Source: Bacillota bacterium (GTDB lineage: Bacteria; Macinerneyibacteriota; Macinerneyibacteria; Macinerneyibacteriales; DSCS01). From it: a stretch of DNA of 64,000 nucleotides. The translations under genes were made by a program, and so were the position numbers. The notes beneath the pieces are model-generated. The model was not told where the DNA came from and searched no databases. It worked only from the letters and a program-made list of their open reading frames with translations. The stretch's first letter is position 1. Each line of letters opens with the position of its first letter. The stretch covers positions 1 to 64,000 of the forward strand of contig DSCS01000025.1 in assembly GCA_011048995.1 (NCBI GenBank), given 5' to 3'. Positions 1 to 64,000 of the stretch are shown here, in pieces.

Positions 1-81
1 TACATCTACAAGTGCTTCCTTAGCTACGGCAAAGGAGAGCATCAGGAGACATAGGATTAATACGAGTGTTATTTTTTTCAT
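1..81 (-). CDS. N-terminal part of a secreted protein (truncated by window edge)
   Basis: Minus-strand ATG at 81 gives MKKITLVLILCLLMLSFAVAKEALVDV, a signal peptide; SD-like gggaggagag upstream. Confidence 0.6.
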   Translation of the reverse strand, partial: MKKITLVLILCLLMLSFAVAKEALVDV

Positions 82-99
82 AAACTCTCTCCTCCCTCA

Positions 100-2883
100 T
101 TAAAAGGACAATTCAACGCCCAGGCGGATCTCACGGGGCATCCCGTAAGCGCCGAGCATTGTTTTATTTTCCCGCATCTGCAAATAGGCTAATTCGCCCA
201 TTTCTGTATCCGGGAAATCGTCGCGTTTAATGCTGTTTTCTCTCACGTCTCCGGTAAAACTGCTGACGCTGTCAATATTTGTCCAATCCAAAAGATTATC
301 CACTTCTACGATAAGGGCCGCTTTGAAGTTTTTGTAGACATGGAATCCTTTGGAGAATCTGAGATCCAGATATTTGGTCCAGGGCATACGGGCACCGTTT
401 TCCTCGGAGATGGCATCTCCGGAGATATTGGAGCGTGTATAGGGAAGCCCGGACTGGCCGGTAAGCCTCAGAGACAATTCTGTGTTCTCAATGGGCTTGA
501 CACCGAAAAGCTCGAACCCTTCGCCTTTGCCGAAGGCCATGGCGAAGCTGGCAGCCACTGTATGGCGGCGGTCATAATCCAGATAAGTCGTCCGGACAGG
601 CTCGATATAATCCGGTTCTTCCAGCTGAGATGCGTTCTCTTCCGGAGAAGAGGCCGAACCCTTAGCTGTCGAGAAACCGTATGTCAGATCATACGAATAA
701 TGATCGGCGAATCTTTTACTCAACGTAAAATCCGCTCCCAGTATACGGCTGAAGTCCTTATTGACGTACTGATAGAGTTTTTTCCCTTCATAGTCATTCA
801 GGGTCACACTCAGCACATCCGATGTCTCTTTGAAGTACCCGACGATGCTGAAAGAGAGGATATCGGAAAGGCCCTGCTCAAAACCGATCTCATACTGAAT
901 CGATTTCTGTGCATCCAAATCGGGGTTTCCGTAATAATCCTGATCCACGGGGCGTTCGATATGAGAAAAAACCGCTCTAGCCTCAGGATACTGATAGAAA
1001 TGTCCGTAAGCAAAACGGAACACGCCGGTGTCACTCAGAGGATAGGAGATACCCAGACGAGGCATAATATAGGTCTTGCCTTCAGCGGAGATCTTCCCTT
1101 CATCCGTGTAGGTCCCCTTAAGGGGATTACCGGAGGAGACTTCTTCCAAATGATCCTTAATGGCCAGGCCCGGATTTTCATAATAATCCACATTGGGATT
1201 AAAATGTTCCAGACGGGCACCGACATTGATGATCATATCTTCCACTTCGATCTTATCCTGGACATAAGCTGCTAACTGATAGGGCTTGACATTGTACATG
1301 TCAGCACCCAGAAGTTCAGCGCGCAGGGAGTTGTAGTATTCATATTCGATATCGGCCTGGTTAAAGTCCACACCGGCTTTCAGCTGATGAATACGGTCCG
1401 CCTGCCAGGTCACATCAAAACTGGCTTTCATTGCAGTGTCCGTGTAATGGAAATAATAGGGAGCAAACCCTGTGTACATCAGCCAGGAGTAATCATAGAC
1501 ATTCAAATAGCCCAGATTGACATTGGATGAGTAGACAGAATCAGAATCCCAACCTTCAAAATCAGTGTAGTGAATCCCGTTATTGTCAGTCTCATTCTTC
1601 TTCTGCTGATAGGAAACGCTCAAGGTGTAATAGAGGCTCTGGTTGAGGGTATGAGTCACACGGCCTGTGTAGACATCATCAAAGGTAACGGTATCGAAAT
1701 GATCCAGATACCGGTATGAAGAATGTCCGCCGTATCCTGTCGTCCAGGGAGAGTAGTTGTCATAGCCGTGATAGACCTGTTTGTTGGCAGAAAGCGCAAC
1801 TCTCATGGTCTGGACAGGACGGAAAGCGATATTTCCGTAATATTTCCATGTCCTGTTGAACTCTTCCGGCCGGAACCCGCGATAAAAAGGCTCATAGCCG
1901 TTATCGATGAAGAATGTCGCCAAACTGTTGCCTTCATGACCGGGATCATTGTAAATCTCGACCATCGTGGCCATTCTTTCCGGTGTGTACCAGAAATTGG
2001 CTTCGGGATGATAGAGATAATACCCTTCGTCCATCTCCTGTGAGTAGGAGAAAGCGAAGGCAGCATCCCTCAGGAAGGGGGCCGGAATAGGACCGGAAAT
2101 ATAGGCACTCATGATATCATGTTTGACATCGTCGCCGTATTCAGTCACATAACGGCTTGTCTTGTAACTGGCTTTTCCGGAGAATTCCTTCTGGCCGCTC
2201 TTTGTGGTGACTTGAACAATACCGGACATCGCTCCGCCGTATTCAGCGTTAAAACCGCCTGTAACGACTTTCATCTCTTCAATGGCATCAGAAGAGAGGT
2301 TGAACGAAGAGGTCCCGTAAAGGGTCGAGTTCACCAATACACCATCCACAACATAAGCGACTTCATTGTCACGTCCGCCTCTGACGTGAAGCTCGCCGCC
2401 GCCGCCTTTAACAACACCGGCTTGCTGCTCGAGAACACCCGTAACCGTGGGGTTGACAAGCTTGGCAATCTGTGTGTTATCAAAAGTTTTAGATGAAGAG
2501 GTGTTATCTTTCTGAACGATAGGCCTTTTGGCCTGAACAATGATTTCTTCACGACCTGCTACAGTCGTTTCCATAGCAAAGTCAACTGATGTCGTTGAAT
2601 CAACAGAAACAACAACATTCTCTTGCGTGTAATCACTGTAACCCACGATCTGACATTTTACCGTATGGATTCCCGGAGGAACCTGAAGGATAAAATAGTT
2701 ACCGTCGGCCTGCGTGAAAGCACCAAGAGATGTTCCTTCGATCATAACTGTTGCGCCAGCCAGCGGTTCGCCGGTGGCCTCATCCACAACTCTACCTCTG
2801 ATCTTACCGGTAGTCGATGCGAATGCAGTAACAGTTAAGAGCAACATAATAATCATTAGCGCTCTAAGTTTTTTACAAACCAT
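100..2883 (-). CDS. TonB-dependent receptor with N-terminal carboxypeptidase-regulatory-like domain
   Basis: GKIRGRVVDEATGEPLAGATVMIEGT, plug-like EEMKVVTGGFNAEYGGAMSGIVQVTTKSG, C-terminal aromatic end VELSF. ATG at 2883 preceded by aaaggag; alternative upstream starts at 2937 or 2907. Confidence 0.9.
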   Translation of the reverse strand: MVCKKLRALMIIMLLLTVTAFASTTGKIRGRVVDEATGEPLAGATVMIEGTSLGAFTQADGNYFILQVPPGIHTVKCQIVGYSDYTQENVVVSVDSTTSVDFAMETTVAGREEIIVQAKRPIVQKDNTSSSKTFDNTQIAKLVNPTVTGVLEQQAGVVKGGGGELHVRGGRDNEVAYVVDGVLVNSTLYGTSSFNLSSDAIEEMKVVTGGFNAEYGGAMSGIVQVTTKSGQKEFSGKASYKTSRYVTEYGDDVKHDIMSAYISGPIPAPFLRDAAFAFSYSQEMDEGYYLYHPEANFWYTPERMATMVEIYNDPGHEGNSLATFFIDNGYEPFYRGFRPEEFNRTWKYYGNIAFRPVQTMRVALSANKQVYHGYDNYSPWTTGYGGHSSYRYLDHFDTVTFDDVYTGRVTHTLNQSLYYTLSVSYQQKKNETDNNGIHYTDFEGWDSDSVYSSNVNLGYLNVYDYSWLMYTGFAPYYFHYTDTAMKASFDVTWQADRIHQLKAGVDFNQADIEYEYYNSLRAELLGADMYNVKPYQLAAYVQDKIEVEDMIINVGARLEHFNPNVDYYENPGLAIKDHLEEVSSGNPLKGTYTDEGKISAEGKTYIMPRLGISYPLSDTGVFRFAYGHFYQYPEARAVFSHIERPVDQDYYGNPDLDAQKSIQYEIGFEQGLSDILSFSIVGYFKETSDVLSVTLNDYEGKKLYQYVNKDFSRILGADFTLSKRFADHYSYDLTYGFSTAKGSASSPEENASQLEEPDYIEPVRTTYLDYDRRHTVAASFAMAFGKGEGFELFGVKPIENTELSLRLTGQSGLPYTRSNISGDAISEENGARMPWTKYLDLRFSKGFHVYKNFKAALIVEVDNLLDWTNIDSVSSFTGDVRENSIKRDDFPDTEMGELAYLQMRENKTMLGAYGMPREIRLGVELSF

Positions 2884-3005
2884 ACCGCAAACTCCTTTCC
2901 TTTTCATAGAAAAAACAACCAACCCAAATTTTTTCATAAGCAATTGAACCTCATCACCTCCTTTTGCCAAACAATCACTTTCACCATTTACACAGTGTTT
3001 TATAT

Positions 3006-3034
3006 AGATTAGACTAATGAATTTCCAATGTCAA
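3006..3034 (-). promoter_or_regulatory. sigma70-like promoter of TonB receptor (TTGACA-17-TAATCT)
   Basis: Minus strand TTGACA (3034-3029), 17-nt spacer, TAATCT (3011-3006). Confidence 0.45.
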
Positions 3035-3173
3035 GATAATTTTTCCCATTCTTTTGAAGAAAATTAGGCATCTGCCTGATTTCCGCTTAAAATCGGGGCG
3101 TCTTCTTCCGGGAGACAGAATCATTTTCACCGGGGGTTCGATTTTCTAAGCCTGCCGCCTCCCTCTTCATCAT

Positions 3174-5768
3174 TTACAGGAGATATTCGCCGGCCCTGTC
3201 GAGCAGGGCTTCCAGGCATCCGTATTCTTTTCCGCCGAAACGGGCCATATCCGGCCGGCCGCCACCCCCGCCGCCTAACTGCGCAGCCAGCCGTGAAGCA
3301 ATATCACCGGCTTTAAAACGCCCCTTGATATCCTCACTGACCATGACCACACCGTTCACCTTGCCCCCTTCAATCCCGGCGAGAATGATCACCGCCTGAG
3401 CTGCGGCCTTGTCTTTGATCCTCTGGGCTGTTTCTGTCAGGACTTTCATATCCCCTGCGGGAAGGAGAGCCGTATAGAGAGAGATTCCTTTCTCTTCCCG
3501 TTTGGCCGCCATGATCCCATCAATATCCGAGGAGGCCGATTCCATCTTCATTTTCTCGATCTCTTTTTGAAGTTCTTTCTCCCGTTTGAGCATCTGCTCC
3601 ATACGCTCGGGCAACGCTGTCCGGTCTGCTTTCATCAGCTGTGAAAGTTCCTCCAGAATCAGACGGTTATCCCGGATAATACGAAGAGATTCCTCTCCGG
3701 TAACCGCTTCGATGCGTCTCACTCCGGCCGCAAGGCTTCCTTCGGCGACAATGACGAAAGCGCCGATATCTCCTGTCCGGCTGACGTGGGTTCCCCCGCA
3801 TAGTTCCATAGAGATGCCTTCCACAGAGACGACACGGACTTCATGGCCGTATTTTTCCCCGAAAAGAGCTACGGCCCCCTTCTCCAGGGCTTCGTTCTGC
3901 TTCATCGTTTCAACAGTGACAGGTTTGTTGGCCATAACCGCCTTGTTGACAGCTTCTTCTACAGCAGAGATCCCTTCTGTGGACATTTTTGAAAAATGGG
4001 TAAAATCAAAACGCAGCCTGTCCGGCCCCACATAGGAGCCGGCCTGATTGACATGGCTTCCTAAAACCTCTTTAAGGGCCTTGTGAAGAAGATGCGTAGC
4101 TGTGTGATTCCGGGCGGCTTTCAAACGAAGCGTTTGATCAGTTTGCAGGCGATACGCTTTTCCTGTTTCCAGTATCTGTCCGCCTTCCTTTATTTTATGA
4201 ATATGAACGCCGGCAGTCTTTTGAGTGTCATAGATATAGAAGCGCTTTTCTCCGTCGATGACCCAGCCCTGATCGCCGGTTTGCCCCCCGGATTCTCCGT
4301 AGAGGCAGCTCTTGTCAAAGACAAGTTCCCAGCCCTCCGGAGTTTTTTCCTTGTGAAGAAGTGTTCCCTCTTCTTCTCTTTTTCCGTATCCGGTAAAAGA
4401 AGTCGCCGGTAATCCCTTCTCCACTACATAAAGGAAACGTTTCTCACCGGAGCCGCCCTGCCATGAGGCCCGCCCCCGCCGGCGCTGGCCTTCCATGGCG
4501 TCCCTGAAACCCTTTTCATCCAGAGTGTATCCCTGTTCGGCCAGGATGTCGGCTGTCAGGTCCGCCGGGAAGCCATAGGTGTCATACAGCTTAAACGCCG
4601 TCTCCCCGGAAAGAAGGGAATCTCCCTTTTCCTTAAGCAAGCGGCACTCTTCTTCCAAAATCGCCATGCCGGCGTCCAGAGTATCCAGAAAGCGCTCCTC
4701 TTCCATTTGAATCAGATGCTGGGTATGCTGCGACGCGGGAACCAGCCCTTTATAAAACTCCCCGTACAGGGAGGCCACATCTCCGGCCAGCCTGTAAAGA
4801 AAAGGCTTCTTGTATCCCAGGATACGGGACTGTCTCAAAGCCCGGCGCAAAATACGGCGGATGACATAACCTCGCCCGTCATTGGACGGAATCACGCCGT
4901 CCGACAATGCAAAAACAAGGGCCCGGATATGATCGGCAATAATGTGAAAATGAATCTCCGTTTCTTTATCATAGTCGACGCCGATATAACCGGAGGCCGC
5001 TTTGATCAACGGCTGAAAAAGATCAGTATAAAAATTATTCGTCTTTCCCTGAAGGATGGCGGCCAGGCGCTCCAGTCCCATCCCTGTATCGATGTTCTTT
5101 TTACGTAAAGGCGTCAGGCTTCCGTCAGGCTCCTTATTAAATTGTGTAAAGACCAGGTTCCAGAACTCGACAAAGCGGTCACATTCACATCCGGGGCGGC
5201 AAGCGGGATCTTTGCAGCCGATTTCAGCTCCGTAATCGTAATAAAGCTCTGAAGAGGGGCCGCAAGGGCCTGTCTCCCCGGCCGGGCCCCAGAAATTATC
5301 GTTGTCGCCCAGAGAGACAATACGCTCGTCAGGGAGATATTGAAGCCAAAGGCGGCGAGCTTCCTCATCATCATGATGAACAGTGGCCCAGACCCTGTTT
5401 GTGTTTATTTGCATCACCTTGGACACAAATTCCCATGCATAGGAAATCGCCTCCTCTTTAAAATAATCGCCAAAGGAAAAATTTCCAAGCATTTCAAAAA
5501 AAGAATGATGGCGAGCCGTTTTCCCGACATTTTCCAAATCGCTTTTCTTCCCGCCGGCTCGCAGACATTTCTGGCAGGATGCCGCCCGGGTAAAAGAGAG
5601 GCGGGAGACATCCCCGGCCTGAAAATATTCTTTGAACTGGACCATCCCTGCCGATGTAAAGAGCAAAGTCGGGTCATCTTTGGGGATCAGCGGAGAGGAA
5701 TCTACAATCTTATGCCCCTTGTCTTTGAAAAAATCAATAAAAACATTCCTGATGTCTGCGGCTTTCAT
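3174..5768 (-). CDS. alaS: Alanyl-tRNA synthetase
   Basis: RNVFIDFFKDKGHKIVDSSPLIPKDDPTLLFTSAGM; HTATHLLHKAL; C-terminal GGGGGGRPDMARFGG. Confidence 0.98.
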   Translation of the reverse strand: MKAADIRNVFIDFFKDKGHKIVDSSPLIPKDDPTLLFTSAGMVQFKEYFQAGDVSRLSFTRAASCQKCLRAGGKKSDLENVGKTARHHSFFEMLGNFSFGDYFKEEAISYAWEFVSKVMQINTNRVWATVHHDDEEARRLWLQYLPDERIVSLGDNDNFWGPAGETGPCGPSSELYYDYGAEIGCKDPACRPGCECDRFVEFWNLVFTQFNKEPDGSLTPLRKKNIDTGMGLERLAAILQGKTNNFYTDLFQPLIKAASGYIGVDYDKETEIHFHIIADHIRALVFALSDGVIPSNDGRGYVIRRILRRALRQSRILGYKKPFLYRLAGDVASLYGEFYKGLVPASQHTQHLIQMEEERFLDTLDAGMAILEEECRLLKEKGDSLLSGETAFKLYDTYGFPADLTADILAEQGYTLDEKGFRDAMEGQRRRGRASWQGGSGEKRFLYVVEKGLPATSFTGYGKREEEGTLLHKEKTPEGWELVFDKSCLYGESGGQTGDQGWVIDGEKRFYIYDTQKTAGVHIHKIKEGGQILETGKAYRLQTDQTLRLKAARNHTATHLLHKALKEVLGSHVNQAGSYVGPDRLRFDFTHFSKMSTEGISAVEEAVNKAVMANKPVTVETMKQNEALEKGAVALFGEKYGHEVRVVSVEGISMELCGGTHVSRTGDIGAFVIVAEGSLAAGVRRIEAVTGEESLRIIRDNRLILEELSQLMKADRTALPERMEQMLKREKELQKEIEKMKMESASSDIDGIMAAKREEKGISLYTALLPAGDMKVLTETAQRIKDKAAAQAVIILAGIEGGKVNGVVMVSEDIKGRFKAGDIASRLAAQLGGGGGGRPDMARFGGKEYGCLEALLDRAGEYLL

Positions 5769-5769
5769 C

Positions 5770-6384
5770 TCAGCCCTCGCTTTCCCATTGATCTAAAAGA
5801 GTGTTCACATCCTCAATATCGAACCCTTTGCCTGCTAAATACCGAAACAGGGCGGGGCGCCAATCCTCTTTCCCTTTAAGAGACCTCATCTTTTTTTCCG
5901 CAGCCCTTTTAAGCGCTCTTTCCTCCCGGGACCTCACAGGGAAATCCCCGGCCAAAAGGTCAATAAGTTCTCCGGAGACACCCTTTTTTAAAAGCTTAAT
6001 CCGCAACGCCCTGAGGCTCTCCTTTTCATTGTATCGGAGATAATCCCGGACAAGCTCTGTATCATCGATAAAACCGTACGCCTTAAGCCTGTCCACCTCA
6101 GCCCGGGCCATCTCCTCTGAATACCCTTTGGATATGATATAGCGCTCGACTTCTTTTTCGCTTTTCCGGTAGCGGCTGACAAGAGCCAACGTCCGGCTGT
6201 GCAGCTGCTCGCGGGCTTCAATATCGCGAAGCTCCTCCAGAAAATCCTCTGTCACTTCTTTTCCCACATAAAGGTTCAGAAGCGCAACAGTGTTTTCTTC
6301 CACCCCTTCGAAAAAGAGGCCGTCTACAAAAAGATTGTAGCGCTTTTTATTCTTCTTCTGCGTTTCCAGCGCCGTAATTTTCAT
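5770..6384 (-). CDS. recX: Regulatory protein RecX
   Basis: Start MKITALETQ at 6384; [22 protein letters not shown]...[17 protein letters not shown]; directly downstream of and overlapping recA. Confidence 0.88.
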
Positions 6385-7381
6385 GTTCTTTGCCAAAAAG
6401 CTCAGCCCTGACTTTGTTCTCGATCTCCTCCAGCATCTCCGGAGCCTCTTTGAGATATTCCTCCACATTGCTTTTTCCCTGGCCCAGGCGCATATCATTA
6501 TAGGAGTACCAGGACCCGCTTTTATCCATAATATTGAATTCAGCAGCCAAATCGATGACTTCACTTACCCTGGAGATACCTTCACCGAAAATAATCTGGA
6601 CATGAGCGATTTTAAACGGAGGAGCCAACTTGTTCTTAACGACTTTGACCTTGACTTCATTTCCGATATCATCGGTCCCGTTTTTGATGGATCCGGTGCG
6701 GCGTATATCCATACGCAGGGAGGAATAAAACTTCAGCGCATTCCCTCCCGTTGTCGTCTCCGGATTGCCGAACATAATACCGATCTTCATCCGGATCTGA
6801 TTGAGAAAGATAAGGGATGTTTTAGTCTTGTTGATCACCCCGGTCAGTTTCCTCAAAGCCTGGGACATCAGGCGGGCCTGCAAGCCCATATGGGAATCCC
6901 CCATATCTCCCTCGATCTCCGCCCGGGGAGTCAACGCCGCCACACTGTCCACAACGATGATATCAATGGCCGCGCTCCTCACCAATGTCTCCACGATATC
7001 CAGAGCCTGTTCTCCATTATCAGGTTGGGAGACCAGAAGATTATCGATGTCCACCCCCAGTTTTCGGGCGTACACAGGATCCAATGCGTGCTCGGCATCA
7101 ATAAAGGCCGCCACGCCGCCCTTTTTCTGAGCCTGGGCGATGATCTGAAGAGCCAATGTCGTTTTTCCTGATGATTCGGGGCCGTAGATCTCTGTGACCC
7201 GCCCCCGGGGAACTCCGCCTATCCCTGTAGCATGGTCTATTTTCATGGATCCTGTTGAGATGACAGCCACGTCAAGGTGAAAGTCACCCCCCAGCCGCAT
7301 AATCGTCCCTTTTCCGTAATCTTTTTCTAATTGCTGAATGGCTTTATCCAGCATTTTCCCTCTGGCTTCCTGATCTGACAT
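6347..7381 (-). CDS. recA: Recombinase A
   Basis: [55 protein letters not shown]; start MSDQEARGK with aggagg SD. Confidence 0.99.
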
Positions 7382-7409
7382 ATGGCCTCCTTTTGAATAT
7401 CTTTGAGTC

Positions 7410-7437
7410 ATTATAGCGGTTCAAAGAGTGAAATCAA
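7410..7437 (-). promoter_or_regulatory. recA promoter (TTGATT-16-TATAAT)
   Basis: Minus-strand TTGATT (7437-7432), TATAAT (7415-7410). Confidence 0.6.
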
Positions 7438-7475
7438 GGCTCTTCTCCGGGCCCGGACACGGCAAAGAAAGAAAT

Positions 7476-7510
7476 GGCCGGGGGAAAAGGCCGCCGGCCT
7501 CTCCCCGGCC
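7476..7510 (-). terminator. GC-rich hairpin terminator downstream of porin-like gene
   Basis: Minus GGCCGGGG...CCCCGGCC enclosing a smaller GGCCggcGGCC, followed by atttctttcttt. Confidence 0.5.
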
Positions 7511-7516
7511 GATCAT

Positions 7517-8983
7517 TTAGAAACTGTACTTAACGGCCAAGCCGAAGGAATCAGTATTCGTCCATTCGGCAAAACGACGGATAGCCTCGACCTGATTATT
7601 CAAACCGCCCGCCATCAGCTGAGCGGCGACTTCTTCAGCAATAAACCCTCCGACTCCTTCATAAGGCCTCAGTGCATCGGCAATATCCGATTCCACGGTT
7701 TCGGAAGACAAGGTATTATCTTTTTTTCCTCTCAAACCGTAGTAGAAAAAAGAAAGGTCTAAACCCTTCTTCAAAGGCAGGGCATATTCAGCGTGAAAGG
7801 CATAATCCAGATGGGACACGGCATAGATCACGGAACTGTCCCCTCCCAGCTGAGTGAAATAAGGGGCCAAAGACGCCAGCGATGTCTCCGAGAGAATTCC
7901 TGCCAAAAGTCCCTTGGGAAGTCCTTGAAGTCCGTCAAAGGAGTTTGTTCCGGCCTTTGTAAAATCCGCACATAGTTTTCCGGGACCGAGGATCTTATCA
8001 GCAACGAAACCGTAAGTCCAAAAAGACCCTTTCACTTCACGGGGTTCAAAAGCTTCATTGGAGGGGACTTCGTCCCCCTGGACCAACTGAAACCCTACAT
8101 AGGGTTGAAGGCCCTTATAGGTGTAGGAAAGCCGGCTGTTATAGATCCGATGTTTGTATTTTCCTTCATATTCGTAGATGGTATTGTCATTATCTGTCTC
8201 TGTCAGCTTTGTCCCCCCTGACTCACCGGCCACGAATTGAATGGCTCCGTTGAAACCGAAGCCGCCTTTTTGAGCTTCGGCCCAGAGAATTTTGTTCAGA
8301 GCGCTGTCCGGGTTCATTCCCGTTCCGATCAGAGAAATATCTCCGGCTCCCCGGGCCAGAGCGAAACCGATACCTGTTTCGGGAGTAATATGAAAGTCAG
8401 CCTGGATCATGGGAAAAGTGGTCAGGGCCGCAGCAGTATAAAAAATGAAATCTTCATCTTCAGTGTCCCCGATATAGAGATGTGTATAGGCGGCATTAGC
8501 CGTGGCTTTGACGGAATTGATCCCCACGGAGATTCCGAAAGGACGCCCCCCCTTCATCTCAAAAGGGCGGTACATCACAAAAAAATTATTGACTTCGACG
8601 ATCTCTTCTGTGCGCTCCCGGTCACTGTTTCCAGGGTCGGCAGGATTGAAATAATAGTCCACATCCGGGTCATTGGCATCGATTCGAAGCTGAAGCACTC
8701 CAAACCAGGGGGATACCCCGGGGGTTCCCAGCGAAAAATTCAACAACCCATGGGCCCTGATATTCTGAGAAGCCCTGTAATTGGCACCGGCCCTGTTAAA
8801 GATCCCCATTTCGGGAGAGTCCAGAGGCGTAGCGAATCCGGTCTGACTTTTGGCAATAAGGGTAAAACTTCCTGACATCTTCAAATTGTCTAAAAACGTT
8901 TTTTGTTCTTCTTCTCCGGCTGCGGCTGTACCAAAGGCCAAAACAGCAATCATCAGGAGAAACATCATCTTCCGACTGTTCAT
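7517..8983 (-). CDS. Putative outer-membrane beta-barrel/porin-like protein
   Basis: Signal peptide MNSRKMMFLLMIAVLAFGTAAAG, many alternating aromatic strands, C-terminal LAVKYSF. Confidence 0.65.
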   Translation of the reverse strand: MNSRKMMFLLMIAVLAFGTAAAGEEEQKTFLDNLKMSGSFTLIAKSQTGFATPLDSPEMGIFNRAGANYRASQNIRAHGLLNFSLGTPGVSPWFGVLQLRIDANDPDVDYYFNPADPGNSDRERTEEIVEVNNFFVMYRPFEMKGGRPFGISVGINSVKATANAAYTHLYIGDTEDEDFIFYTAAALTTFPMIQADFHITPETGIGFALARGAGDISLIGTGMNPDSALNKILWAEAQKGGFGFNGAIQFVAGESGGTKLTETDNDNTIYEYEGKYKHRIYNSRLSYTYKGLQPYVGFQLVQGDEVPSNEAFEPREVKGSFWTYGFVADKILGPGKLCADFTKAGTNSFDGLQGLPKGLLAGILSETSLASLAPYFTQLGGDSSVIYAVSHLDYAFHAEYALPLKKGLDLSFFYYGLRGKKDNTLSSETVESDIADALRPYEGVGGFIAEEVAAQLMAGGLNNQVEAIRRFAEWTNTDSFGLAVKYSF

Positions 8984-9076
8984 ATAAACCTCCTTCATCG
9001 GCAATTATAATCAATGGTAAAGAGGGGGGCGGGAAAGTCAAGAAAAAAGTGAACCGGATTCAGGCGACATTTCGAC

Positions 9077-9826
9077 TCAAAGAGGAGAGATATTCAAAAG
9101 CTTTAATGCCATGAGGATGATTCCGGCGATGAGGACAACCTTAATCCAGCGGTCGCCTTTTTGCACGGCGAAATGGGTTCCAAGCCATCCGCCTGCTGTG
9201 TTTCCAAGCGCCAGAACAATCCCGAAAGCCAAATCTATTTTCCCTTCTCCGGAGAAAACCAGCAGAGACGGGATCATACATAAGAGGATGATCATCACCT
9301 TAAGGCTGTTGATCCGCACAAGAGAAAAGCTTCCGAGAAGGGAGAGTGCTGCAATAATCAGAAACCCCACGCCGGCTTGGATAAAACCCACATAGAGCCC
9401 GATAAAAAGGAATAGAACCATGTGGGGAAGTCCGGGCTTGATCTCCTTCTGATCCGCCCCCTGACGTTTCTTTTTCGGGATCAGAATCATCGAGATGCTC
9501 ACCAGCATCACTCCCGCAATAATCGTTTGAAAAAGATCTTCCGGTAGTTCCAATGCGATACGCGATCCGGCAAAAGCGCCGGCCATGGCCGGCAATCCCA
9601 GAATGAGGGCGGCCTTCCAATGAAAATAGCCGCTTTTTTTAAACTTCCATACACTGGAAAGATTTTGAAAAAGAACAGCGATCCTGTTGGTCCCGTTGGC
9701 GACGTGAGGCGGCAATCCGAACATGATAAGGAGGGGGAGCGTGATAAGTGAGCCTCCTCCGGCATTGACATTGATAAAACCTCCCGCCACACCGGCCAGC
9801 AAAAGCCAAAAATATTTCCAGATCAT
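9077..9826 (-). CDS. TauE/SafE-family sulfite/anion exporter-like membrane protein
   Basis: GGFINVNAGGGSLITLPLLIMFGLPPHVANGTNRIAVLFQN; SD aggagg before ATG at 9826. Confidence 0.85.
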   Translation of the reverse strand: MIWKYFWLLLAGVAGGFINVNAGGGSLITLPLLIMFGLPPHVANGTNRIAVLFQNLSSVWKFKKSGYFHWKAALILGLPAMAGAFAGSRIALELPEDLFQTIIAGVMLVSISMILIPKKKRQGADQKEIKPGLPHMVLFLFIGLYVGFIQAGVGFLIIAALSLLGSFSLVRINSLKVMIILLCMIPSLLVFSGEGKIDLAFGIVLALGNTAGGWLGTHFAVQKGDRWIKVVLIAGIILMALKLLNISPL

Positions 9827-9910
9827 AACCCTCCTAATCACGGCAAGAAATCCACTCTTTCGTTACCCGGATTATACCGTAATAAAAACCTGATGTGAAG
9901 CTGCTTTTGT

Positions 9911-9939
9911 TTGACGTTTTTTTACGTTTCGGTTATGAT
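9911..9939 (+). promoter_or_regulatory. Promoter TTGACG-17-TATGAT; -10 is 6 nt before the MFS ATG (leaderless)
   Basis: TTGACG 9911-9916, TATGAT 9934-9939, ATG 9946. Confidence 0.65.
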
Positions 9940-9945
9940 ACCGGT

Positions 9946-11202
9946 ATGCTTACGGAAAAAATGATCCTTAAGGATACCCAGATCACTAAGTTTTCTCTTT
10001 ACGGCTTTTTCAAGAATTTAAAGTTTTTTGAGCCCTACCTTTTTATTTTCCTTATGGCAAACGGACAGAATCTTTTTCAAATCGGAATCCTTATGGCCAT
10101 TATGGAGACAGTCCTCTATCTTTTGGAGATCCCGTCCGGGCTCATCGCTGACCGTTACGGCCGCAAAAGGACCTTGGTAATCTGTTTTCTCTTTTACATC
10201 ATCTCTTTCATTATTTTTTTTACAGGGCACAGCTTTCCCGTTTATACCGCTGCCATGGTTTTTTTCGGCATGGGGGAGTCTTTCCGTTCCGGAACCCATA
10301 AAGCGATGATTTACCGCTATCTTGATATCAAAGCATGGGATTCCTACAAGACGCTGGTTTACGGGCGCACCCGTTCCTTCTCATTACTGGGGACAGCTCT
10401 TTCTTCTGTGGCAGCTATCGCCCTGGCTCTTCATCTGCCTGCCTTGCGGGCCATTTTTTTGGCAGCCATTGTCCCCTACCTTGCGGATATTATCCTGATT
10501 CTCAGTTATCCCGATTCTCTGGATAAAGAAGAACCGGATGCAGAGCCCCCCTCCTCTTTTTTTGCTTTTTCAAAAACCATTATCAAAAGTTTGGCGCTGA
10601 ACCCGCCCCTTCGCAAAGCGCTGCTCAACTCCTCTCTCTTTGACAGTGTCTTTAAGACGATCAAAGATTATATTCAACCCATCACCTTAGCCTATCTTAC
10701 CCTCCCGGCCGCGTGGAATGGGGGGTTCGACAAAGAAACAGGAGAAAAAATCGTTCTCGGGCTTCTCTATGCCCTTTTTGCCCTTTCAGGGGCCTTGGCC
10801 TCCCGATATGTTCACCGGCTTGTCCCCCGCTTCGGCCTTTCGGGGTTAGCTGACCGCTATATCCTTTGGGCGAGTCTGTTCTTTCTTCTAACCGCTTCTT
10901 TTTTAAGCCTGGACATCTTTTATCCTGTCCTGGGCCTTTACCTTTTGCTTAATGTTTTAAAAGATTCCCGGCGCCCCCTTTTAGTAGAGACGATAGGAAA
11001 CCTGGCCCGTAAAGAAGGACGGGCTACCGTCCTCTCCGTTGAAAGCCAGCTCAAATCTCTCTTCACAGTTCTTCTGGCACCCCTTTTCGGACTGATGGCC
11101 CAAAAGGCCTCTATCCCTGTTGCCTTTCTCTTCCTGAGTCTCCTGATGCTTTTCCTTTATTTTTTCCTGCGCACTCACGTCAACAAAGGAGGGACTGTAT
11201 GA
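9946..11202 (+). CDS. MFS transporter
   Basis: EIPSGLIADRYGRKRTLVICFLFYIISFIIFFTG; about 12 hydrophobic segments; start chosen from promoter position. Confidence 0.82.
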   Translation: MLTEKMILKDTQITKFSLYGFFKNLKFFEPYLFIFLMANGQNLFQIGILMAIMETVLYLLEIPSGLIADRYGRKRTLVICFLFYIISFIIFFTGHSFPVYTAAMVFFGMGESFRSGTHKAMIYRYLDIKAWDSYKTLVYGRTRSFSLLGTALSSVAAIALALHLPALRAIFLAAIVPYLADIILILSYPDSLDKEEPDAEPPSSFFAFSKTIIKSLALNPPLRKALLNSSLFDSVFKTIKDYIQPITLAYLTLPAAWNGGFDKETGEKIVLGLLYALFALSGALASRYVHRLVPRFGLSGLADRYILWASLFFLLTASFLSLDIFYPVLGLYLLLNVLKDSRRPLLVETIGNLARKEGRATVLSVESQLKSLFTVLLAPLFGLMAQKASIPVAFLFLSLLMLFLYFFLRTHVNKGGTV

Positions 11203-11648
11203 AAAGAACCGCTGTCCTCATTTTTCTTTTATTTATCTTCTCCGGCCTTCTGGCGGCCGGCCCCTATGATTTCGGCATCGGATTTGTTCTGGGTGAACCG
11301 ACAGGGGTTACAGTAAAATACTGGAACAGCGAAAAAAGCGCTTTCGACGGGGCTATAGCCTGGTCTTTTTCAGGAGAAAAGAAACTTCATCTTCATGCCG
11401 ATTATTTAGTTCATTCTCTGAACGCCTATACCATCGACAAAGCTCCCTTTCATCTCTATTACGGCATAGGCGTCCGTATCAAATTTTCTGATAAAACCCG
11501 TTTGGGGAGCCGTATCCCTCTGGGGACATCCTATACCCCCACATCAGCCCCGCTGGAGATCTTTTGTGAGGTCATTCCCCTTTTGGATCTGGTTCCCGAT
11601 ACTGATTTTCAATTAAACGCGGGACTAGGTTTACGCTATTACTTTTGA
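11199..11648 (+). CDS. Small secreted/outer-membrane-like hypothetical protein
   Basis: Signal peptide, GIGFVLGEPTGVTVKYW, barrel-like C-terminus LNAGLGLRYYF; ATGA overlap with the MFS gene. Confidence 0.6.
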   Translation: MKRTAVLIFLLFIFSGLLAAGPYDFGIGFVLGEPTGVTVKYWNSEKSAFDGAIAWSFSGEKKLHLHADYLVHSLNAYTIDKAPFHLYYGIGVRIKFSDKTRLGSRIPLGTSYTPTSAPLEIFCEVIPLLDLVPDTDFQLNAGLGLRYYF

Positions 11649-11652
11649 ACCG

Positions 11653-11682
11653 GCGCCCCTTGTTCTGAAGAACAAGGGGCGC
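11653..11682. terminator. Bidirectional terminator hairpin between convergent genes
   Basis: gcgccccttgttct-ga-agaacaaggggcgc, perfect 14-bp inverted repeat. Confidence 0.7.
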
Positions 11683-11693
11683 TTATTTGATGA

Positions 11694-13352
11694 TCAGAAA
11701 AGTCCGCTGATCTCTCCTTTTTCGTCGATATCAATGACCTCAGCTGCCGGCTTCTTGGGAAGTCCGGGCATACGCATAATAGTGCCGCTGACAGGGACCA
11801 GAAAACCGGGGCCGGCATTGACAATGATCTGGCGGATCTCCACGTCAAAATTCTCGGGACGCCCCAAAAGCTTCGGGTCATCTGAGAGGGAGTATTGGGT
11901 CTTAGCCATACAGATCGCTAAATTGTCATAGCCGTTCTTTGCGATCTGTTTCAAATCAGCCAAGGCTTCTTTGCTATAGATGACAGAGCGGGCTCCATAG
12001 ATCTCGCGGGCAATGGTTTCGATCTTCTTTTCAACAGAAGCCTCCAAATCATACAGAAAGCGAAGCTTATTCTCACCGCTTTCAATGACTTCTACTATTT
12101 TTTCTGCCAATTCACGAGCCCCTTCTCCCCCTTTGGCCCAACAGTCAGCGACAATAATATCGTAGTGCATAGCCACACAACAGGTCTTGATGGCTTTGAT
12201 CTCTTCATCAGTGTCTTCCGTGAACCTGTTAATGGCAATAACCGGTTTTATTCCGAATTTCACGGCATTTTCAATATGTTTTTCCAGGTTGATCAGCCCT
12301 TTAGCCACAGCATAGGGGTTCGGCTCTTTCAACTGATCTTTCGCCACTCCACCATGAAGTTTCAATGCACGGACAGTCGCAACCAGTACTAAGGCTTCCG
12401 GCTGCAGCCCGGCATAACGGCATTTGATGTTGAGGAACTTTTCTCCGCCCAGATCAAACCCGAATCCGGCTTCTGTCACCGCATAATCCGCATACCGCAT
12501 CGCCATTCTTGTGGCCAGGACACTGTTGGTCCCCTGGGCAATATTGGCGAAGGGGCCCCCGTGAATAAAGGCCGGGACATGTTCAATACTTTGGACCAGG
12601 TTCGGTTTCAAGGCCTCTTTCAACAATGCGCTTACGGCTCCGGCGATCTTGAGATCCGCTACAGTTACAGGCTTTCTTTCATAATCATAAGCGACGACAA
12701 TGCGGGCGATCCTCTTTTTTAAATCGGCATAATCTTCAGAAAGGCACAGGGTGGCCATGATTTCAGAAGCTGCAGTAATGTCAAAAGTCCCTTCACGGGG
12801 AAAACTGCTTTTGGGTCCGCCAAGGCCGACGATAATATGGCGCAGCGAGCGGTCATTCATATCCATGACCCGGGGCCAGACAATGCGCCGGGGATCGATG
12901 GGAAGCGTTCTCTGATGAAGAGTATTATCGATGACAGCAGCGATAAGATTATGGGCTGAAGAAATAGCATGCAGATCTCCCGTAAAATGCAGGTTGATCT
13001 CTTCCATGGGCAGGACCTGAGAGTAGCCGCCGCCTGTCGCTCCGCCTTTCATTCCCATGACCGGCCCTAAAGAAGGCTCGCGGAGGGCAATGGCCGTTTT
13101 TTTCCCTATAGCAGCCAATCCCTGGGCTAATCCGATGGTCACCGTGGTCTTCCCCTCTCCGGCTGCTGTGGGAGTCAACGCCGAAACTAAAATGAGATGC
13201 CCTTCACGCTCTTTTTTTTCCAAGGCTTTTAAACTGATTTTTGCCTTATACTTTCCGTAAGGCTCTACACAGTCCTCTTTGACCCCCAGCTCTGAAGCGA
13301 TCTCTTCTACGGGTTTCAACACAGCTTTTTTTGCAATATCAATATCACTCAT
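11694..13352 (-). CDS. fhs: Formate--tetrahydrofolate ligase
   Basis: LTPTAAGEGKTTVTIGLAQGLAAIGKK, ALREPSLGPVMGMKGGATGGGYSQVLPMEEINLHFTGD; start MSDIDIAKK. Confidence 0.97.
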   Translation of the reverse strand: MSDIDIAKKAVLKPVEEIASELGVKEDCVEPYGKYKAKISLKALEKKEREGHLILVSALTPTAAGEGKTTVTIGLAQGLAAIGKKTAIALREPSLGPVMGMKGGATGGGYSQVLPMEEINLHFTGDLHAISSAHNLIAAVIDNTLHQRTLPIDPRRIVWPRVMDMNDRSLRHIIVGLGGPKSSFPREGTFDITAASEIMATLCLSEDYADLKKRIARIVVAYDYERKPVTVADLKIAGAVSALLKEALKPNLVQSIEHVPAFIHGGPFANIAQGTNSVLATRMAMRYADYAVTEAGFGFDLGGEKFLNIKCRYAGLQPEALVLVATVRALKLHGGVAKDQLKEPNPYAVAKGLINLEKHIENAVKFGIKPVIAINRFTEDTDEEIKAIKTCCVAMHYDIIVADCWAKGGEGARELAEKIVEVIESGENKLRFLYDLEASVEKKIETIAREIYGARSVIYSKEALADLKQIAKNGYDNLAICMAKTQYSLSDDPKLLGRPENFDVEIRQIIVNAGPGFLVPVSGTIMRMPGLPKKPAAEVIDIDEKGEISGLF

Positions 13353-15114
13353 TCGCCCCCTCCTTTCCGTAATTGAACAATATACCGGACAAATATTCCT
13401 TATTATAACGCTGGAAATGGTCGCTGATGAGATGAACATCATTGAACTGAAAGCTGGACTGGACGATCTGTTTACATTTATCATATTCCACGGCACGGAT
13501 GATTTTTTTCATTTCCAGGAGATTGGACGGGGCCACGGAAAGAGTATCCAGGTCCATTCCGATAAGAAGCAACGCATATTCGGCCATTCCCGCCATCTGT
13601 CCGCACATGGCGACCGGGATTCCGTTTTGATGGCCGTTGTTGACCGTCATTTTTATGAGTCTTAAAATCGCAGGATGAATAGGGTTATAAAGATAGGAGA
13701 TCTTTTCATTGACCCGGTCTACGGCCAAAGTATATTGAATGAGGTCATTGGTCCCGATGCTGAAAAAATCAACCTCTGTAGCCAAAATATCCGAGATCAC
13801 CGCAGCAGAAGGAATCTCGATCATAATCCCGACTTTGATCTCCTCATCAAATTCGGTTCCCCGCTCCTTTAACTCATCCATTGCCTCACCCAGAACCGCT
13901 TTTGCCTGGCGCAGTTCATCCACTCCTGAAATCATGGGAAACATGATCCGTATATTTTTCAGTTTTGAAGCCCTCAGAATCGCTTTGAGCTGTGTCTTAA
14001 AAAAATCCTTGTACTCCAGGCAAAGCCGTATTCCCCGGAGCCCCAAAAAAGGGTTCATCTCTTTTGGGACTTCAAAGTGCGAAATAAACTTGTCTCCGCC
14101 TAAGTCCGCAGTGCGGATAACGACTTCTTTAGGGTAGATGATCTGGGAAATATATTGATAGGTCTCCGCCTGTTCCTCTTCTGTGGGGAGGATATTGCGC
14201 ATAAAAAGATATTCTGTCCTGAAAAGCCCGACCCCGTCTGCGCCGTAACTGTTCACCAAATCAGCTTCATTGACCAGCTCCATATTGATCTCTAATTTGA
14301 TTCTTTTCCCGTCCCGTGTCACGGCTTCTTCATTTCGAAGTTTTTCCAGGCTTTTGATATAGCGGACATATTCACGGCGCAAGGTCTGATAGGCCTTGAC
14401 CGTCTCTTCATCAGGGTCGATAATAACTCTATTACTGTTGGAATCGACAATGATCAAATCGTCCGGGCGGACCTCTGACAGAATATTCGATACCCCCACG
14501 ATTGCAGGGACTTCAAGAGAGCGGGCCATAATCGCTGCATGAGATGTCGTTCCCCCGACTTCAGTGACCAACCCCCCGATACGCTTTTTCCCTAATTCCA
14601 CCATATCCGAGGGAGAAATATTATGAGCGATAATGATCAAGTCTGTATGATCGCCTGCTAATTCCGGGGCCATCTGTATCCCTAAATAGTTTTTTAAGAT
14701 CCTTTTCCCCACATCCAAAAGATCATTGGCCCGTTCTTTTAAATATTCATCGGGCATATTTTCAAAGATCTGAACCAAGCTGTTCAGGGTCTCCGTGAAG
14801 GCATAATCAATGGAGACACTTTCTTCTCTGGCATTTTTAATGGCTTTTTCCACTAAATTAGGATCATTGACCAGTAAAATATGGGCATCGAAAATAGCTG
14901 ATTCTTCAATGCCGATCTCATGTCTCACGGTATTTTTAATCTTTTTCAGTTCCCTTTTGGTCTTTTCTACCGCTTTTTGAAAAAGAACGATCTGCTCTTC
15001 CAGTTCTTTTTCACCGGCATGAGCGCGCTTAATATTAAACCCCGTCCCTTTCAGCGGAAGGGCATGCCCGATTGCAATTCCCGAGGATGAAGGAATCCCG
15101 CGAAAAACTTTCAC
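13345..15114 (-). CDS. ptsI: PTS phosphoenolpyruvate-protein phosphotransferase (enzyme I)
   Basis: GGTTSHAAIMARSLEVPAIVG, GLFRTEYLFM, MCGQMAG; likely GTG start (VKVFRGIPSSSGIAIG). Confidence 0.96.
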   Translation of the reverse strand: MKVFRGIPSSSGIAIGHALPLKGTGFNIKRAHAGEKELEEQIVLFQKAVEKTKRELKKIKNTVRHEIGIEESAIFDAHILLVNDPNLVEKAIKNAREESVSIDYAFTETLNSLVQIFENMPDEYLKERANDLLDVGKRILKNYLGIQMAPELAGDHTDLIIIAHNISPSDMVELGKKRIGGLVTEVGGTTSHAAIMARSLEVPAIVGVSNILSEVRPDDLIIVDSNSNRVIIDPDEETVKAYQTLRREYVRYIKSLEKLRNEEAVTRDGKRIKLEINMELVNEADLVNSYGADGVGLFRTEYLFMRNILPTEEEQAETYQYISQIIYPKEVVIRTADLGGDKFISHFEVPKEMNPFLGLRGIRLCLEYKDFFKTQLKAILRASKLKNIRIMFPMISGVDELRQAKAVLGEAMDELKERGTEFDEEIKVGIMIEIPSAAVISDILATEVDFFSIGTNDLIQYTLAVDRVNEKISYLYNPIHPAILRLIKMTVNNGHQNGIPVAMCGQMAGMAEYALLLIGMDLDTLSVAPSNLLEMKKIIRAVEYDKCKQIVQSSFQFNDVHLISDHFQRYNKEYLSGILFNYGKEGANE

Positions 15115-15118
15115 CCGT

Positions 15119-15388
15119 CTACTCTCCTTCCCCGAACTTGTCTTTGATGAGATTCTCAACAGCTTCCATAGCCTCCTCCTCATCATCGCCTTCGGTCTTC
15201 AATGTCACCACCTGGCCTTGAGAGACAGCCAGCATCATCACTCCGAGAATGCTTTTGGCATTGACATTTTGATTTTTGTATTCAATAAAGATCTCCGCAT
15301 GGAACTTTGTCGCTTCCTGCACTAACAGAGCGGCTGCACGGGCATGCAGCCCTAATTTGTTCACGATCTCCACCTCTTTTTTCAGCAT
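15119..15388 (-). CDS. ptsH: Phosphocarrier protein HPr
   Basis: MLKKEVEIVNKLGLHARAAALLV (His15) and NAKSILGVMMLA (Ser46). Confidence 0.96.
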   Translation of the reverse strand: MLKKEVEIVNKLGLHARAAALLVQEATKFHAEIFIEYKNQNVNAKSILGVMMLAVSQGQVVTLKTEGDDEEEAMEAVENLIKDKFGEGE

Positions 15389-16116
15389 AGTATTCCCCCC
15401 AGAAGTAAGATAACCATTGTCAACCCCAGAATCAGAATATTGGGCATTCTTCGTATAAGAAAGATGATTAAGACAGAAGAGAGAAGAACAGGCCACCCGT
15501 ATCCCAAACCTTCGGAAAACAGCCAAATGATACCCAATCCCCAAAATACACCCAGCAGCATTATAGCAGTCCTTCTTAAAAAATCCACTTTTTTCTGTAT
15601 TTCAAGCTTCTTCAGGTAGATGATCAGCGAGCGTCCGTAGCGATATCCCACATCCAGCCCTTTAAAGCGAAAAGCGATGTGAATCAGATTATAACCGCTC
15701 CAATACAGGATCAAACCAATCGCGGCCCCGACAGGAGCCGGGGCCATAAAAAGAAAGATAACCGTGCAGAGGATGAAAAAGGGCTTCAACCCTCCCCAGA
15801 AGAGAGAATCTCCCAAGGCAGCCAAAGGCCCCATGAGCTTCAGCTTTATATTTTCGATTTCTGAAAGCAGCTCCTCGTTCTGAGTCATCTCATACTCTTT
15901 TTCCAAACGGAGCACCGCTCCGATGATAAAGGAAGCCATAAACGGATGCGTATTGAAATAGGTGTTGTAACGGCGCAGTTCTTTTTCACGCGATGAAGAA
16001 CTCAAATGGCCTAACGGCGGGCTCAGAGCAAAGAAAAAACCTGTATTCATCATTTTATCGTAATTCCACAACAGCTGGATAAAAAAGGTGCGCAGGAATG
16101 TTATAAAATGGCCCAC
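15382..16116 (-). CDS. PTS mannose/fructose/sorbose family IID component
   Basis: YNTYFNTHPFMASFIIGAVLRLEKEYE, MGPLAALGDSLFWGGLKP. Confidence 0.92.
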   Translation of the reverse strand: MGHFITFLRTFFIQLLWNYDKMMNTGFFFALSPPLGHLSSSSREKELRRYNTYFNTHPFMASFIIGAVLRLEKEYEMTQNEELLSEIENIKLKLMGPLAALGDSLFWGGLKPFFILCTVIFLFMAPAPVGAAIGLILYWSGYNLIHIAFRFKGLDVGYRYGRSLIIYLKKLEIQKKVDFLRRTAIMLLGVFWGLGIIWLFSEGLGYGWPVLLSSVLIIFLIRRMPNILILGLTMVILLLGGILC

Positions 16117-16793
16117 AAAATCCCTCCGGCAGTAAGCCCGGCCAGAATGCCTCCCACTAAATAGGGGTTATTCTTTCTGTCATTAAACCGGTCAAGAAGA
16201 AAAAGAACCGTCATTACAGGCATGGCTTTCCATATCATCAGCAGATAATGCTCCTGAAAGAAATTCTGCCATAAAGGAGCCGACCAGACAGCGATCTTAT
16301 GAACACTCCAGGAGAGGAGAAGAATGCTGACCCAGTTGATAAAAACAAACACTCCTGCGGAGACAAGCCCCTGCCCCAGGAAGAAAGAATATTTCCCATG
16401 CTTTCCAAAGGCTTCAAAAGCGGCCTCTGCCCACTCATTATGCAGTTTTCGGAAAAAATGGTCGATACTGCGTCCCCAATACCCTGCAATAACAGACGGG
16501 AAAAAGAGGGCCGGCATCACCCAGGCCCCATCTCCCCGGGTCAAAAGAAAGCCTCCCCAAAAGACAGCTCCTGAAAAGGCCGCTGAAGGAGGAATAGAGG
16601 CCCCGACAGCCAGACGCCCCAAAAAAATAAATTCCAGGTTCATGCCGGCGGTTATCCCCTCTGCCGTGTGGCCGCTGACAGCCCCCAGCAAGGGAAGCAT
16701 AAAGAGAGGCTCTGAAAGCATAAACTGGCCGATATAAGTCATATCAAGGATTAAAAAGGCTGCAAGAAGAGTGGAGAGAAAATAAAGTGTCAT
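16101..16793 (-). CDS. PTS mannose/sorbose family IIC component
   Basis: Polytopic; LGAVSGHTAEGITAGMNLEFIFLGRLAVGASIPPSA; position between IIB and IID. Confidence 0.88.
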   Translation of the reverse strand: MTLYFLSTLLAAFLILDMTYIGQFMLSEPLFMLPLLGAVSGHTAEGITAGMNLEFIFLGRLAVGASIPPSAAFSGAVFWGGFLLTRGDGAWVMPALFFPSVIAGYWGRSIDHFFRKLHNEWAEAAFEAFGKHGKYSFFLGQGLVSAGVFVFINWVSILLLSWSVHKIAVWSAPLWQNFFQEHYLLMIWKAMPVMTVLFLLDRFNDRKNNPYLVGGILAGLTAGGILWAIL

Positions 16794-17263
16794 AACAATT
16801 GCAGGAAATCACTTTTTTTATCGGTGGGGACAATGCGCCCTTCTATCTTTATCCCCTGCCGGGCCAAACTTTTTATTTTTTCAATATCGGTGTCATCCAA
16901 ATAAACCGCCCGGGTCACTTGCTCTTTTCCCGGGGAAAACCGCATGCCGCCCACATTTAACTCATCGATTTGAATTCCCCGTCCGACAAGATGCTCCACG
17001 ACTTCGGGAGTCCGGACAAGGACGATCGTGCGGAGTTTTTTGTCCCGGGACAATGAAGGAAGTTTTTTAACTGCTTCATGCTCGCTGAAAATATTAAGCT
17101 GCAAATCATAAGGCGCGCTCATCTCCATGAGCGTTCTGTCAAATTCATTCGCTGCCACTTCATCATCGACCACAAGCAGATGATTGGCTTCCAGGGCATT
17201 TTTCCACCCTACCGCCACCTGGCCGTGAACCAATCTGTCATCAACCCGAAACAATAAGATCAT
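16790..17263 (-). CDS. PTS mannose/fructose/sorbose family IIB component
   Basis: RVDDRLVHGQVAVGW active-site motif. Confidence 0.93.
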   Translation of the reverse strand: MILLFRVDDRLVHGQVAVGWKNALEANHLLVVDDEVAANEFDRTLMEMSAPYDLQLNIFSEHEAVKKLPSLSRDKKLRTIVLVRTPEVVEHLVGRGIQIDELNVGGMRFSPGKEQVTRAVYLDDTDIEKIKSLARQGIKIEGRIVPTDKKSDFLQLL

Positions 17264-17264
17264 A

Positions 17265-17672
17265 TCACTCCTCTTTCCGCTCCTGCCACTCTCTCTTCAT
17301 ATCAATAACCGAACGAACGCCTTCTTTTCCTATCATATCCCGAATCGCTTCGGGTTTCAATGTGAACTTTGCCGAGTAAAAAGCAATGAGCATTGGAAGG
17401 TTTACGCCTGCAAAGGCATAGACAGAATCCCTGTCCAAAAAACGCATGACGGTATTGGCACAACTTCCTCCGAAAATATCCGTAAAGATAAAAAGAGCCT
17501 CCCCGCTATGGCTTTGTATATGCTGTTCCACCTTTTGCCGATAAAGGGAGATGGAATCTCCGGGATAGAACCCCAGGACATGGACATCTTCCATTTTTCC
17601 GACGATCATTTCCGCCGAAGCCAAGAGGGCTTCGCCCAATTCCCCATGGGTTAAAATATAAGCTTCAATCAT
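17265..17672 (-). CDS. PTS mannose-type IIA component
   Basis: MIEAYILTHGELGEALLASAEMIVGKMEDVHVLGFYPGDS; ATGA overlap with whiA. Confidence 0.9.
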   Translation of the reverse strand: MIEAYILTHGELGEALLASAEMIVGKMEDVHVLGFYPGDSISLYRQKVEQHIQSHSGEALFIFTDIFGGSCANTVMRFLDRDSVYAFAGVNLPMLIAFYSAKFTLKPEAIRDMIGKEGVRSVIDMKREWQERKEE

Positions 17673-18559
17673 GCCTCCTCCTTCCATCGCTCATACAAGA
17701 GCACAATTCTCTTCAGACGGGAAGAGACCCCTCCCTTTGACAACGGGGGACGGGCCAGTTTTCCCAGCTCTGACAAGGTCAATGACGGGTGTTCCAGACG
17801 CAGCCAAGCGACTTCCCGAAGAGGAGCCGGAAGAGACTCCAGCCCGGGGCCGTTTTTCAGTTCTTCCAAGACCGGACGCATGCGCTCATACCCGTTGACC
17901 TGGCGGGTCAAATTAGCCATGCTGTAATTCGTCAGCCGCACAGTGCTATTTTTATCTTTTTTGAAATCTCTGTATTGAGATAGTTTTTCTACCATAGCCC
18001 GACAATGAATATGAGTCAAAAAAAAGATCAGATTCTCTCCCCCTTTAATCAGAAAGCGCCCGGGATAAATATAAAATTTCACATTCCATTGATTCAATGT
18101 AGAAAGCAACATGTCAGTAAAGGGGCCGGGCTCGCGGATCTCCAGCTGGTATCCTTCTTCAAAATTAACCAGATACCCTTTATATAGGACCGTCTCCCGT
18201 ACAAATTGGACAAGACAGCAGGAAGAAGAGACAGAGACATCGGGCATAAACTCATCTTCAGCAGAAAAGAGGTTCAGCTCCTGCCAAATAGGGCGAGGAG
18301 CAAAGATTTGCACCCAATACTTTTTATCATCAAAAAGGATCTCTAATTCTTTTTGTCGGGGAAAGGCGCTTTTAAAGATCCGGATCGTCCTTCTGAGAAG
18401 AGCCGGATCTTCTTTTTTAAATTCCACCATAAGCCCGCGCTTCGTAATATGAAAAGAACCATAAAGGCGCAAGGCCACTTTCAAGGCTGTGATCAGACAA
18501 CATCGCTGTCCGGGTATTTCATTTTTGATCTGCTCCCTCAGGATCTCATTGGCTTTCAT
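17669..18559 (-). CDS. whiA: WhiA-like DNA-binding regulator
   Basis: C-terminal LREVAWLRLEHPSLTLSELGKLARPPLSKGGVSSRLKRI matches the WhiA HTH pattern; N-terminal half reads as a LAGLIDADG-like domain; hprK neighbour. Confidence 0.85.
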   Translation of the reverse strand: MKANEILREQIKNEIPGQRCCLITALKVALRLYGSFHITKRGLMVEFKKEDPALLRRTIRIFKSAFPRQKELEILFDDKKYWVQIFAPRPIWQELNLFSAEDEFMPDVSVSSSCCLVQFVRETVLYKGYLVNFEEGYQLEIREPGPFTDMLLSTLNQWNVKFYIYPGRFLIKGGENLIFFLTHIHCRAMVEKLSQYRDFKKDKNSTVRLTNYSMANLTRQVNGYERMRPVLEELKNGPGLESLPAPLREVAWLRLEHPSLTLSELGKLARPPLSKGGVSSRLKRIVLLYERWKEEA

Positions 18560-19505
18560 GATTTCTGCGTGTTTTTTCCCTGATCTGTTTCATCATGGAT
18601 GTAGCCAATTTCATCGGGGTGTCATAGCCTCTTTTTTTCGCGTATTCATTTTTAGCGATGACTTCTATGACGGTGCTGATGCTTTTCCCCGGAGTCACGG
18701 GAACCGTATACATGGGAAGGTCCATCCCTAATAAGCGAAAATGTTCACGGTCGATTCCCAGCCGCTCAAAATGCTTTTTCTTATCAAAAAGAACCAAATT
18801 GACGACACAATCAACCTTTTTCTCCTCAGTGACAGCTTTTAATCCGTAAAGCTCTTTAATATCAATGATTCCCACACCGCGGATTTCGATATAATGGCGG
18901 GCCATCTCTTTGGACTCTCCCAACAGCCTGTTTTTAATGCGTCTGATCACAATACTGTCGTCAGCTACCAGACGATAGCCCCTTCGGACAAGTTCCAAAG
19001 CACATTCGCTTTTCCCTATCCCGCTCTCTCCGATAATAAGCACTCCCTGCTCAGCAACGTCGACAAAGCAGCCGTGAACCAGGGTTTCCCGGGCAAACAG
19101 TTCTTCCAGAATATCCAGAAGGGAGAATTGAAGCTCCTGATAAGGAAGGGATAAAAGAAAAAGAGGGATCTGATTTTTTCGGGCAAAAGCTTCCAGGTCC
19201 CCGTCACAATGGACGCTGTGCTGAAGAATAAAAGCCAAAGCTTTGACTTTGACGAATTGCTGAAGGACATCCGCCTTTTTTTCTTTGGAGAGCGTGCTGA
19301 AAAATGCGACTTCCCGTTTTGTCAAAATGATGAGGCGCTCTTCGGGGAAATAATCCCAATATCCTGCCAGAGCAATACCGGGTGAAACAAAAATGGGGGA
19401 AGAAACAGGCTTATTCAGCCATTCTTTCTCCCCCCGGAATTCAAAGGGAAGGTCATTTTTCTCAAGTTCGCGGTAAAGATCCCAAACCGTGACATTTTTT
19501 TCCAT
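18546..19505 (-). CDS. hprK: HPr(Ser) kinase/phosphorylase
   Basis: GVLIIGESGIGKSECALELVRRGYRLVADDSIVIRR, EIRGVGIIDIKELYG. Confidence 0.97.
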   Translation of the reverse strand: MEKNVTVWDLYRELEKNDLPFEFRGEKEWLNKPVSSPIFVSPGIALAGYWDYFPEERLIILTKREVAFFSTLSKEKKADVLQQFVKVKALAFILQHSVHCDGDLEAFARKNQIPLFLLSLPYQELQFSLLDILEELFARETLVHGCFVDVAEQGVLIIGESGIGKSECALELVRRGYRLVADDSIVIRRIKNRLLGESKEMARHYIEIRGVGIIDIKELYGLKAVTEEKKVDCVVNLVLFDKKKHFERLGIDREHFRLLGMDLPMYTVPVTPGKSISTVIEVIAKNEYAKKRGYDTPMKLATSMMKQIREKTRRNHESQ

Positions 19506-19507
19506 AA

Positions 19508-20050
19508 TCAGAATTTAGGATCGATCAACCCGAAATTCCCGTCCTTTCTTCGATAAAGAACATTGACCCTCTTGCGGGCTTCATTGAAAAAAACCAGAAA
19601 ATCATTATCCAAAAGGTCCAGCTCCAACGCGGCTTCTTCCACAAAGAGAGGTTTTTTGACATAACGGTCGACCTGGATCACATGATGCCCCCCGGAGACT
19701 TCGACTCCTTCCAGAAGAGATTTCTCCGCGATCTCGCCCAGGGACTCCCCGCCCCGTTTTTTTGCGATGTTCTTGTCTTTGATCTTCTTCAGTTTCCGGG
19801 CCAGAATATCCATACAGGAATCAATTGATTTATAGAGGTCATCTGTCTCTTCAGAGACATGCAGCGTACTGCCGGCTGTCTGCAATGTCACTTCGGCGAT
19901 ATGCCTTAATTTTTCGACACTGAGAATAACATTCGCAGACACAATATGATCATTAAAATGCTCCAATTTAGTGATCTTTTCTTCCAGATAATCCTTAATA
20001 GCATCGGTTACCTTAATCGTTCGTCCGGTCACACTCATTTTAACAGCCAT
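19508..20050 (-). CDS. hpf: Ribosome hibernation promoting factor, long form
   Basis: MSVTGRTIKVTDAIKDYLEEKITKLEHF; C-terminal VDRYVKKPLFVEEAALELDLLDNDFLVFFNE. Confidence 0.95.
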   Translation of the reverse strand: MAVKMSVTGRTIKVTDAIKDYLEEKITKLEHFNDHIVSANVILSVEKLRHIAEVTLQTAGSTLHVSEETDDLYKSIDSCMDILARKLKKIKDKNIAKKRGGESLGEIAEKSLLEGVEVSGGHHVIQVDRYVKKPLFVEEAALELDLLDNDFLVFFNEARKRVNVLYRRKDGNFGLIDPKF

Positions 20051-20092
20051 AAGGCCTCCTTTCGACAATCGAGCATTTTATTTCCGTCACAC

Positions 20093-20110
20093 AGGCCTGC
20101 AAGCAGGCCT
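20093..20110 (-). promoter_or_regulatory. 5'UTR hairpin of hpf transcript
   Basis: Perfect inverted repeat aggcctgc-aa-gcaggcct starting a few nt after the predicted TSS. Confidence 0.5.
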
Positions 20111-20119
20111 CTATTCTTC

Positions 20120-20148
20120 ATTATACACCTGCCGACGCTCCCTTTCAA
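20120..20148 (-). promoter_or_regulatory. hpf promoter (TTGAAA-17-TATAAT)
   Basis: Minus strand TTGAAA (20148-20143), 17 nt, TATAAT (20125-20120). Confidence 0.65.
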
Positions 20149-20156
20149 CGGGATTT

Positions 20157-21479
20157 TCAAGCCATATGAATCGCTTTTCCCAGAGCGCCCTCAGCAGCTT
20201 CGGCCACGGCTTCACTCAGTGTCGGATGAGCATGGACCGTTCGGGCAATATCGCTTAAGGTCAAATGATTCTCGATGGCCAATGCGCCCTCATGAATAAG
20301 GTCTGACGCATGGGGTCCCATGATCTCCATTCCGATGACTTTCTCTGACGCATCCCCTATGATCCGGACATAGCCCTCGGATTCCCCGACGCCTAACGCT
20401 TTGCCGTTGGCTGAAAAAGGGAACTTCCCTTCTACGGCCCCTTCTGCAGAGCCGACCACGGCAATCTCAGGATAAGTAAAAACCGCCCAGGGGATGGCAT
20501 TATAATTGACGCGGCTTTTTTCTCCGGCAATATTTTCTACGGCGACAATCCCTTCTTTGGATGCGGTATGAGCCAATTGTGGCGTGTCTAAAAGATCCCC
20601 GATAGCATAAACACCGGGAAGCGAGGTCTCCATGGATTCCGACACGACGATACAGCCGTTATGGGTTTTAATACCTGACTTTTCGGTATCTATGCCCTGT
20701 AAAACGGGGCGCCGTCCGATAGCGACTAATAACCGGTCAGCATGAATCTCTGTTCCGTCATCCAAAATGATTTCCCCGCGGGATACTTTTTCTGCTTTTT
20801 TTGATGTATGGATTTCCGCGCCCTTTTTCTTTAAAATGGATTTTAGACGGTTTCCGATCTTTTTATCTAAAGTGGGCAGTAAAGAGTGCTGCATCTCGAT
20901 CAGCGAGACCTGAACACCCAGCAAGGTGTAAATACTGGCAAATTCGACACCGATGACACCGCCTCCGATAATGGCCAGAGACGAAAGGGGCTTGTCATAA
21001 TCAAGCAGCTCTGTGCTGTTCAGGGTAAAATCGGGTATTTGCAGAACGTCGGGAATGAACGGCGCTGAGCCGGTGGCCAGGATAACATGTCTCCCTTTGA
21101 CCTGCTTTCCGTTGACTTCCACCGTTTGGGCATCGACCAGGCGCCCCTCTCCTGTGATGAGTTCTATTTTTCTCTTCTGAAAAAGCATTTCAATCCCGTT
21201 GACAAGCTGATCGACGACCTTGTTTTTCCTTTCCACCATACGGGCCACATCAAAGGAGATCTCTCCTGTGATATCGATACCGAAATGGGATGCTTCTTTC
21301 ATCTTATAAAAAAGCTCGGCCATGGCCACATATGTTTTTGTCGGGATACAGCCGACATTGAGGCAAGTCCCCCCGACCCTTTTCTTTTCAATGACCGTGA
21401 CATCCATTCCCAGCTGGGCGGCGCGGATCGCAGCCACATACCCCCCGGGTCCGGCCCCTATAATAATAATATCTTTCAT
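20157..21479 (-). CDS. lpdA: Dihydrolipoyl dehydrogenase
   Basis: IIIGAGPGGYVAAIRAAQLG, KKRVGGTCLNVGCIPTKT, HAHPTLSEAVAEAA. Confidence 0.96.
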   Translation of the reverse strand: MKDIIIIGAGPGGYVAAIRAAQLGMDVTVIEKKRVGGTCLNVGCIPTKTYVAMAELFYKMKEASHFGIDITGEISFDVARMVERKNKVVDQLVNGIEMLFQKRKIELITGEGRLVDAQTVEVNGKQVKGRHVILATGSAPFIPDVLQIPDFTLNSTELLDYDKPLSSLAIIGGGVIGVEFASIYTLLGVQVSLIEMQHSLLPTLDKKIGNRLKSILKKKGAEIHTSKKAEKVSRGEIILDDGTEIHADRLLVAIGRRPVLQGIDTEKSGIKTHNGCIVVSESMETSLPGVYAIGDLLDTPQLAHTASKEGIVAVENIAGEKSRVNYNAIPWAVFTYPEIAVVGSAEGAVEGKFPFSANGKALGVGESEGYVRIIGDASEKVIGMEIMGPHASDLIHEGALAIENHLTLSDIARTVHAHPTLSEAVAEAAEGALGKAIHMA

Positions 21480-22837
21480 CGTCTGCGCTCCTTCCTCGGG
21501 GGGATATGAATCAGCCCCCTGTATTTATTGACAGCCCTGCGGCTGACCTGATATCCCATTTGGTCCAGTTTCTTCGCAATTTCATCATCAGTCAGCGGTT
21601 GTTTTTTATCTTCCTTGTCGACCATCTCTTTCAGCGCTTTGAGAATAACGGTCCTGGAGACATCTTCCCCGCTTGAAGAAGAGACCGCCCCGCCGACCCC
21701 TTTAAAAAAAATACCCAAGGGAAAAAGGCCGAAATCCGTTTGAACAAATTTATCTTTAACAGCGCGGCTGACTGTCGAGGGATGAACACTCATCTGCTCA
21801 GCTGCCTCGGCCTGGCTTAAAGGTCTCAGGCCGTCTAGACCCTGTTCAAAGAAGGAAGATTGCTTTTCAATAAGCATCTCCCCCAATTTGAAAAGAGTTT
21901 CCCGCCGGCGTTCTAATGCTGTTTTAATCATCATATAATTCTGATAATACTTCCTTAAAAATTTCTTGTCCTGCTGACCCATATCGGGAGACTGCATCAT
22001 ACGGACATATTGAGAATTCAACGTAAAGTAGGCCTGATATTTTTGGCTGACCTCCACTCGAAACCCTTTTTCATCCCGCCAAATGAAGAGATCGGGGACA
22101 AGAGCCGTCACAGGGGTTTCTTCATCCGGAACCGGCCGGGGGGAGAGGGAATTCAAAATCCTTTCAAAGCGCTTTTTTTCTCCCGGGGAAAGCTCATAAT
22201 CGTCTAAGGCTTTGTCAAAATCCTTTTTCCCGACAGCTTCAGAATGCTTTGTGACGATCTCCTCCAGCAAGGGATCCTCAAGGCCGCGGGCGCGGAGCTG
22301 AAGCACAAAACATTCTCCATGTGTCCGGGCACCCAGGCCGGGAGGCGCCAAAAGAAAAAAAAGATGAAGGATCTCTTCAAAAAATTCCTCTGTGAGTGAA
22401 TGCTTTTTTCTGAGGCTTTTGGCATCTGTCAAAAAACCTTCATCATCAAGCTGTTCAACGATATCGGCAAGGATCTCTTCCTGCTGCGGTGATATCTTCG
22501 AAAGCCGAATATCCCGGAGCAGTTCCTCCTTCCAATCCCGGGGGCCGCTCAACTGCTCCAGCCACAGATCAGGACTGTAATCTTTAGGGAGATGAGAAGA
22601 TGTGCTGTGGGAGTAGATCTCCCAATTCTCGTCAAAGCCGCTGAATGCCTCTTCCTCTTCAGGGAGAGCGACGCTTTCCTCATCCCGGGCGGGCTCTAAA
22701 AAAGGGTTCAATGAAGCTTCCTCTTTGAGATATTCCTGAAGTTCCAACTGATTCCGATTGAGCAACTCCAGGCTGATCTTCTGCATGACGTTAAGACTGA
22801 GCTGCTGTCTATGTTGTAAGATCAATTCATTTTTCAT
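21476..22837 (-). CDS. rpoN: RNA polymerase sigma-54 factor
   Basis: N-terminal Q-rich/LELxQ region, SVHPSTVSRAVKDKF, RPON box-like region VSRRAVNKYRGLIHIPPRKERRR. Confidence 0.95.
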   Translation of the reverse strand: MKNELILQHRQQLSLNVMQKISLELLNRNQLELQEYLKEEASLNPFLEPARDEESVALPEEEEAFSGFDENWEIYSHSTSSHLPKDYSPDLWLEQLSGPRDWKEELLRDIRLSKISPQQEEILADIVEQLDDEGFLTDAKSLRKKHSLTEEFFEEILHLFFLLAPPGLGARTHGECFVLQLRARGLEDPLLEEIVTKHSEAVGKKDFDKALDDYELSPGEKKRFERILNSLSPRPVPDEETPVTALVPDLFIWRDEKGFRVEVSQKYQAYFTLNSQYVRMMQSPDMGQQDKKFLRKYYQNYMMIKTALERRRETLFKLGEMLIEKQSSFFEQGLDGLRPLSQAEAAEQMSVHPSTVSRAVKDKFVQTDFGLFPLGIFFKGVGGAVSSSSGEDVSRTVILKALKEMVDKEDKKQPLTDDEIAKKLDQMGYQVSRRAVNKYRGLIHIPPRKERRR

Positions 22838-23571
22838 AATCGGAATTTTTCACCCAGGTATATCTTTTTAGCCGTTTCATTTTCAATGAGTTCACCGGGA
22901 GTCCCGGAGACTAAGATCTTTCCCTGGCTTAAAATATAGGAGCGGTCGGTAATACTCAGCGTCTCCCGGACATTATGGTCTGTAATAAGAACTCCCAGCC
23001 CCCAGCGGCGCAGATCGATAATCAGATCCTGGATCTCGGCTACTGCGATGGGGTCGATACCTGCAAAAGGCTCATCAAGCAGCAGAAAAGCCGGCCTGGT
23101 GATCAACGCTCTGGCAATCTCCACTCGGCGCCGTTCACCGCCCGAAAGCATATACCCCTTATTTTTCCGGACAGGAGTGATCTTAAAACGTTCTAATAAG
23201 GAATCTCTTTCTTTCTGAATCGTTTCCGGGTCCTCTGCCACTGTTTCCAGAATGGCTTCCAGATTCTCTTCCACAGTCATATCACGAAAAATCGAAGCCT
23301 CCTGTGGCAGATAGCTGATCCCTTTGCGGCATCGCAAATACATGGCTTCATTGGTAAATTCTTCCCTGTTAATATGAATCGTTCCGGCATCCGGTTTGAT
23401 GATCCCGACGATCATATAAAAAGATGTGGTTTTCCCGGCTCCGTTGGGGCCTAAAAGTCCGACGACTTCGCCTGCCTTGACTTCAATGGAGACATCTGAG
23501 ACAACCGGCCTTTTATTATAGATCTTTTTTAAATTATCCGCCCTGAGAACTTTCATATCGTCCGCTTCCAT
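22834..23571 (-). CDS. lptB: LPS export ABC transporter ATP-binding protein
   Basis: LLGPNGAGKTTSFYMIVGII, LPQEASIFRDMTVEENLEAILE, LSGGERRRVEIARAL. Confidence 0.96.
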   Translation of the reverse strand: MEADDMKVLRADNLKKIYNKRPVVSDVSIEVKAGEVVGLLGPNGAGKTTSFYMIVGIIKPDAGTIHINREEFTNEAMYLRCRKGISYLPQEASIFRDMTVEENLEAILETVAEDPETIQKERDSLLERFKITPVRKNKGYMLSGGERRRVEIARALITRPAFLLLDEPFAGIDPIAVAEIQDLIIDLRRWGLGVLITDHNVRETLSITDRSYILSQGKILVSGTPGELIENETAKKIYLGEKFRL

Positions 23572-23572
23572 T

Positions 23573-24448
23573 TCAGTCCCCGCTTTCTTCCTTCTTTTCA
23601 AGCCCCACGGCCGAACCGCCGGCCTTTCCGGTAAGGAGGACCAGCCGGGGTTCATTTTCAAAAAAAGTAATGTCCATTGAATCTCCGTAAAAGTGATTTG
23701 CGGTTTCGCTGTCTTTTATAACCCCTTTCACGTCACCACGGGCCTGCACTTCGCTTAATTCATTTTCCGGGGTAAAGTACAGATACAGCAAACGGCTTTG
23801 AAGCCCCATTTCCTGATGATCACTGTTCCAAAAGAGGTCTCCATGCCCTGAAATCATCAGATAATCTATGACATCGTCGTTTTTTAAATAAAGAGTCATG
23901 GCATCCCCACCAATATAGCGCTCTTCCATAATAATATAGGGAGTTCCGTAAAGTGTCACAGAATCTCCTGAGGCACTGCGCTGAAGGCGGTCGGCCAACC
24001 CCATGTACCCATCCATCTCCAAAACAACGGTCCCGTCAAAAAGCATGGCCCCGTCAGAGAAAAGCAGCGCCTCTTTTGATTCTATAATGTATTTGTCCCC
24101 GCGGACACAGACATGGCCCTTTAACTCCGTCTTTGAATCTTCCAGGTAAAAAACAAGAGTGTCAGCAAAGATCGTCGTCCCTCCGCGATATAATTTCACA
24201 TCGCCGTCCATGGTGATCCGTCCTCTATTCTCCTCATAGACAACACGGCGGCTTTCATAACGTTCAGTCCCATTAGCAAAACGGACATCGCCCAGAAAGA
24301 CGACCCGGGTTCCTTCCCCGCCATACCGCACTGTTGAAGTCTCGGCATGAAGAAGTTCCCAAGAGTCTCCGGGTATCTGCCCCCCGGCTTCAGATGAAAC
24401 CAAAAATAAAATAATGAAAATAAAAGTAAAACGGCTATTTTTTACCAT
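23573..24448 (-). CDS. lptA: LptA/OstA-like LPS transport periplasmic protein
   Basis: Repeating OstA-like beta-strand pattern (GDVRFANGTERYESRRVVYEENRGRITMDGDVKLYRG), between lptC and lptB. Confidence 0.8.
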   Translation of the reverse strand: MVKNSRFTFIFIILFLVSSEAGGQIPGDSWELLHAETSTVRYGGEGTRVVFLGDVRFANGTERYESRRVVYEENRGRITMDGDVKLYRGGTTIFADTLVFYLEDSKTELKGHVCVRGDKYIIESKEALLFSDGAMLFDGTVVLEMDGYMGLADRLQRSASGDSVTLYGTPYIIMEERYIGGDAMTLYLKNDDVIDYLMISGHGDLFWNSDHQEMGLQSRLLYLYFTPENELSEVQARGDVKGVIKDSETANHFYGDSMDITFFENEPRLVLLTGKAGGSAVGLEKKEESGD

Positions 24449-24956
24449 GGGGCTTTATCATCGTGATTTCATTAGTCTTGAGATTCACCGTCATCCCTTC
24501 ACCCCGGGCAAAACTTGTCCCCCGGACGATTTCCACGGGATCTCTGCTGACGACTTGATCTTCCCCGGCCTTATAATGAGCCCGCTCCGTGTAGATTACT
24601 GTTTTTTCCGGGACACTTTCCATAATGACATTTCCTTCCAAGATCACATCGTTGCTTTTTAAAGAAATCGTTCCCCGGTCACTTGTAATAATATGATCGA
24701 TGTCACCATGAGTTGAATAAAAGGAAATCTTGACGTCGGCAGCCTTCACGATCCCGGTATCATCATCCTGTTGGCTCAAAGTCTCAGCCCGGATCTCCCA
24801 GACCTTTTGTCCTCTATCGGTATATGTCAGGCTCATGCCCTTTTCAAATACCTGTCCCGGCCCGGGAGCAGGAACCTCATCCTGATTATTCTCCGGCGTT
24901 CCGCAGGCCGCCAGAAGAAAAAGGAATGTAACATAAAGAATATATTTGGTTTTCAT
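24435..24956 (-). CDS. lptC: LptC-like LPS export protein
   Basis: Lipoprotein signal LLAACG, then KVWEIRAETLSQ...VILEGNVIMES; synteny with lptA/lptB. Confidence 0.8.
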   Translation of the reverse strand: MKTKYILYVTFLFLLAACGTPENNQDEVPAPGPGQVFEKGMSLTYTDRGQKVWEIRAETLSQQDDDTGIVKAADVKISFYSTHGDIDHIITSDRGTISLKSNDVILEGNVIMESVPEKTVIYTERAHYKAGEDQVVSRDPVEIVRGTSFARGEGMTVNLKTNEITMIKPHGKK

Positions 24957-24962
24957 GCCTGT

Positions 24963-24990
24963 ATTATAATGAAAAATACACACCTTTCAA
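24963..24990 (-). promoter_or_regulatory. lptC promoter TTGAAA-16-TATAAT; -10 is 6 nt before ATG
   Basis: Minus strand TTGAAA (24990-24985), TATAAT (24968-24963), ATG at 24956; no SD. Confidence 0.7.
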
Positions 24991-26117
24991 TATTCTTTTC
25001 CATTTCGCTTCTCAGCAGCAAGAATGAGCTCCTCTTTTCGAGTCAAACGCTTTTCTATTTGAAGAATGTGCAAGGCATCCATAAGCGCTCCAAGAGCCGG
25101 GCCCGATACATGAAAGAGACGCGCGGCCTCACGGCCGTCTATAAGCGGTGAACCGTAACAGCTAATGTCTTCCAGGCGCTCTCTCTTTCCCTTTTGGCGG
25201 GTCATAAGACAAAAATCTTTCAGGCGTTCCAGCAGCCAGGAGGATTTTTTATGGAAACGTCCGATAACGGCCTCCTCTTCGGTCTCCTCTAAAAGATGCA
25301 ATGCAGCGGCAACCTCGATATCTTTTTTTGAAAATCGAAAAGCCTTCAAAAAAGAAACGAATGCTCCGCTCCTGCCATTTTCGCTGAACAGCAGAAAAAG
25401 ATTGATCACAGACTCCCCCGCCGGGAACTCCGGGACAGAACGGGGATGAAAACCTGCCAGGAGATCAAAAAGACAGAGGTCACTCATATCGGAAAGCAGC
25501 CCTTGCATCGGCTTTGAGAAGATCTTAATCAGTTCATCCTTTATCCGTTCAGGAGAGATACGGCTCAGTTTTTGAACGGAGCCTGCGGCCAGGCGAAGTG
25601 TTCCTTTTTCATAACGAAAGCCTAATTGAGATGCAAAACGGAAAAGACGCAAGATCCTTAACGGATCCTGGTCAAAGGATTGCTCTGAGGTCTCTTTCAA
25701 AAGGCCGTCGGCAAGGTCTTTTTCTCCGTTAAGGGGGTCCAGAAGGGTCAAGCCCTTTTGCTTTTGCTCTAAATAGAGGGCATTGACAGTAAAGTCCCGA
25801 TGCAACGCATCCTGATAGAGTCCCGATACATGCAGCGGCTGAAAATCGATGATCAATGACTTAAAACAGAGGCGAAGCGTGGAAAACCCCTTGTTGTCAA
25901 AAGGAACAGCTTTAAAACGCACTCTTTTCTGCAATCTCCCCACCACTCGGTCGATGGAGCCGCCCTTATATACAAAATCGATGTCACCGGAAGGGCTGCG
26001 CTGGAGTAATCTGTCCCGGACAGCTCCCCCCACGGCATAAAGCTCTAACCCTTCTTCACGGGCCATAGAAAAGAGAGACGGTACAATGGGGTTTTCCAAC
26101 CCCTTAGATTCCCTCAT
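24987..26117 (-). CDS. tRNA nucleotidyltransferase/poly(A) polymerase family (CCA-adding likely)
   Basis: ELYAVGGAVRDRLLQRSPSGDIDFVYKGG, HRDFTVNALY, DPLRILRLFRFASQLGF. Confidence 0.93.
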   Translation of the reverse strand: MRESKGLENPIVPSLFSMAREEGLELYAVGGAVRDRLLQRSPSGDIDFVYKGGSIDRVVGRLQKRVRFKAVPFDNKGFSTLRLCFKSLIIDFQPLHVSGLYQDALHRDFTVNALYLEQKQKGLTLLDPLNGEKDLADGLLKETSEQSFDQDPLRILRLFRFASQLGFRYEKGTLRLAAGSVQKLSRISPERIKDELIKIFSKPMQGLLSDMSDLCLFDLLAGFHPRSVPEFPAGESVINLFLLFSENGRSGAFVSFLKAFRFSKKDIEVAAALHLLEETEEEAVIGRFHKKSSWLLERLKDFCLMTRQKGKRERLEDISCYGSPLIDGREAARLFHVSGPALGALMDALHILQIEKRLTRKEELILAAEKRNGKEY

Positions 26118-26841
26118 ATTTCTCCAGCAGTTCTGTTTCTTCCTTTTCGGTAAGATTTAAATCGGCAAAATTCTCTTCACGGGCCGAGCGGGAGCATAAA
26201 GCCTTTTCCCGGGCCGGGATCTTTTTGTCTTCGTAATACAAATCCAGAAGCACGCGGAAAGAATCGGACTCTTTTCGTGTGACCAGGGCCCAATGCCATA
26301 AAGCATAACCGCAATGATGTAATGCATAACGAGACATATCTATAAAGAAGGCCCCCTTCTCTGTCACAGCCACACTTTTTTCCGATAAAGGAAAGGAGGC
26401 TTCCAACGGGCCGGGGCTCTCTTTACAAAAAGAAACTCCGTAATCCATGGGCCGGGAACTGGTCCGGCTGAGCTCTTCCATTGTGCGCATAAGCGCCAGG
26501 AGCTTATCATCGGTGAAAGAGGATACCGGTTTTTCAGAAAAAGGAGCGGGAAGACGCTGAAGGAAGAGGTACTCTTTATTGATCAGCTGAAGATGGAAAA
26601 GAGGCTCCGGCAAAGAGGCAATTCCGCTGCGGTTTTCTCTCAGCAGGATTTCTTCAGCAAGAGGGGATGCCATTTGTTTTAAAATGAGATGCTCTTTCAC
26701 GCGGTTTTTGAAAACGGTCTCAATGAAAAGCGAATAGTAGTCTTCAGCGGCAAAAAGCCTTCGGCTTTTCAGGGATTTGACCGGCGCTCCGTAGTAGACA
26801 TTTAAAAGTTTTTTGATAAACGGATCCCTGATTTTATTCAT
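26104..26841 (-). CDS. Hypothetical protein
   Basis: Complete 245-aa ORF overlapping both neighbours in an operon; no family recognised. Confidence 0.6.
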   Translation of the reverse strand: MNKIRDPFIKKLLNVYYGAPVKSLKSRRLFAAEDYYSLFIETVFKNRVKEHLILKQMASPLAEEILLRENRSGIASLPEPLFHLQLINKEYLFLQRLPAPFSEKPVSSFTDDKLLALMRTMEELSRTSSRPMDYGVSFCKESPGPLEASFPLSEKSVAVTEKGAFFIDMSRYALHHCGYALWHWALVTRKESDSFRVLLDLYYEDKKIPAREKALCSRSAREENFADLNLTEKEETELLEKYEGI

Positions 26842-27038
26842 CTTTTGTCCTTTTTATTTTTATGGCCTGTATACCGTATTCCGCCCAACTGTCCCTGCAC
26901 AGAATCCCTGATCCGTGACAAATACTTTTCCCGCAGTCTTTTCTGTTCTTCTTCTTCGGCAGGGGTCAATCCGGAGGATTGTTTTTTATGCCATAACGCA
27001 TTGATCCTTTCCACCAATGCATCGAGATCTTGAGTCAT
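26838..27038 (-). CDS. DUF896/YnzC-like small protein
   Basis: ERINALWHKKQSSGLTPAEEEEQKRLREKYLSRIRDSVQGQLGGI resembles the YnzC pattern; SD aaaggagg. Confidence 0.7.
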   Translation of the reverse strand: MTQDLDALVERINALWHKKQSSGLTPAEEEEQKRLREKYLSRIRDSVQGQLGGIRYTGHKNKKDKR

Positions 27039-27079
27039 ACGCCCTCCTTTGTGTTATCATAAAGAAAACAGAAAAGAAT

Positions 27080-27559
27080 TCAATTGATATCTTTGATGAA
27101 ATACGAGATAAGCGTCCCCTGCTCATAGGTCAAGGAGGCTTCAAAACGTTTCCCCCGGATCACATAAGGGGTAAAGATCCGGTCTCCCGCCCACATGGGA
27201 AGAGAACAAAGATCCCGTGCCGGAATCCATTCCAGCGCCCCTTCGGGAATGTTTTTTTTCACTTGCCCTTCGAAACGGGTGCAAAGGAAAACGAAATCCA
27301 CCCACTCCCCTTCAAAGGGAGAGGCGCCTGTATCGGGAAAGTGGAGAAAACCCAAAAACTTCAGTTCAAGGGCTGTCAGCCCTGTTTCTTCATAAAGCTC
27401 CCGCCGGGCACAGTCAGGAATCGACTCATTTTTTTCCCGTTTCCCCCCGGGGGCCACCCAAAACCCTTTATGCATATCTTCGTTTCGTTTGTTTCGATGA
27501 AGCATCAGAAAACATCCCTTTTGACGGACATAGACCAAAACCCCGACAGTCGACTTCAC
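27080..27559 (-). CDS. NUDIX hydrolase
   Basis: NUDIX box GGKREKNESIPDCARRELYEETGL; GTG start. Confidence 0.93.
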   Translation of the reverse strand: MKSTVGVLVYVRQKGCFLMLHRNKRNEDMHKGFWVAPGGKREKNESIPDCARRELYEETGLTALELKFLGFLHFPDTGASPFEGEWVDFVFLCTRFEGQVKKNIPEGALEWIPARDLCSLPMWAGDRIFTPYVIRGKRFEASLTYEQGTLISYFIKDIN

Positions 27560-27582
27560 ACGTTTTCCCTTTCCCTAAGCAA

Positions 27583-27602
27583 AGGGGAGCTGACGCTCCC
27601 CT
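27583..27602 (-). terminator. Hairpin downstream of prepilin operon
   Basis: aggggagc-tgac-gctcccct, 8-bp stem. Confidence 0.45.
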
Positions 27603-27605
27603 CCT

Positions 27606-28652
27606 TTATTCATTATTATAGGTCACAGACGGGGTAACCGTCCGACGGAACACCGTCGTTGTCCCGATCTGTGTAGCGGTAACTAAAATAATCTCAAAAC
27701 TGAAATTCATTTTACTGGTATGACCGTAATCCACGGGGCTATCTGTATCGGCGCGGTGCACATAGAGAGTATCAGGAGGCAAATAGATCTTTTCCCCCCG
27801 TTCCCACTTAAATGGGATAATAGAGAAAAGAGCCACTTTATCGGCGATGATCCTGTAGTGGGGCGCATATCCGCTTGTCCCTTCTAAATGCGGTTTATGA
27901 AGACGTCTTACCAGATAATGCCATTTAAAACGTTTCCCGCCTCGTTGAAACCAATCCGACTGGGGCACTAAAAAATAAGAGACATGGTATCCGACAACAG
28001 CATTGACAAGGTTGGGCTCTTCCCCGTCCAGGCCGTCACCGTCTTCATCGCGGCCATCCCGCTCCGGATCTTCCGGTTCTCCGTCAACGGTGATCCTGCC
28101 GTCTCCGTCATCATCACGGAACTCCAGGAAGTATTCATCCCTGATATTCGTGTCGGATCCGGAATGGCCGGCTGCGTAATCTTCATCATTGAGGCCGATA
28201 GAAAAGGAGATCCCGTTTCGGGGGATCTCCTCATCATTGTTAAAATAGAGTTCCTTGATCACAGATTCGTCAAAAACAGGAAGCGTATCCCCTCCGTCTT
28301 CCAGCAAAAATGTCCCGTCGGCCGTATGAAAGGAGTAAGTCGTTCCGTCATAAGTCACAGAATCTTCAAAGCGAAGGGTCTGGCGTGTCGTCTTGGTCAG
28401 GGCACCGCCGGTATAGAGCCGTACCGGGACAACATCTCTCTGACCGCTCATAACAACGCTCATAGACATAAAGTCATTGAGCATGGTGTGGAAACCCAAG
28501 TCAAACTTCTGCTCCATGACAATACGCTCCTGAACACCCAGACTCTGCTTCACAAAGACATTAAAGAGATTATAGACAGCAGTAGCGATCAGCCCCATGA
28601 TGGCAATTGTGACTAAAAGCTCGATTAAGGTGACACCTTTTTTATTCATCAT
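27606..28652 (-). CDS. Type IV prepilin-like protein with D-rich calcium-binding-like loops (PilW/GspJ-like position)
   Basis: MMNKKGVTLIELLVTIAIMGLIATAVYNLF prepilin signal; DDDGDGRITVDGEPEDPERDGRDEDGDGLDGEE. Confidence 0.85.
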   Translation of the reverse strand: MMNKKGVTLIELLVTIAIMGLIATAVYNLFNVFVKQSLGVQERIVMEQKFDLGFHTMLNDFMSMSVVMSGQRDVVPVRLYTGGALTKTTRQTLRFEDSVTYDGTTYSFHTADGTFLLEDGGDTLPVFDESVIKELYFNNDEEIPRNGISFSIGLNDEDYAAGHSGSDTNIRDEYFLEFRDDDGDGRITVDGEPEDPERDGRDEDGDGLDGEEPNLVNAVVGYHVSYFLVPQSDWFQRGGKRFKWHYLVRRLHKPHLEGTSGYAPHYRIIADKVALFSIIPFKWERGEKIYLPPDTLYVHRADTDSPVDYGHTSKMNFSFEIILVTATQIGTTTVFRRTVTPSVTYNNE

Positions 28653-28665
28653 TTTTCCTCCCTCC

Positions 28666-31600
28666 TCAATAGTAGAGGAAACGGACGAGGCTTTTCATCG
28701 CTTCATACCGCCAGTTCTCTGTAGAAATGGCTTCTATTCCAAAACCCAGGTAGAGCAGTTTCGTGTCCGTCTCATCAGGCTCCTGATCGATAATCTCAAA
28801 GTCCCATTCGTCAACAGCCCCCTTCCCTTTGTATACCCACACACCGGCGGTAAAGGCACTGTTGTCGGGATCATATCCGTAAACCAAAGCCTGCTTCCCG
28901 GCCATGAGATAACCGTCTGTGCCGTTAAAGTCATAACCGTGAATCGCCGGATTGGCCAAAATCCTCTTGCCGCCCAGCTTCTCATCAGCACTGAGGATAT
29001 CCAGTCCCAGACTCCAGCGTTGGGGCACAGGAGAGCCCTGATTGGCATATCCGTCATAATATTCTCCCTCTACAGGAGCAAGGAGATAACGGCGCAGGTA
29101 ATTACTTCCCACACTACGGGGGAGATCATTTTCGTCACTGTCCTTTTTCATCACACCCACCGTAGCTCCGAACACAGGATCCCCGATAATGGTCGTGGCG
29201 CCGGCAACCCAGAGTTCCGGATTCTGAAGGTTGGAAACCACATAGGGATGTGTGGAAAAATTGCTGTAATCCTGTTTCGTTGCCATACCCAACCCCAGCC
29301 AGCGGCGTATAAAGTACTGCTTCATATCACTTGTCAAGGGGCTGGTCGAATCAAAATTATCAAAGAAACGCTTTCCGATAAAGGCCACCCGCGGCACGTA
29401 TCCTTCCCGATAATGAGGGGAGACAACGGTTTTATCTCCGGTAGAGTGAAACATGTCCAGGTCCCCGTTGATCCCTTCCTGAACAGCCGCATAAAAGGTG
29501 CGGAAATCTTCATACGGCGCCGTCATCCAGGAGTGGAGAAGACGGATGAAGTCATCGGTAAATCCCGGAGGAGAGGCTGTGGACCCGGTGTAAAAGATGA
29601 TAAGATCGTAATCGTCAAAGTATCCGTCATCATCGTCATCAATATACCCCATAAGCGTGGAGGCCTCGGTGTTCTGAGCCACTTCGACAATGTTACAATC
29701 CAGGTCATTCCAATAGAGGGGTCCGTCAATGGCTGTATAAAAGGGGCGGACATTATCCAGGCTCCCTGATTCTTCTGTATCCATATCAAAGACCAAGACC
29801 CGCAGCCGCTCGACACGAACCGGGATATAATCGTTCTCTGCATCTCCCGGAGGAGTTTGCTGTTGTGCAGGCTGCCCGTCGGCATCCAGATAATAGTAGC
29901 TGTTTCCACCGGCGCCGTCTGTAACGGATATATAATAATAGAAGGTCCCGGGCTGGGATATATTTAAGTCATCCAATTCAAAACCGAAAGAATCAGCCAT
30001 AGGCTGCTCCAGGATCTCCCTGCTTTTGGTAAATTTTACAGTTGTATCTCCCACAGCTGTATAGTGCAGGGTAACACTGGCGATCCCGTTTGAATCACTG
30101 GCATGCCATCCGATATAGAAATTCCTGTTGGCCTGTGTATTCCCCCCGGAGACCCAGTAGGGATTATAAACATAAGGCGGCTCCAGGTTAGGGTGATTGG
30201 CCAACTGTTGCACGGTGACTTCATCAATAAAGGGGTCATTATTGCCGGCATTTGAATCATAGGTAAAGAGCCACTCCCGGCGGGAAATGTTCCCGGCCTT
30301 GTCAGAAGCTTCAATGCCCACAAGAACGATGTCCCCTTCCGCCAGAGTCACCCCCGGTGAAAATTGCAAAGTCACGTTGTTGATATTATGCTTGATGTAG
30401 GCCACTTGGGCTGAGACATCGGAAAAACCTGTTGTATTCGTCCAATCGATGGTCGTCGGATCCCCTGTTTCCAAAACACGGAAAAGAACACGGGGATGTC
30501 CTTCTAACGGGGCCACCAGAACACCGCTCTCTGTCTCTATCCCATTGATAATCGTGGAATCCACAATACGGGCAGCCACCTGAGGGGTCGGGCTTCCTGT
30601 CTGCGCTGTTCCGGCAGGATCATAAGGCAGAAGCGGATAAATACGCGGGGGTTTGATATCAGGCTCCGAAGTCACATAGACTTCCGTTTCCATGGCAGAA
30701 GCATTGCCGGCGCGGTCTTTGACCAGGACCCGGTAATAATGCCATCCTTCAGAGACCCCTTCCAGATTGATCCCCACATTCATGGAAGAAAAGATATCAG
30801 AACTCTCCTTTTCAATAAGCTGATGCCCCATTAATTTCCAGTGATATTTCAAGTCTCCTCCGACATCAAACTCTTCCTTTTCAAAAACATAGACTCTGTC
30901 CAGTCCGCTGGTCGGTATTAACTCTTCGCCGGGAGGATTGTCCTTAACCGTGACAGCCAGAGTCACCGTCGTGTGAGGCACAAAAGTCCCAGGAGCCGGA
31001 CTGATTTCTGTAATCTCCGGAGCGACTGTATCCACAATAAAATCATAAGTCCTTTTATCCAGTATCACACCTGTCTCCAGATTGGGATTTGTCCGGGCCT
31101 CTACTTCCACCGTATATTTCCCGTTGGCTGTGGTATCATGAATCACCCATCCGCCGGAATAATTGCCGATACTGCCTTCGCTCACGGCCCATCGGTAAAG
31201 CGTGTTATCGCTGTTAGCGGTAAAATGAGAGGAAATGTCCGTCACACTGCCGTCAGGAGCTGTTAAATTGACATGCAGGAGTTTGAACGGATCCGCTGAA
31301 TAGACGACTCCTTCATAATGACATTGGAAATTGTTCTGCTCAAAAGCCTCATCGATAATACCGTTATTATTGTTATCGATGCCGTCGGAATCGGCTTCCA
31401 GAATATCTCCCTCGGTATAATCCGTCAGCCCGTTTCCGTTGTTGTCAATGCCGTCCCTGTCAAAGGGCGAAAGATTCTTTAAATGATTCAGGCCGTTGAT
31501 GATATCGGCGTTCTTCCGCATATCAACAAAAAGGGCTACGGCGCCTGATGTCGAAACGACCATGTCGTCATCACTGATATCATTGAAATAGATATCAACG

Positions 31601-32148
31601 GTGGGTTTGTCACTTTTAACACCTTTATAGCCCACCGCTGATGCCCAGACATAATGAGATTCGGCAACATTGTCAAAATGTTCTGCCACAGAAACCGTTA
31701 TGCGCATAATGTTCTGATCACTGTTGCTGTGAACGAGCTCATTGGTGATCCCGTCTCCGTCGATATCAGCCGTATCCTCCTGCATAAAGTCCAGATCGAC
31801 CTTGATACGAAGCTTTGTTCCTTCGTCCGAGCGCAGATAATAGATCCCGCCCGGGGCTGTCTCCACATTGTAAAGGGCCTCATCGGCCATATAGGCCAGA
31901 TATTCGGGGTTTGTCTCTTCCAAATAAGTCTTTAACGAGACAAGGTTCTTTTTGTTTGAGCCTCTGTAATCCCAATTCTTCAATTCTGTGAGAATGCTTT
32001 GGGCCACGTTAAAGCGGTCGATGGTCAGCTTGACCTTGCGCTCTGTCTTTCCAACGACCATGATATAAGTCATGACAGCAATGAAAACAATAGTCATGAT
32101 GCTGAGGCCTAAAAGCAATTCTATAAATGTAAAGCCTTTCTTTTTCAT
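28666..32148 (-). CDS. Giant (1160 aa) type IV prepilin-like protein with D-rich loops and Ig-like segments
   Basis: MKKKGFTFIELLLGLSIMTIVFIAVM prepilin signal; DIDGDGITNE, DRDGIDNNGNGLTDYTEGD, DSDGIDNNNNGIIDE, DDDDDGYFDD; Ig-like VDTVAPEITEISPAPGTFVPHTTVTLAVTVKD. Confidence 0.85.
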   Translation of the reverse strand: MKKKGFTFIELLLGLSIMTIVFIAVMTYIMVVGKTERKVKLTIDRFNVAQSILTELKNWDYRGSNKKNLVSLKTYLEETNPEYLAYMADEALYNVETAPGGIYYLRSDEGTKLRIKVDLDFMQEDTADIDGDGITNELVHSNSDQNIMRITVSVAEHFDNVAESHYVWASAVGYKGVKSDKPTVDIYFNDISDDDMVVSTSGAVALFVDMRKNADIINGLNHLKNLSPFDRDGIDNNGNGLTDYTEGDILEADSDGIDNNNNGIIDEAFEQNNFQCHYEGVVYSADPFKLLHVNLTAPDGSVTDISSHFTANSDNTLYRWAVSEGSIGNYSGGWVIHDTTANGKYTVEVEARTNPNLETGVILDKRTYDFIVDTVAPEITEISPAPGTFVPHTTVTLAVTVKDNPPGEELIPTSGLDRVYVFEKEEFDVGGDLKYHWKLMGHQLIEKESSDIFSSMNVGINLEGVSEGWHYYRVLVKDRAGNASAMETEVYVTSEPDIKPPRIYPLLPYDPAGTAQTGSPTPQVAARIVDSTIINGIETESGVLVAPLEGHPRVLFRVLETGDPTTIDWTNTTGFSDVSAQVAYIKHNINNVTLQFSPGVTLAEGDIVLVGIEASDKAGNISRREWLFTYDSNAGNNDPFIDEVTVQQLANHPNLEPPYVYNPYWVSGGNTQANRNFYIGWHASDSNGIASVTLHYTAVGDTTVKFTKSREILEQPMADSFGFELDDLNISQPGTFYYYISVTDGAGGNSYYYLDADGQPAQQQTPPGDAENDYIPVRVERLRVLVFDMDTEESGSLDNVRPFYTAIDGPLYWNDLDCNIVEVAQNTEASTLMGYIDDDDDGYFDDYDLIIFYTGSTASPPGFTDDFIRLLHSWMTAPYEDFRTFYAAVQEGINGDLDMFHSTGDKTVVSPHYREGYVPRVAFIGKRFFDNFDSTSPLTSDMKQYFIRRWLGLGMATKQDYSNFSTHPYVVSNLQNPELWVAGATTIIGDPVFGATVGVMKKDSDENDLPRSVGSNYLRRYLLAPVEGEYYDGYANQGSPVPQRWSLGLDILSADEKLGGKRILANPAIHGYDFNGTDGYLMAGKQALVYGYDPDNSAFTAGVWVYKGKGAVDEWDFEIIDQEPDETDTKLLYLGFGIEAISTENWRYEAMKSLVRFLYY

Positions 32149-32159
32149 AAAACCTCCCC

Positions 32160-34238
32160 TTAATATTCCTGAATGCCTTCAGGATAGGTCGTCACCACGC
32201 GCCAGCTCCAAATCGGCTGCACTTCGATCTTCAGCGTAAACGGCGGCTCATAGGTGTAGAGATTCGGGTCATAATTATAACTTCTGAATTTAAATCCGTT
32301 CCATCGAGTCTGCTGGCCGGAATCCGTAGTCACCGCGTAGATCTGCTCGTCACAGGTCGCACTCCCATAAAGGAACCAAGTCCCTTTTTTGTAAACATAA
32401 TTAGTGGTGCGGGCGTAGGCATGCTCTGTCGATGAACGGGTCTCTCCATAAACCCTGTGCTTGGCATAAAAGACCCCCATGGTGAAGATATCCGGATAAT
32501 CGTCTCCGCCGATGGCCCCGCTCAGCACCCCGGTCCCTTCGCCGTCGACTCGGTCGGCAATATTATTTTTATTATAAATATCATAATAATTATCCTGTTT
32601 TTTATCCGTATAATTGAACATATTTCCCGGAATGACGATGTCATGTTTTACAAAGACACCCAGGATATTCGGCTTTCCCTGATCAGGCTCTGCTCCCGCT
32701 CCCGGGTAACCCTGTTTGACCCTCATATCACTGAAATCTTTATAGGTGTAAGTTACTTTTCCGCAAAACTCCTGATAGATAATATCCCCGGCGATAACGG
32801 CATCATAATCGCTGAAAATAGAAAGTTGGCCGTCCAAAACACCGGTCAGGCCCCGGATCCCTTTCGTCTTATAGATCCCGTAACTCAGATTCGTGTGGCT
32901 TTCGTTGGCCACGGTTCCGTTGTAATATCCTTTTGTGGAGGGATTGCCGTCCACATACATCAACGGGGACTCCAGATCGGCGATGTTCACGGTGTAGGTC
33001 CCGGAGCCGGATCCTGCCTGGTTTCCGTTGACGAAGAGTGTGCCGCTGTCCAGTGTAATGACAAGTTTGCCGTCTCCGTTGACATTCAACGCTCCCGGAT
33101 CCAGTTTGAGAAGTTTCACATCCCCGTTTTCCACAAGAACACCGTTATTTTTGGCTTCCCGCCTTACCCTTGAAAAGTGCTCATCCGTATTGGGGTTAAT
33201 GGGAGGGATGATGGCCGGGTTCCCATTTCCCTTAAAAGAGGCCCAGGCTTTTTTTGCATTATTGGCATGAAAACCCCAGGTCTTAATATAAAAATTGTCA
33301 TTCTGCAGTTTCACAGTATCGTCTTTATGAGCTTCCAGAAAAGCTTTTTGGGTGGCGATCCCCCCGCCCCCCAAGGGACTGCCCTGTATTTTAAAGCCTT
33401 CTCCCTGATCGCTGACACTGAACTGGTCATAGATCTTAGCCAGGGATTCTTCTGTTTGCTGGGCAGTAAAAATAAAATCAATATAATCGTAAGCATGAAG
33501 CTTTCCAAAGACATTGTACCCTTTTCCCACATTAATATGGCCTTTAAAGGCCCCGATGGCAAATTCGCTCACCGACAAGGAGTCCGTCCCCCGGGCGACA
33601 GCCCGGATATAGGTCACTTTGGGAGGATAATCATCTTCGATGATGTAATTGGCCCCTTCCATGCGGAGCTTCACACCCCGGAGATCGGTGCCCTTACAGA
33701 AAATATCATAGACATAGGTGTACTGGCTGACGGAATCATCCTTATCCGAGATCCGGAGCCATCCCTCGATGCGCCCCGAAGGCTTCATCCCTGATGAGGC
33801 CACGGCATAGTAATCTTCTCTTATCTCCCCGTCAGGCCAGATCAAATGATCCACCACTTTGATCCACCAGGTATTCCCGACATCGTCAACCGGAACAGCC
33901 GTGTAGACATAACCGCCTTCTGTGTTGCTGTCCGGATTGACACTTCCTGTCAACATGACATCATTAGTGGAATGTGCGGCCGTCTCATAATCGTAGTATT
34001 CATCCACCGGATTATGAGTCGCTTCATAAAGCCACCTTTTATACCCCTTCTGAATATGCCATTTGATCTCATCCAGTGCCATATTCGCATAATGAAGAGA
34101 ATACTCCTTCTGCTTACTGGACCGTGTCGTTGAAACGTAAGATGAGATAAGCATAGAGAGCGCGGCGATCATAACAGCTGAAATCGCCACCATCCCCAAA
34201 GCCATGAGAAAGGCTATGCCTCGTCTATTGATAGCCAT
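32160..34238 (-). CDS. PilX/GspK-like large prepilin-like protein
   Basis: MAINRRGIAFLMALGMVAISAVMIAALSMLISSYVSTTRSSKQKEYSLHYANMALDEI; no Glu at +5; first gene of the prepilin operon. Confidence 0.7.
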   Translation of the reverse strand: MAINRRGIAFLMALGMVAISAVMIAALSMLISSYVSTTRSSKQKEYSLHYANMALDEIKWHIQKGYKRWLYEATHNPVDEYYDYETAAHSTNDVMLTGSVNPDSNTEGGYVYTAVPVDDVGNTWWIKVVDHLIWPDGEIREDYYAVASSGMKPSGRIEGWLRISDKDDSVSQYTYVYDIFCKGTDLRGVKLRMEGANYIIEDDYPPKVTYIRAVARGTDSLSVSEFAIGAFKGHINVGKGYNVFGKLHAYDYIDFIFTAQQTEESLAKIYDQFSVSDQGEGFKIQGSPLGGGGIATQKAFLEAHKDDTVKLQNDNFYIKTWGFHANNAKKAWASFKGNGNPAIIPPINPNTDEHFSRVRREAKNNGVLVENGDVKLLKLDPGALNVNGDGKLVITLDSGTLFVNGNQAGSGSGTYTVNIADLESPLMYVDGNPSTKGYYNGTVANESHTNLSYGIYKTKGIRGLTGVLDGQLSIFSDYDAVIAGDIIYQEFCGKVTYTYKDFSDMRVKQGYPGAGAEPDQGKPNILGVFVKHDIVIPGNMFNYTDKKQDNYYDIYNKNNIADRVDGEGTGVLSGAIGGDDYPDIFTMGVFYAKHRVYGETRSSTEHAYARTTNYVYKKGTWFLYGSATCDEQIYAVTTDSGQQTRWNGFKFRSYNYDPNLYTYEPPFTLKIEVQPIWSWRVVTTYPEGIQEY

Positions 34239-34281
34239 AAAAGACCTCCTTTTTTCCTGTCAAATACTTTCTATGTTATAG

Positions 34282-34298
34282 AGCATTATCCGTGCCAA
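34282..34298 (-). promoter_or_regulatory. Sigma-54 (-24/-12) promoter of prepilin operon
   Basis: Minus strand TTGGCACGGATAATGCT versus YTGGCACGRNNNTTGCW: one mismatch, correct GG-GC spacing; about 44 nt from the start codon. Confidence 0.78.
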
Positions 34299-34385
34299 AA
34301 CAAAGATCCGCTTGCCGTTTCTTTAACTGCCCTGTTGACAACCAGTTAGACGACCTTGCTTAACACCACTTCGTCTTGCTCAAAA

Positions 34386-34412
34386 AAAAGTGCCCGATTT
34401 ATGGGCACTTTT
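34386..34412 (-). terminator. Rho-independent terminator downstream of AAA+ gene
   Basis: Minus aaaagtgccc-ataaatc-gggcacttttttttg; 9+ bp stem followed by T-run. Confidence 0.75.
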
Positions 34413-34513
34413 CATTCATCCGTCTTATCTTTTACAGGATTTCAAAGAGGGCGTGAATAAAAAAATGATGGTGCAGTGCTTCTCCAAGTCAGGACACGGC
34501 CCGGATCCGCCCT

Positions 34514-35581
34514 TCAGGCTTTTCGCCGACGGTCTTCTCCCCCGATCCGGACTCCTCTGGCCATTTCATGCAGGCGCGACAAGATCCGCTCATCCAGTTT
34601 ATTGACCAATTCCTGGGGGGAAAGGTCGGAGATAAAGATCGTAGGCAATTTTTCCTGATATCTGTTATTGATGAGCGTGAAGACCTTGTCTCGTCCCCAT
34701 TCATCCAATGTCTCAATGCCCAGATCATCAATAACCAGAAACTCGCATTCCGCCATCTCCCTCAGGCGTTCCTCCCTGAAAGAAGACTTCAGTTCCGTAA
34801 GGAATTGAGGCAAGCTGATATAGCGTTTCCGAAGTAATTCAAAACGAAGATAAAGAGGCTTTCGTATGAGCTCCATCAATACGGCCATCCCTAAATGTGT
34901 TTTCCCGGTTCCCACCGGGCCGATGAGAAGAAGGCTTTCTCCCGATTGGAGAACTGTTTCAAAAGCTGAAACATACTTTTTCATGGCTTTCATGGCGGCC
35001 TTGTTGCTTTCCTCGATAATAAACTCATCAAACCCTTTGTTTCTAAACCTGCGGTTGATCCCCGCTTCTTCCATAACACGACTGTAGAGATGGGGACACA
35101 AAGCTAAAAATTCCCGGTTCTCATTGTATCCTTCGACGACAACAACACGCCCGGTCCTTTTGCAGAGGTAACAACTCTCCTCCCCTTTGACCTGAACGGG
35201 TTTTAAGCCGTATTTTTCTCTGGCGACTTTATTGACGCCTTCATAAAACGAACGCAGCCCTTTCACAAATTCTTCCGTCGTTTCCGGTGCATTTTTCAAA
35301 AGATACCGCAGGGGTTCAGCATTGAGGAAAAACTGTTTGTTGAAAAGGGCATCGACCTGAGTCTTCTGTCCGGTCTCTGTGACGAGACGCTGATGAACAG
35401 CAGCCAAAAGTTTTTCACGGTATTGATTATAGGCTGCCGCCGGCCTCCGATTTTTTTCATGCGTATGACTCAACAGGGGGTTATATCCGAAATCTTCAAT
35501 TCTCTTACCGGTGGTCAGATAATTATAGTACTCTCTGAGGGATCGAAACGCATTGATTCTTTTCGTTTTATCCTCGAGCAT
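34514..35581 (-). CDS. DnaI/DnaC-like AAA+ helicase-loader family ATPase
   Basis: LLLIGPVGTGKTHLGMAVLMELIRK, EFLVIDDLGIETLDEWGRDKVFTLINNRYQEKLPTIFISD; Cys/His cluster CYLCKRTG...LCPH. Confidence 0.8.
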   Translation of the reverse strand: MLEDKTKRINAFRSLREYYNYLTTGKRIEDFGYNPLLSHTHEKNRRPAAAYNQYREKLLAAVHQRLVTETGQKTQVDALFNKQFFLNAEPLRYLLKNAPETTEEFVKGLRSFYEGVNKVAREKYGLKPVQVKGEESCYLCKRTGRVVVVEGYNENREFLALCPHLYSRVMEEAGINRRFRNKGFDEFIIEESNKAAMKAMKKYVSAFETVLQSGESLLLIGPVGTGKTHLGMAVLMELIRKPLYLRFELLRKRYISLPQFLTELKSSFREERLREMAECEFLVIDDLGIETLDEWGRDKVFTLINNRYQEKLPTIFISDLSPQELVNKLDERILSRLHEMARGVRIGGEDRRRKA

Positions 35582-35643
35582 AAAACCTCCCCGTTATGCT
35601 GAAAGCCTATCAAACAAAGGGCTGAGCGTCAAGAAAAAAGACC

Positions 35644-36309
35644 TTAAGAGCCCGCCCGCCCCTCTTCTCCGATAAGGGGAACGAAAAGGCACCCTTCACA
35701 TTCCTTGATGAGAAATTTCCCCTCTTTTTTACGGGCCTGCAACAGATTCTGTCCATAAGAAGGACCTACAGGCATGACCAAAAGGCCGTTTTCGGCTAAT
35801 TGGGCCTGTAAAGAGGGAGGTACGGAAGAAGCTGCAGCCGAAACAATAATACGGTCATAGGGGGCTTTGGGCGGATAACCCAGAGAACCGTCTCCGGTAT
35901 AGAGAAAGGGTTTCAGACAACCGATACTGTCCAAAGTCTGACGGGCTTTCAAAACAAACTCCCCGATACGGTCGATGGAATAGAGGACAGCGCAGCAGCG
36001 GGACAAAAGGGCTGTCTGATACCCCGAGCCTGTTCCGATTTCCAACACTCGCTCTTTTCCTGAGAGCTCTAACATCTCCATCATACGGGCCACGATATAA
36101 GGCTGGGATACCGTTTGCCCCCGGCCTATGGGAAGCGGCGTATCCTTATAAGCGCTGTTTTTCAAATATGCGGGCACAAAATACTCTCGGGGGACAGCAC
36201 GGAAGGCTTCCAGAACAAGAGGATCGGAAATCCCCCGTCTTTCCAGCTGCTCTTCTACCATACGTATGCGAAGCCGCTCAAACTCTTTTAGTTGCCTCTT
36301 GCTGATCAT
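35644..36309 (-). CDS. pcm: Protein-L-isoaspartate O-methyltransferase
   Basis: PIGRGQTVSQPYIVARMMEMLELSGKERVLEIGTGSGYQTALLS. Confidence 0.95.
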   Translation of the reverse strand: MISKRQLKEFERLRIRMVEEQLERRGISDPLVLEAFRAVPREYFVPAYLKNSAYKDTPLPIGRGQTVSQPYIVARMMEMLELSGKERVLEIGTGSGYQTALLSRCCAVLYSIDRIGEFVLKARQTLDSIGCLKPFLYTGDGSLGYPPKAPYDRIIVSAAASSVPPSLQAQLAENGLLVMPVGPSYGQNLLQARKKEGKFLIKECEGCLFVPLIGEEGRAGS

Positions 36310-36434
36310 TCATTTCCTTTTCGGGAAGCCCCCTGTTGTGTCTTTCATCTTGAATCTCCGTCTCCCTATGATACCATAGTTCATAGAAAGAGAAAAGGAC
36401 CTTTCTTTTGTCACCTAACCTGCCAGGAGGATCT

Positions 36435-37637
36435 ATGGGCTCCAAAACTCCCCGAGGCGAGCGCTTGAGCATCGCCCTCATCGGCCGCCGGAATGTAGGC
36501 AAGTCATCCCTTATTAACGCCTTGACAGGGCAAGAGATCGCGATTGTCGATGATCATCCCGGCACGACCACTGACCCTGTGGCAAAACCCTTCGAACTTC
36601 TCCCCTTTGGGCCTGTGACCTTCTACGACACGGCAGGCATCGATGATATCGGAGGGGTCGGGGAAAAAAGGGTCCGCGCCTCTCTCAAGATCCTTTGGAG
36701 AAGCGACATCGCCCTTTTAGTCACGGACAGCAAGGGATTAGGCCCTGATGAAAAGAACATCATCGGTCAATTAGAAAAAACAGGGATCCCTTTTCTGATC
36801 CTTTTTAATAAAAGCGATTCAGGGTCACCGCCCTCCGCTTCTCCGGAACTTTGCCGGAAAAAAAAATATCCTTTTGTTTTTCTCTCCACAAAAAACGGAG
36901 ACGGCATAAAAGAAGCCCGGGAGAAAGTCATTACCCTGGCCTCTTCCTTGGCTGCTGAAGAGCGGCCGCTTATCCGTGATATCCTCCGGCCCGGGGAGAC
37001 AGTCCTTCTCATCACTCCCATCGACCCGGGAGCCCCCAAGGGGCGGCTGATCCTTCCCCAGGTCCAGGTACTCCGTGATATCCTGGATGGGGATGCTCTG
37101 GCGTTTACGGCGAAGGAAACTGATATCAATCGGGCCTTAAACACCCTTAAAGAACCCCCTTCCCTTGTGATCACCGATTCTCAGGTCATCGGGCTGGTTG
37201 ACAAACATGTTCCGGAATCTATTCCCCTGACGACTTTTTCCACGGCTTTCGCCCGTTATAAGGGAGAATTAGCCGTTTTGACCGAAGGCGCCCGCCTTTT
37301 GGATACCCTCAAAGACGGGGACTCTCTTCTCATTGCCGAAGCCTGCTCCCATCATGTCCAATGCGATGATATCGGACGGGTCAAAATCCCGCGCTGGCTT
37401 AAGGACTATACGGGAAAAGAGCTGAACCTTACAATAGCAGCGGGACATGATTTTCCCGATGATTTAGAGAAGTTTTCATTGGTCATCCATTGCGGCGGCT
37501 GTATGCTGACAGCTACAGAGATGAAACGACGTATGCGCCAATGTCTGGCCCGCGGAGTCCCTGTAACGAATTACGGGGTGGCCATCTCCAAAATGCATGG
37601 TGTATTAGACCGTATCGTCCGTCCCTTCGGCCTTTAA
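36435..37637 (+). CDS. hydF: [FeFe]-hydrogenase H-cluster maturation GTPase HydF
   Basis: IALIGRRNVGKSSLINALTGQEIAIVDDHPGTTTDPV; EACSHHVQCDDIGRVKIPRWL; HCGGCMLT; aggagg SD. Confidence 0.93.
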   Translation: MGSKTPRGERLSIALIGRRNVGKSSLINALTGQEIAIVDDHPGTTTDPVAKPFELLPFGPVTFYDTAGIDDIGGVGEKRVRASLKILWRSDIALLVTDSKGLGPDEKNIIGQLEKTGIPFLILFNKSDSGSPPSASPELCRKKKYPFVFLSTKNGDGIKEAREKVITLASSLAAEERPLIRDILRPGETVLLITPIDPGAPKGRLILPQVQVLRDILDGDALAFTAKETDINRALNTLKEPPSLVITDSQVIGLVDKHVPESIPLTTFSTAFARYKGELAVLTEGARLLDTLKDGDSLLIAEACSHHVQCDDIGRVKIPRWLKDYTGKELNLTIAAGHDFPDDLEKFSLVIHCGGCMLTATEMKRRMRQCLARGVPVTNYGVAISKMHGVLDRIVRPFGL

Positions 37638-38296
37638 AGGCCTTTGAACAATGCCCTGAAGCAGAGACAGATAAAAGACCGGGTATCTCTTATACCCTTT
37701 ATGGCGCTGACACTTCCGTTATAAACAGTTGAGATCGGAATAAAATGCGGGGCAAACCCCTTCCTGACAGCCCGTATGATATATTCGCTTTCCATATCAA
37801 ATCCCGGAGCGGTCGTTTCAACGACTTCCAAAACTTCCCGGCGAAGAGCCCGATAGCCGCATTGGGCATCCTCTATGGAAACCCTCAGAAGCCAGGAAAG
37901 GATCCGGGAAGTCATCCGGTTGGAGAAACGGCGCAAAAGGGGCATAGAAGGATTTTCAAAGTCCCGCTTTCCGATGACAAAAGGATGTTTTCTTAAAGCC
38001 TCTGTGAAAGAAGGGAAAAAGCGTGGCTCATGCTGTCCGTCACTGTCCATGGTGATCACGGCTTCATAACCCTGCTCCAGGGCATAGGAAAAACCGGTGC
38101 GAAGGGCGGCCCCTTTGCCTTTGTTGGCTCCATGATGAAGAAGAGCTGCCGAAGGATGAAAAGCCGCCCAATCGGGGATGAAGTCTGAGCCGTCGTTGAC
38201 GATACAAATATCAGCCGGAATTTCTTTCAGTGATTGGATAAGAGGTAAAAGGGCCTCCCAACTGTTGAAGACAGGGATGACAATCAAAAGATTCAT
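37634..38296 (-). CDS. Family 2 glycosyltransferase
   Basis: [65 protein letters not shown]. Upstream ORF extension is tRNA sequence. Confidence 0.92.
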
Positions 38297-38302
38297 AGGA
38301 TT

Positions 38303-38308
38303 ATTATA
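38303..38308 (-). promoter_or_regulatory. TATAAT box 6 nt before glycosyltransferase ATG (leaderless)
   Basis: Minus TATAAT-aatcct-ATG; no SD; -35 weak. Confidence 0.55.
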
Positions 38309-38338
38309 GAGGGACCCGGCAAAAGGGAAAGAAAAAAA

Positions 38339-38412
38339 TCGGGGCGAGAGGATTTGAACCTCCGACCACTTGAACCCCATTCAAGTACGCTACCGGACTG
38401 CGCTACGCCCCG
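38339..38412 (-). tRNA. tRNA-Pro (anticodon GGG)
   Basis: CGGGGCGTAGCGCAGTCCGGTAGCGTACTTGAATGGGGTTCAAGTGGTCGGAGGTTCAAATCCTCTCGCCCCG+A; 7-bp acceptor, anticodon loop ATGGGGT; CCA not encoded. Confidence 0.96.
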
Positions 38413-38421
38413 ATGAAGTGC

Positions 38422-38449
38422 ATTATAATGAGATTTGCCCGCATGTAAA
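38422..38449 (-). promoter_or_regulatory. tRNA-Pro promoter (TTTACA-16-TATAAT)
   Basis: Minus TTTACA (38449-38444), TATAAT (38427-38422). Confidence 0.7.
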
Positions 38450-38466
38450 GTATTTTTTAAAAAAAA

Positions 38467-39882
38467 TCAGGAGGGAGATACCTTAAAGAGAGCCGTGCCG
38501 TTTTTTCCGCTTCTTTTCACTTCATACATGGCCCGATCCGCCTGAAAAAGAGTCTGTCCCGGTGCCTGAGAAAGAGAGGGATAATGGGATATTCCCACAC
38601 TGACACTCAGAGCCACAGAAACATCCTTTTTATTTATAAATTTATATGTACGCAGACAATCATGGATCTGCCGCGCATACTCCTGAGCGTCTTTAATAGT
38701 TTTACCGGGGAGGAAAAGAATAAATTCATCACCTCCGTAGCGAAAACCGTAATCATCAACGGTGATGATCTTCCGTAACAATTCAGCAAATTCGATGAGA
38801 GTGGCACTACCATACTGATGTCCGTAACGGTCATTGACCGTTTTAAAGTTATCCAGATCCATAAACAAAAGAGAAAAGGGTTGTTTTGATTCATTATACT
38901 CAGAAAAGAGTTCATTAAGCTTGCGTAAATTAAAGAGACGGGTCAAATGGTCCAGAAGAGTCAGTGTGTACGTCTCTTCCAACAGATAGGTGTTTTTTAT
39001 GGAAATAGCGGCATCCTCGACAAGGATTTCAAGAATATTGAGGTCCTCTTCGTCAAAGGCACTGCCGTCCTGCTTGTTGATGACCTCCACAACCCCCAAA
39101 AGATCATCACGATAGACGATCGGCACGCAAACTACACTTTTTGTCGTAAACTTTGTCTTTTTGTCGATTTTTTTGAAAAACCGCTCATCTTTCCCTGTAT
39201 CCTTAACCAGAATACTTTGACGCTGAGCAGCCGCCCAGCCTACGATCCCTGTTCCCCAGGGCAGCTCCTCTCCGGTCAGCTTCTCCGAAGCTTCCCCGAC
39301 GACATACTTAAAGACCAGGACGTTCTTTTCTTTGTCATACATAAAGAGTGTCCAAGCTTCCGCCCCGACAAGCTCTCCGGCATTCTGCATCAATTTCAGC
39401 AAAATATCATCCAGCTTTAAAGAAGAGTTCAGCATTTTTGCTGTTTCGTTTAACAGATTCAGTTGATAGACTTTTCGGTTAAGCTTGCCCAAAAGACGCT
39501 GATTTTCTCTCTCCAGATGATACTGGAAAAAGGACTTCTCCAAAGCTTCTATTAACTCCCGCTCGGGAAAGGGGCGTGTCAAAAAAAAGCGTATGCTCAG
39601 CTGCATGACCCTCCTTAAAGCCTGGAGAGTCGTTTCCCGGGCGATGATAATCACCGATACTGCAGGGTCTTTTTCATCCGTGATCCGTTCAAGAAGCTCC
39701 AAATGATCGTCTAAACGGTCATCCAGGTCGACAATAACAGCCTGAGCTTTCCCGCCCTGGGCCAGAGTCTTTAACTCTTTTAATGTATGGATGACTTTTG
39801 TTTGATAACCGTGTTTAGAAACAATCAGCGGAATAGCGTATAATTCCTTTTTTTCCGTAAAAATCGCCACGGTTTCCGTCAT
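38467..39882 (-). CDS. Diguanylate cyclase with receiver-like and GAF domains
   Basis: N-terminal VIVDLDD, GAF-like region, LDHLTRLFNLRKL...FRYGGDEFILFL. Confidence 0.92.
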   Translation of the reverse strand: MTETVAIFTEKKELYAIPLIVSKHGYQTKVIHTLKELKTLAQGGKAQAVIVDLDDRLDDHLELLERITDEKDPAVSVIIIARETTLQALRRVMQLSIRFFLTRPFPERELIEALEKSFFQYHLERENQRLLGKLNRKVYQLNLLNETAKMLNSSLKLDDILLKLMQNAGELVGAEAWTLFMYDKEKNVLVFKYVVGEASEKLTGEELPWGTGIVGWAAAQRQSILVKDTGKDERFFKKIDKKTKFTTKSVVCVPIVYRDDLLGVVEVINKQDGSAFDEEDLNILEILVEDAAISIKNTYLLEETYTLTLLDHLTRLFNLRKLNELFSEYNESKQPFSLLFMDLDNFKTVNDRYGHQYGSATLIEFAELLRKIITVDDYGFRYGGDEFILFLPGKTIKDAQEYARQIHDCLRTYKFINKKDVSVALSVSVGISHYPSLSQAPGQTLFQADRAMYEVKRSGKNGTALFKVSPS

Positions 39883-40361
39883 ATCGCCACAATTTCCGCG
39901 TTGACATCCCTTCCGTGAACAGTCATTGTGATAAACGTATTGTGAAGAGCGAAACGCTTGTCTGTGGGAGAACCGGGGTTCAAAATCAGCCGTTCCCCCT
40001 CCCGCTTGATCAAAGGGCTATGTGAATGCCCGAAGACCAGGACGTCCCAGTCCATATTTTCAAAGGCTTTCAAAACGCGTTTTTCCAGCCCCGACGGGCC
40101 TCCCCATCCATGGACCATAGCAATACGGACCTCTTCCACACAGATCACTTTTTTCAACGGAAGAGCCGTCTCTAAAGCCCCCCGGTCCATATTCCCCAGC
40201 ACTCCGTGAAGAGGCTTCCCGAAAGAGATCAGCTGCTCATAATACTCCATACCGGTAAAATCCCCGGCATGGAGCATCATATCCGCTTTTTCAATATGTG
40301 AGGCGACAAGTTTCGGCAGCGGGCCATTATGCGTGTCAGAAATAATGACAAGAGATGCCAC
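39879..40361 (-). CDS. YfcE/MJ0936-type metallophosphoesterase
   Basis: LVIISDTHNGPLPKLV, MLHAGDFTG, VLGNMDRG, VFGHSHSPL; GTG start. Confidence 0.92.
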   Translation of the reverse strand: MASLVIISDTHNGPLPKLVASHIEKADMMLHAGDFTGMEYYEQLISFGKPLHGVLGNMDRGALETALPLKKVICVEEVRIAMVHGWGGPSGLEKRVLKAFENMDWDVLVFGHSHSPLIKREGERLILNPGSPTDKRFALHNTFITMTVHGRDVNAEIVAI

Positions 40362-40459
40362 TATTTTTTCCAGTCATTCTTATGCCTGTTCAAACGGGCT
40401 TTTTTCTTCCTTTTATGTTTGTTGATCTTCGCTTTTCTTTTTTTCTTGATGGATCCCAT
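40361..40459 (-). CDS. 32-aa basic protein, AURKAIP1/COX24 (bS22-like) type
   Basis: Manual translation MGSIKKKRKAKINKHKRKKKARLNRHKNDWKK*; SD aaaggaggg; stop overlaps next start by 1 nt. Not in ORF track. Confidence 0.75.
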   Translation of the reverse strand: MGSIKKKRKAKINKHKRKKKARLNRHKNDWKK

Positions 40460-40471
40460 GCTTTCCCTCCT

Positions 40472-40753
40472 TTACGCTTTATTAACCCTGCTCTTTAATT
40501 TCGGCGAGGGTTTGAAAACCGGCACCGTTTTCTCAGGCACCTGAATCTGTTTTTCGGTGTGGGGGTTACGCGCCATGCGGGCATTTCTTTTCAAAGTCTT
40601 AAATGTCCCAAATCCGCGCAATTCCACTTTATCGCCTTTTTCCAAAGCTTCTGATATGGAAGATAGAACAATATCAACCATGGTCACGGCATCTTTTTTG
40701 TTTATGAAATCATAGATCTCCATTATTTTTTCGGCCAGGTCGCTTTTTGTCAT
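40472..40753 (-). CDS. hup: HU/IHF family DNA-binding protein
   Basis: MTKSDLAEKIMEIYDFINKKDAVTMVDIVLSSISEALEKGDKVELRGFGTFKTLKRNARMARNPHTEKQIQVPEKTVPVFKP. Confidence 0.95.
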   Translation of the reverse strand: MTKSDLAEKIMEIYDFINKKDAVTMVDIVLSSISEALEKGDKVELRGFGTFKTLKRNARMARNPHTEKQIQVPEKTVPVFKPSPKLKSRVNKA

Positions 40754-40784
40754 ATACCCCCCTTTATCTGTCACCATTCTGTTT

Positions 40785-40801
40785 TGTTTACTTGGTAAAC
40801 A
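40785..40801. promoter_or_regulatory. Palindromic operator TGTTTAC-TTG-GTAAACA at HU promoter
   Basis: Perfect 7-3-7 inverted repeat overlapping the -10 (TATGTT) of TTGACA-16-TATGTT. Confidence 0.6.
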
Positions 40802-40841
40802 TACCACACAACCCACACTTGTCAAGATAAAAGGCTCCTAT

Positions 40842-41102
40842 TCAAGAAGTTAAACGATGTCTAAGCGCTTCAGCCAGAGCTTCCCTGCGACAGGGAAGTG
40901 ACAAAACCCCGCTTTTGCGGCTTCCTTCTGCCGAATCAGTGATAACCAGGAGAGTTTTCTCCCCGTGAGACAGGCCCTTTCGGGGATCATCGCAGATGAC
41001 AAAAGCAGCATTCCGGGGAATCCGCCCTTCTTCAACCAAGGCTGTTACATACCTCTTCATCATTCTTTTAAGCCGGTCGTCTTCGATATCAAATAGGATC
41101 AT
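40842..41102 (-). CDS. Hypothetical protein (86 aa)
   Basis: Complete ORF overlapping the upstream gene; no family recognised. Confidence 0.5.
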   Translation of the reverse strand: MILFDIEDDRLKRMMKRYVTALVEEGRIPRNAAFVICDDPRKGLSHGEKTLLVITDSAEGSRKSGVLSLPCRREALAEALRHRLTS

Positions 41103-41871
41103 ACAGGTCCAAAAGTTTTCTTAAAGGATGATGAAAAGGGGGATTCGAAGCCAGGATGTCATCATGGCCAGGAAACCAAGGAGCCCCGCTCAGTCGGGTG
41201 GCCATCCCTCCGCTCTCTTTGACTAAAAGGACACCGGCAGCCATATCCCATATTTTAAGATTTGTCTCCCAGTAGGCGTCAAAGCGGCCGCAGGAGACGT
41301 AGGCTAAATCCAAAGAGGCCGCTCCCATGCGCCGTATTCCGCGAACATTAAGAGTCACACGGCTGAAATTTCCCGTATTGTTATAATTGTCCGGACTCCG
41401 GTCATAGGGAAATCCTGTGGCCACGATCCCCGAACCGATCTCTTTTCTTGAAGAAACCCAAATCGGCTTTCCATTCAAAAAGCTTCCGTTCCCCATTTCG
41501 ACACAAAACTCTTCTTTCCGAAGAGGATCGATAATAACCCCTAATACAGGGGCTCCCTCACGGATCAAAGCAATCGAAAGAGCAAAATGCGGGATTCCGA
41601 AAGCGAAATTATTGGTTCCGTCCAAAGGATCGACAGCCCAATAGGTCTCCCCGGGAGTAGAGGTCCCGGGACATGTTTCCTCCGCTTGTACCGGCCAGGG
41701 AGTCTGTGAAAGGTCTCTCAGCAACACTTCTTCAGAACGCCGGTCAAACTCCGTCACCAGTTCACGTTGAGATTTATGTAAAAGAGAAAGCCCTTTGGAG
41801 CCAAACCCTTCAGCCAATATTTTTGCGGCCTTACGGCCGGACTGCAGCGCAAATTCCATCACATCGCTCAT
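41089..41871 (-). CDS. Inositol monophosphatase family protein
   Basis: YWAVDPLDGTNNFAFGIPHFALSIAL; WDMAAGVLLVKESGG; SD aggaggt. Confidence 0.93.
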   Translation of the reverse strand: MSDVMEFALQSGRKAAKILAEGFGSKGLSLLHKSQRELVTEFDRRSEEVLLRDLSQTPWPVQAEETCPGTSTPGETYWAVDPLDGTNNFAFGIPHFALSIALIREGAPVLGVIIDPLRKEEFCVEMGNGSFLNGKPIWVSSRKEIGSGIVATGFPYDRSPDNYNNTGNFSRVTLNVRGIRRMGAASLDLAYVSCGRFDAYWETNLKIWDMAAGVLLVKESGGMATRLSGAPWFPGHDDILASNPPFHHPLRKLLDLYDPI

Positions 41872-41928
41872 AATACCTCCTGTTTCATTATACTGCGCAA
41901 AGCGGCCTTTTCAATGTATAAAAAACCC

Positions 41929-41956
41929 TTGATAAAGAAACAAGGTGAATTACAAT
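41929..41956 (+). promoter_or_regulatory. pfk promoter (TTGATA-16-TACAAT)
   Basis: TTGATA 41929-41934, TACAAT 41951-41956. Confidence 0.5.
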
Positions 41957-41978
41957 GTGAGAGGGAAAGGAGTCCTAC

Positions 41979-43199
41979 ATGAAAAAAGCTTATCGCGGAA
42001 CCGTGGCTATTTTGACAGGGGGCGGTGACACCTGCGCTCTCAACCGAAGTATAGAGACCATAAAGAATGTGGCTTATCTTCTGGACTATCGGGTCTTAGG
42101 AGTCTATGCCGGATGGAAAGGCCTCTTGGGGGACGGGTTTTTGGTCGATATGTCAGAACAATCCATAAACGGCCATATCGGCGGCTCCATACTAGGGTCT
42201 TCCCGGACAAATCCTTATAAAGAAGGACAGAACCGTGTCAATGAACTGTTAAACAATATTAAGCGTTACGGAATCGACATCATCATCTCTATCGGGGGAG
42301 ACGATACTAACGGCGTCGCTCAAAAGCTTTATAAAGATCACGGGATCGCCGTTATCGGATTCCCTAAAACGATTGATAATGATATCAAGACCCAGACAAT
42401 GCATTATCTGAGCGACGGCCATTCTGTCGAAGCCGCTCTTTGCCCGGGCTTCCCCACAGCCGCTCAGAATATTGTCCAATTGACAGCCTCCTTACGGACA
42501 ACAGCGATGACTCATAACCGTATTTTTGTGCTTGAGATCATGGGCCGGGATGCCGGTTGGCTTCCTGCTTCTTCAGCCTATGGGGGAGCTGATTTCGTGC
42601 TGATTCCCGAAGTCCCCATGACCAGGGAAAGGATTCAGCACTTTTACGACCTTGTGCGCGACATGCATGACAATCAACACAATGATATCATTATCGGTGT
42701 TTCAGAAGGCGTACGCTGGTGGAATGAAAAATCCGGACAATGTGACGTGGTCATGGAGAGCCGTGAATTGGACGCTTTCGGACATCCCCGACTGGGAGGC
42801 GTAGGAGCCATGATCGCAAACCGTTTAAGAGAAGAGGGCATCAATCAGCCCCGCACTCAGGTGGCCGGATACATTCCCCGCTCAGGGCGCATATCAGAAT
42901 TTGATCATCAAGTCGCCTCGGCCTTGGGGCAAATGGTCTTAAAAATGATCCTCCATGAGCAATTCGGCTGCATGCCTGTTCTGGACCACATCGCTCCCTT
43001 CAGGGAAGTCGAAGCTTATAACACAAAAATTATTTCTTTGGAGGCATTAGGAAACAAAGGGTTCGCTGCTGAGACCTATTATGACGAGACCCGTTTTAAT
43101 GTTACTGACCATTACCGTAATTTCATTCAAATGATGCTGCCGGAAGGACCCAAACTACCACAAAAAATCAAATACTCAAAAATGACGCCCGGTCAATAA
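41979..43199 (+). CDS. 6-phosphofructokinase, likely pyrophosphate-dependent
   Basis: AILTGGGDTCALNRSI, SIGGDDTNG, FPKTIDNDI, MGRDAGW. Confidence 0.9.
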   Translation: MKKAYRGTVAILTGGGDTCALNRSIETIKNVAYLLDYRVLGVYAGWKGLLGDGFLVDMSEQSINGHIGGSILGSSRTNPYKEGQNRVNELLNNIKRYGIDIIISIGGDDTNGVAQKLYKDHGIAVIGFPKTIDNDIKTQTMHYLSDGHSVEAALCPGFPTAAQNIVQLTASLRTTAMTHNRIFVLEIMGRDAGWLPASSAYGGADFVLIPEVPMTRERIQHFYDLVRDMHDNQHNDIIIGVSEGVRWWNEKSGQCDVVMESRELDAFGHPRLGGVGAMIANRLREEGINQPRTQVAGYIPRSGRISEFDHQVASALGQMVLKMILHEQFGCMPVLDHIAPFREVEAYNTKIISLEALGNKGFAAETYYDETRFNVTDHYRNFIQMMLPEGPKLPQKIKYSKMTPGQ

Positions 43200-43223
43200 G
43201 AATAAAGACTCCGGTCCTCCCGT

Positions 43224-44243
43224 TCATAGCTGAGCGGGAGAGGACCCTTCCGGGGTTTTATAGACTTTGACTTCCCCCTCTTCCCAGAAAGTAGCGAGGT
43301 AGCGGTAATCCGACTCTCCTGAGATAATGATCCGCCCCGGCTCTTTTAAAAGCGCCTCTTCCTCTCCCGGAACTGTAACAAAATAGATTTGAACAGGAAG
43401 CCTTTTCCAGCCTTTCATCAATTTTGTTTTATATTCTGAGCAGCCACTCGTTTCAAAAGGAAAGGCACGACCTTCAAACCGTGCAGCTTCGCATTGATAG
43501 CGCACATCAATAAGGACACGGGCCATTTCAGCGCGATGTTCCACAGCGGTGAAATCCCGTAGAAAGAGAAAAAGCAAAGCGATCAACCCTATATGAAGAA
43601 ATATACGGGAAAAGAAAAGGGGATAATTATTTTGTTTGATCAACCGGAAAAGGCGGTAGAAAAGCAACGCGTAAAAAACGAAAAGAACCATCCAAAGAAA
43701 AGGGCCGGGATAAAGGTGGTACCGGTCGGCGATTCCCGATCTCAAAAATGAAAAAAACCTCAGCAATACTTCATTAAGAAGAATAATTCCCCCTGCTGCA
43801 AAAAGAGCAAAAAGGCCTAAGGCCACATAGTCATTTTTTTTCTTCGGTTTTGTCAGGGGAATCCCTTTACCCTCCAAAACCGCAAAAAGCTCTTTTAAAT
43901 GCGTAAACATATAGGAGTGGAGCTTGAGGACTTTTTTCCGCTTCCCTGCGCGATAAGTGATCTTGTAAAACTCCCGCCCTCCCACACGATGGACATAAAG
44001 GACCTCAGTCAAATCCGTGTACGGAATCTTTAAGGAACGCCAGCCGGTTTTATAGAGGAGAAAGCCCGTATAGACTTTGACAAAAGAGCGGATCTCACCG
44101 ATAAAATGTGATAAAAAAAACAACCCCAAGCCGGCGGCGGGCCAAGGCCCGCCGAACCGATAGACTAAATAAAGAAGGATAAGAAAAAAAAGAGCCTGTA
44201 TTCCAATATAAAGCGGGTGCTTTCGTGTTAAGCGTTCACCCAT
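43224..44243 (-). CDS. Hypothetical membrane protein
   Basis: MGERLTRKHPLYIGIQALFFLILLYLVYRFGG; several TM segments; starts inside korC end. Confidence 0.55.
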   Translation of the reverse strand: MGERLTRKHPLYIGIQALFFLILLYLVYRFGGPWPAAGLGLFFLSHFIGEIRSFVKVYTGFLLYKTGWRSLKIPYTDLTEVLYVHRVGGREFYKITYRAGKRKKVLKLHSYMFTHLKELFAVLEGKGIPLTKPKKKNDYVALGLFALFAAGGIILLNEVLLRFFSFLRSGIADRYHLYPGPFLWMVLFVFYALLFYRLFRLIKQNNYPLFFSRIFLHIGLIALLFLFLRDFTAVEHRAEMARVLIDVRYQCEAARFEGRAFPFETSGCSEYKTKLMKGWKRLPVQIYFVTVPGEEEALLKEPGRIIISGESDYRYLATFWEEGEVKVYKTPEGSSPAQL

Positions 44244-44778
44244 TGATCCCCAGCTGATACCCGGCATCAAACGCAGCAATATTCTTCTCTTCTGTCCCGG
44301 CAGGGACATTATGCCGGATGGCTTTTTTACAGGCTTCGGGGGATATCATCTGCGTCTTGGCTGAAAAAAGGCCCAAGGCAACGATATTGGCGGCCAACGG
44401 CCGGGCCATGATCCGGATCGATTCCTCCGTAAATGCTCCCGCAGAAAGAGACGCTCTCCGGGGAATCCGCCCTTCAGTCACAACTTTTCCGGTCTCAGTG
44501 ATAATCACGGCATTCTCGTGAATATGTGCCAAATGGCGGTCTAAACCGGACTGGCTCATGGCCACCAGGGCGTGAGCCCGGGTGATTTTCGGGTAGTCGA
44601 CCGGCTCATCTGAAATAATAACGTAAGACTCGGCAATCCCTCCGCGGGACTCCGGACCGTAATAAACCGTTTGAACACTGTGTTTTTTCTCATAGATCGA
44701 GGCTGCTTCAGCAGCAATCTTCCCGCAAAGGATCATCCCCTGGCCGCCTATGCCGCTGAATATGATTTCATAACGCAT
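44236..44778 (-). CDS. korC: 2-oxoglutarate:ferredoxin oxidoreductase gamma subunit
   Basis: MRYEIIFSGIGGQGMILCGKIAAEAA; order korD-A-B-C. Confidence 0.9.
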   Translation of the reverse strand: MRYEIIFSGIGGQGMILCGKIAAEAASIYEKKHSVQTVYYGPESRGGIAESYVIISDEPVDYPKITRAHALVAMSQSGLDRHLAHIHENAVIITETGKVVTEGRIPRRASLSAGAFTEESIRIMARPLAANIVALGLFSAKTQMISPEACKKAIRHNVPAGTEEKNIAAFDAGYQLGING

Positions 44779-44779
44779 A

Positions 44780-45598
44780 TCAGATTCCTCCCCGGGCTTT
44801 TTTTAATACAAGTTCGTCATAAGTCTCGACATATTCCGGGCGGGTTTCCTGGCGAAAAATCCCGGTAATGATCTTCCCTTCACGCTCTTCGGCTTCCATG
44901 GATTCTGCTTTGACTTTGGAGACCGACCGGCTTCTAATCCATTCTATCATTTCATAAGGCGATTTCATTTTATTTCTTTTCCCGAAACGCTCATGACAAT
45001 TACTGACCACCTCAATGAGAGAAAAACCTTTGTTCTTTAACCCTTCATGGATAACTTTCTCCATTTCCCGTGGATTTGCGACGGTAGACCGGGCGACAAA
45101 GGTCGCTCCTGCGCCCAAAGCGAGTTCCACGATATCAAAAGAAGGGTCGATGTGGCCGTAGGGCGCCGTGGAAGCAAAATACCCCTTGGGTGTAGTAGGA
45201 GAATACTGCCCCCCTGTCATTCCGTAAATATTGTTATTGAACAGGATAACAGTCAAATTGATATTTCTCCGGGCGGCATGAATAAAATGATTGCCTCCGA
45301 TAGCGGTGGCATCTCCGTCTCCGGTAAAAACAATAACATTGAGCTCAGGCTTAGCCATTTTGATCCCGGTAGCAAAAGGAATGGCACGTCCGTGCAAAGT
45401 ATGCAGAGAATTAAAATCCAGATATCCTGTCGCGCGGCTGGAACATCCGATGCCGGAAACAGCCATGACAGAATCTTTCTCCCATCCCATCTTGTCAATT
45501 GCCCGAATGGCTCCTTTGAGAATAATACCGTTTCCGCAACCGTAACACCAGATATGCGGTAATTTGTCCAGTCTTAAGTATTCAGCATAATCAAACAT
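44780..45598 (-). CDS. korB: 2-oxoglutarate:ferredoxin oxidoreductase beta subunit (TPP-binding)
   Basis: HIWCYGCGNGIILKGAIRAI, VIVFTGDGDATAIGGNHFIHAARRNINLTVILFNNNIYGMTGGQYSPTT. Confidence 0.94.
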   Translation of the reverse strand: MFDYAEYLRLDKLPHIWCYGCGNGIILKGAIRAIDKMGWEKDSVMAVSGIGCSSRATGYLDFNSLHTLHGRAIPFATGIKMAKPELNVIVFTGDGDATAIGGNHFIHAARRNINLTVILFNNNIYGMTGGQYSPTTPKGYFASTAPYGHIDPSFDIVELALGAGATFVARSTVANPREMEKVIHEGLKNKGFSLIEVVSNCHERFGKRNKMKSPYEMIEWIRSRSVSKVKAESMEAEEREGKIITGIFRQETRPEYVETYDELVLKKARGGI

Positions 45599-46717
45599 TT
45601 AAAGCACCCCCTCGACCTGCCGGATTATTTCATCAGGGGAGATCATTTCACTGTTCAACTGGTTCACAGGAATCAGTTTTTCGTCAGAAATGAATTTTCG
45701 GCATTCATCGGCCAGCTGCCCTTTATTCATCTCGACAACAAGTACTTTTTTAGACCGTGCTGCCAAAGCCGACAGACGTTTTTCAGGGAATGGCCAAACA
45801 GTCACCGGACGGAAGACAGCGGCGGAAATCCCCCGGCTGTTCAGTTCCTGACAGGCCATCTTCGCACTTCGCGCCTGTGTTCCCGCAGAAACAAGAAGGA
45901 TTTCCGGATTATCCGCTCCGGATTCTTCCCATTTCTGTAACTCTTCGATATTGTTCTCTATTTTACGATACATCCGATCCATGTTCTTTTGTATATTTTC
46001 ACCGCTCACGTCGGGGAACCCGGTTTCGTCATGGAAAAGCCCTGTCACGTGAAAACGAAGCCCCTCTCCATAATTTGCTGTCAAAGGGATGTCGTCTTTC
46101 ATCGCATAAGGGCGATATCGGCCGTCACGACTTTGGATCTTTTCCCGTTCGAAAACGGAAATATCATCCTTGATCTCAACCGATTCATTCATCTTTCCGA
46201 GAATCTCATCCATGAGGAAGATCACAGGCTGCCGGAAACGCTCGGCGAGGTTAAAGGCCCGAATAATTTCATAATAGGTCTCCGGAACGGATTCCGGATA
46301 AAGTGCAATAACCGGATGATCTCCATGAGTCCCCCAGCGGGCCTGCATAATATCTCCCTGGGACGGCCCGGTCGGATGGCCCGTGGACGGCCCCCCGCGC
46401 ATCACGTTGACAACGACAAACGGGATCTCAGCCATAATGCCGTACCCTAAAGCCTCTTGCATAAGCGAAAAACCGGGACCAGATGTCGCCGTCATACTTT
46501 TGCTTCCGGCTAAAGAGGCACCGATTATAGATGCAATAGAAGCGATCTCATCTTCCATTTGAATGAAACGGCCTCCGCTGCAAGGCAAGAGCCTGGCACA
46601 TTGCTCTGCGATTTCCGAGGACGGTGTGATAGGATACCCACCGAAAAAACGCAGCCCCGCCCGCATGGCGCCCAGAGCACACGCTTCATTTCCCTGTAAA
46701 AACTTAATTTCTCCCAT
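45599..46717 (-). CDS. korA: 2-oxoglutarate:ferredoxin oxidoreductase alpha subunit
   Basis: GNEACALGAMRAGLRFFGGYPITPSSEIAEQ, TATSGPGFSLMQEALGYG. Confidence 0.93.
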   Translation of the reverse strand: MGEIKFLQGNEACALGAMRAGLRFFGGYPITPSSEIAEQCARLLPCSGGRFIQMEDEIASIASIIGASLAGSKSMTATSGPGFSLMQEALGYGIMAEIPFVVVNVMRGGPSTGHPTGPSQGDIMQARWGTHGDHPVIALYPESVPETYYEIIRAFNLAERFRQPVIFLMDEILGKMNESVEIKDDISVFEREKIQSRDGRYRPYAMKDDIPLTANYGEGLRFHVTGLFHDETGFPDVSGENIQKNMDRMYRKIENNIEELQKWEESGADNPEILLVSAGTQARSAKMACQELNSRGISAAVFRPVTVWPFPEKRLSALAARSKKVLVVEMNKGQLADECRKFISDEKLIPVNQLNSEMISPDEIIRQVEGVL

Positions 46718-46729
46718 GATCTTCCCCTC

Positions 46730-46936
46730 TTATTTTATTTCTTCGATTTCAATGGCAAAATCAGGACAGTAATTTTCACATTGCAGACAACCGATACATT
46801 TGTCTGCGTCAACAACAGAAGCCCGAAACTCCTTGTCAGGCCCGATGGCCTTAGTCGGGCAATAACTGTAGCACAACCCGCAGGCTTTACAGAAATCCAA
46901 ATTGATCTTGATCAGAAATTCTTTTTTGCCGGCCAC
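46730..46936 (-). CDS. korD: Ferredoxin-type 2x[4Fe-4S] subunit
   Basis: FCKACGLCYSYCPTKAIG and KCIGCLQCENYCPDFAIE; GTG start after aaggaggaagac. Confidence 0.9.
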   Translation of the reverse strand: MAGKKEFLIKINLDFCKACGLCYSYCPTKAIGPDKEFRASVVDADKCIGCLQCENYCPDFAIEIEEIK

Positions 46937-47008
46937 GTCTTCCTCCTTGTTATTCCCAGGGTCACCTGCGGCCATTATAATAGCCGAAGGGGAGAAGTAA
47001 AGGATATT

Positions 47009-47875
47009 TTAAAAAAATGCTTTTACAGCTTCTGCAATATCAACAGGAAGATCCACGACAGCCGCTCCGGCCTCCCGGAAGAGGCTGATCTTGCTTTCTG
47101 CCGTCCCTTTTCCCCCCTGAATGATCGCCCCTGCATGCCCCATACGCTTCCCGTCGGGAGCCGTCTTTCCGGCAATGAATACAGTCACCGGCTTGCTGAA
47201 ATGCTCTTTTATAAAGGCAGCAGCCATCTCTTCGTCACTTCCGCCGATTTCCCCGATCAGAACGACAGCCTCCGTCGCGGGATCCTTTTCAAAAGCTTCC
47301 AGACAATCTGTAAACTTCGTCCCGATAACAGGGTCCCCGCCGATTCCGATAACGGTGGATTGGCCGAGTCCGGCCGCAGAAAGAGTATGGACCACTTCAT
47401 AGGTCAGCGTCCCGCTCCGGGAAATAACGCCTACCGCCCCCTTTTTAAAAATATGCCCGGGCATGATCCCGATCTTTGTCTCTCCCGGAGTGATGATACC
47501 GGGACAATTGGGGCCGAAAAGCCGCACGCCCCGTGTCCGGACAAAATGAGCCGCCATCATCATATCCGCCACGGGAATCCCCTCTGTAATGCAGACAATA
47601 TTCCGGACTCCGGCTTCAGCGGCTTCAATAATGGACCCGGCGGCAAAAGCCGGCGGAATATAAATAATAGAAGTATCGGCGCCTGTCCTGGAAACAGCTT
47701 CAGACATCGTATTAAAGACAGGGACTCCTTCGACATTCATCCCCCCTTTAAAGGGCGTCACCCCTCCGACGACCTTTGTCCCGTATTCCAGCATTTTCTT
47801 TGTATGAAACGAGCCGTCACGGCCGGTAATACCTTGAACGATGACCTGTGTCTCTTTATTGACGAAAATACCCAT
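47009..47875 (-). CDS. sucD: Succinate--CoA ligase alpha subunit
   Basis: [55 protein letters not shown]. Confidence 0.97.
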
Positions 47876-49047
47876 TACATTCCTCCCCTTTGGCTTCGTT
47901 GATAGACCTCTTTAAGATGTATCACAGCCTCTCTGAGGTCAGAAAAAGCGTCATATCCGATACTTTCCAAGATTTCCCGGCCCTCCTTCTCATTGGTCCC
48001 TGTCAATCGCATGACAATAGGCCGGTCGATCGGACGCTGAGAGAGCGCTTTTTTGAACCCGTTGGCGACATCATCACAGCGGGTAATCCCTCCGAAGACA
48101 TTAATAAAAATAACTTTGATTTTGGGGTTCCGCATTATAATGTCGAGAGCCTCGATCACTTTTTGCGGATTCGAAGAGCCTCCGATGTCAAGAAAATTAG
48201 CCGGTTCCATGCCATAATGTTTAATCATATCCATGGTCGCCATGGCCAATCCGGCTCCGTTCACCATACAAGCGACATCGCCATCCATTTTGACAAAACT
48301 GAGCCCTTTTTCCCTGGCATGCACTTCCTGCAACTCATCATCGGGAACGCTTCGGATCTTCACAAGGTCTTCATGCCGGAAAAGGGCATTGTCATCAATG
48401 ATCATCTTTGCATCCAATGCCAGAAAAGAATCGTCCGAAAGGATGACAAGGGGATTGATCTCCACCATGGCAGCATCTCTCTCCACATAGAGACGGTAGA
48501 GATTGGTTACCAAATCGGTAAAAGAGCGATACCCCTCTTTTCCCCTCTCTAAAAAAAGAAACAGCTCTCTGATATGATGTTCCTGAATTCCTGTCAGGGG
48601 GTTGACCCTGACCTTCTTAATGCTTTCGGGATCTTCCAAGGCGGTTTCTTCGATTTCAACCCCTCCCCGGGCGGAGAGCATCAGAACCGGAGTCTGCGTT
48701 TCTCTGTCATAAGTAATACTGAAATAGATCTCCTTCTGAAAAACCAGCTGCTCTTCGACAAGAAGGGAGTGCACGGTTTCCCCTTTTCCCGCAGTCTGAT
48801 AGGTTTCCAAAGGTTTTCCCAAAAGGGCTTTTGCGGCTTCTTCCGCCTCTTTCGGTGTCCCTGCTAATCGGACACCCCCGGCTTTTCCGCGCCCTCCGGC
48901 AAGGATCTGAGCCTTAACGACACATTTCCCCCCGAGATGCTGAACGGGTTGTGATAACATCGATAATTCTTTGACGACAAACCCTTCAGGAACAGGAATA
49001 TGATATTCTTTCAAAAGCTGTTTGGCCTGATATTCCAATAATTTCAT
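47875..49047 (-). CDS. sucC: Succinate--CoA ligase beta subunit
   Basis: [53 protein letters not shown]. Confidence 0.97.
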
Positions 49048-49583
49048 GATGATTCCTCCCTCATGTTATAAATATCATTCCCCTGAATGTCCAATCCCAC
49101 AAAACAGGGAAATTCAAAGAGCTCTACCTTGTAGACAGCTTCAGGCCCCAGGTCTTCAAAAGCAATGGGGGCGATCTTTCTCACATGCCGGGAAAGAAGA
49201 GCCGCAGCTCCCCCTGCAGTCACAAGATAGACGCGTTGAAAACGGATAAAAGCCTCCCGGGTCTCAGATCCCCGCCGGCCTTTGCCTAACGCTCCCAACA
49301 TTCCATGCTCCAATAAAAGCGGAGTATAAGGATCCATGCGCCGGCTGGTCGTCGGGCCAATAGCACCGCAGATCTGCCCCGGAGGTGCAGGCGCCGGCCC
49401 GGCGTAAAAAATAAGGGAATCTTTTAACTCAAAAGGAAGTTCTTGTTTTTTCCTGATCATTTGTGCTAAACGCCGATGAGCCAGATCCCGGGCCGTAAAA
49501 ACAGTCCCTGTCAATGCGAGCGGAGTACCTGCCGGAAAAGTGAGGAGCTTCTCCTTATCAGCCGGCAGGTGAATAGAAATCAT
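49044..49583 (-). CDS. fumB: Class I fumarate hydratase beta subunit
   Basis: LALTGTVFTARDLAHRRL, GPTTSRRMDPYTPLLLEHGMLGALGKG. Confidence 0.92.
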   Translation of the reverse strand: MISIHLPADKEKLLTFPAGTPLALTGTVFTARDLAHRRLAQMIRKKQELPFELKDSLIFYAGPAPAPPGQICGAIGPTTSRRMDPYTPLLLEHGMLGALGKGRRGSETREAFIRFQRVYLVTAGGAAALLSRHVRKIAPIAFEDLGPEAVYKVELFEFPCFVGLDIQGNDIYNMREESS

Positions 49584-50428
49584 AAGACCACCTGTGCATA
49601 CCGTGCAGAGTGACAATTGATGTTGACGGCCAGTGGGAAACTGGCGATATGGCAAGGAGCCGTCTCAATAAAAGTATCCAAAACCGTCACCCCACGGCCG
49701 AAACCCTGTATTCCGACTCCGGACAACGTATTCACATGAGACGTGATCTTCTCTTCCAGAGCTGCCATTAAAGGATCCGGGTGTCTCTGCCTCACAGGGC
49801 GGAACAATGCTTTTTTCGCTAACCAGGGAGCATGATCGAAACTGCCGCCCATTCCGATTCCCAAAAAGAGGGGCGGGCAGGGATCCGGGCCGGCTTCTGT
49901 GACTGTATCCAGGACAAATTGCAAAACACCCTCTTCTCCCGCATCGGTATTCAACATGGACATCCGGCTTTTATTTTCGCTTCCCCCGCCTTTGGCCATA
50001 AAATTGATCTCCAGCTCATCCCCTTCTACAATTTCATAGTGGATGATAACCGGAGTATTTGTCCCTGTATTAATACGGCGCAGGGGGCTTTTGACAACAG
50101 ATTTCCTTAAAAAGAGAGAAGCATATTGTGAGGCGGCAGCTTCATTTAACGCCCCCTCCAGAGATCCTCCTTCGATGACAACCGATCCCCCCAGTCGTAT
50201 GTAAAAAAAAGCCAGTCCTGTATCCTGACAAAGGGGGACTTTTTCCCGGGCCGAAACATCCATATTCCTTTGAATCATTTCCAGGGAATCACGGCCGGGG
50301 CCGTCTCCGCCGGAGTCAGCGGAACGGAGGGCTTTTTCAACACCTTCCGGTAATCGGAAAGAAGCTTTTTGAATCAAATCTTCGGCCGCCCGAAGAACGG
50401 TTTGATATCCGATACTGCGGCAAAACAT
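49580..50428 (-). CDS. fumA: Class I fumarate hydratase alpha subunit
   Basis: PLCQDTGLAFFYIRLG, FMAKGGGSENKSRMSML, LFLGIGMGGSFDHAPWLAKKAL. Confidence 0.93.
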   Translation of the reverse strand: MFCRSIGYQTVLRAAEDLIQKASFRLPEGVEKALRSADSGGDGPGRDSLEMIQRNMDVSAREKVPLCQDTGLAFFYIRLGGSVVIEGGSLEGALNEAAASQYASLFLRKSVVKSPLRRINTGTNTPVIIHYEIVEGDELEINFMAKGGGSENKSRMSMLNTDAGEEGVLQFVLDTVTEAGPDPCPPLFLGIGMGGSFDHAPWLAKKALFRPVRQRHPDPLMAALEEKITSHVNTLSGVGIQGFGRGVTVLDTFIETAPCHIASFPLAVNINCHSARYAQVVL

Positions 50429-51855
50429 CAGACCTCCCCGGGATAATCATCCCGTCCTGAATAACTTTCAAAACGCCCGAACTCTTTGAGGAAAGTAAGT
50501 TTTTTCGTCCCAATGGGGCCATTTCTGTTTTTAGCTACATTGATCTCCACCGATTTATCTTCTGCGGCCCCTTCCTGGTCCTGATAATAATCCTCCCGGT
50601 AGAGAAACATGACAATATCGGCATCCTGTTCAATGGATCCCGACTCTCGCAAGTCGGAGAGCATGGGCCGCTTTTTGGGCCTGTTTTCAACGCTGCGGGA
50701 AAGCTGGGACAAGGCAATGACCGGAACTTTAAACTCTTTGGCCAATTCTTTCAGCTGACGGGAAATCATAGTGATTTTCGCATTCATGCTTTCATAATTG
50801 CCCATGGTGTTCATTAGCTGTAAGTAGTCAACGATAACCAGGTGATAATCTTTCTGAGTGAAAAGGCGGCGGAGCTTAGCCTTCAACTGAAGAGGAGTGA
50901 TTCCCGCAGTGTCATCCACGTAAACGGGAAGGCGTGAAAGCTGAGAACCGGTAGAGTGAAGGCGTTTTAAATCCTCCTTGGTGATATACCCCTTCATCGC
51001 TTCATGCCCCCGTATCTTTGAGTGCATAAAAATAAAACGGCGGGCAATCTCCTCCTCAGACATCTCAAGACTGAAAAAAACGACTCCTTTATCGCCGGTC
51101 TCGGCAATATTCAGGGCCACATTAAGGGCAAAGGCTGTCTTTCCCATTCCCGGACGTCCGGCGATAATGATAAGCTGTCCCGGTTTAAATCCGCCGGTAA
51201 TTTCATCCACAAGCTGATACCCTGTCTCAATATCGCTCTTCACGATCTTTTGATCTTTGATATCTTCAATATAGGTGATCTGCTGCGGCACCAGGTCTTC
51301 CAATGTGGAAAAGCTCTTTTTAATCTTTCGCTCCTGCACAATGTCAAAAATCCGCTCCTCAGCAGTCTCCAGGATCTTGTCCACGTCATAGGGCAAATTC
51401 TCAATATCATTGGATGTGGAAATCAATGCGCTGCGAAGCTTTCTGAGAATATATTTATGACGAATGATTTCAATATATCCGTCATAGTTGATATAGGAAG
51501 AACCCTTTTCCCATAATGCGCGGATTGTGTCAAACCCGCCCGCTTCATCCAGCAAAGACGAACCGTCCTTTAGAGGAAGGCCCTCAGGAGAATGTTTACG
51601 GTCACTCAGAAAATTTTTCAAAACCACAGGATCGATGGGAGAATTCACATCCTTGCGGAACAGGTCCAAAATACCGTAGTAGATCAGTTGATGCGGACGG
51701 GAATAAAACAGATCGATGTTCTCTCCCAATTCGTCTAAGACATGGGGGATAATCGTATTATCCAAAAGAAGAGCGCCCAGAAGGGCGCTCTCAGCATCAA
51801 GGTCACAGATCTCTTGATAAGTTGTTTTGTCAGAGAGCCGTGGATTACGATCCAT
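50428..51855 (-). CDS. dnaB: Replicative DNA helicase
   Basis: DAESALLGALLLDNTIIPHV, IIAGRPGMGKTAFALNVALNIA, LVIVDYLQLM, DLRESGSIEQDADIVMFLYRE. Confidence 0.98.
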   Translation of the reverse strand: MDRNPRLSDKTTYQEICDLDAESALLGALLLDNTIIPHVLDELGENIDLFYSRPHQLIYYGILDLFRKDVNSPIDPVVLKNFLSDRKHSPEGLPLKDGSSLLDEAGGFDTIRALWEKGSSYINYDGYIEIIRHKYILRKLRSALISTSNDIENLPYDVDKILETAEERIFDIVQERKIKKSFSTLEDLVPQQITYIEDIKDQKIVKSDIETGYQLVDEITGGFKPGQLIIIAGRPGMGKTAFALNVALNIAETGDKGVVFFSLEMSEEEIARRFIFMHSKIRGHEAMKGYITKEDLKRLHSTGSQLSRLPVYVDDTAGITPLQLKAKLRRLFTQKDYHLVIVDYLQLMNTMGNYESMNAKITMISRQLKELAKEFKVPVIALSQLSRSVENRPKKRPMLSDLRESGSIEQDADIVMFLYREDYYQDQEGAAEDKSVEINVAKNRNGPIGTKKLTFLKEFGRFESYSGRDDYPGEV

Positions 51856-51869
51856 GTATCCGGCTCCGT

Positions 51870-52322
51870 CTATTGGTTCTCTTCCGGTTCCACATTGATT
51901 TGAAAGGAAGCTTCAAATCCCTGTGCGAACTTCAGAAGAATATCATACTCTCCGACTTTATTGATATGATCGCTCATGACAAGGTACTTTTTATCGACCT
52001 CGACATTCTGCTCTTTCAATGCTTCAATGATCTCAGAAGGAGTCACAGACCCGAACAATTTCCCGTTCTCTCCGGCTTTTTTCCTGAAAGAAAGAACAAG
52101 CCCTTTGACCTTATCCAAAACATCCTGGTACTGTTTTTCCTTGCGTGTTACTTTTTCTTTTTGTTGTTTGACCAGATTATCAACGGACTTTTTCGTTTTA
52201 TCAGTATAGGGAACTGCCATTCCCTGGGGGACGAGAAAATTTCGGGCATACCCGTCTTTGACCTTGACGATTTCACCCACTTCGCCCAATTTCGGAACAT
52301 TGACCTTTAATACGACTTTCAT
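51870..52322 (-). CDS. rplI: 50S ribosomal protein L9
   Basis: MKVVLKVNVPKLGEVGEIVKVKDGYARNFLVPQGMAV. Confidence 0.97.
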   Translation of the reverse strand: MKVVLKVNVPKLGEVGEIVKVKDGYARNFLVPQGMAVPYTDKTKKSVDNLVKQQKEKVTRKEKQYQDVLDKVKGLVLSFRKKAGENGKLFGSVTPSEIIEALKEQNVEVDKKYLVMSDHINKVGEYDILLKFAQGFEASFQINVEPEENQ

Positions 52323-52334
52323 CTCGATCACCGC

Positions 52335-52607
52335 CTACGACTTTCTGCTGCTTCGGTAATATTCCACCTTGAACGGCAACAAGGCAATCATCCTGGCCCT
52401 TTTGACTTCTCCGGCGATCAGGCGCTGATGTTTAGCACAGAGCCCCGAACGGGTCCTGGATGATATTTTTCCTCGCTCAGTAATAAAATTTTTCAAGACA
52501 TCCACATTTTTATAGGTAATCTCTTTTTCTTTTATTTCTCCCGAGCATAATTTACAATACTTTTTTTTACGGAAGAAACGTCTTCCTCCACTGCTACGCT
52601 CAGCCAT
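52335..52607 (-). CDS. rpsR: 30S ribosomal protein S18
   Basis: [64 protein letters not shown]. Confidence 0.97.
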
Positions 52608-52627
52608 TTTTCCTCCTCTGACTTCGT

Positions 52628-53080
52628 TTAAAAGGGAATATCTTCATCGCTGTTCTCTTCGTACCATTCCCCGTCATCTTTTTCAACTTTTTTTTCGACT
52701 TTCCGTCGGATCTCGTTTTCTTCGGGCGAAGAATCATCAGCTTTCCGGGTATTCCCGCTTTCACTGCCGCTTCCCGAAGAGAGAAATTGGACACTGGTGG
52801 CCACAATTTCAACAACATTTCGTTTTTCCCCGTTGACTTCATAACTCCGGCTTTGCAAACGCCCTTCAACCAAAACGGGGCTGCCTTTGGAGAGATATTT
52901 ATCACAATTCTCTGCCTGACGCTCCCAAGCTACGACACGGAAAAACGAGGCTTCCTTCGTATAATAGTCATTGACGGCAATCGATAGATTAACCACGGCT
53001 TTCCCTGAGTTTGTATACTTTAACTCGGGGTCACGGGCCAAATTACCGGCGACAAAGACTCTGTTCACAGAAACAGCCAT
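52628..53080 (-). CDS. ssb: Single-stranded DNA-binding protein
   Basis: [33 protein letters not shown]; acidic tail [10 protein letters not shown]. Confidence 0.97.
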
Positions 53081-53081
53081 A

Positions 53082-53369
53082 TTAATCTTCCTTTTTTACA
53101 AACATGTGGCGCATGAAATTGTCGTCAATGCGCATAACCCTGGCCATCTCGTCAAGGATATCCACATTGGCCATGAATTCCATATAGGTGTAATGGGCTT
53201 CTGATTCTTTTTTGACTAAATACGCCAACCTTTTTTTCCCCCACTCATCTTTTTTCAGGATCTTACCCTCTCGCTGAGTAATGATTCCTTCCAATTTCTG
53301 AATGAGAGAATCCCGCTGCTCATTGTCTAAAGACGTACGTGTCAGAAAAACACCTTCATAGATTCTCAT
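53082..53369 (-). CDS. rpsF: 30S ribosomal protein S6
   Basis: MRIYEGVFLTRTSLDNEQRDSLIQKLEGII...KKRLAYLVKKESEAHYTYMEF. Confidence 0.96.
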   Translation of the reverse strand: MRIYEGVFLTRTSLDNEQRDSLIQKLEGIITQREGKILKKDEWGKKRLAYLVKKESEAHYTYMEFMANVDILDEMARVMRIDDNFMRHMFVKKED

Positions 53370-53431
53370 CGCTTCACCTCCCTTCGGCTTATAGTCCTGC
53401 ACACCGCACAGAACAGGGAGACAGAATGCTC

Positions 53432-53734
53432 TTATTTCTTCTCTTCGGCAAACTGTCTGTTTATCTCATCAACCTTTTTGATGAAATACTCTTTATCTTG
53501 AGCCAGCAGATCTTCACCGGCCTGATTAAAGCTTTCCATGGTGTATCCGTCTTCTTTTAAGATAGCATCCACACCTTCTTCGACAACCTCTTCCTTGTCG
53601 ATATTCTGATATGTAAAGCGGACAATTTTCCGGTAAGTCTCAAAATAACGCTCCGCCTCATCCTGTTCCCGGTGTTGTCCGCTGCATCCGGCAAGGACGG
53701 CCAAAATAATCACTAAAACCCATCCGGTCCTCAT
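53432..53734 (-). CDS. Small lipoprotein, unknown function
   Basis: MRTGWVLVIILAVLAGCSGQ lipobox; SD ggaggt. Confidence 0.7.
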   Translation of the reverse strand: MRTGWVLVIILAVLAGCSGQHREQDEAERYFETYRKIVRFTYQNIDKEEVVEEGVDAILKEDGYTMESFNQAGEDLLAQDKEYFIKKVDEINRQFAEEKK

Positions 53735-53751
53735 ATCCCACCTCCGGCTCT

Positions 53752-53779
53752 ATCATAATTAAAAAACGGGCTCTGTCAA
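53752..53779 (-). promoter_or_regulatory. Promoter TTGACA-16-TATGAT of lipoprotein-rpsF-ssb operon
   Basis: TTGACA (53779-53774), TATGAT (53757-53752) on minus strand. Confidence 0.65.
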
Positions 53780-53862
53780 CATCAATTGTAAGCTTTTAGC
53801 TTGACACCTCCTCTCTTTTCTGTTAGTTTTCCCCTGCCAATAACTAAAAAGGAGGAGAAGAC

Positions 53863-54117
53863 ATGCCGCATATCAAACAACAGAAGAAAAGGATGAAAAA
53901 AGATATCCAGCTTCGCCTGCGGAACAGAGCATACAAATCTCAGGTCAAAACAGCCAGGAAAAAAGTCCTTGCCGCTACAAAGAAAGAAGAGGGGCTCAAG
54001 GCCCTTGAAAATTTTTACAAAGTTGTTGATTCCGTAGCGCAAAAAGGGATTCTGCATAAAAACAAAGCATCCCGCGACAAATCAAAACTCGCCCGTTTTG
54101 TCAATTCCCTGAACTAG
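53863..54117 (+). CDS. rpsT: 30S ribosomal protein S20
   Basis: MPHIKQQKKRMKKDIQLRLRNRAYKSQVKTARKKV...KGILHKNKASRDKSKLARFVN. Confidence 0.95.
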   Translation: MPHIKQQKKRMKKDIQLRLRNRAYKSQVKTARKKVLAATKKEEGLKALENFYKVVDSVAQKGILHKNKASRDKSKLARFVNSLN

Positions 54118-54126
54118 GGCTCTGTT

Positions 54127-54147
54127 GCGGGAAGGTCTCCTTCCCGC
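54127..54147 (+). terminator. rpsT terminator
   Basis: gcgggaagg-tct-ccttcccgc followed by tttccttatcttgattttatttttt. Confidence 0.7.
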
Positions 54148-54163
54148 TTTCCTTATCTTGATT

Positions 54164-55228
54164 TTATTTTTTAGGTAAAAACCGGATTCCGAGCACGGCT
54201 TCACGGGGACGGTCCATCTTGCTGGCGTCTTTGACCACATCATCACGGACCTCTCTGAATTTTTCAACGGCCGGACCCTCGCCGGCTTCCTGCCGAGCCA
54301 GTTCGAAGATATATTCTAAAATTTCGGCCAGACCCTTCAAAACGGTCTCGGGAGTTTCTGTCGTCTCGTCCCAGTCAAGCTGATCAGAATTAAAACGCTC
54401 TGTCACATTTGAATAGACGACCCCTTCCATATCCGGGTAGATCATCTTGAGTTCTTCAAATTTATCCGTGATCTCTTTCATCGGGACGGCGATAATAGGG
54501 GTATCAAGGAGAAGAACATCCAGGTAACGGTTGATCGCATCGATGAGCAAGCCCGCTGCACTGTTGACGATCTCATATTTTCTTTTTCTTTTTCTTTTGA
54601 ATATCGATGTCAGCATGCTTATGTTCTTTTCGACATCCACGCCGCTTTTTTTTAATTTCTCCTCGAGCCGACGCTGATGTTCTTCTTGTGTCATCCGGAT
54701 ATCGATGAGATTCGCTTTAATGAGAGACGCCAAGGTCTTGCTGGCCTCGACATTATCCATACTGCTCTTGGCGATCACTTCATCCACCGTCCGCTTACCG
54801 TTGATCAAAGAGAGGACTTTCAGATCATCATTGTTCAGTTTGATAGCGTCAATATTGCTTTGCCCCTCGTCAATCAAAGTCAAAATCGCATTCCCGTCAG
54901 GAATGGTCTTTTTCACCTCCGACAACTCATCGTTACGGCGGGCAGCCTCAAGGATAAGGTTCTGCCAATCGATCATCATATTTTCACGAAGAGGGGACTT
55001 GTCATTTTCAAAGACAAAACGCCCTGTACTCCAGCCGAAGAAGTGATAAACTGCGTCTTCCGCTTCCTGGCGGCTGCCCTTAGCGGCGACGATATATCCC
55101 TCTTTAAAGTAGACTTCCCCCTGCTCTGTTTCATGTTCTAACTTCAAACAGCCCGTGCGCTGGCCCAGGCCTAACAGCTGAAACAAATCGGCAACGGAAA
55201 AATCCGCCAGAGCTCCCTGTAAGGACAT
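54164..55228 (-). CDS. DUF4388 (PATAN-like) domain protein
   Basis: MSLQGALADFSVADLFQLLGLGQRTGCLKLEHETEQGEVYFKEGYIVAA; Mgl-like operon context. Confidence 0.8.
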   Translation of the reverse strand: MSLQGALADFSVADLFQLLGLGQRTGCLKLEHETEQGEVYFKEGYIVAAKGSRQEAEDAVYHFFGWSTGRFVFENDKSPLRENMMIDWQNLILEAARRNDELSEVKKTIPDGNAILTLIDEGQSNIDAIKLNNDDLKVLSLINGKRTVDEVIAKSSMDNVEASKTLASLIKANLIDIRMTQEEHQRRLEEKLKKSGVDVEKNISMLTSIFKRKRKRKYEIVNSAAGLLIDAINRYLDVLLLDTPIIAVPMKEITDKFEELKMIYPDMEGVVYSNVTERFNSDQLDWDETTETPETVLKGLAEILEYIFELARQEAGEGPAVEKFREVRDDVVKDASKMDRPREAVLGIRFLPKK

Positions 55229-55241
55229 ATATCCCCCCCTT

Positions 55242-55706
55242 CTACATATCTTTTAACAGATTGTTGATCTCATCACGTAATGTGTTATTCACTTTTTTAA
55301 TAGGTTTCTCCTCAATACCCGGAATCTGGCTGAGAATATCATTGATCTTCTGTATCGTCTTCTCTGTCTCTTCCCGCAAAATGCCCAGAACCGTCTTTTG
55401 CCCGAAGATAGTGATAAGAAGCAATTTGTTGCCGACCCGGTTGATATCAATATTTTCAGACAATCCTTTATGAAAAAGGACTGTAAACTGTTTCTCGCTG
55501 AGCATTCTGGCCAGGGCGACCGTCGCGGCGAAATGACTCGCCGAGAGAGAAGCCAATGCTACTGCATTGATATTCCCCGTGTAGCCCGCTATCGCAATCA
55601 ACTCTCCGTTAATATCGACCAGAAAAACGCTTTTGGAGGACGTTTTCCAGATCAACTCTGACAAGACCTCTTCCAATTGCTCCATCTGTTCGTTTTCAAT
55701 TTTCAT
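55242..55706 (-). CDS. Roadblock/LC7 domain protein
   Basis: SVFLVDINGELIAIAGYTGNINAVALASLSASHFAATVALARML. Confidence 0.85.
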   Translation of the reverse strand: MKIENEQMEQLEEVLSELIWKTSSKSVFLVDINGELIAIAGYTGNINAVALASLSASHFAATVALARMLSEKQFTVLFHKGLSENIDINRVGNKLLLITIFGQKTVLGILREETEKTIQKINDILSQIPGIEEKPIKKVNNTLRDEINNLLKDM

Positions 55707-55708
55707 TT

Positions 55709-56296
55709 TTATCGACCCTCACTTATCGCTTTTAGCACCAATTTGCTTATGGCTTTCAGAGTATCAAAAACGCCGATACCTTCTACGGCGATAGCTTCAA
55801 AAGAGAGATAACCCTTAGGGTTAAGCTGCTGTTCCAGTTCTTCCGATGTCATGACATTGGCCAGGTCCATCTTATTATATTGCATGACAAAGGGGATCGT
55901 CTCCGGGTCAAGATTCTGGCTGATGAGATTGACTCTGAGGTTTTCCAGGCTTTCAACGTTTTGTTCCAACCGTTCCCGCTGCGCATCAGCCACAAAAACA
56001 ACGCCGTCAGCCCCTTTTAAGATCAACCGGCGGCTGGCGTCATAATGCACCTGGCCGGGGACCGTATAAAGATGAAAGCGGGTCTTAAAGCCTTGTACCT
56101 GGCCTAAGTCCAGAGGAAGAAAATCGAAAAAAAGTGTCCGGTCAGCTTCTGTGGCCAATGAGACAAGCTTCCCTCTGGCCGAAGGATCGATCTGCTTGTA
56201 GACATATTTGATATTTGTGGTCTTGCCGCCTAACCCGGGCCCGTAATAAACGATCTTGCAGTTTATTTCACGTGAAGCATAATTGATTAATGACAT
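55709..56296 (-). CDS. MglA-like small Ras-type GTPase
   Basis: [61 protein letters not shown]. Confidence 0.9.
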
Positions 56297-56309
56297 GGAT
56301 CCTCCTCAC

Positions 56310-56807
56310 TCAGTCTTTAAATAAACTGTCAATTTCATTCTCAATAGCCTGGGTAAACGATTCATCCAGCCTTTTTATCTGTCCGTCCGTCTTGCTTCTT
56401 TCGACCATTTCCTTTAAAACATGAGCCAGATGCTCTATGCTTTTTTTGACCTCGAGACGAACCAGCCCCAGAGAAGTCCGGGCCACCCGGAACACAACGA
56501 CCATAATAATAGAACCGGCGACAATAGAGATGTGAATACTGTCCTTGACTCCTTCATGGAAAAGAACAGAAAATTCCGTTTCTCCGATAAGTTTGGCTAA
56601 TTCACTGGTCGCCGCGAAGTTACCCGCGGAAAGAGAGGCAAAAGCCGTGGAATCAAATTGTTCCAGCTCTCCCCTTACCGTTATCAGCTGCCCGCTTTTA
56701 TCCACTAAGAAAACACATTCTGATTTTGAATTTTTCAGTAATTCATCAATGATGACATTTATCTTCTCAAAGCTGTCCTCATACATGATCAACCCATCTT
56801 GCAGCAT
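56310..56807 (-). CDS. Roadblock/LC7 domain protein (second paralogue)
   Basis: CVFLVDKSGQLITVRGELEQFDSTAFASLSAGNFAATSELAKLIGE. Confidence 0.85.
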   Translation of the reverse strand: MLQDGLIMYEDSFEKINVIIDELLKNSKSECVFLVDKSGQLITVRGELEQFDSTAFASLSAGNFAATSELAKLIGETEFSVLFHEGVKDSIHISIVAGSIIMVVVFRVARTSLGLVRLEVKKSIEHLAHVLKEMVERSKTDGQIKRLDESFTQAIENEIDSLFKD

Positions 56808-56830
56808 AGGAACCTCCCTTTATCTTTTCA

Positions 56831-56859
56831 AGTATAGAAGTCCGGTTTCAAAATGTCAA
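56831..56859 (-). promoter_or_regulatory. Promoter TTGACA-17-TATACT of roadblock/GTPase operon
   Basis: TTGACA (56859-56854), TATACT (56836-56831) on minus strand. Confidence 0.65.
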
Positions 56860-56882
56860 TATAATTTCCGAAAAAAGGGGGG

Positions 56883-56910
56883 TTGCCAATCTATAAACGC
56901 CTGTTATCAT
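56883..56910 (+). promoter_or_regulatory. Promoter TTGCCA-16-TATCAT of PHP gene
   Basis: TTGCCA 56883-56888, TATCAT 56905-56910. Confidence 0.5.
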
Positions 56911-56928
56911 AACCAAAAGGGGGGAAAA

Positions 56929-57720
56929 GTGAAATTAGAACAATGTGACCTCCATGTTCACTCTTCCTATTCGGACGGACAATACACCCCCGATGATTTA
57001 GCTGACAAAGCCATAGAAGCGGGACTGGACGTCTTTTCCGTCACTGACCATGACAGCATCGGCGCCTACGAAGGGGGCTTTCAGGATATCATAAAAAGCG
57101 TTCACATCGTCCCCGGTGTAGAGATCACAGCCGGTTTCAAAGAAGAGACGATTCACCTTTTGGGGTACTGCTTTGACCCCCGCGACCGTAATCTGGCCTC
57201 TTTTCTGCACAGCCGGCGCATCGCCCGGGAGAATTGGGCTTTCAAACTCTTTCCCGGAGAAGAAAACCGCCCCTTGACTTTTCGGGGAAAATCTCTCACG
57301 CTCAAAGATATCCGAGACGCCCTGATCCATACGTCGTCCTCTTCTGCAGCTGAATCCCTGATAAAAAAAGAAAAAAAAGCCATGGAAAAGGCTTCAGCTA
57401 AAAAAACCATTTCCGTCATCCACGAAGCAGGAGGAGTCGCTATCCTGGCGCATCCGGGACTTTATACGACCCGGGCAGAATTTCTCATTCGTCATCTTAA
57501 ACCCCTCGGACTGGACGGGATTGAAATATTCTATCCTTATACAGCCCACTGCCCGCATCTCTTTCCCTCCCGGGACAAAGAACGCTGCTATTTTTCTTAC
57601 CTTTTAGCATTGTCTCAAAAATACGGCCTTCTCGTCACCGGAGGATCCGATACCCATAACGGCCGTCTTCACGGCTGGCCTTTGGAAAAACTCCCTTCTC
57701 TCCCTTGTTTTTTTTGGTAA
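56929..57720 (+). CDS. PHP-domain metal-dependent phosphoesterase
   Basis: CDLHVHSSYSDGQYTPDDLADKAIEAGLDVFSVTDHDSI, GGVAILAHPGL, GGSDTHNG; GTG start after agggggg. Confidence 0.92.
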   Translation: MKLEQCDLHVHSSYSDGQYTPDDLADKAIEAGLDVFSVTDHDSIGAYEGGFQDIIKSVHIVPGVEITAGFKEETIHLLGYCFDPRDRNLASFLHSRRIARENWAFKLFPGEENRPLTFRGKSLTLKDIRDALIHTSSSSAAESLIKKEKKAMEKASAKKTISVIHEAGGVAILAHPGLYTTRAEFLIRHLKPLGLDGIEIFYPYTAHCPHLFPSRDKERCYFSYLLALSQKYGLLVTGGSDTHNGRLHGWPLEKLPSLPCFFW

Positions 57721-57733
57721 CGGGATTTATATT
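57705..57733 (+). promoter_or_regulatory. Promoter TTGTTT-17-TATATT; -10 is 6 nt before ATG
   Basis: TTGTTT 57705-57710, TATATT 57728-57733, ATG 57740; no SD. Confidence 0.55.
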
Positions 57734-57739
57734 TGTCTC

Positions 57740-57922
57740 ATGAAACAGTGTTCTTCCCTATCAAACAAGACCCGCAAACCCCTTGAAGCCCCCTGCCCCC
57801 TTTGCGGAACGGTCAACTCATTTGTCCCTTCCCGTGAACCTTATCTTTTTTGCCGTCATTGCCATTATGTTTATGCCTGGGTCAATAAAGAGGGCATCAT
57901 CATTTTTGAAAAAGAAGTCTGA
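57740..57922 (+). CDS. Small zinc-ribbon-like protein (60 aa)
   Basis: CPLCGTVNSFVPSREPYLFCRHCHYVY, two CxxC pairs. Confidence 0.6.
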   Translation: MKQCSSLSNKTRKPLEAPCPLCGTVNSFVPSREPYLFCRHCHYVYAWVNKEGIIIFEKEV

Positions 57923-57994
57923 CCTTTTTTTCTGTCAACAAATCATTTGCTTTTCCTCTCATCCTGCTTATCCTAAAGCCAAAGGAGGTTCTTC

Positions 57995-59296
57995 ATGGAT
58001 TATAAAGTCAAAGATATCAATCTGGCCCCCTGGGGACGTAAAGAGATCGCCCTGGCTGAGCAGGAGATGCCCGGACTGATGGCCTTGCGCGCGAAATACG
58101 AAAAAGAAAAACCTTTGCAAGGAGCCCGGATATCAGGCTCTCTGCACATGACCGTCCAGACAGCTGTTCTCATGGAAACCCTCATACTGCTGGGAGCAAG
58201 CCTGCGATGGGCATCCTGCAACGTCTTTTCGACCCAGGATCATGCCGCGGCGGCTATGGCTGAGGCCGGAATCCCTGTTTTTGCATGGAAAGGGGAAACG
58301 GAAGATGAATACTGGTGGGCCATCGAGCAGACTCTTTTATGGCCTGACGGAAAGGGGCCGGACCTGCTCATCGATGACGGAGGTGACTTGACAGCTTTTG
58401 TACATGAAAAATACCCGCATCTGCTAAAGCACATCATCGGGGTCAGCGAAGAGACCACCACGGGAGTTCACCGCCTCTACCGGATGGCAGAAGAGAAAAC
58501 GTTGAAAGTAAAGGCTCTTAATGTGAATGATTCCGTGACAAAATCAAAATTTGACAACACATACGGATGCCGTGAATCGCTGGCTGACGGTATTAAACGG
58601 GCGACGGACATCATGATCGCCGGCAAAACCGTAGTGATTTGCGGATACGGAGAAGTGGGCAAGGGTTGTGCCCAATCCATGCGGGGTTTCGGCGCGCGGG
58701 TCTTGATCACCGAAATCGATCCCATCTGCGCCCTGCAGGCAGCCATGGAAGGATATGAAGTATCCACTCTTGAAAAAATCCTTGATTCGGGAGAAGGCGA
58801 TATTTTTGTCACGGCGACAGGCAATGTGAATGTGATCCGTTTTGACCATATGCAGAGGATGAAAGACCGGGCTATCATCTGTAACATCGGGCATTTCGAC
58901 CATGAGATCGAAGTTGCGCCCCTTTTCAGCCGTCCGGATGTCACTCGCAACAACATTAAGCCGCTGGTCGATCAGTTTTTCCTTCCCGGAGGCGGTTCTG
59001 TCATCCTTCTTTCCGAAGGACGCCTTGTCAACCTGGGCAATGCAACGGGGCACCCCTCTTTTGTCATGAGCGCTTCTTTCACAAATCAAGTCCTGGCCCA
59101 GCTTTCGCTCTTTACCCATGGGGAACAATACGAGACCGGGCAGGTCTATATGCTCCCGAAATCATTGGATGAAGAAGTCGCCCGGCTTCATTTGGGGCAT
59201 CTTGGAGCTTCTCTCACAAGACTCACGGAAGAGCAGGCCCGCTATATCGGCGTTTCTGTCTCAGGGCCTTATAAAGCGGACCATTACCGTTATTAG
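57995..59296 (+). CDS. ahcY: Adenosylhomocysteinase
   Basis: [54 protein letters not shown]-terminal [10 protein letters not shown]. Confidence 0.97.
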
Positions 59297-59336
59297 CTAT
59301 CACGGCAGACTGGCGGGGCTTCCCCGCCTCGGCCGG

Positions 59337-61115
59337 TCACTCAGTCATAATGGCCAGCAAATCGTCAATTTCCTGTCCGATGATCTTCAAAGAAGAAGCC
59401 CAAAATTCCGGGTCTCTTGTTTCTATCCCCACAAGAGCCGCAACATCCCGGACATTCATCTTCCCTGTGGCCCGAAGCAATTCATCATATTTCGGAATAA
59501 AGGCCTCGCCCTGTCTCTGGTATTCCGCATAGAGCCCCTTGGCAAAAAGAAGCCCAAAGGTGTAGGGAAAATTATAAAAATGGCGGCCCGGCATAAAATA
59601 ATGGGGCTTGTTGATCCACATGTAGGGATGAAGACAAGCAGAATCCAGTCCTTCGCCGTAGGCTTTTTTCTGGGCATCCGTCATCATCCCATTCAGTTCA
59701 CGGACCGACAAAGAGGCCTCTTCTCTTCTTTTGAAAAGTTCCATCTCAAAAAGATAACGGCTGTAAATATCCACAACGACCTGGGCATATCCCGTCACAG
59801 AGCCTTCCAAAACCGTCAGTTTTTCTTTTCCAGACAACCCCTCGATAAGGGCATTTTTAACTATGGTCTCATTGAAAATTGAGGCCGTCTCCGCCAGAGG
59901 CATGGGGTATCCGGCATTGAGAGCCGTTTCGTCTTTCAAACAATGGCCGTGATAACCGTGTCCCAGTTCATGAGCCAAGGTAATAACATTTTTCAGGCTG
60001 CTGCTGTAATTCGTCAGAATACGGCTTTGCCCGATGGCATGAAGGTTGGAGCAAAACGCCCCTCCCCTCTTCCCTTCACGCGGTTCGGCGTCGATCCACC
60101 GCTCATCAAAAGCCCGTTTGCCGAACTCTCCCAGAGCCGGACTGAATGAATAAAATTTTTCAATTATCAGGCTACGCGCCTCATCAAAGGAAACATCTTT
60201 ATCACTCTCCCCGATAGGGGCAAACAGTTCATAAAAGGGAAGGCCTCGATCATAACCCAGAATTTTCGCTTTCGTCAGGAAATAGTCTCTGAAACGGGGC
60301 AGTTCCTTTTCAACAGCTTTCAGCATCGCATTTAATGACTCACGGTCCATCCTTGAATCTTCAAGGGTCATCTCCAGAGGAGATTCATAACCCCGAAGAT
60401 CGGAAAGCGTCAAAACTTCGCCCTTAATAGCATTTAAAGCAGCGGCAGAAGCATCCTCTATTCTCTCATAGGCTTTCAGTTCTCCTTCAAAAGCCGCTTT
60501 CCGTTCTTCGCGGGAACGGGAATGGGCCATATTGCGGGCGACAGTCAAAGGGACTCTCTTTTTTCCCCCGGCAAGTTCAATATCTGTCATTAAGTTGGCC
60601 GTAAGCAGATTCTGCATGGTACTCCAAGCCCGGCCACCTGTATTGGAAAGCTTCGAAATGAGATATTCTTCTCTTTCGCTCAGCAAGTGATCAGCCTTTT
60701 TTTTCATCTCTTCAAGGGCGAAGGCATGGGCTTTCAAAAGCGGGCTCTTCTCAATAATGCTCTGAAGATCGTTTTGCTCTTTGAGCCAACGCAGAAAACG
60801 GACTTCCGGAATCCTGAGTTCTACGCTTTTTTTCATGATCCGGTCCATGACAGATTGGGCCGTCTCATTTTTTGACTCCACACTGAGGGTGAGAGAAGCA
60901 TAAGCTGCCAGCCTGGAAAAATGATCCCGCAACTCATTGGACTTCTGAATATATTCTTCCATGACTTCAACGGGAGACTGTTTCTCCGGATCTTTCTCCA
61001 TCAGTCGGATCATCTCTGTGATCATATGGTCAAGACTCTTCATATCTGTTTTAAAGGCATCTGACTCGAATGAGGAATAAAGAGGAGTCAGATCCCAACG
61101 CATTTCATTCTTCAT
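59337..61115 (-). CDS. pepF: Oligoendopeptidase F family (M3B)
   Basis: VITLAHELGHGYHGHCL zinc motif; TLSDLRGYESPLEMTL. Confidence 0.93.
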   Translation of the reverse strand: MKNEMRWDLTPLYSSFESDAFKTDMKSLDHMITEMIRLMEKDPEKQSPVEVMEEYIQKSNELRDHFSRLAAYASLTLSVESKNETAQSVMDRIMKKSVELRIPEVRFLRWLKEQNDLQSIIEKSPLLKAHAFALEEMKKKADHLLSEREEYLISKLSNTGGRAWSTMQNLLTANLMTDIELAGGKKRVPLTVARNMAHSRSREERKAAFEGELKAYERIEDASAAALNAIKGEVLTLSDLRGYESPLEMTLEDSRMDRESLNAMLKAVEKELPRFRDYFLTKAKILGYDRGLPFYELFAPIGESDKDVSFDEARSLIIEKFYSFSPALGEFGKRAFDERWIDAEPREGKRGGAFCSNLHAIGQSRILTNYSSSLKNVITLAHELGHGYHGHCLKDETALNAGYPMPLAETASIFNETIVKNALIEGLSGKEKLTVLEGSVTGYAQVVVDIYSRYLFEMELFKRREEASLSVRELNGMMTDAQKKAYGEGLDSACLHPYMWINKPHYFMPGRHFYNFPYTFGLLFAKGLYAEYQRQGEAFIPKYDELLRATGKMNVRDVAALVGIETRDPEFWASSLKIIGQEIDDLLAIMTE

Positions 61116-61187
61116 AAAGACCTCCTTTTCCTCATTGTAGCGGGCGAATGAAAGATTGCAAGTCTTACTCTTACGCCATGCGAAACA

Positions 61188-63014
61188 TTATTCCAACAGG
61201 GCTTCCCGGCGTTCTTCCATGAACTGATTGGTGTACAGGCGATAATAATACCCTTTTTCCCGGATCAGGCTCGTATGGGTCCCTGATTCGGTGATCCGCC
61301 CTTTCCTGATAACAAGAATGCGGTCCGCATTCCTTATCGTGGAAAGGCGATGGGCGATGATAAAACTGGTCCTCCCCTTCAAGACAGCGGTAATCGCCTT
61401 TTGAATCAAAGCCTCTGTCTCCGTATCCACAGAAGAAGTCGCTTCATCCAGGACAAAAAGAGCCGGGTCAGCCAAAAGAGCACGAGCAAAAGAGATCAAT
61501 TGTTTTTGCCCTGTGGAAAGGCGCGCTCCCCCTTCTCCCACTTCTGTCTGGTAGCCCTTTTCAAGGTTTACGATAAAATCATGTGCATTGACCAAGGCGG
61601 CAGCCCGACGGATCTCTTCGGGAGAGGCCTCCAAAGATCCATACCGGATATTCTCTTCGATCGTCCCGCTAAACAAATGGGGTGTCTGCAAGACATACCC
61701 CAAATGAGAATGGAGCCAGAGAAGGGACCTTTTACGGTAATCGACATCATCAATGAGGATTTCTCCCCGATCAGGCTCATAAAAGCGGCAGGCCAGGTTC
61801 ACCAATGTACTCTTTCCCGAACCGGTCTCTCCGACCAAAGCTACCGATTCTCCCGCATTGACAACAAGATTAAACCCCCGCAAGACTTCCTCCCCCCGGG
61901 GATAACGGAAGGAGACATTTTTAAACTCAATTTGCCCTTTCAGTCCGGGCCAGTTTTCTTTGCGCGGAATAAAATTGTCCCCGAAAAGCTCCGTTACTTC
62001 AGGAGCATCTTTTAAAGAAGGTTCCGTATCAATCAGTCCCAGAACCCGCTCAGCCGCCGCCTGGGCATTCTGCATCTCAGCAAATATTCCGGCCATAGCT
62101 GTTACAGGTTCAAAAAACTGAATCGTATATGAGATAAACATAAAAAGCATTCCATACGTCAGTCCTCCCCGCACAACATGGCTTCCACCGTACCCAAGGG
62201 CCACTGCTGTGCCGATACTGCCCAATGTCATCACAACAGGCAAATACAATGAAGAGAGAACAGCGGCACGAACGGAAGAACGGGACATCTTTCCGGTGAG
62301 ATCTCCGAATTCTCCCAGATTTTTCTCTTCAAGGACAAGAGCTTTCGTTGTTTTCGCTCCTGTGATCCCCTCATTGAACGCTCCTGTGATCCGTGAGTTC
62401 ATTTTTCTGACTTCCCGGTAATTTTTAAGTATTTTAATCTGAAAAAAATAACTGGCTGCCGCCAGAAGCGGGACGACAGAAAGAGCCAATAGCGTCAACT
62501 TGAAGTTTAAAACCGTCATAAACCCCAGCATAGCCGCCATAATCGTCAGAGACCATGCGACATCCACGATACCCCAGGAGATGATCTCCCCCAGGCGTGT
62601 AATATCGGAAGTCATCCGGGCCATGATCCAGCCTGCAGGGGTCGAATCATAATAATCATATCCTAATTCCTGAAGCCTTCTGAAGGCTTTTTTGCGGATA
62701 TCATAACTCAGGCCGGTCTCGATCCGCCCTGCTGTTTTTATAAAGCCCCAGATGGCCAAGGCCTGCACGGCCACCAACCCTCCGTAAGCAGCCGCATAAC
62801 GACCCAACCCTGTGAATGTGTTCTCTGTTACATAATGATCGATGACGATCCGGTTAAACTGGGGGTAAAGGGCATCTGCACCTGCTACAACAGCGATAAA
62901 ACCCAAAAGGGCCAACAGGGATCTCTTGTAGGGCCATATAAAGTGAATAAGTTTTTTCCACAAGGCAAAGTCCAATTGCCTTGTATAAGTCTTCTCTTTT
63001 ATTGCGGTGCTCAT
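61188..63014 (-). CDS. ABC exporter half-transporter (LSTGQ signature, catalytic Glu present)
   Basis: LVGETGSGKSTLVNLACRFYEP, LSTGQKQLISFARALLADPALFVLDEATSSVD. Confidence 0.93.
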   Translation of the reverse strand: MSTAIKEKTYTRQLDFALWKKLIHFIWPYKRSLLALLGFIAVVAGADALYPQFNRIVIDHYVTENTFTGLGRYAAAYGGLVAVQALAIWGFIKTAGRIETGLSYDIRKKAFRRLQELGYDYYDSTPAGWIMARMTSDITRLGEIISWGIVDVAWSLTIMAAMLGFMTVLNFKLTLLALSVVPLLAAASYFFQIKILKNYREVRKMNSRITGAFNEGITGAKTTKALVLEEKNLGEFGDLTGKMSRSSVRAAVLSSLYLPVVMTLGSIGTAVALGYGGSHVVRGGLTYGMLFMFISYTIQFFEPVTAMAGIFAEMQNAQAAAERVLGLIDTEPSLKDAPEVTELFGDNFIPRKENWPGLKGQIEFKNVSFRYPRGEEVLRGFNLVVNAGESVALVGETGSGKSTLVNLACRFYEPDRGEILIDDVDYRKRSLLWLHSHLGYVLQTPHLFSGTIEENIRYGSLEASPEEIRRAAALVNAHDFIVNLEKGYQTEVGEGGARLSTGQKQLISFARALLADPALFVLDEATSSVDTETEALIQKAITAVLKGRTSFIIAHRLSTIRNADRILVIRKGRITESGTHTSLIREKGYYYRLYTNQFMEERREALLE

Positions 63015-64000
63015 CCTTCCTCCTTATCCGGCCGTGTCACAGAGGAGAGTTCCTGGGCTAATTCGCTTTGAAGCCCGGCAATGCGCTGATAAAGCCCCTC
63101 ACGGGTTATAAGTTCCTCATGACTTCCCTGCTGGACAATACGGCCCTTCTCCATGACAAGGATCATATCTGCTTGCGCCAGTGTGGTGATCCTGTGCGAA
63201 ATAATCAACGTCGTTCTCTTTTCTCTTTCACGCAAGGCTTTCCTGATAGCGGCATCGGTTTGTGTGTCGACTGCACTGAGAGAATCATCAAAGATCAAAA
63301 TCGGATAGGGAGAGATAAGAGCTCGGGCAATGGCCACCCTTTGCTTCTGCCCGCCGGACAATGTCACTCCCCGTTCTCCGACAGCTGTCTCATACCCCTT
63401 CTCCATCTCCATGATCACATCGTGAATGGCGGCGTCCCGAGCAGCCGCATGGACCTCTTCTTCACGGGGAGATGAATGAACGATGCCGATATTTTCTTTT
63501 AATGATTTCGAATAAAGAAACGGCTCCTGCAGGACCAAGCCCACATGACGGCGAAGCCAGGAGCGACGAATATCATCAATAGGTGTCCCGTCGAGGGTAA
63601 TCATACCCGATGAACACTCATAAAGTCCGGCAATAAGATGGACAAGAGTCGATTTTCCGCACCCGGTCGGCCCCAATAGGGCGACGGTCTTCCCTTTGGG
63701 GATGTGGAATGAGACATTTTGCAGTACAGGATGACCACCATAGGAGAAAGAAACGTTGTCAAAGCAGATCTCTCCCAAGACAGGAGGCATTTTCGCTCCG
63801 GGACGGTCTTTTTCTTGCGGCTCGTTCAGGATCTCCATAATCCTTCTGACAGAGACAAAAGTCTTTCCCATATCGGTAAGAATGCGCCCCATCTGCCTGA
63901 CCGGCCATAGCAGGCGGCCTTCATACAGGACAAAAACAGCCAGCGTTCCGACGGTCATCTCCCCGCGTACAGCCAGAACCCCGCCCATAAAAAGGACAAA
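63011..64000 (-). CDS. ABC exporter half-transporter (truncated by window edge)
   Basis: LLGPTGCGKSTLVHLIAGLYE, LSGGQKQRVAIARALISPYPILIFDDSLSAVD; frame open to the window end. Confidence 0.9.
   Translation of the reverse strand, partial: FVLFMGGVLAVRGEMTVGTLAVFVLYEGRLLWPVRQMGRILTDMGKTFVSVRRIMEILNEPQEKDRPGAKMPPVLGEICFDNVSFSYGGHPVLQNVSFHIPKGKTVALLGPTGCGKSTLVHLIAGLYECSSGMITLDGTPIDDIRRSWLRRHVGLVLQEPFLYSKSLKENIGIVHSSPREEEVHAAARDAAIHDVIMEMEKGYETAVGERGVTLSGGQKQRVAIARALISPYPILIFDDSLSAVDTQTDAAIRKALREREKRTTLIISHRITTLAQADMILVMEKGRIVQQGSHEELITREGLYQRIAGLQSELAQELSSVTRPDKEEG

Follow-up and report, generated by a model that had tools for sequence, protein, structure and literature searches.

A 1160-residue prepilin encoded between GspK-like and GspJ-like genes in Mcinerneyibacteriota, a possible adhesin arm of the type IVa pilus tip

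Filament assembly starts from tip complexes of conserved minor pilins, which are capped by a subunit lacking Glu5 (PMC10191384). GspI/PilI (XcpV), a subunit of normal size, is placed between K-like and J-like partners, and GspK/XcpX binds calcium in solved structures (PMC6211770). Modular pilins are already known: a 2021 count gave more than 1,200 proteins and 264 architectures, among which the one called most extreme has 860 residues (PMC8179133); as that label concerns domain number, we claim no record in size here. Modular pilins bearing adhesive modules are established, and those of Streptococcus sanguinis, a monoderm, act as adhesins (PMC8179133). PilB and PilC of this organism, which combine a pilin module with a vWA or lectin module, are thought to be tip-located, and PilB has a metal site (PMC8179133, PMC10191384). 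CofB of enterotoxigenic Escherichia coli is described as a large T4bP minor pilin with beta-repeat and beta-sandwich domains and a predicted tip location, which serves as an adapter for a secreted protein (PMC8179133). PilV of IncI2 plasmid pili is a minor pilin whose adhesin variants arise within one plasmid (PMC9045228). PilY1/PilC, which is large and tip-located, contains a DxDxDG calcium loop and is presented by minor pilins (PMC7541494, PMC3123361); when calcium was chelated or the motif mutated, surface pili were lost (PMC3123361). Little work appears to have addressed the way in which diderm type IV pili grip their targets when PilY1 is absent.

The giant prepilin described here shares features with each of these systems. 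Like PilB/PilC of S. sanguinis, it combines a pilin module with non-pilin modules, and the metal site of PilB may be counted as a further likeness, whereas the streptococcal proteins are much smaller and the giant carries an Ig-like stalk and a domain matching no family. Like GspI/PilI it lies between K-like and J-like partners, but with a long arm, and calcium-type loops were found here in the I-like and J-like proteins. Its role is expected to resemble that of PilY1, which is itself not a pilin, while the giant is a prepilin without a PF05567 match. CofB, as a large minor pilin with additional domains, and PilV, as a minor pilin bearing adhesin variants, are also comparable, though the arms of the giants differ between phyla. 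Three features are new: a core cassette whose I-like subunit is a giant, the fact that this subunit is conserved throughout a small phylum, and conserved loops combined with apparently exchangeable payloads. No description of them was found in a limited literature search.

The gene was identified in the window, i.e., the whole stretch of 64,000 nucleotides analysed, and encodes 1,160 amino acids on the minus strand (28666..32148; start codon ATG at 32148, last base of the stop codon at 28666). All motifs quoted in an earlier note on this DNA, which gave no strand, were found in this ORF. The ORF is a genuine gene: a strong ribosome-binding site (AAGGGGAGGTTTT-ATG) precedes it, and third positions account for most of its differences from the closest ortholog (0.23/0.19/0.55 by codon position). 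End-to-end orthologs showed 68% and 47% identity, and the giant was encoded in all three Mcinerneyibacteriota species examined, including the genome of the window; the named relatives are MAGs of Candidatus Mcinerneyibacteriota, e.g., Candidatus Mcinerneyibacterium aminivorans. Among the 386 genomes searched, no full-length match was detected outside these three species. Viral contigs searched with a profile of the full-length protein gave zero matches, and a search of the retrieved loci for a GFxxEA-type motif returned orthologs only. The protein was left almost blank by Pfam and NCBIfam.

The N-terminus of the giant contained the prepilin leader MKKKG (residues 1-5; 32134..32148, minus strand), with KKKGFTFIELLL at residues 2-13. 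The predicted cut lies before F6, which places E10 as Glu5 of the mature protein (MKKKG-FTFIE), and the hydrophobic peak spans residues 7-33. The class III leader, G/F cut site, Glu5, and hydrophobic helix of the type IV pilin superfamily were thus all present, and the prepilin N-terminus claimed in the earlier note was borne out by a Pfam N_methyl match of 21.3 bits, just over the cut-off of 21.2. The pilin module (residues 1-186; 31591..32148, minus strand) was modelled with AF2 from an alignment of the giant with six other giant prepilins (pLDDT 79.7, pTM 0.68), and the model showed a long helix (residues 8-57) followed by antiparallel strands. A Foldseek search with this model gave no significant pilin match; the best TM-score among the listed matches was that of XcpV, GspI of Pseudomonas (TMt 0.51, E 0.64, not significant). 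The gspI model scored 15.7 bits against a cut-off of 44.35, which is short of GspI membership by sequence, so that the term I-type refers here to position and likeness and not to a filed membership. With about 970 further residues including a Big_13-like region, the protein has the make-up of a modular pilin.

The pilin module is followed by a D-rich linker (residues 230-267; 31348..31461, minus strand) with two DxNxNGxxD loops kept in the orthologs (DRDGIDNNGNGLTD at residue 230 and DSDGIDNNNNGIIDE at residue 253). A possible PKD/Ig-like domain (residues 286-372; 31033..31293, minus strand) was indicated by a PKD match under the Pfam cut-off (E 0.013), and this was the least conserved part of the giant in the ortholog comparison. 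Two Ig-like domains with KDRAGN and SDKAGN motifs come next (residues about 373-632; 30253..31032, minus strand), with VDTVAPEITEISPAPG at residue 372. Big_13 matched residues 373-641 in all three orthologs (best E 8.5e-5, the protein of the window being under the Pfam cut-off), which agrees with the Ig-like segment proposed previously. A possible third Ig-like domain containing a TDGAGG motif (residues 633-775; 29824..30252, minus strand) is suggested by sequence.

The C-terminal domain (residues 776-1160; 28669..29823, minus strand) had no family match in Pfam or among PDB sequences, and no catalytic motif was recognisable in it, while it was conserved like the remainder of the giant (68% and 45%). 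A full-length AF2 model built with the three orthologs reached a pLDDT of 37 and was unusable; the GATase/flavodoxin-like fold suggested for this region by the earlier note was accordingly left unconfirmed. Alternating strands and helices are expected from the low-confidence model, and the order of the elements resembles that of GATase-like domains in other secreted proteins, which is a lead for this fold. Foldseek hits of the full-length model to Ig-repeat adhesins (6xi3, 4p99, and SiiE) were discarded, with rmsd values of about 17-37 Å. Relatives of the C-terminal domain outside the phylum were sought in viral contigs, plasmids, and the 386 genomes with no convincing match; one genome contained a frame of 1254 aa (E 6.7e-4), which was judged too weak.

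Besides the linker loops, the giant contained a DIDGDGITNE loop in the pilin module (residues 128-137; 31738..31767, minus strand), which is present in the alignment of giant prepilins and lies between strands 112-124 and 138-156 of the AF2 model, and a DDDDDGYFD loop in the C-terminal domain (residues 837-845; 29614..29640, minus strand; the motif DDDDDGYFDD starts at residue 837), with an aligned loop in the orthologs. Loops of the form [DN]x[DN]x[DN]Gxx[DE] occurred three times against 0.045 expected, and at least three were seen in none of 5000 shuffles of the same composition; DxDxDG occurred twice against 0.066 expected (at least two in 11 of 5000). The generic Dx[DN]xDG pattern with a later acidic ligand was found at residues 128 and 837, and the loops at residues 235 and 258 are the DxNxNG variant. 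The D-rich loops of the earlier note were therefore far above chance and kept in orthologs, but they were neither of the two types with which they had been compared. For the EF-hand, no Pfam match was obtained in the giant, the loop at residue 128 is strand-loop-strand and not helix-loop-helix, and the acidic position 12 is missing there (V139). Thrombospondin type 3 repeats were rejected because the whole giant has only two cysteines (276 and 818), neither inside a loop. The loops fit the generic DxDxDG calcium-loop pattern. Calcium binding by such loops occurs in a wide range of folds, also where they lie between strands.

The giant gene lies second in a cassette of three genes with gaps of 11-13 bp. 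Upstream on the same strand lies a GspK/PilX-like protein of 692 aa without Glu5 (X; 32160..34238, minus strand), whose N-terminus matched GspK weakly (E 0.033), and downstream a GspJ/PilW-like prepilin of 348 aa (W; 27606..28652, minus strand) with an N_methyl score of 33 bits and a weak gspJ match. The W-like protein contained a double D-rich loop (residues 180-213; 28014..28115, minus strand), DDDGDG plus DEDGDGLDGEEP, which was kept in a second phylum. The gene order was the same in the relatives as far as contigs reach, one contig ending inside the third gene. The giant thus occupies the position of core minor pilin I, next to K (no Glu5) and J as assigned from weak matches.

Elsewhere in the same genome, PilM, PilN/O/P-like proteins, PilQ, PilT, PilC, and PilB-like ATPases were encoded; PilM, PilQ, and PilT passed the NCBIfam cut-offs, whereas PilC and PilB matched strongly yet under them. 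A prepilin-peptidase-like protein, recognised by eye without an NCBIfam match, adjoins two small pilins. A second cassette (G000:C40; L094 3243-5633) encoded pilin-like proteins of normal size (177, 160, and 488 aa), the last of which is X-like. Another PilB/GspE-like ATPase, the second in this genome, has a c-di-GMP-binding domain of the MshE type (G000:C18; L092 8383-11347); it adjoins a PilC/GspF-like platform gene, with no adjacent pilins, and scored higher with PilB than with GspE (NCBIfam). Further, a second, short secretin frame of about 428 aa was found (G000:C1; L035 757-2040), with similar ones in the two other genomes. Given the second minor-pilin cassette and the second ATPase/platform pair, the filament joined by the giant is not fixed.

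PF05567 (PilY1 beta-propeller) had no match in the giant by Pfam scan and none in the three genomes of the phylum. PilY1 matches were found in 0 of 15 giant-bearing genomes and in 7 of 32 others (5 of the 7 over the curated cut-off), the latter genomes having been chosen for good pilin matches and incompletely screened for giants. With a Fisher p of 0.08 (0.16 when only the five are counted) the contrast was not significant, nor are the genomes independent of one another, and the difference is suggestive only. In three PilY1-bearing genomes (G023:C20, G170:C18, and G099:C292), the pilin module was matched best by a normal-sized pilin (176-183 aa) whose gene lies about 5 kb or less from PilY1.

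Homologs of all three cassette proteins were identified in a second phylum (G088 and G228) by blastp: the giant with E 5e-9 over residues 2-156 of the pilin module, W with 2.5e-10, and X with 3.5e-11. The gene order there differs (giant, W, X), and the giants of 1011 and 1005 aa contained Big_13 and Big_5 domains, with no detectable similarity between their C-terminal parts and that of the window's giant. The loop of the pilin module was kept in the second phylum, as DxDNDG in G228, and a related loop was also found in giants of 697 and 722 aa (G357 and G215). The 722-aa frame at L154 (2689-4854) has its prepilin motif near residue 177, and probably either its true start is internal or it is a fusion. 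In further lineages, prepilins of 818-1284 aa were encoded beside pilin-like genes and carried PKD, FG-GAP, or Ig-like domains or none that was recognised. Overall, giants of 697-1284 aa with differing C-terminal domains beside smaller pilin-like genes were observed at L104, L153, L147, and L148, and more such loci at L150, L151, L152, L154, L155, L085, and L086. The payload appears to be exchangeable on a conserved base with conserved loops. In some of the further lineages (G131 and G268) the giant looks W-like, so that the I-type subunit is not in every case the one extended.

We propose, with a probability of about 0.58, that the giant is a modular I/V-type subunit of a K/I/J core minor-pilin cassette and forms an adhesin arm at the tip of a type IVa pilus. 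Prepilin peptidase would cut the giant after MKKKG, and its N-terminal helix would pack with the K-like and J-like partners into the first-assembled tip complex. From this complex the remaining 970 or so residues, made up of the D-rich linker, the Ig-like stalk, and the C-terminal domain, would project as an arm. The arm may bind a surface, polymer, or cell; binding by the C-terminal domain is a guess, since this domain matches no family. The DxDxDG loops of the pilin module, linker, C-terminal domain, and J-like partner may bind calcium and stiffen the junctions. In this way the giant could supply the tip-adhesin role played by PilY1 in other diderms. With K-like and J-like genes on either side, the tip location already suggested by the earlier note is likely; the K-like neighbour also counts for it, since it lacks Glu5 just like the subunit that caps core tip complexes.

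Alternatively, the giant could be the tip subunit of a type II secretion pseudopilus, with the arm recognising or holding secreted substrates and no surface sticking. The weak gspI, gspJ, and GspK matches of the cassette proteins, the non-significant XcpV/GspI match with the best TM-score among those listed, the second GspE/PilB-like and GspF/PilC-like pair (G000:C18), and the second secretin are in line with this, but we consider it unlikely: PilM, PilQ, and PilT were over their cut-offs in the genome of the giant, the second ATPase favoured PilB over GspE, and an arm of nearly 1000 residues fits badly into a short pseudopilus. Certain minor pilins are distributed over the length of the filament (PMC10191384), and the giant may similarly be a modular pilin that is placed in the shaft or retained in the membrane; this seems a shade less probable still, as the cassette with its Glu5-less K-like cap and J-like partner is conserved in two phyla and the tip best suits the bulk of the arm. 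Another alternative concerns the C-terminal domain, which could be an enzyme displayed on the pilus, such as a GATase-like hydrolase. Databases contain pilins that carry peptidase modules (PMC8179133), strands and helices alternate in the low-confidence model, and residues 776-1160 were as conserved as the remainder, whereas the lack of any Pfam or PDB sequence match and of a recognisable catalytic motif makes an enzyme improbable.

If the reading as a tip adhesin is true, a core minor pilin doubling as adhesin, with arms differing between phyla on a conserved base, would be an answer for pili without PilY1. More tentatively, the giants may represent an undescribed, widespread class of tip cassette among bacteria that lack PilY1. 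The core minor pilin itself would then bear a giant exchangeable payload, and conserved DxDxDG loops of the I-like and J-like pilin modules would make tip assembly calcium-dependent; the cassette gives a clear test of calcium dependence in tip assembly. Additionally, a GTPase gene, HydF-like by eye ([FeFe]-hydrogenase maturation), was observed on the plus strand of the window (36408-37637).
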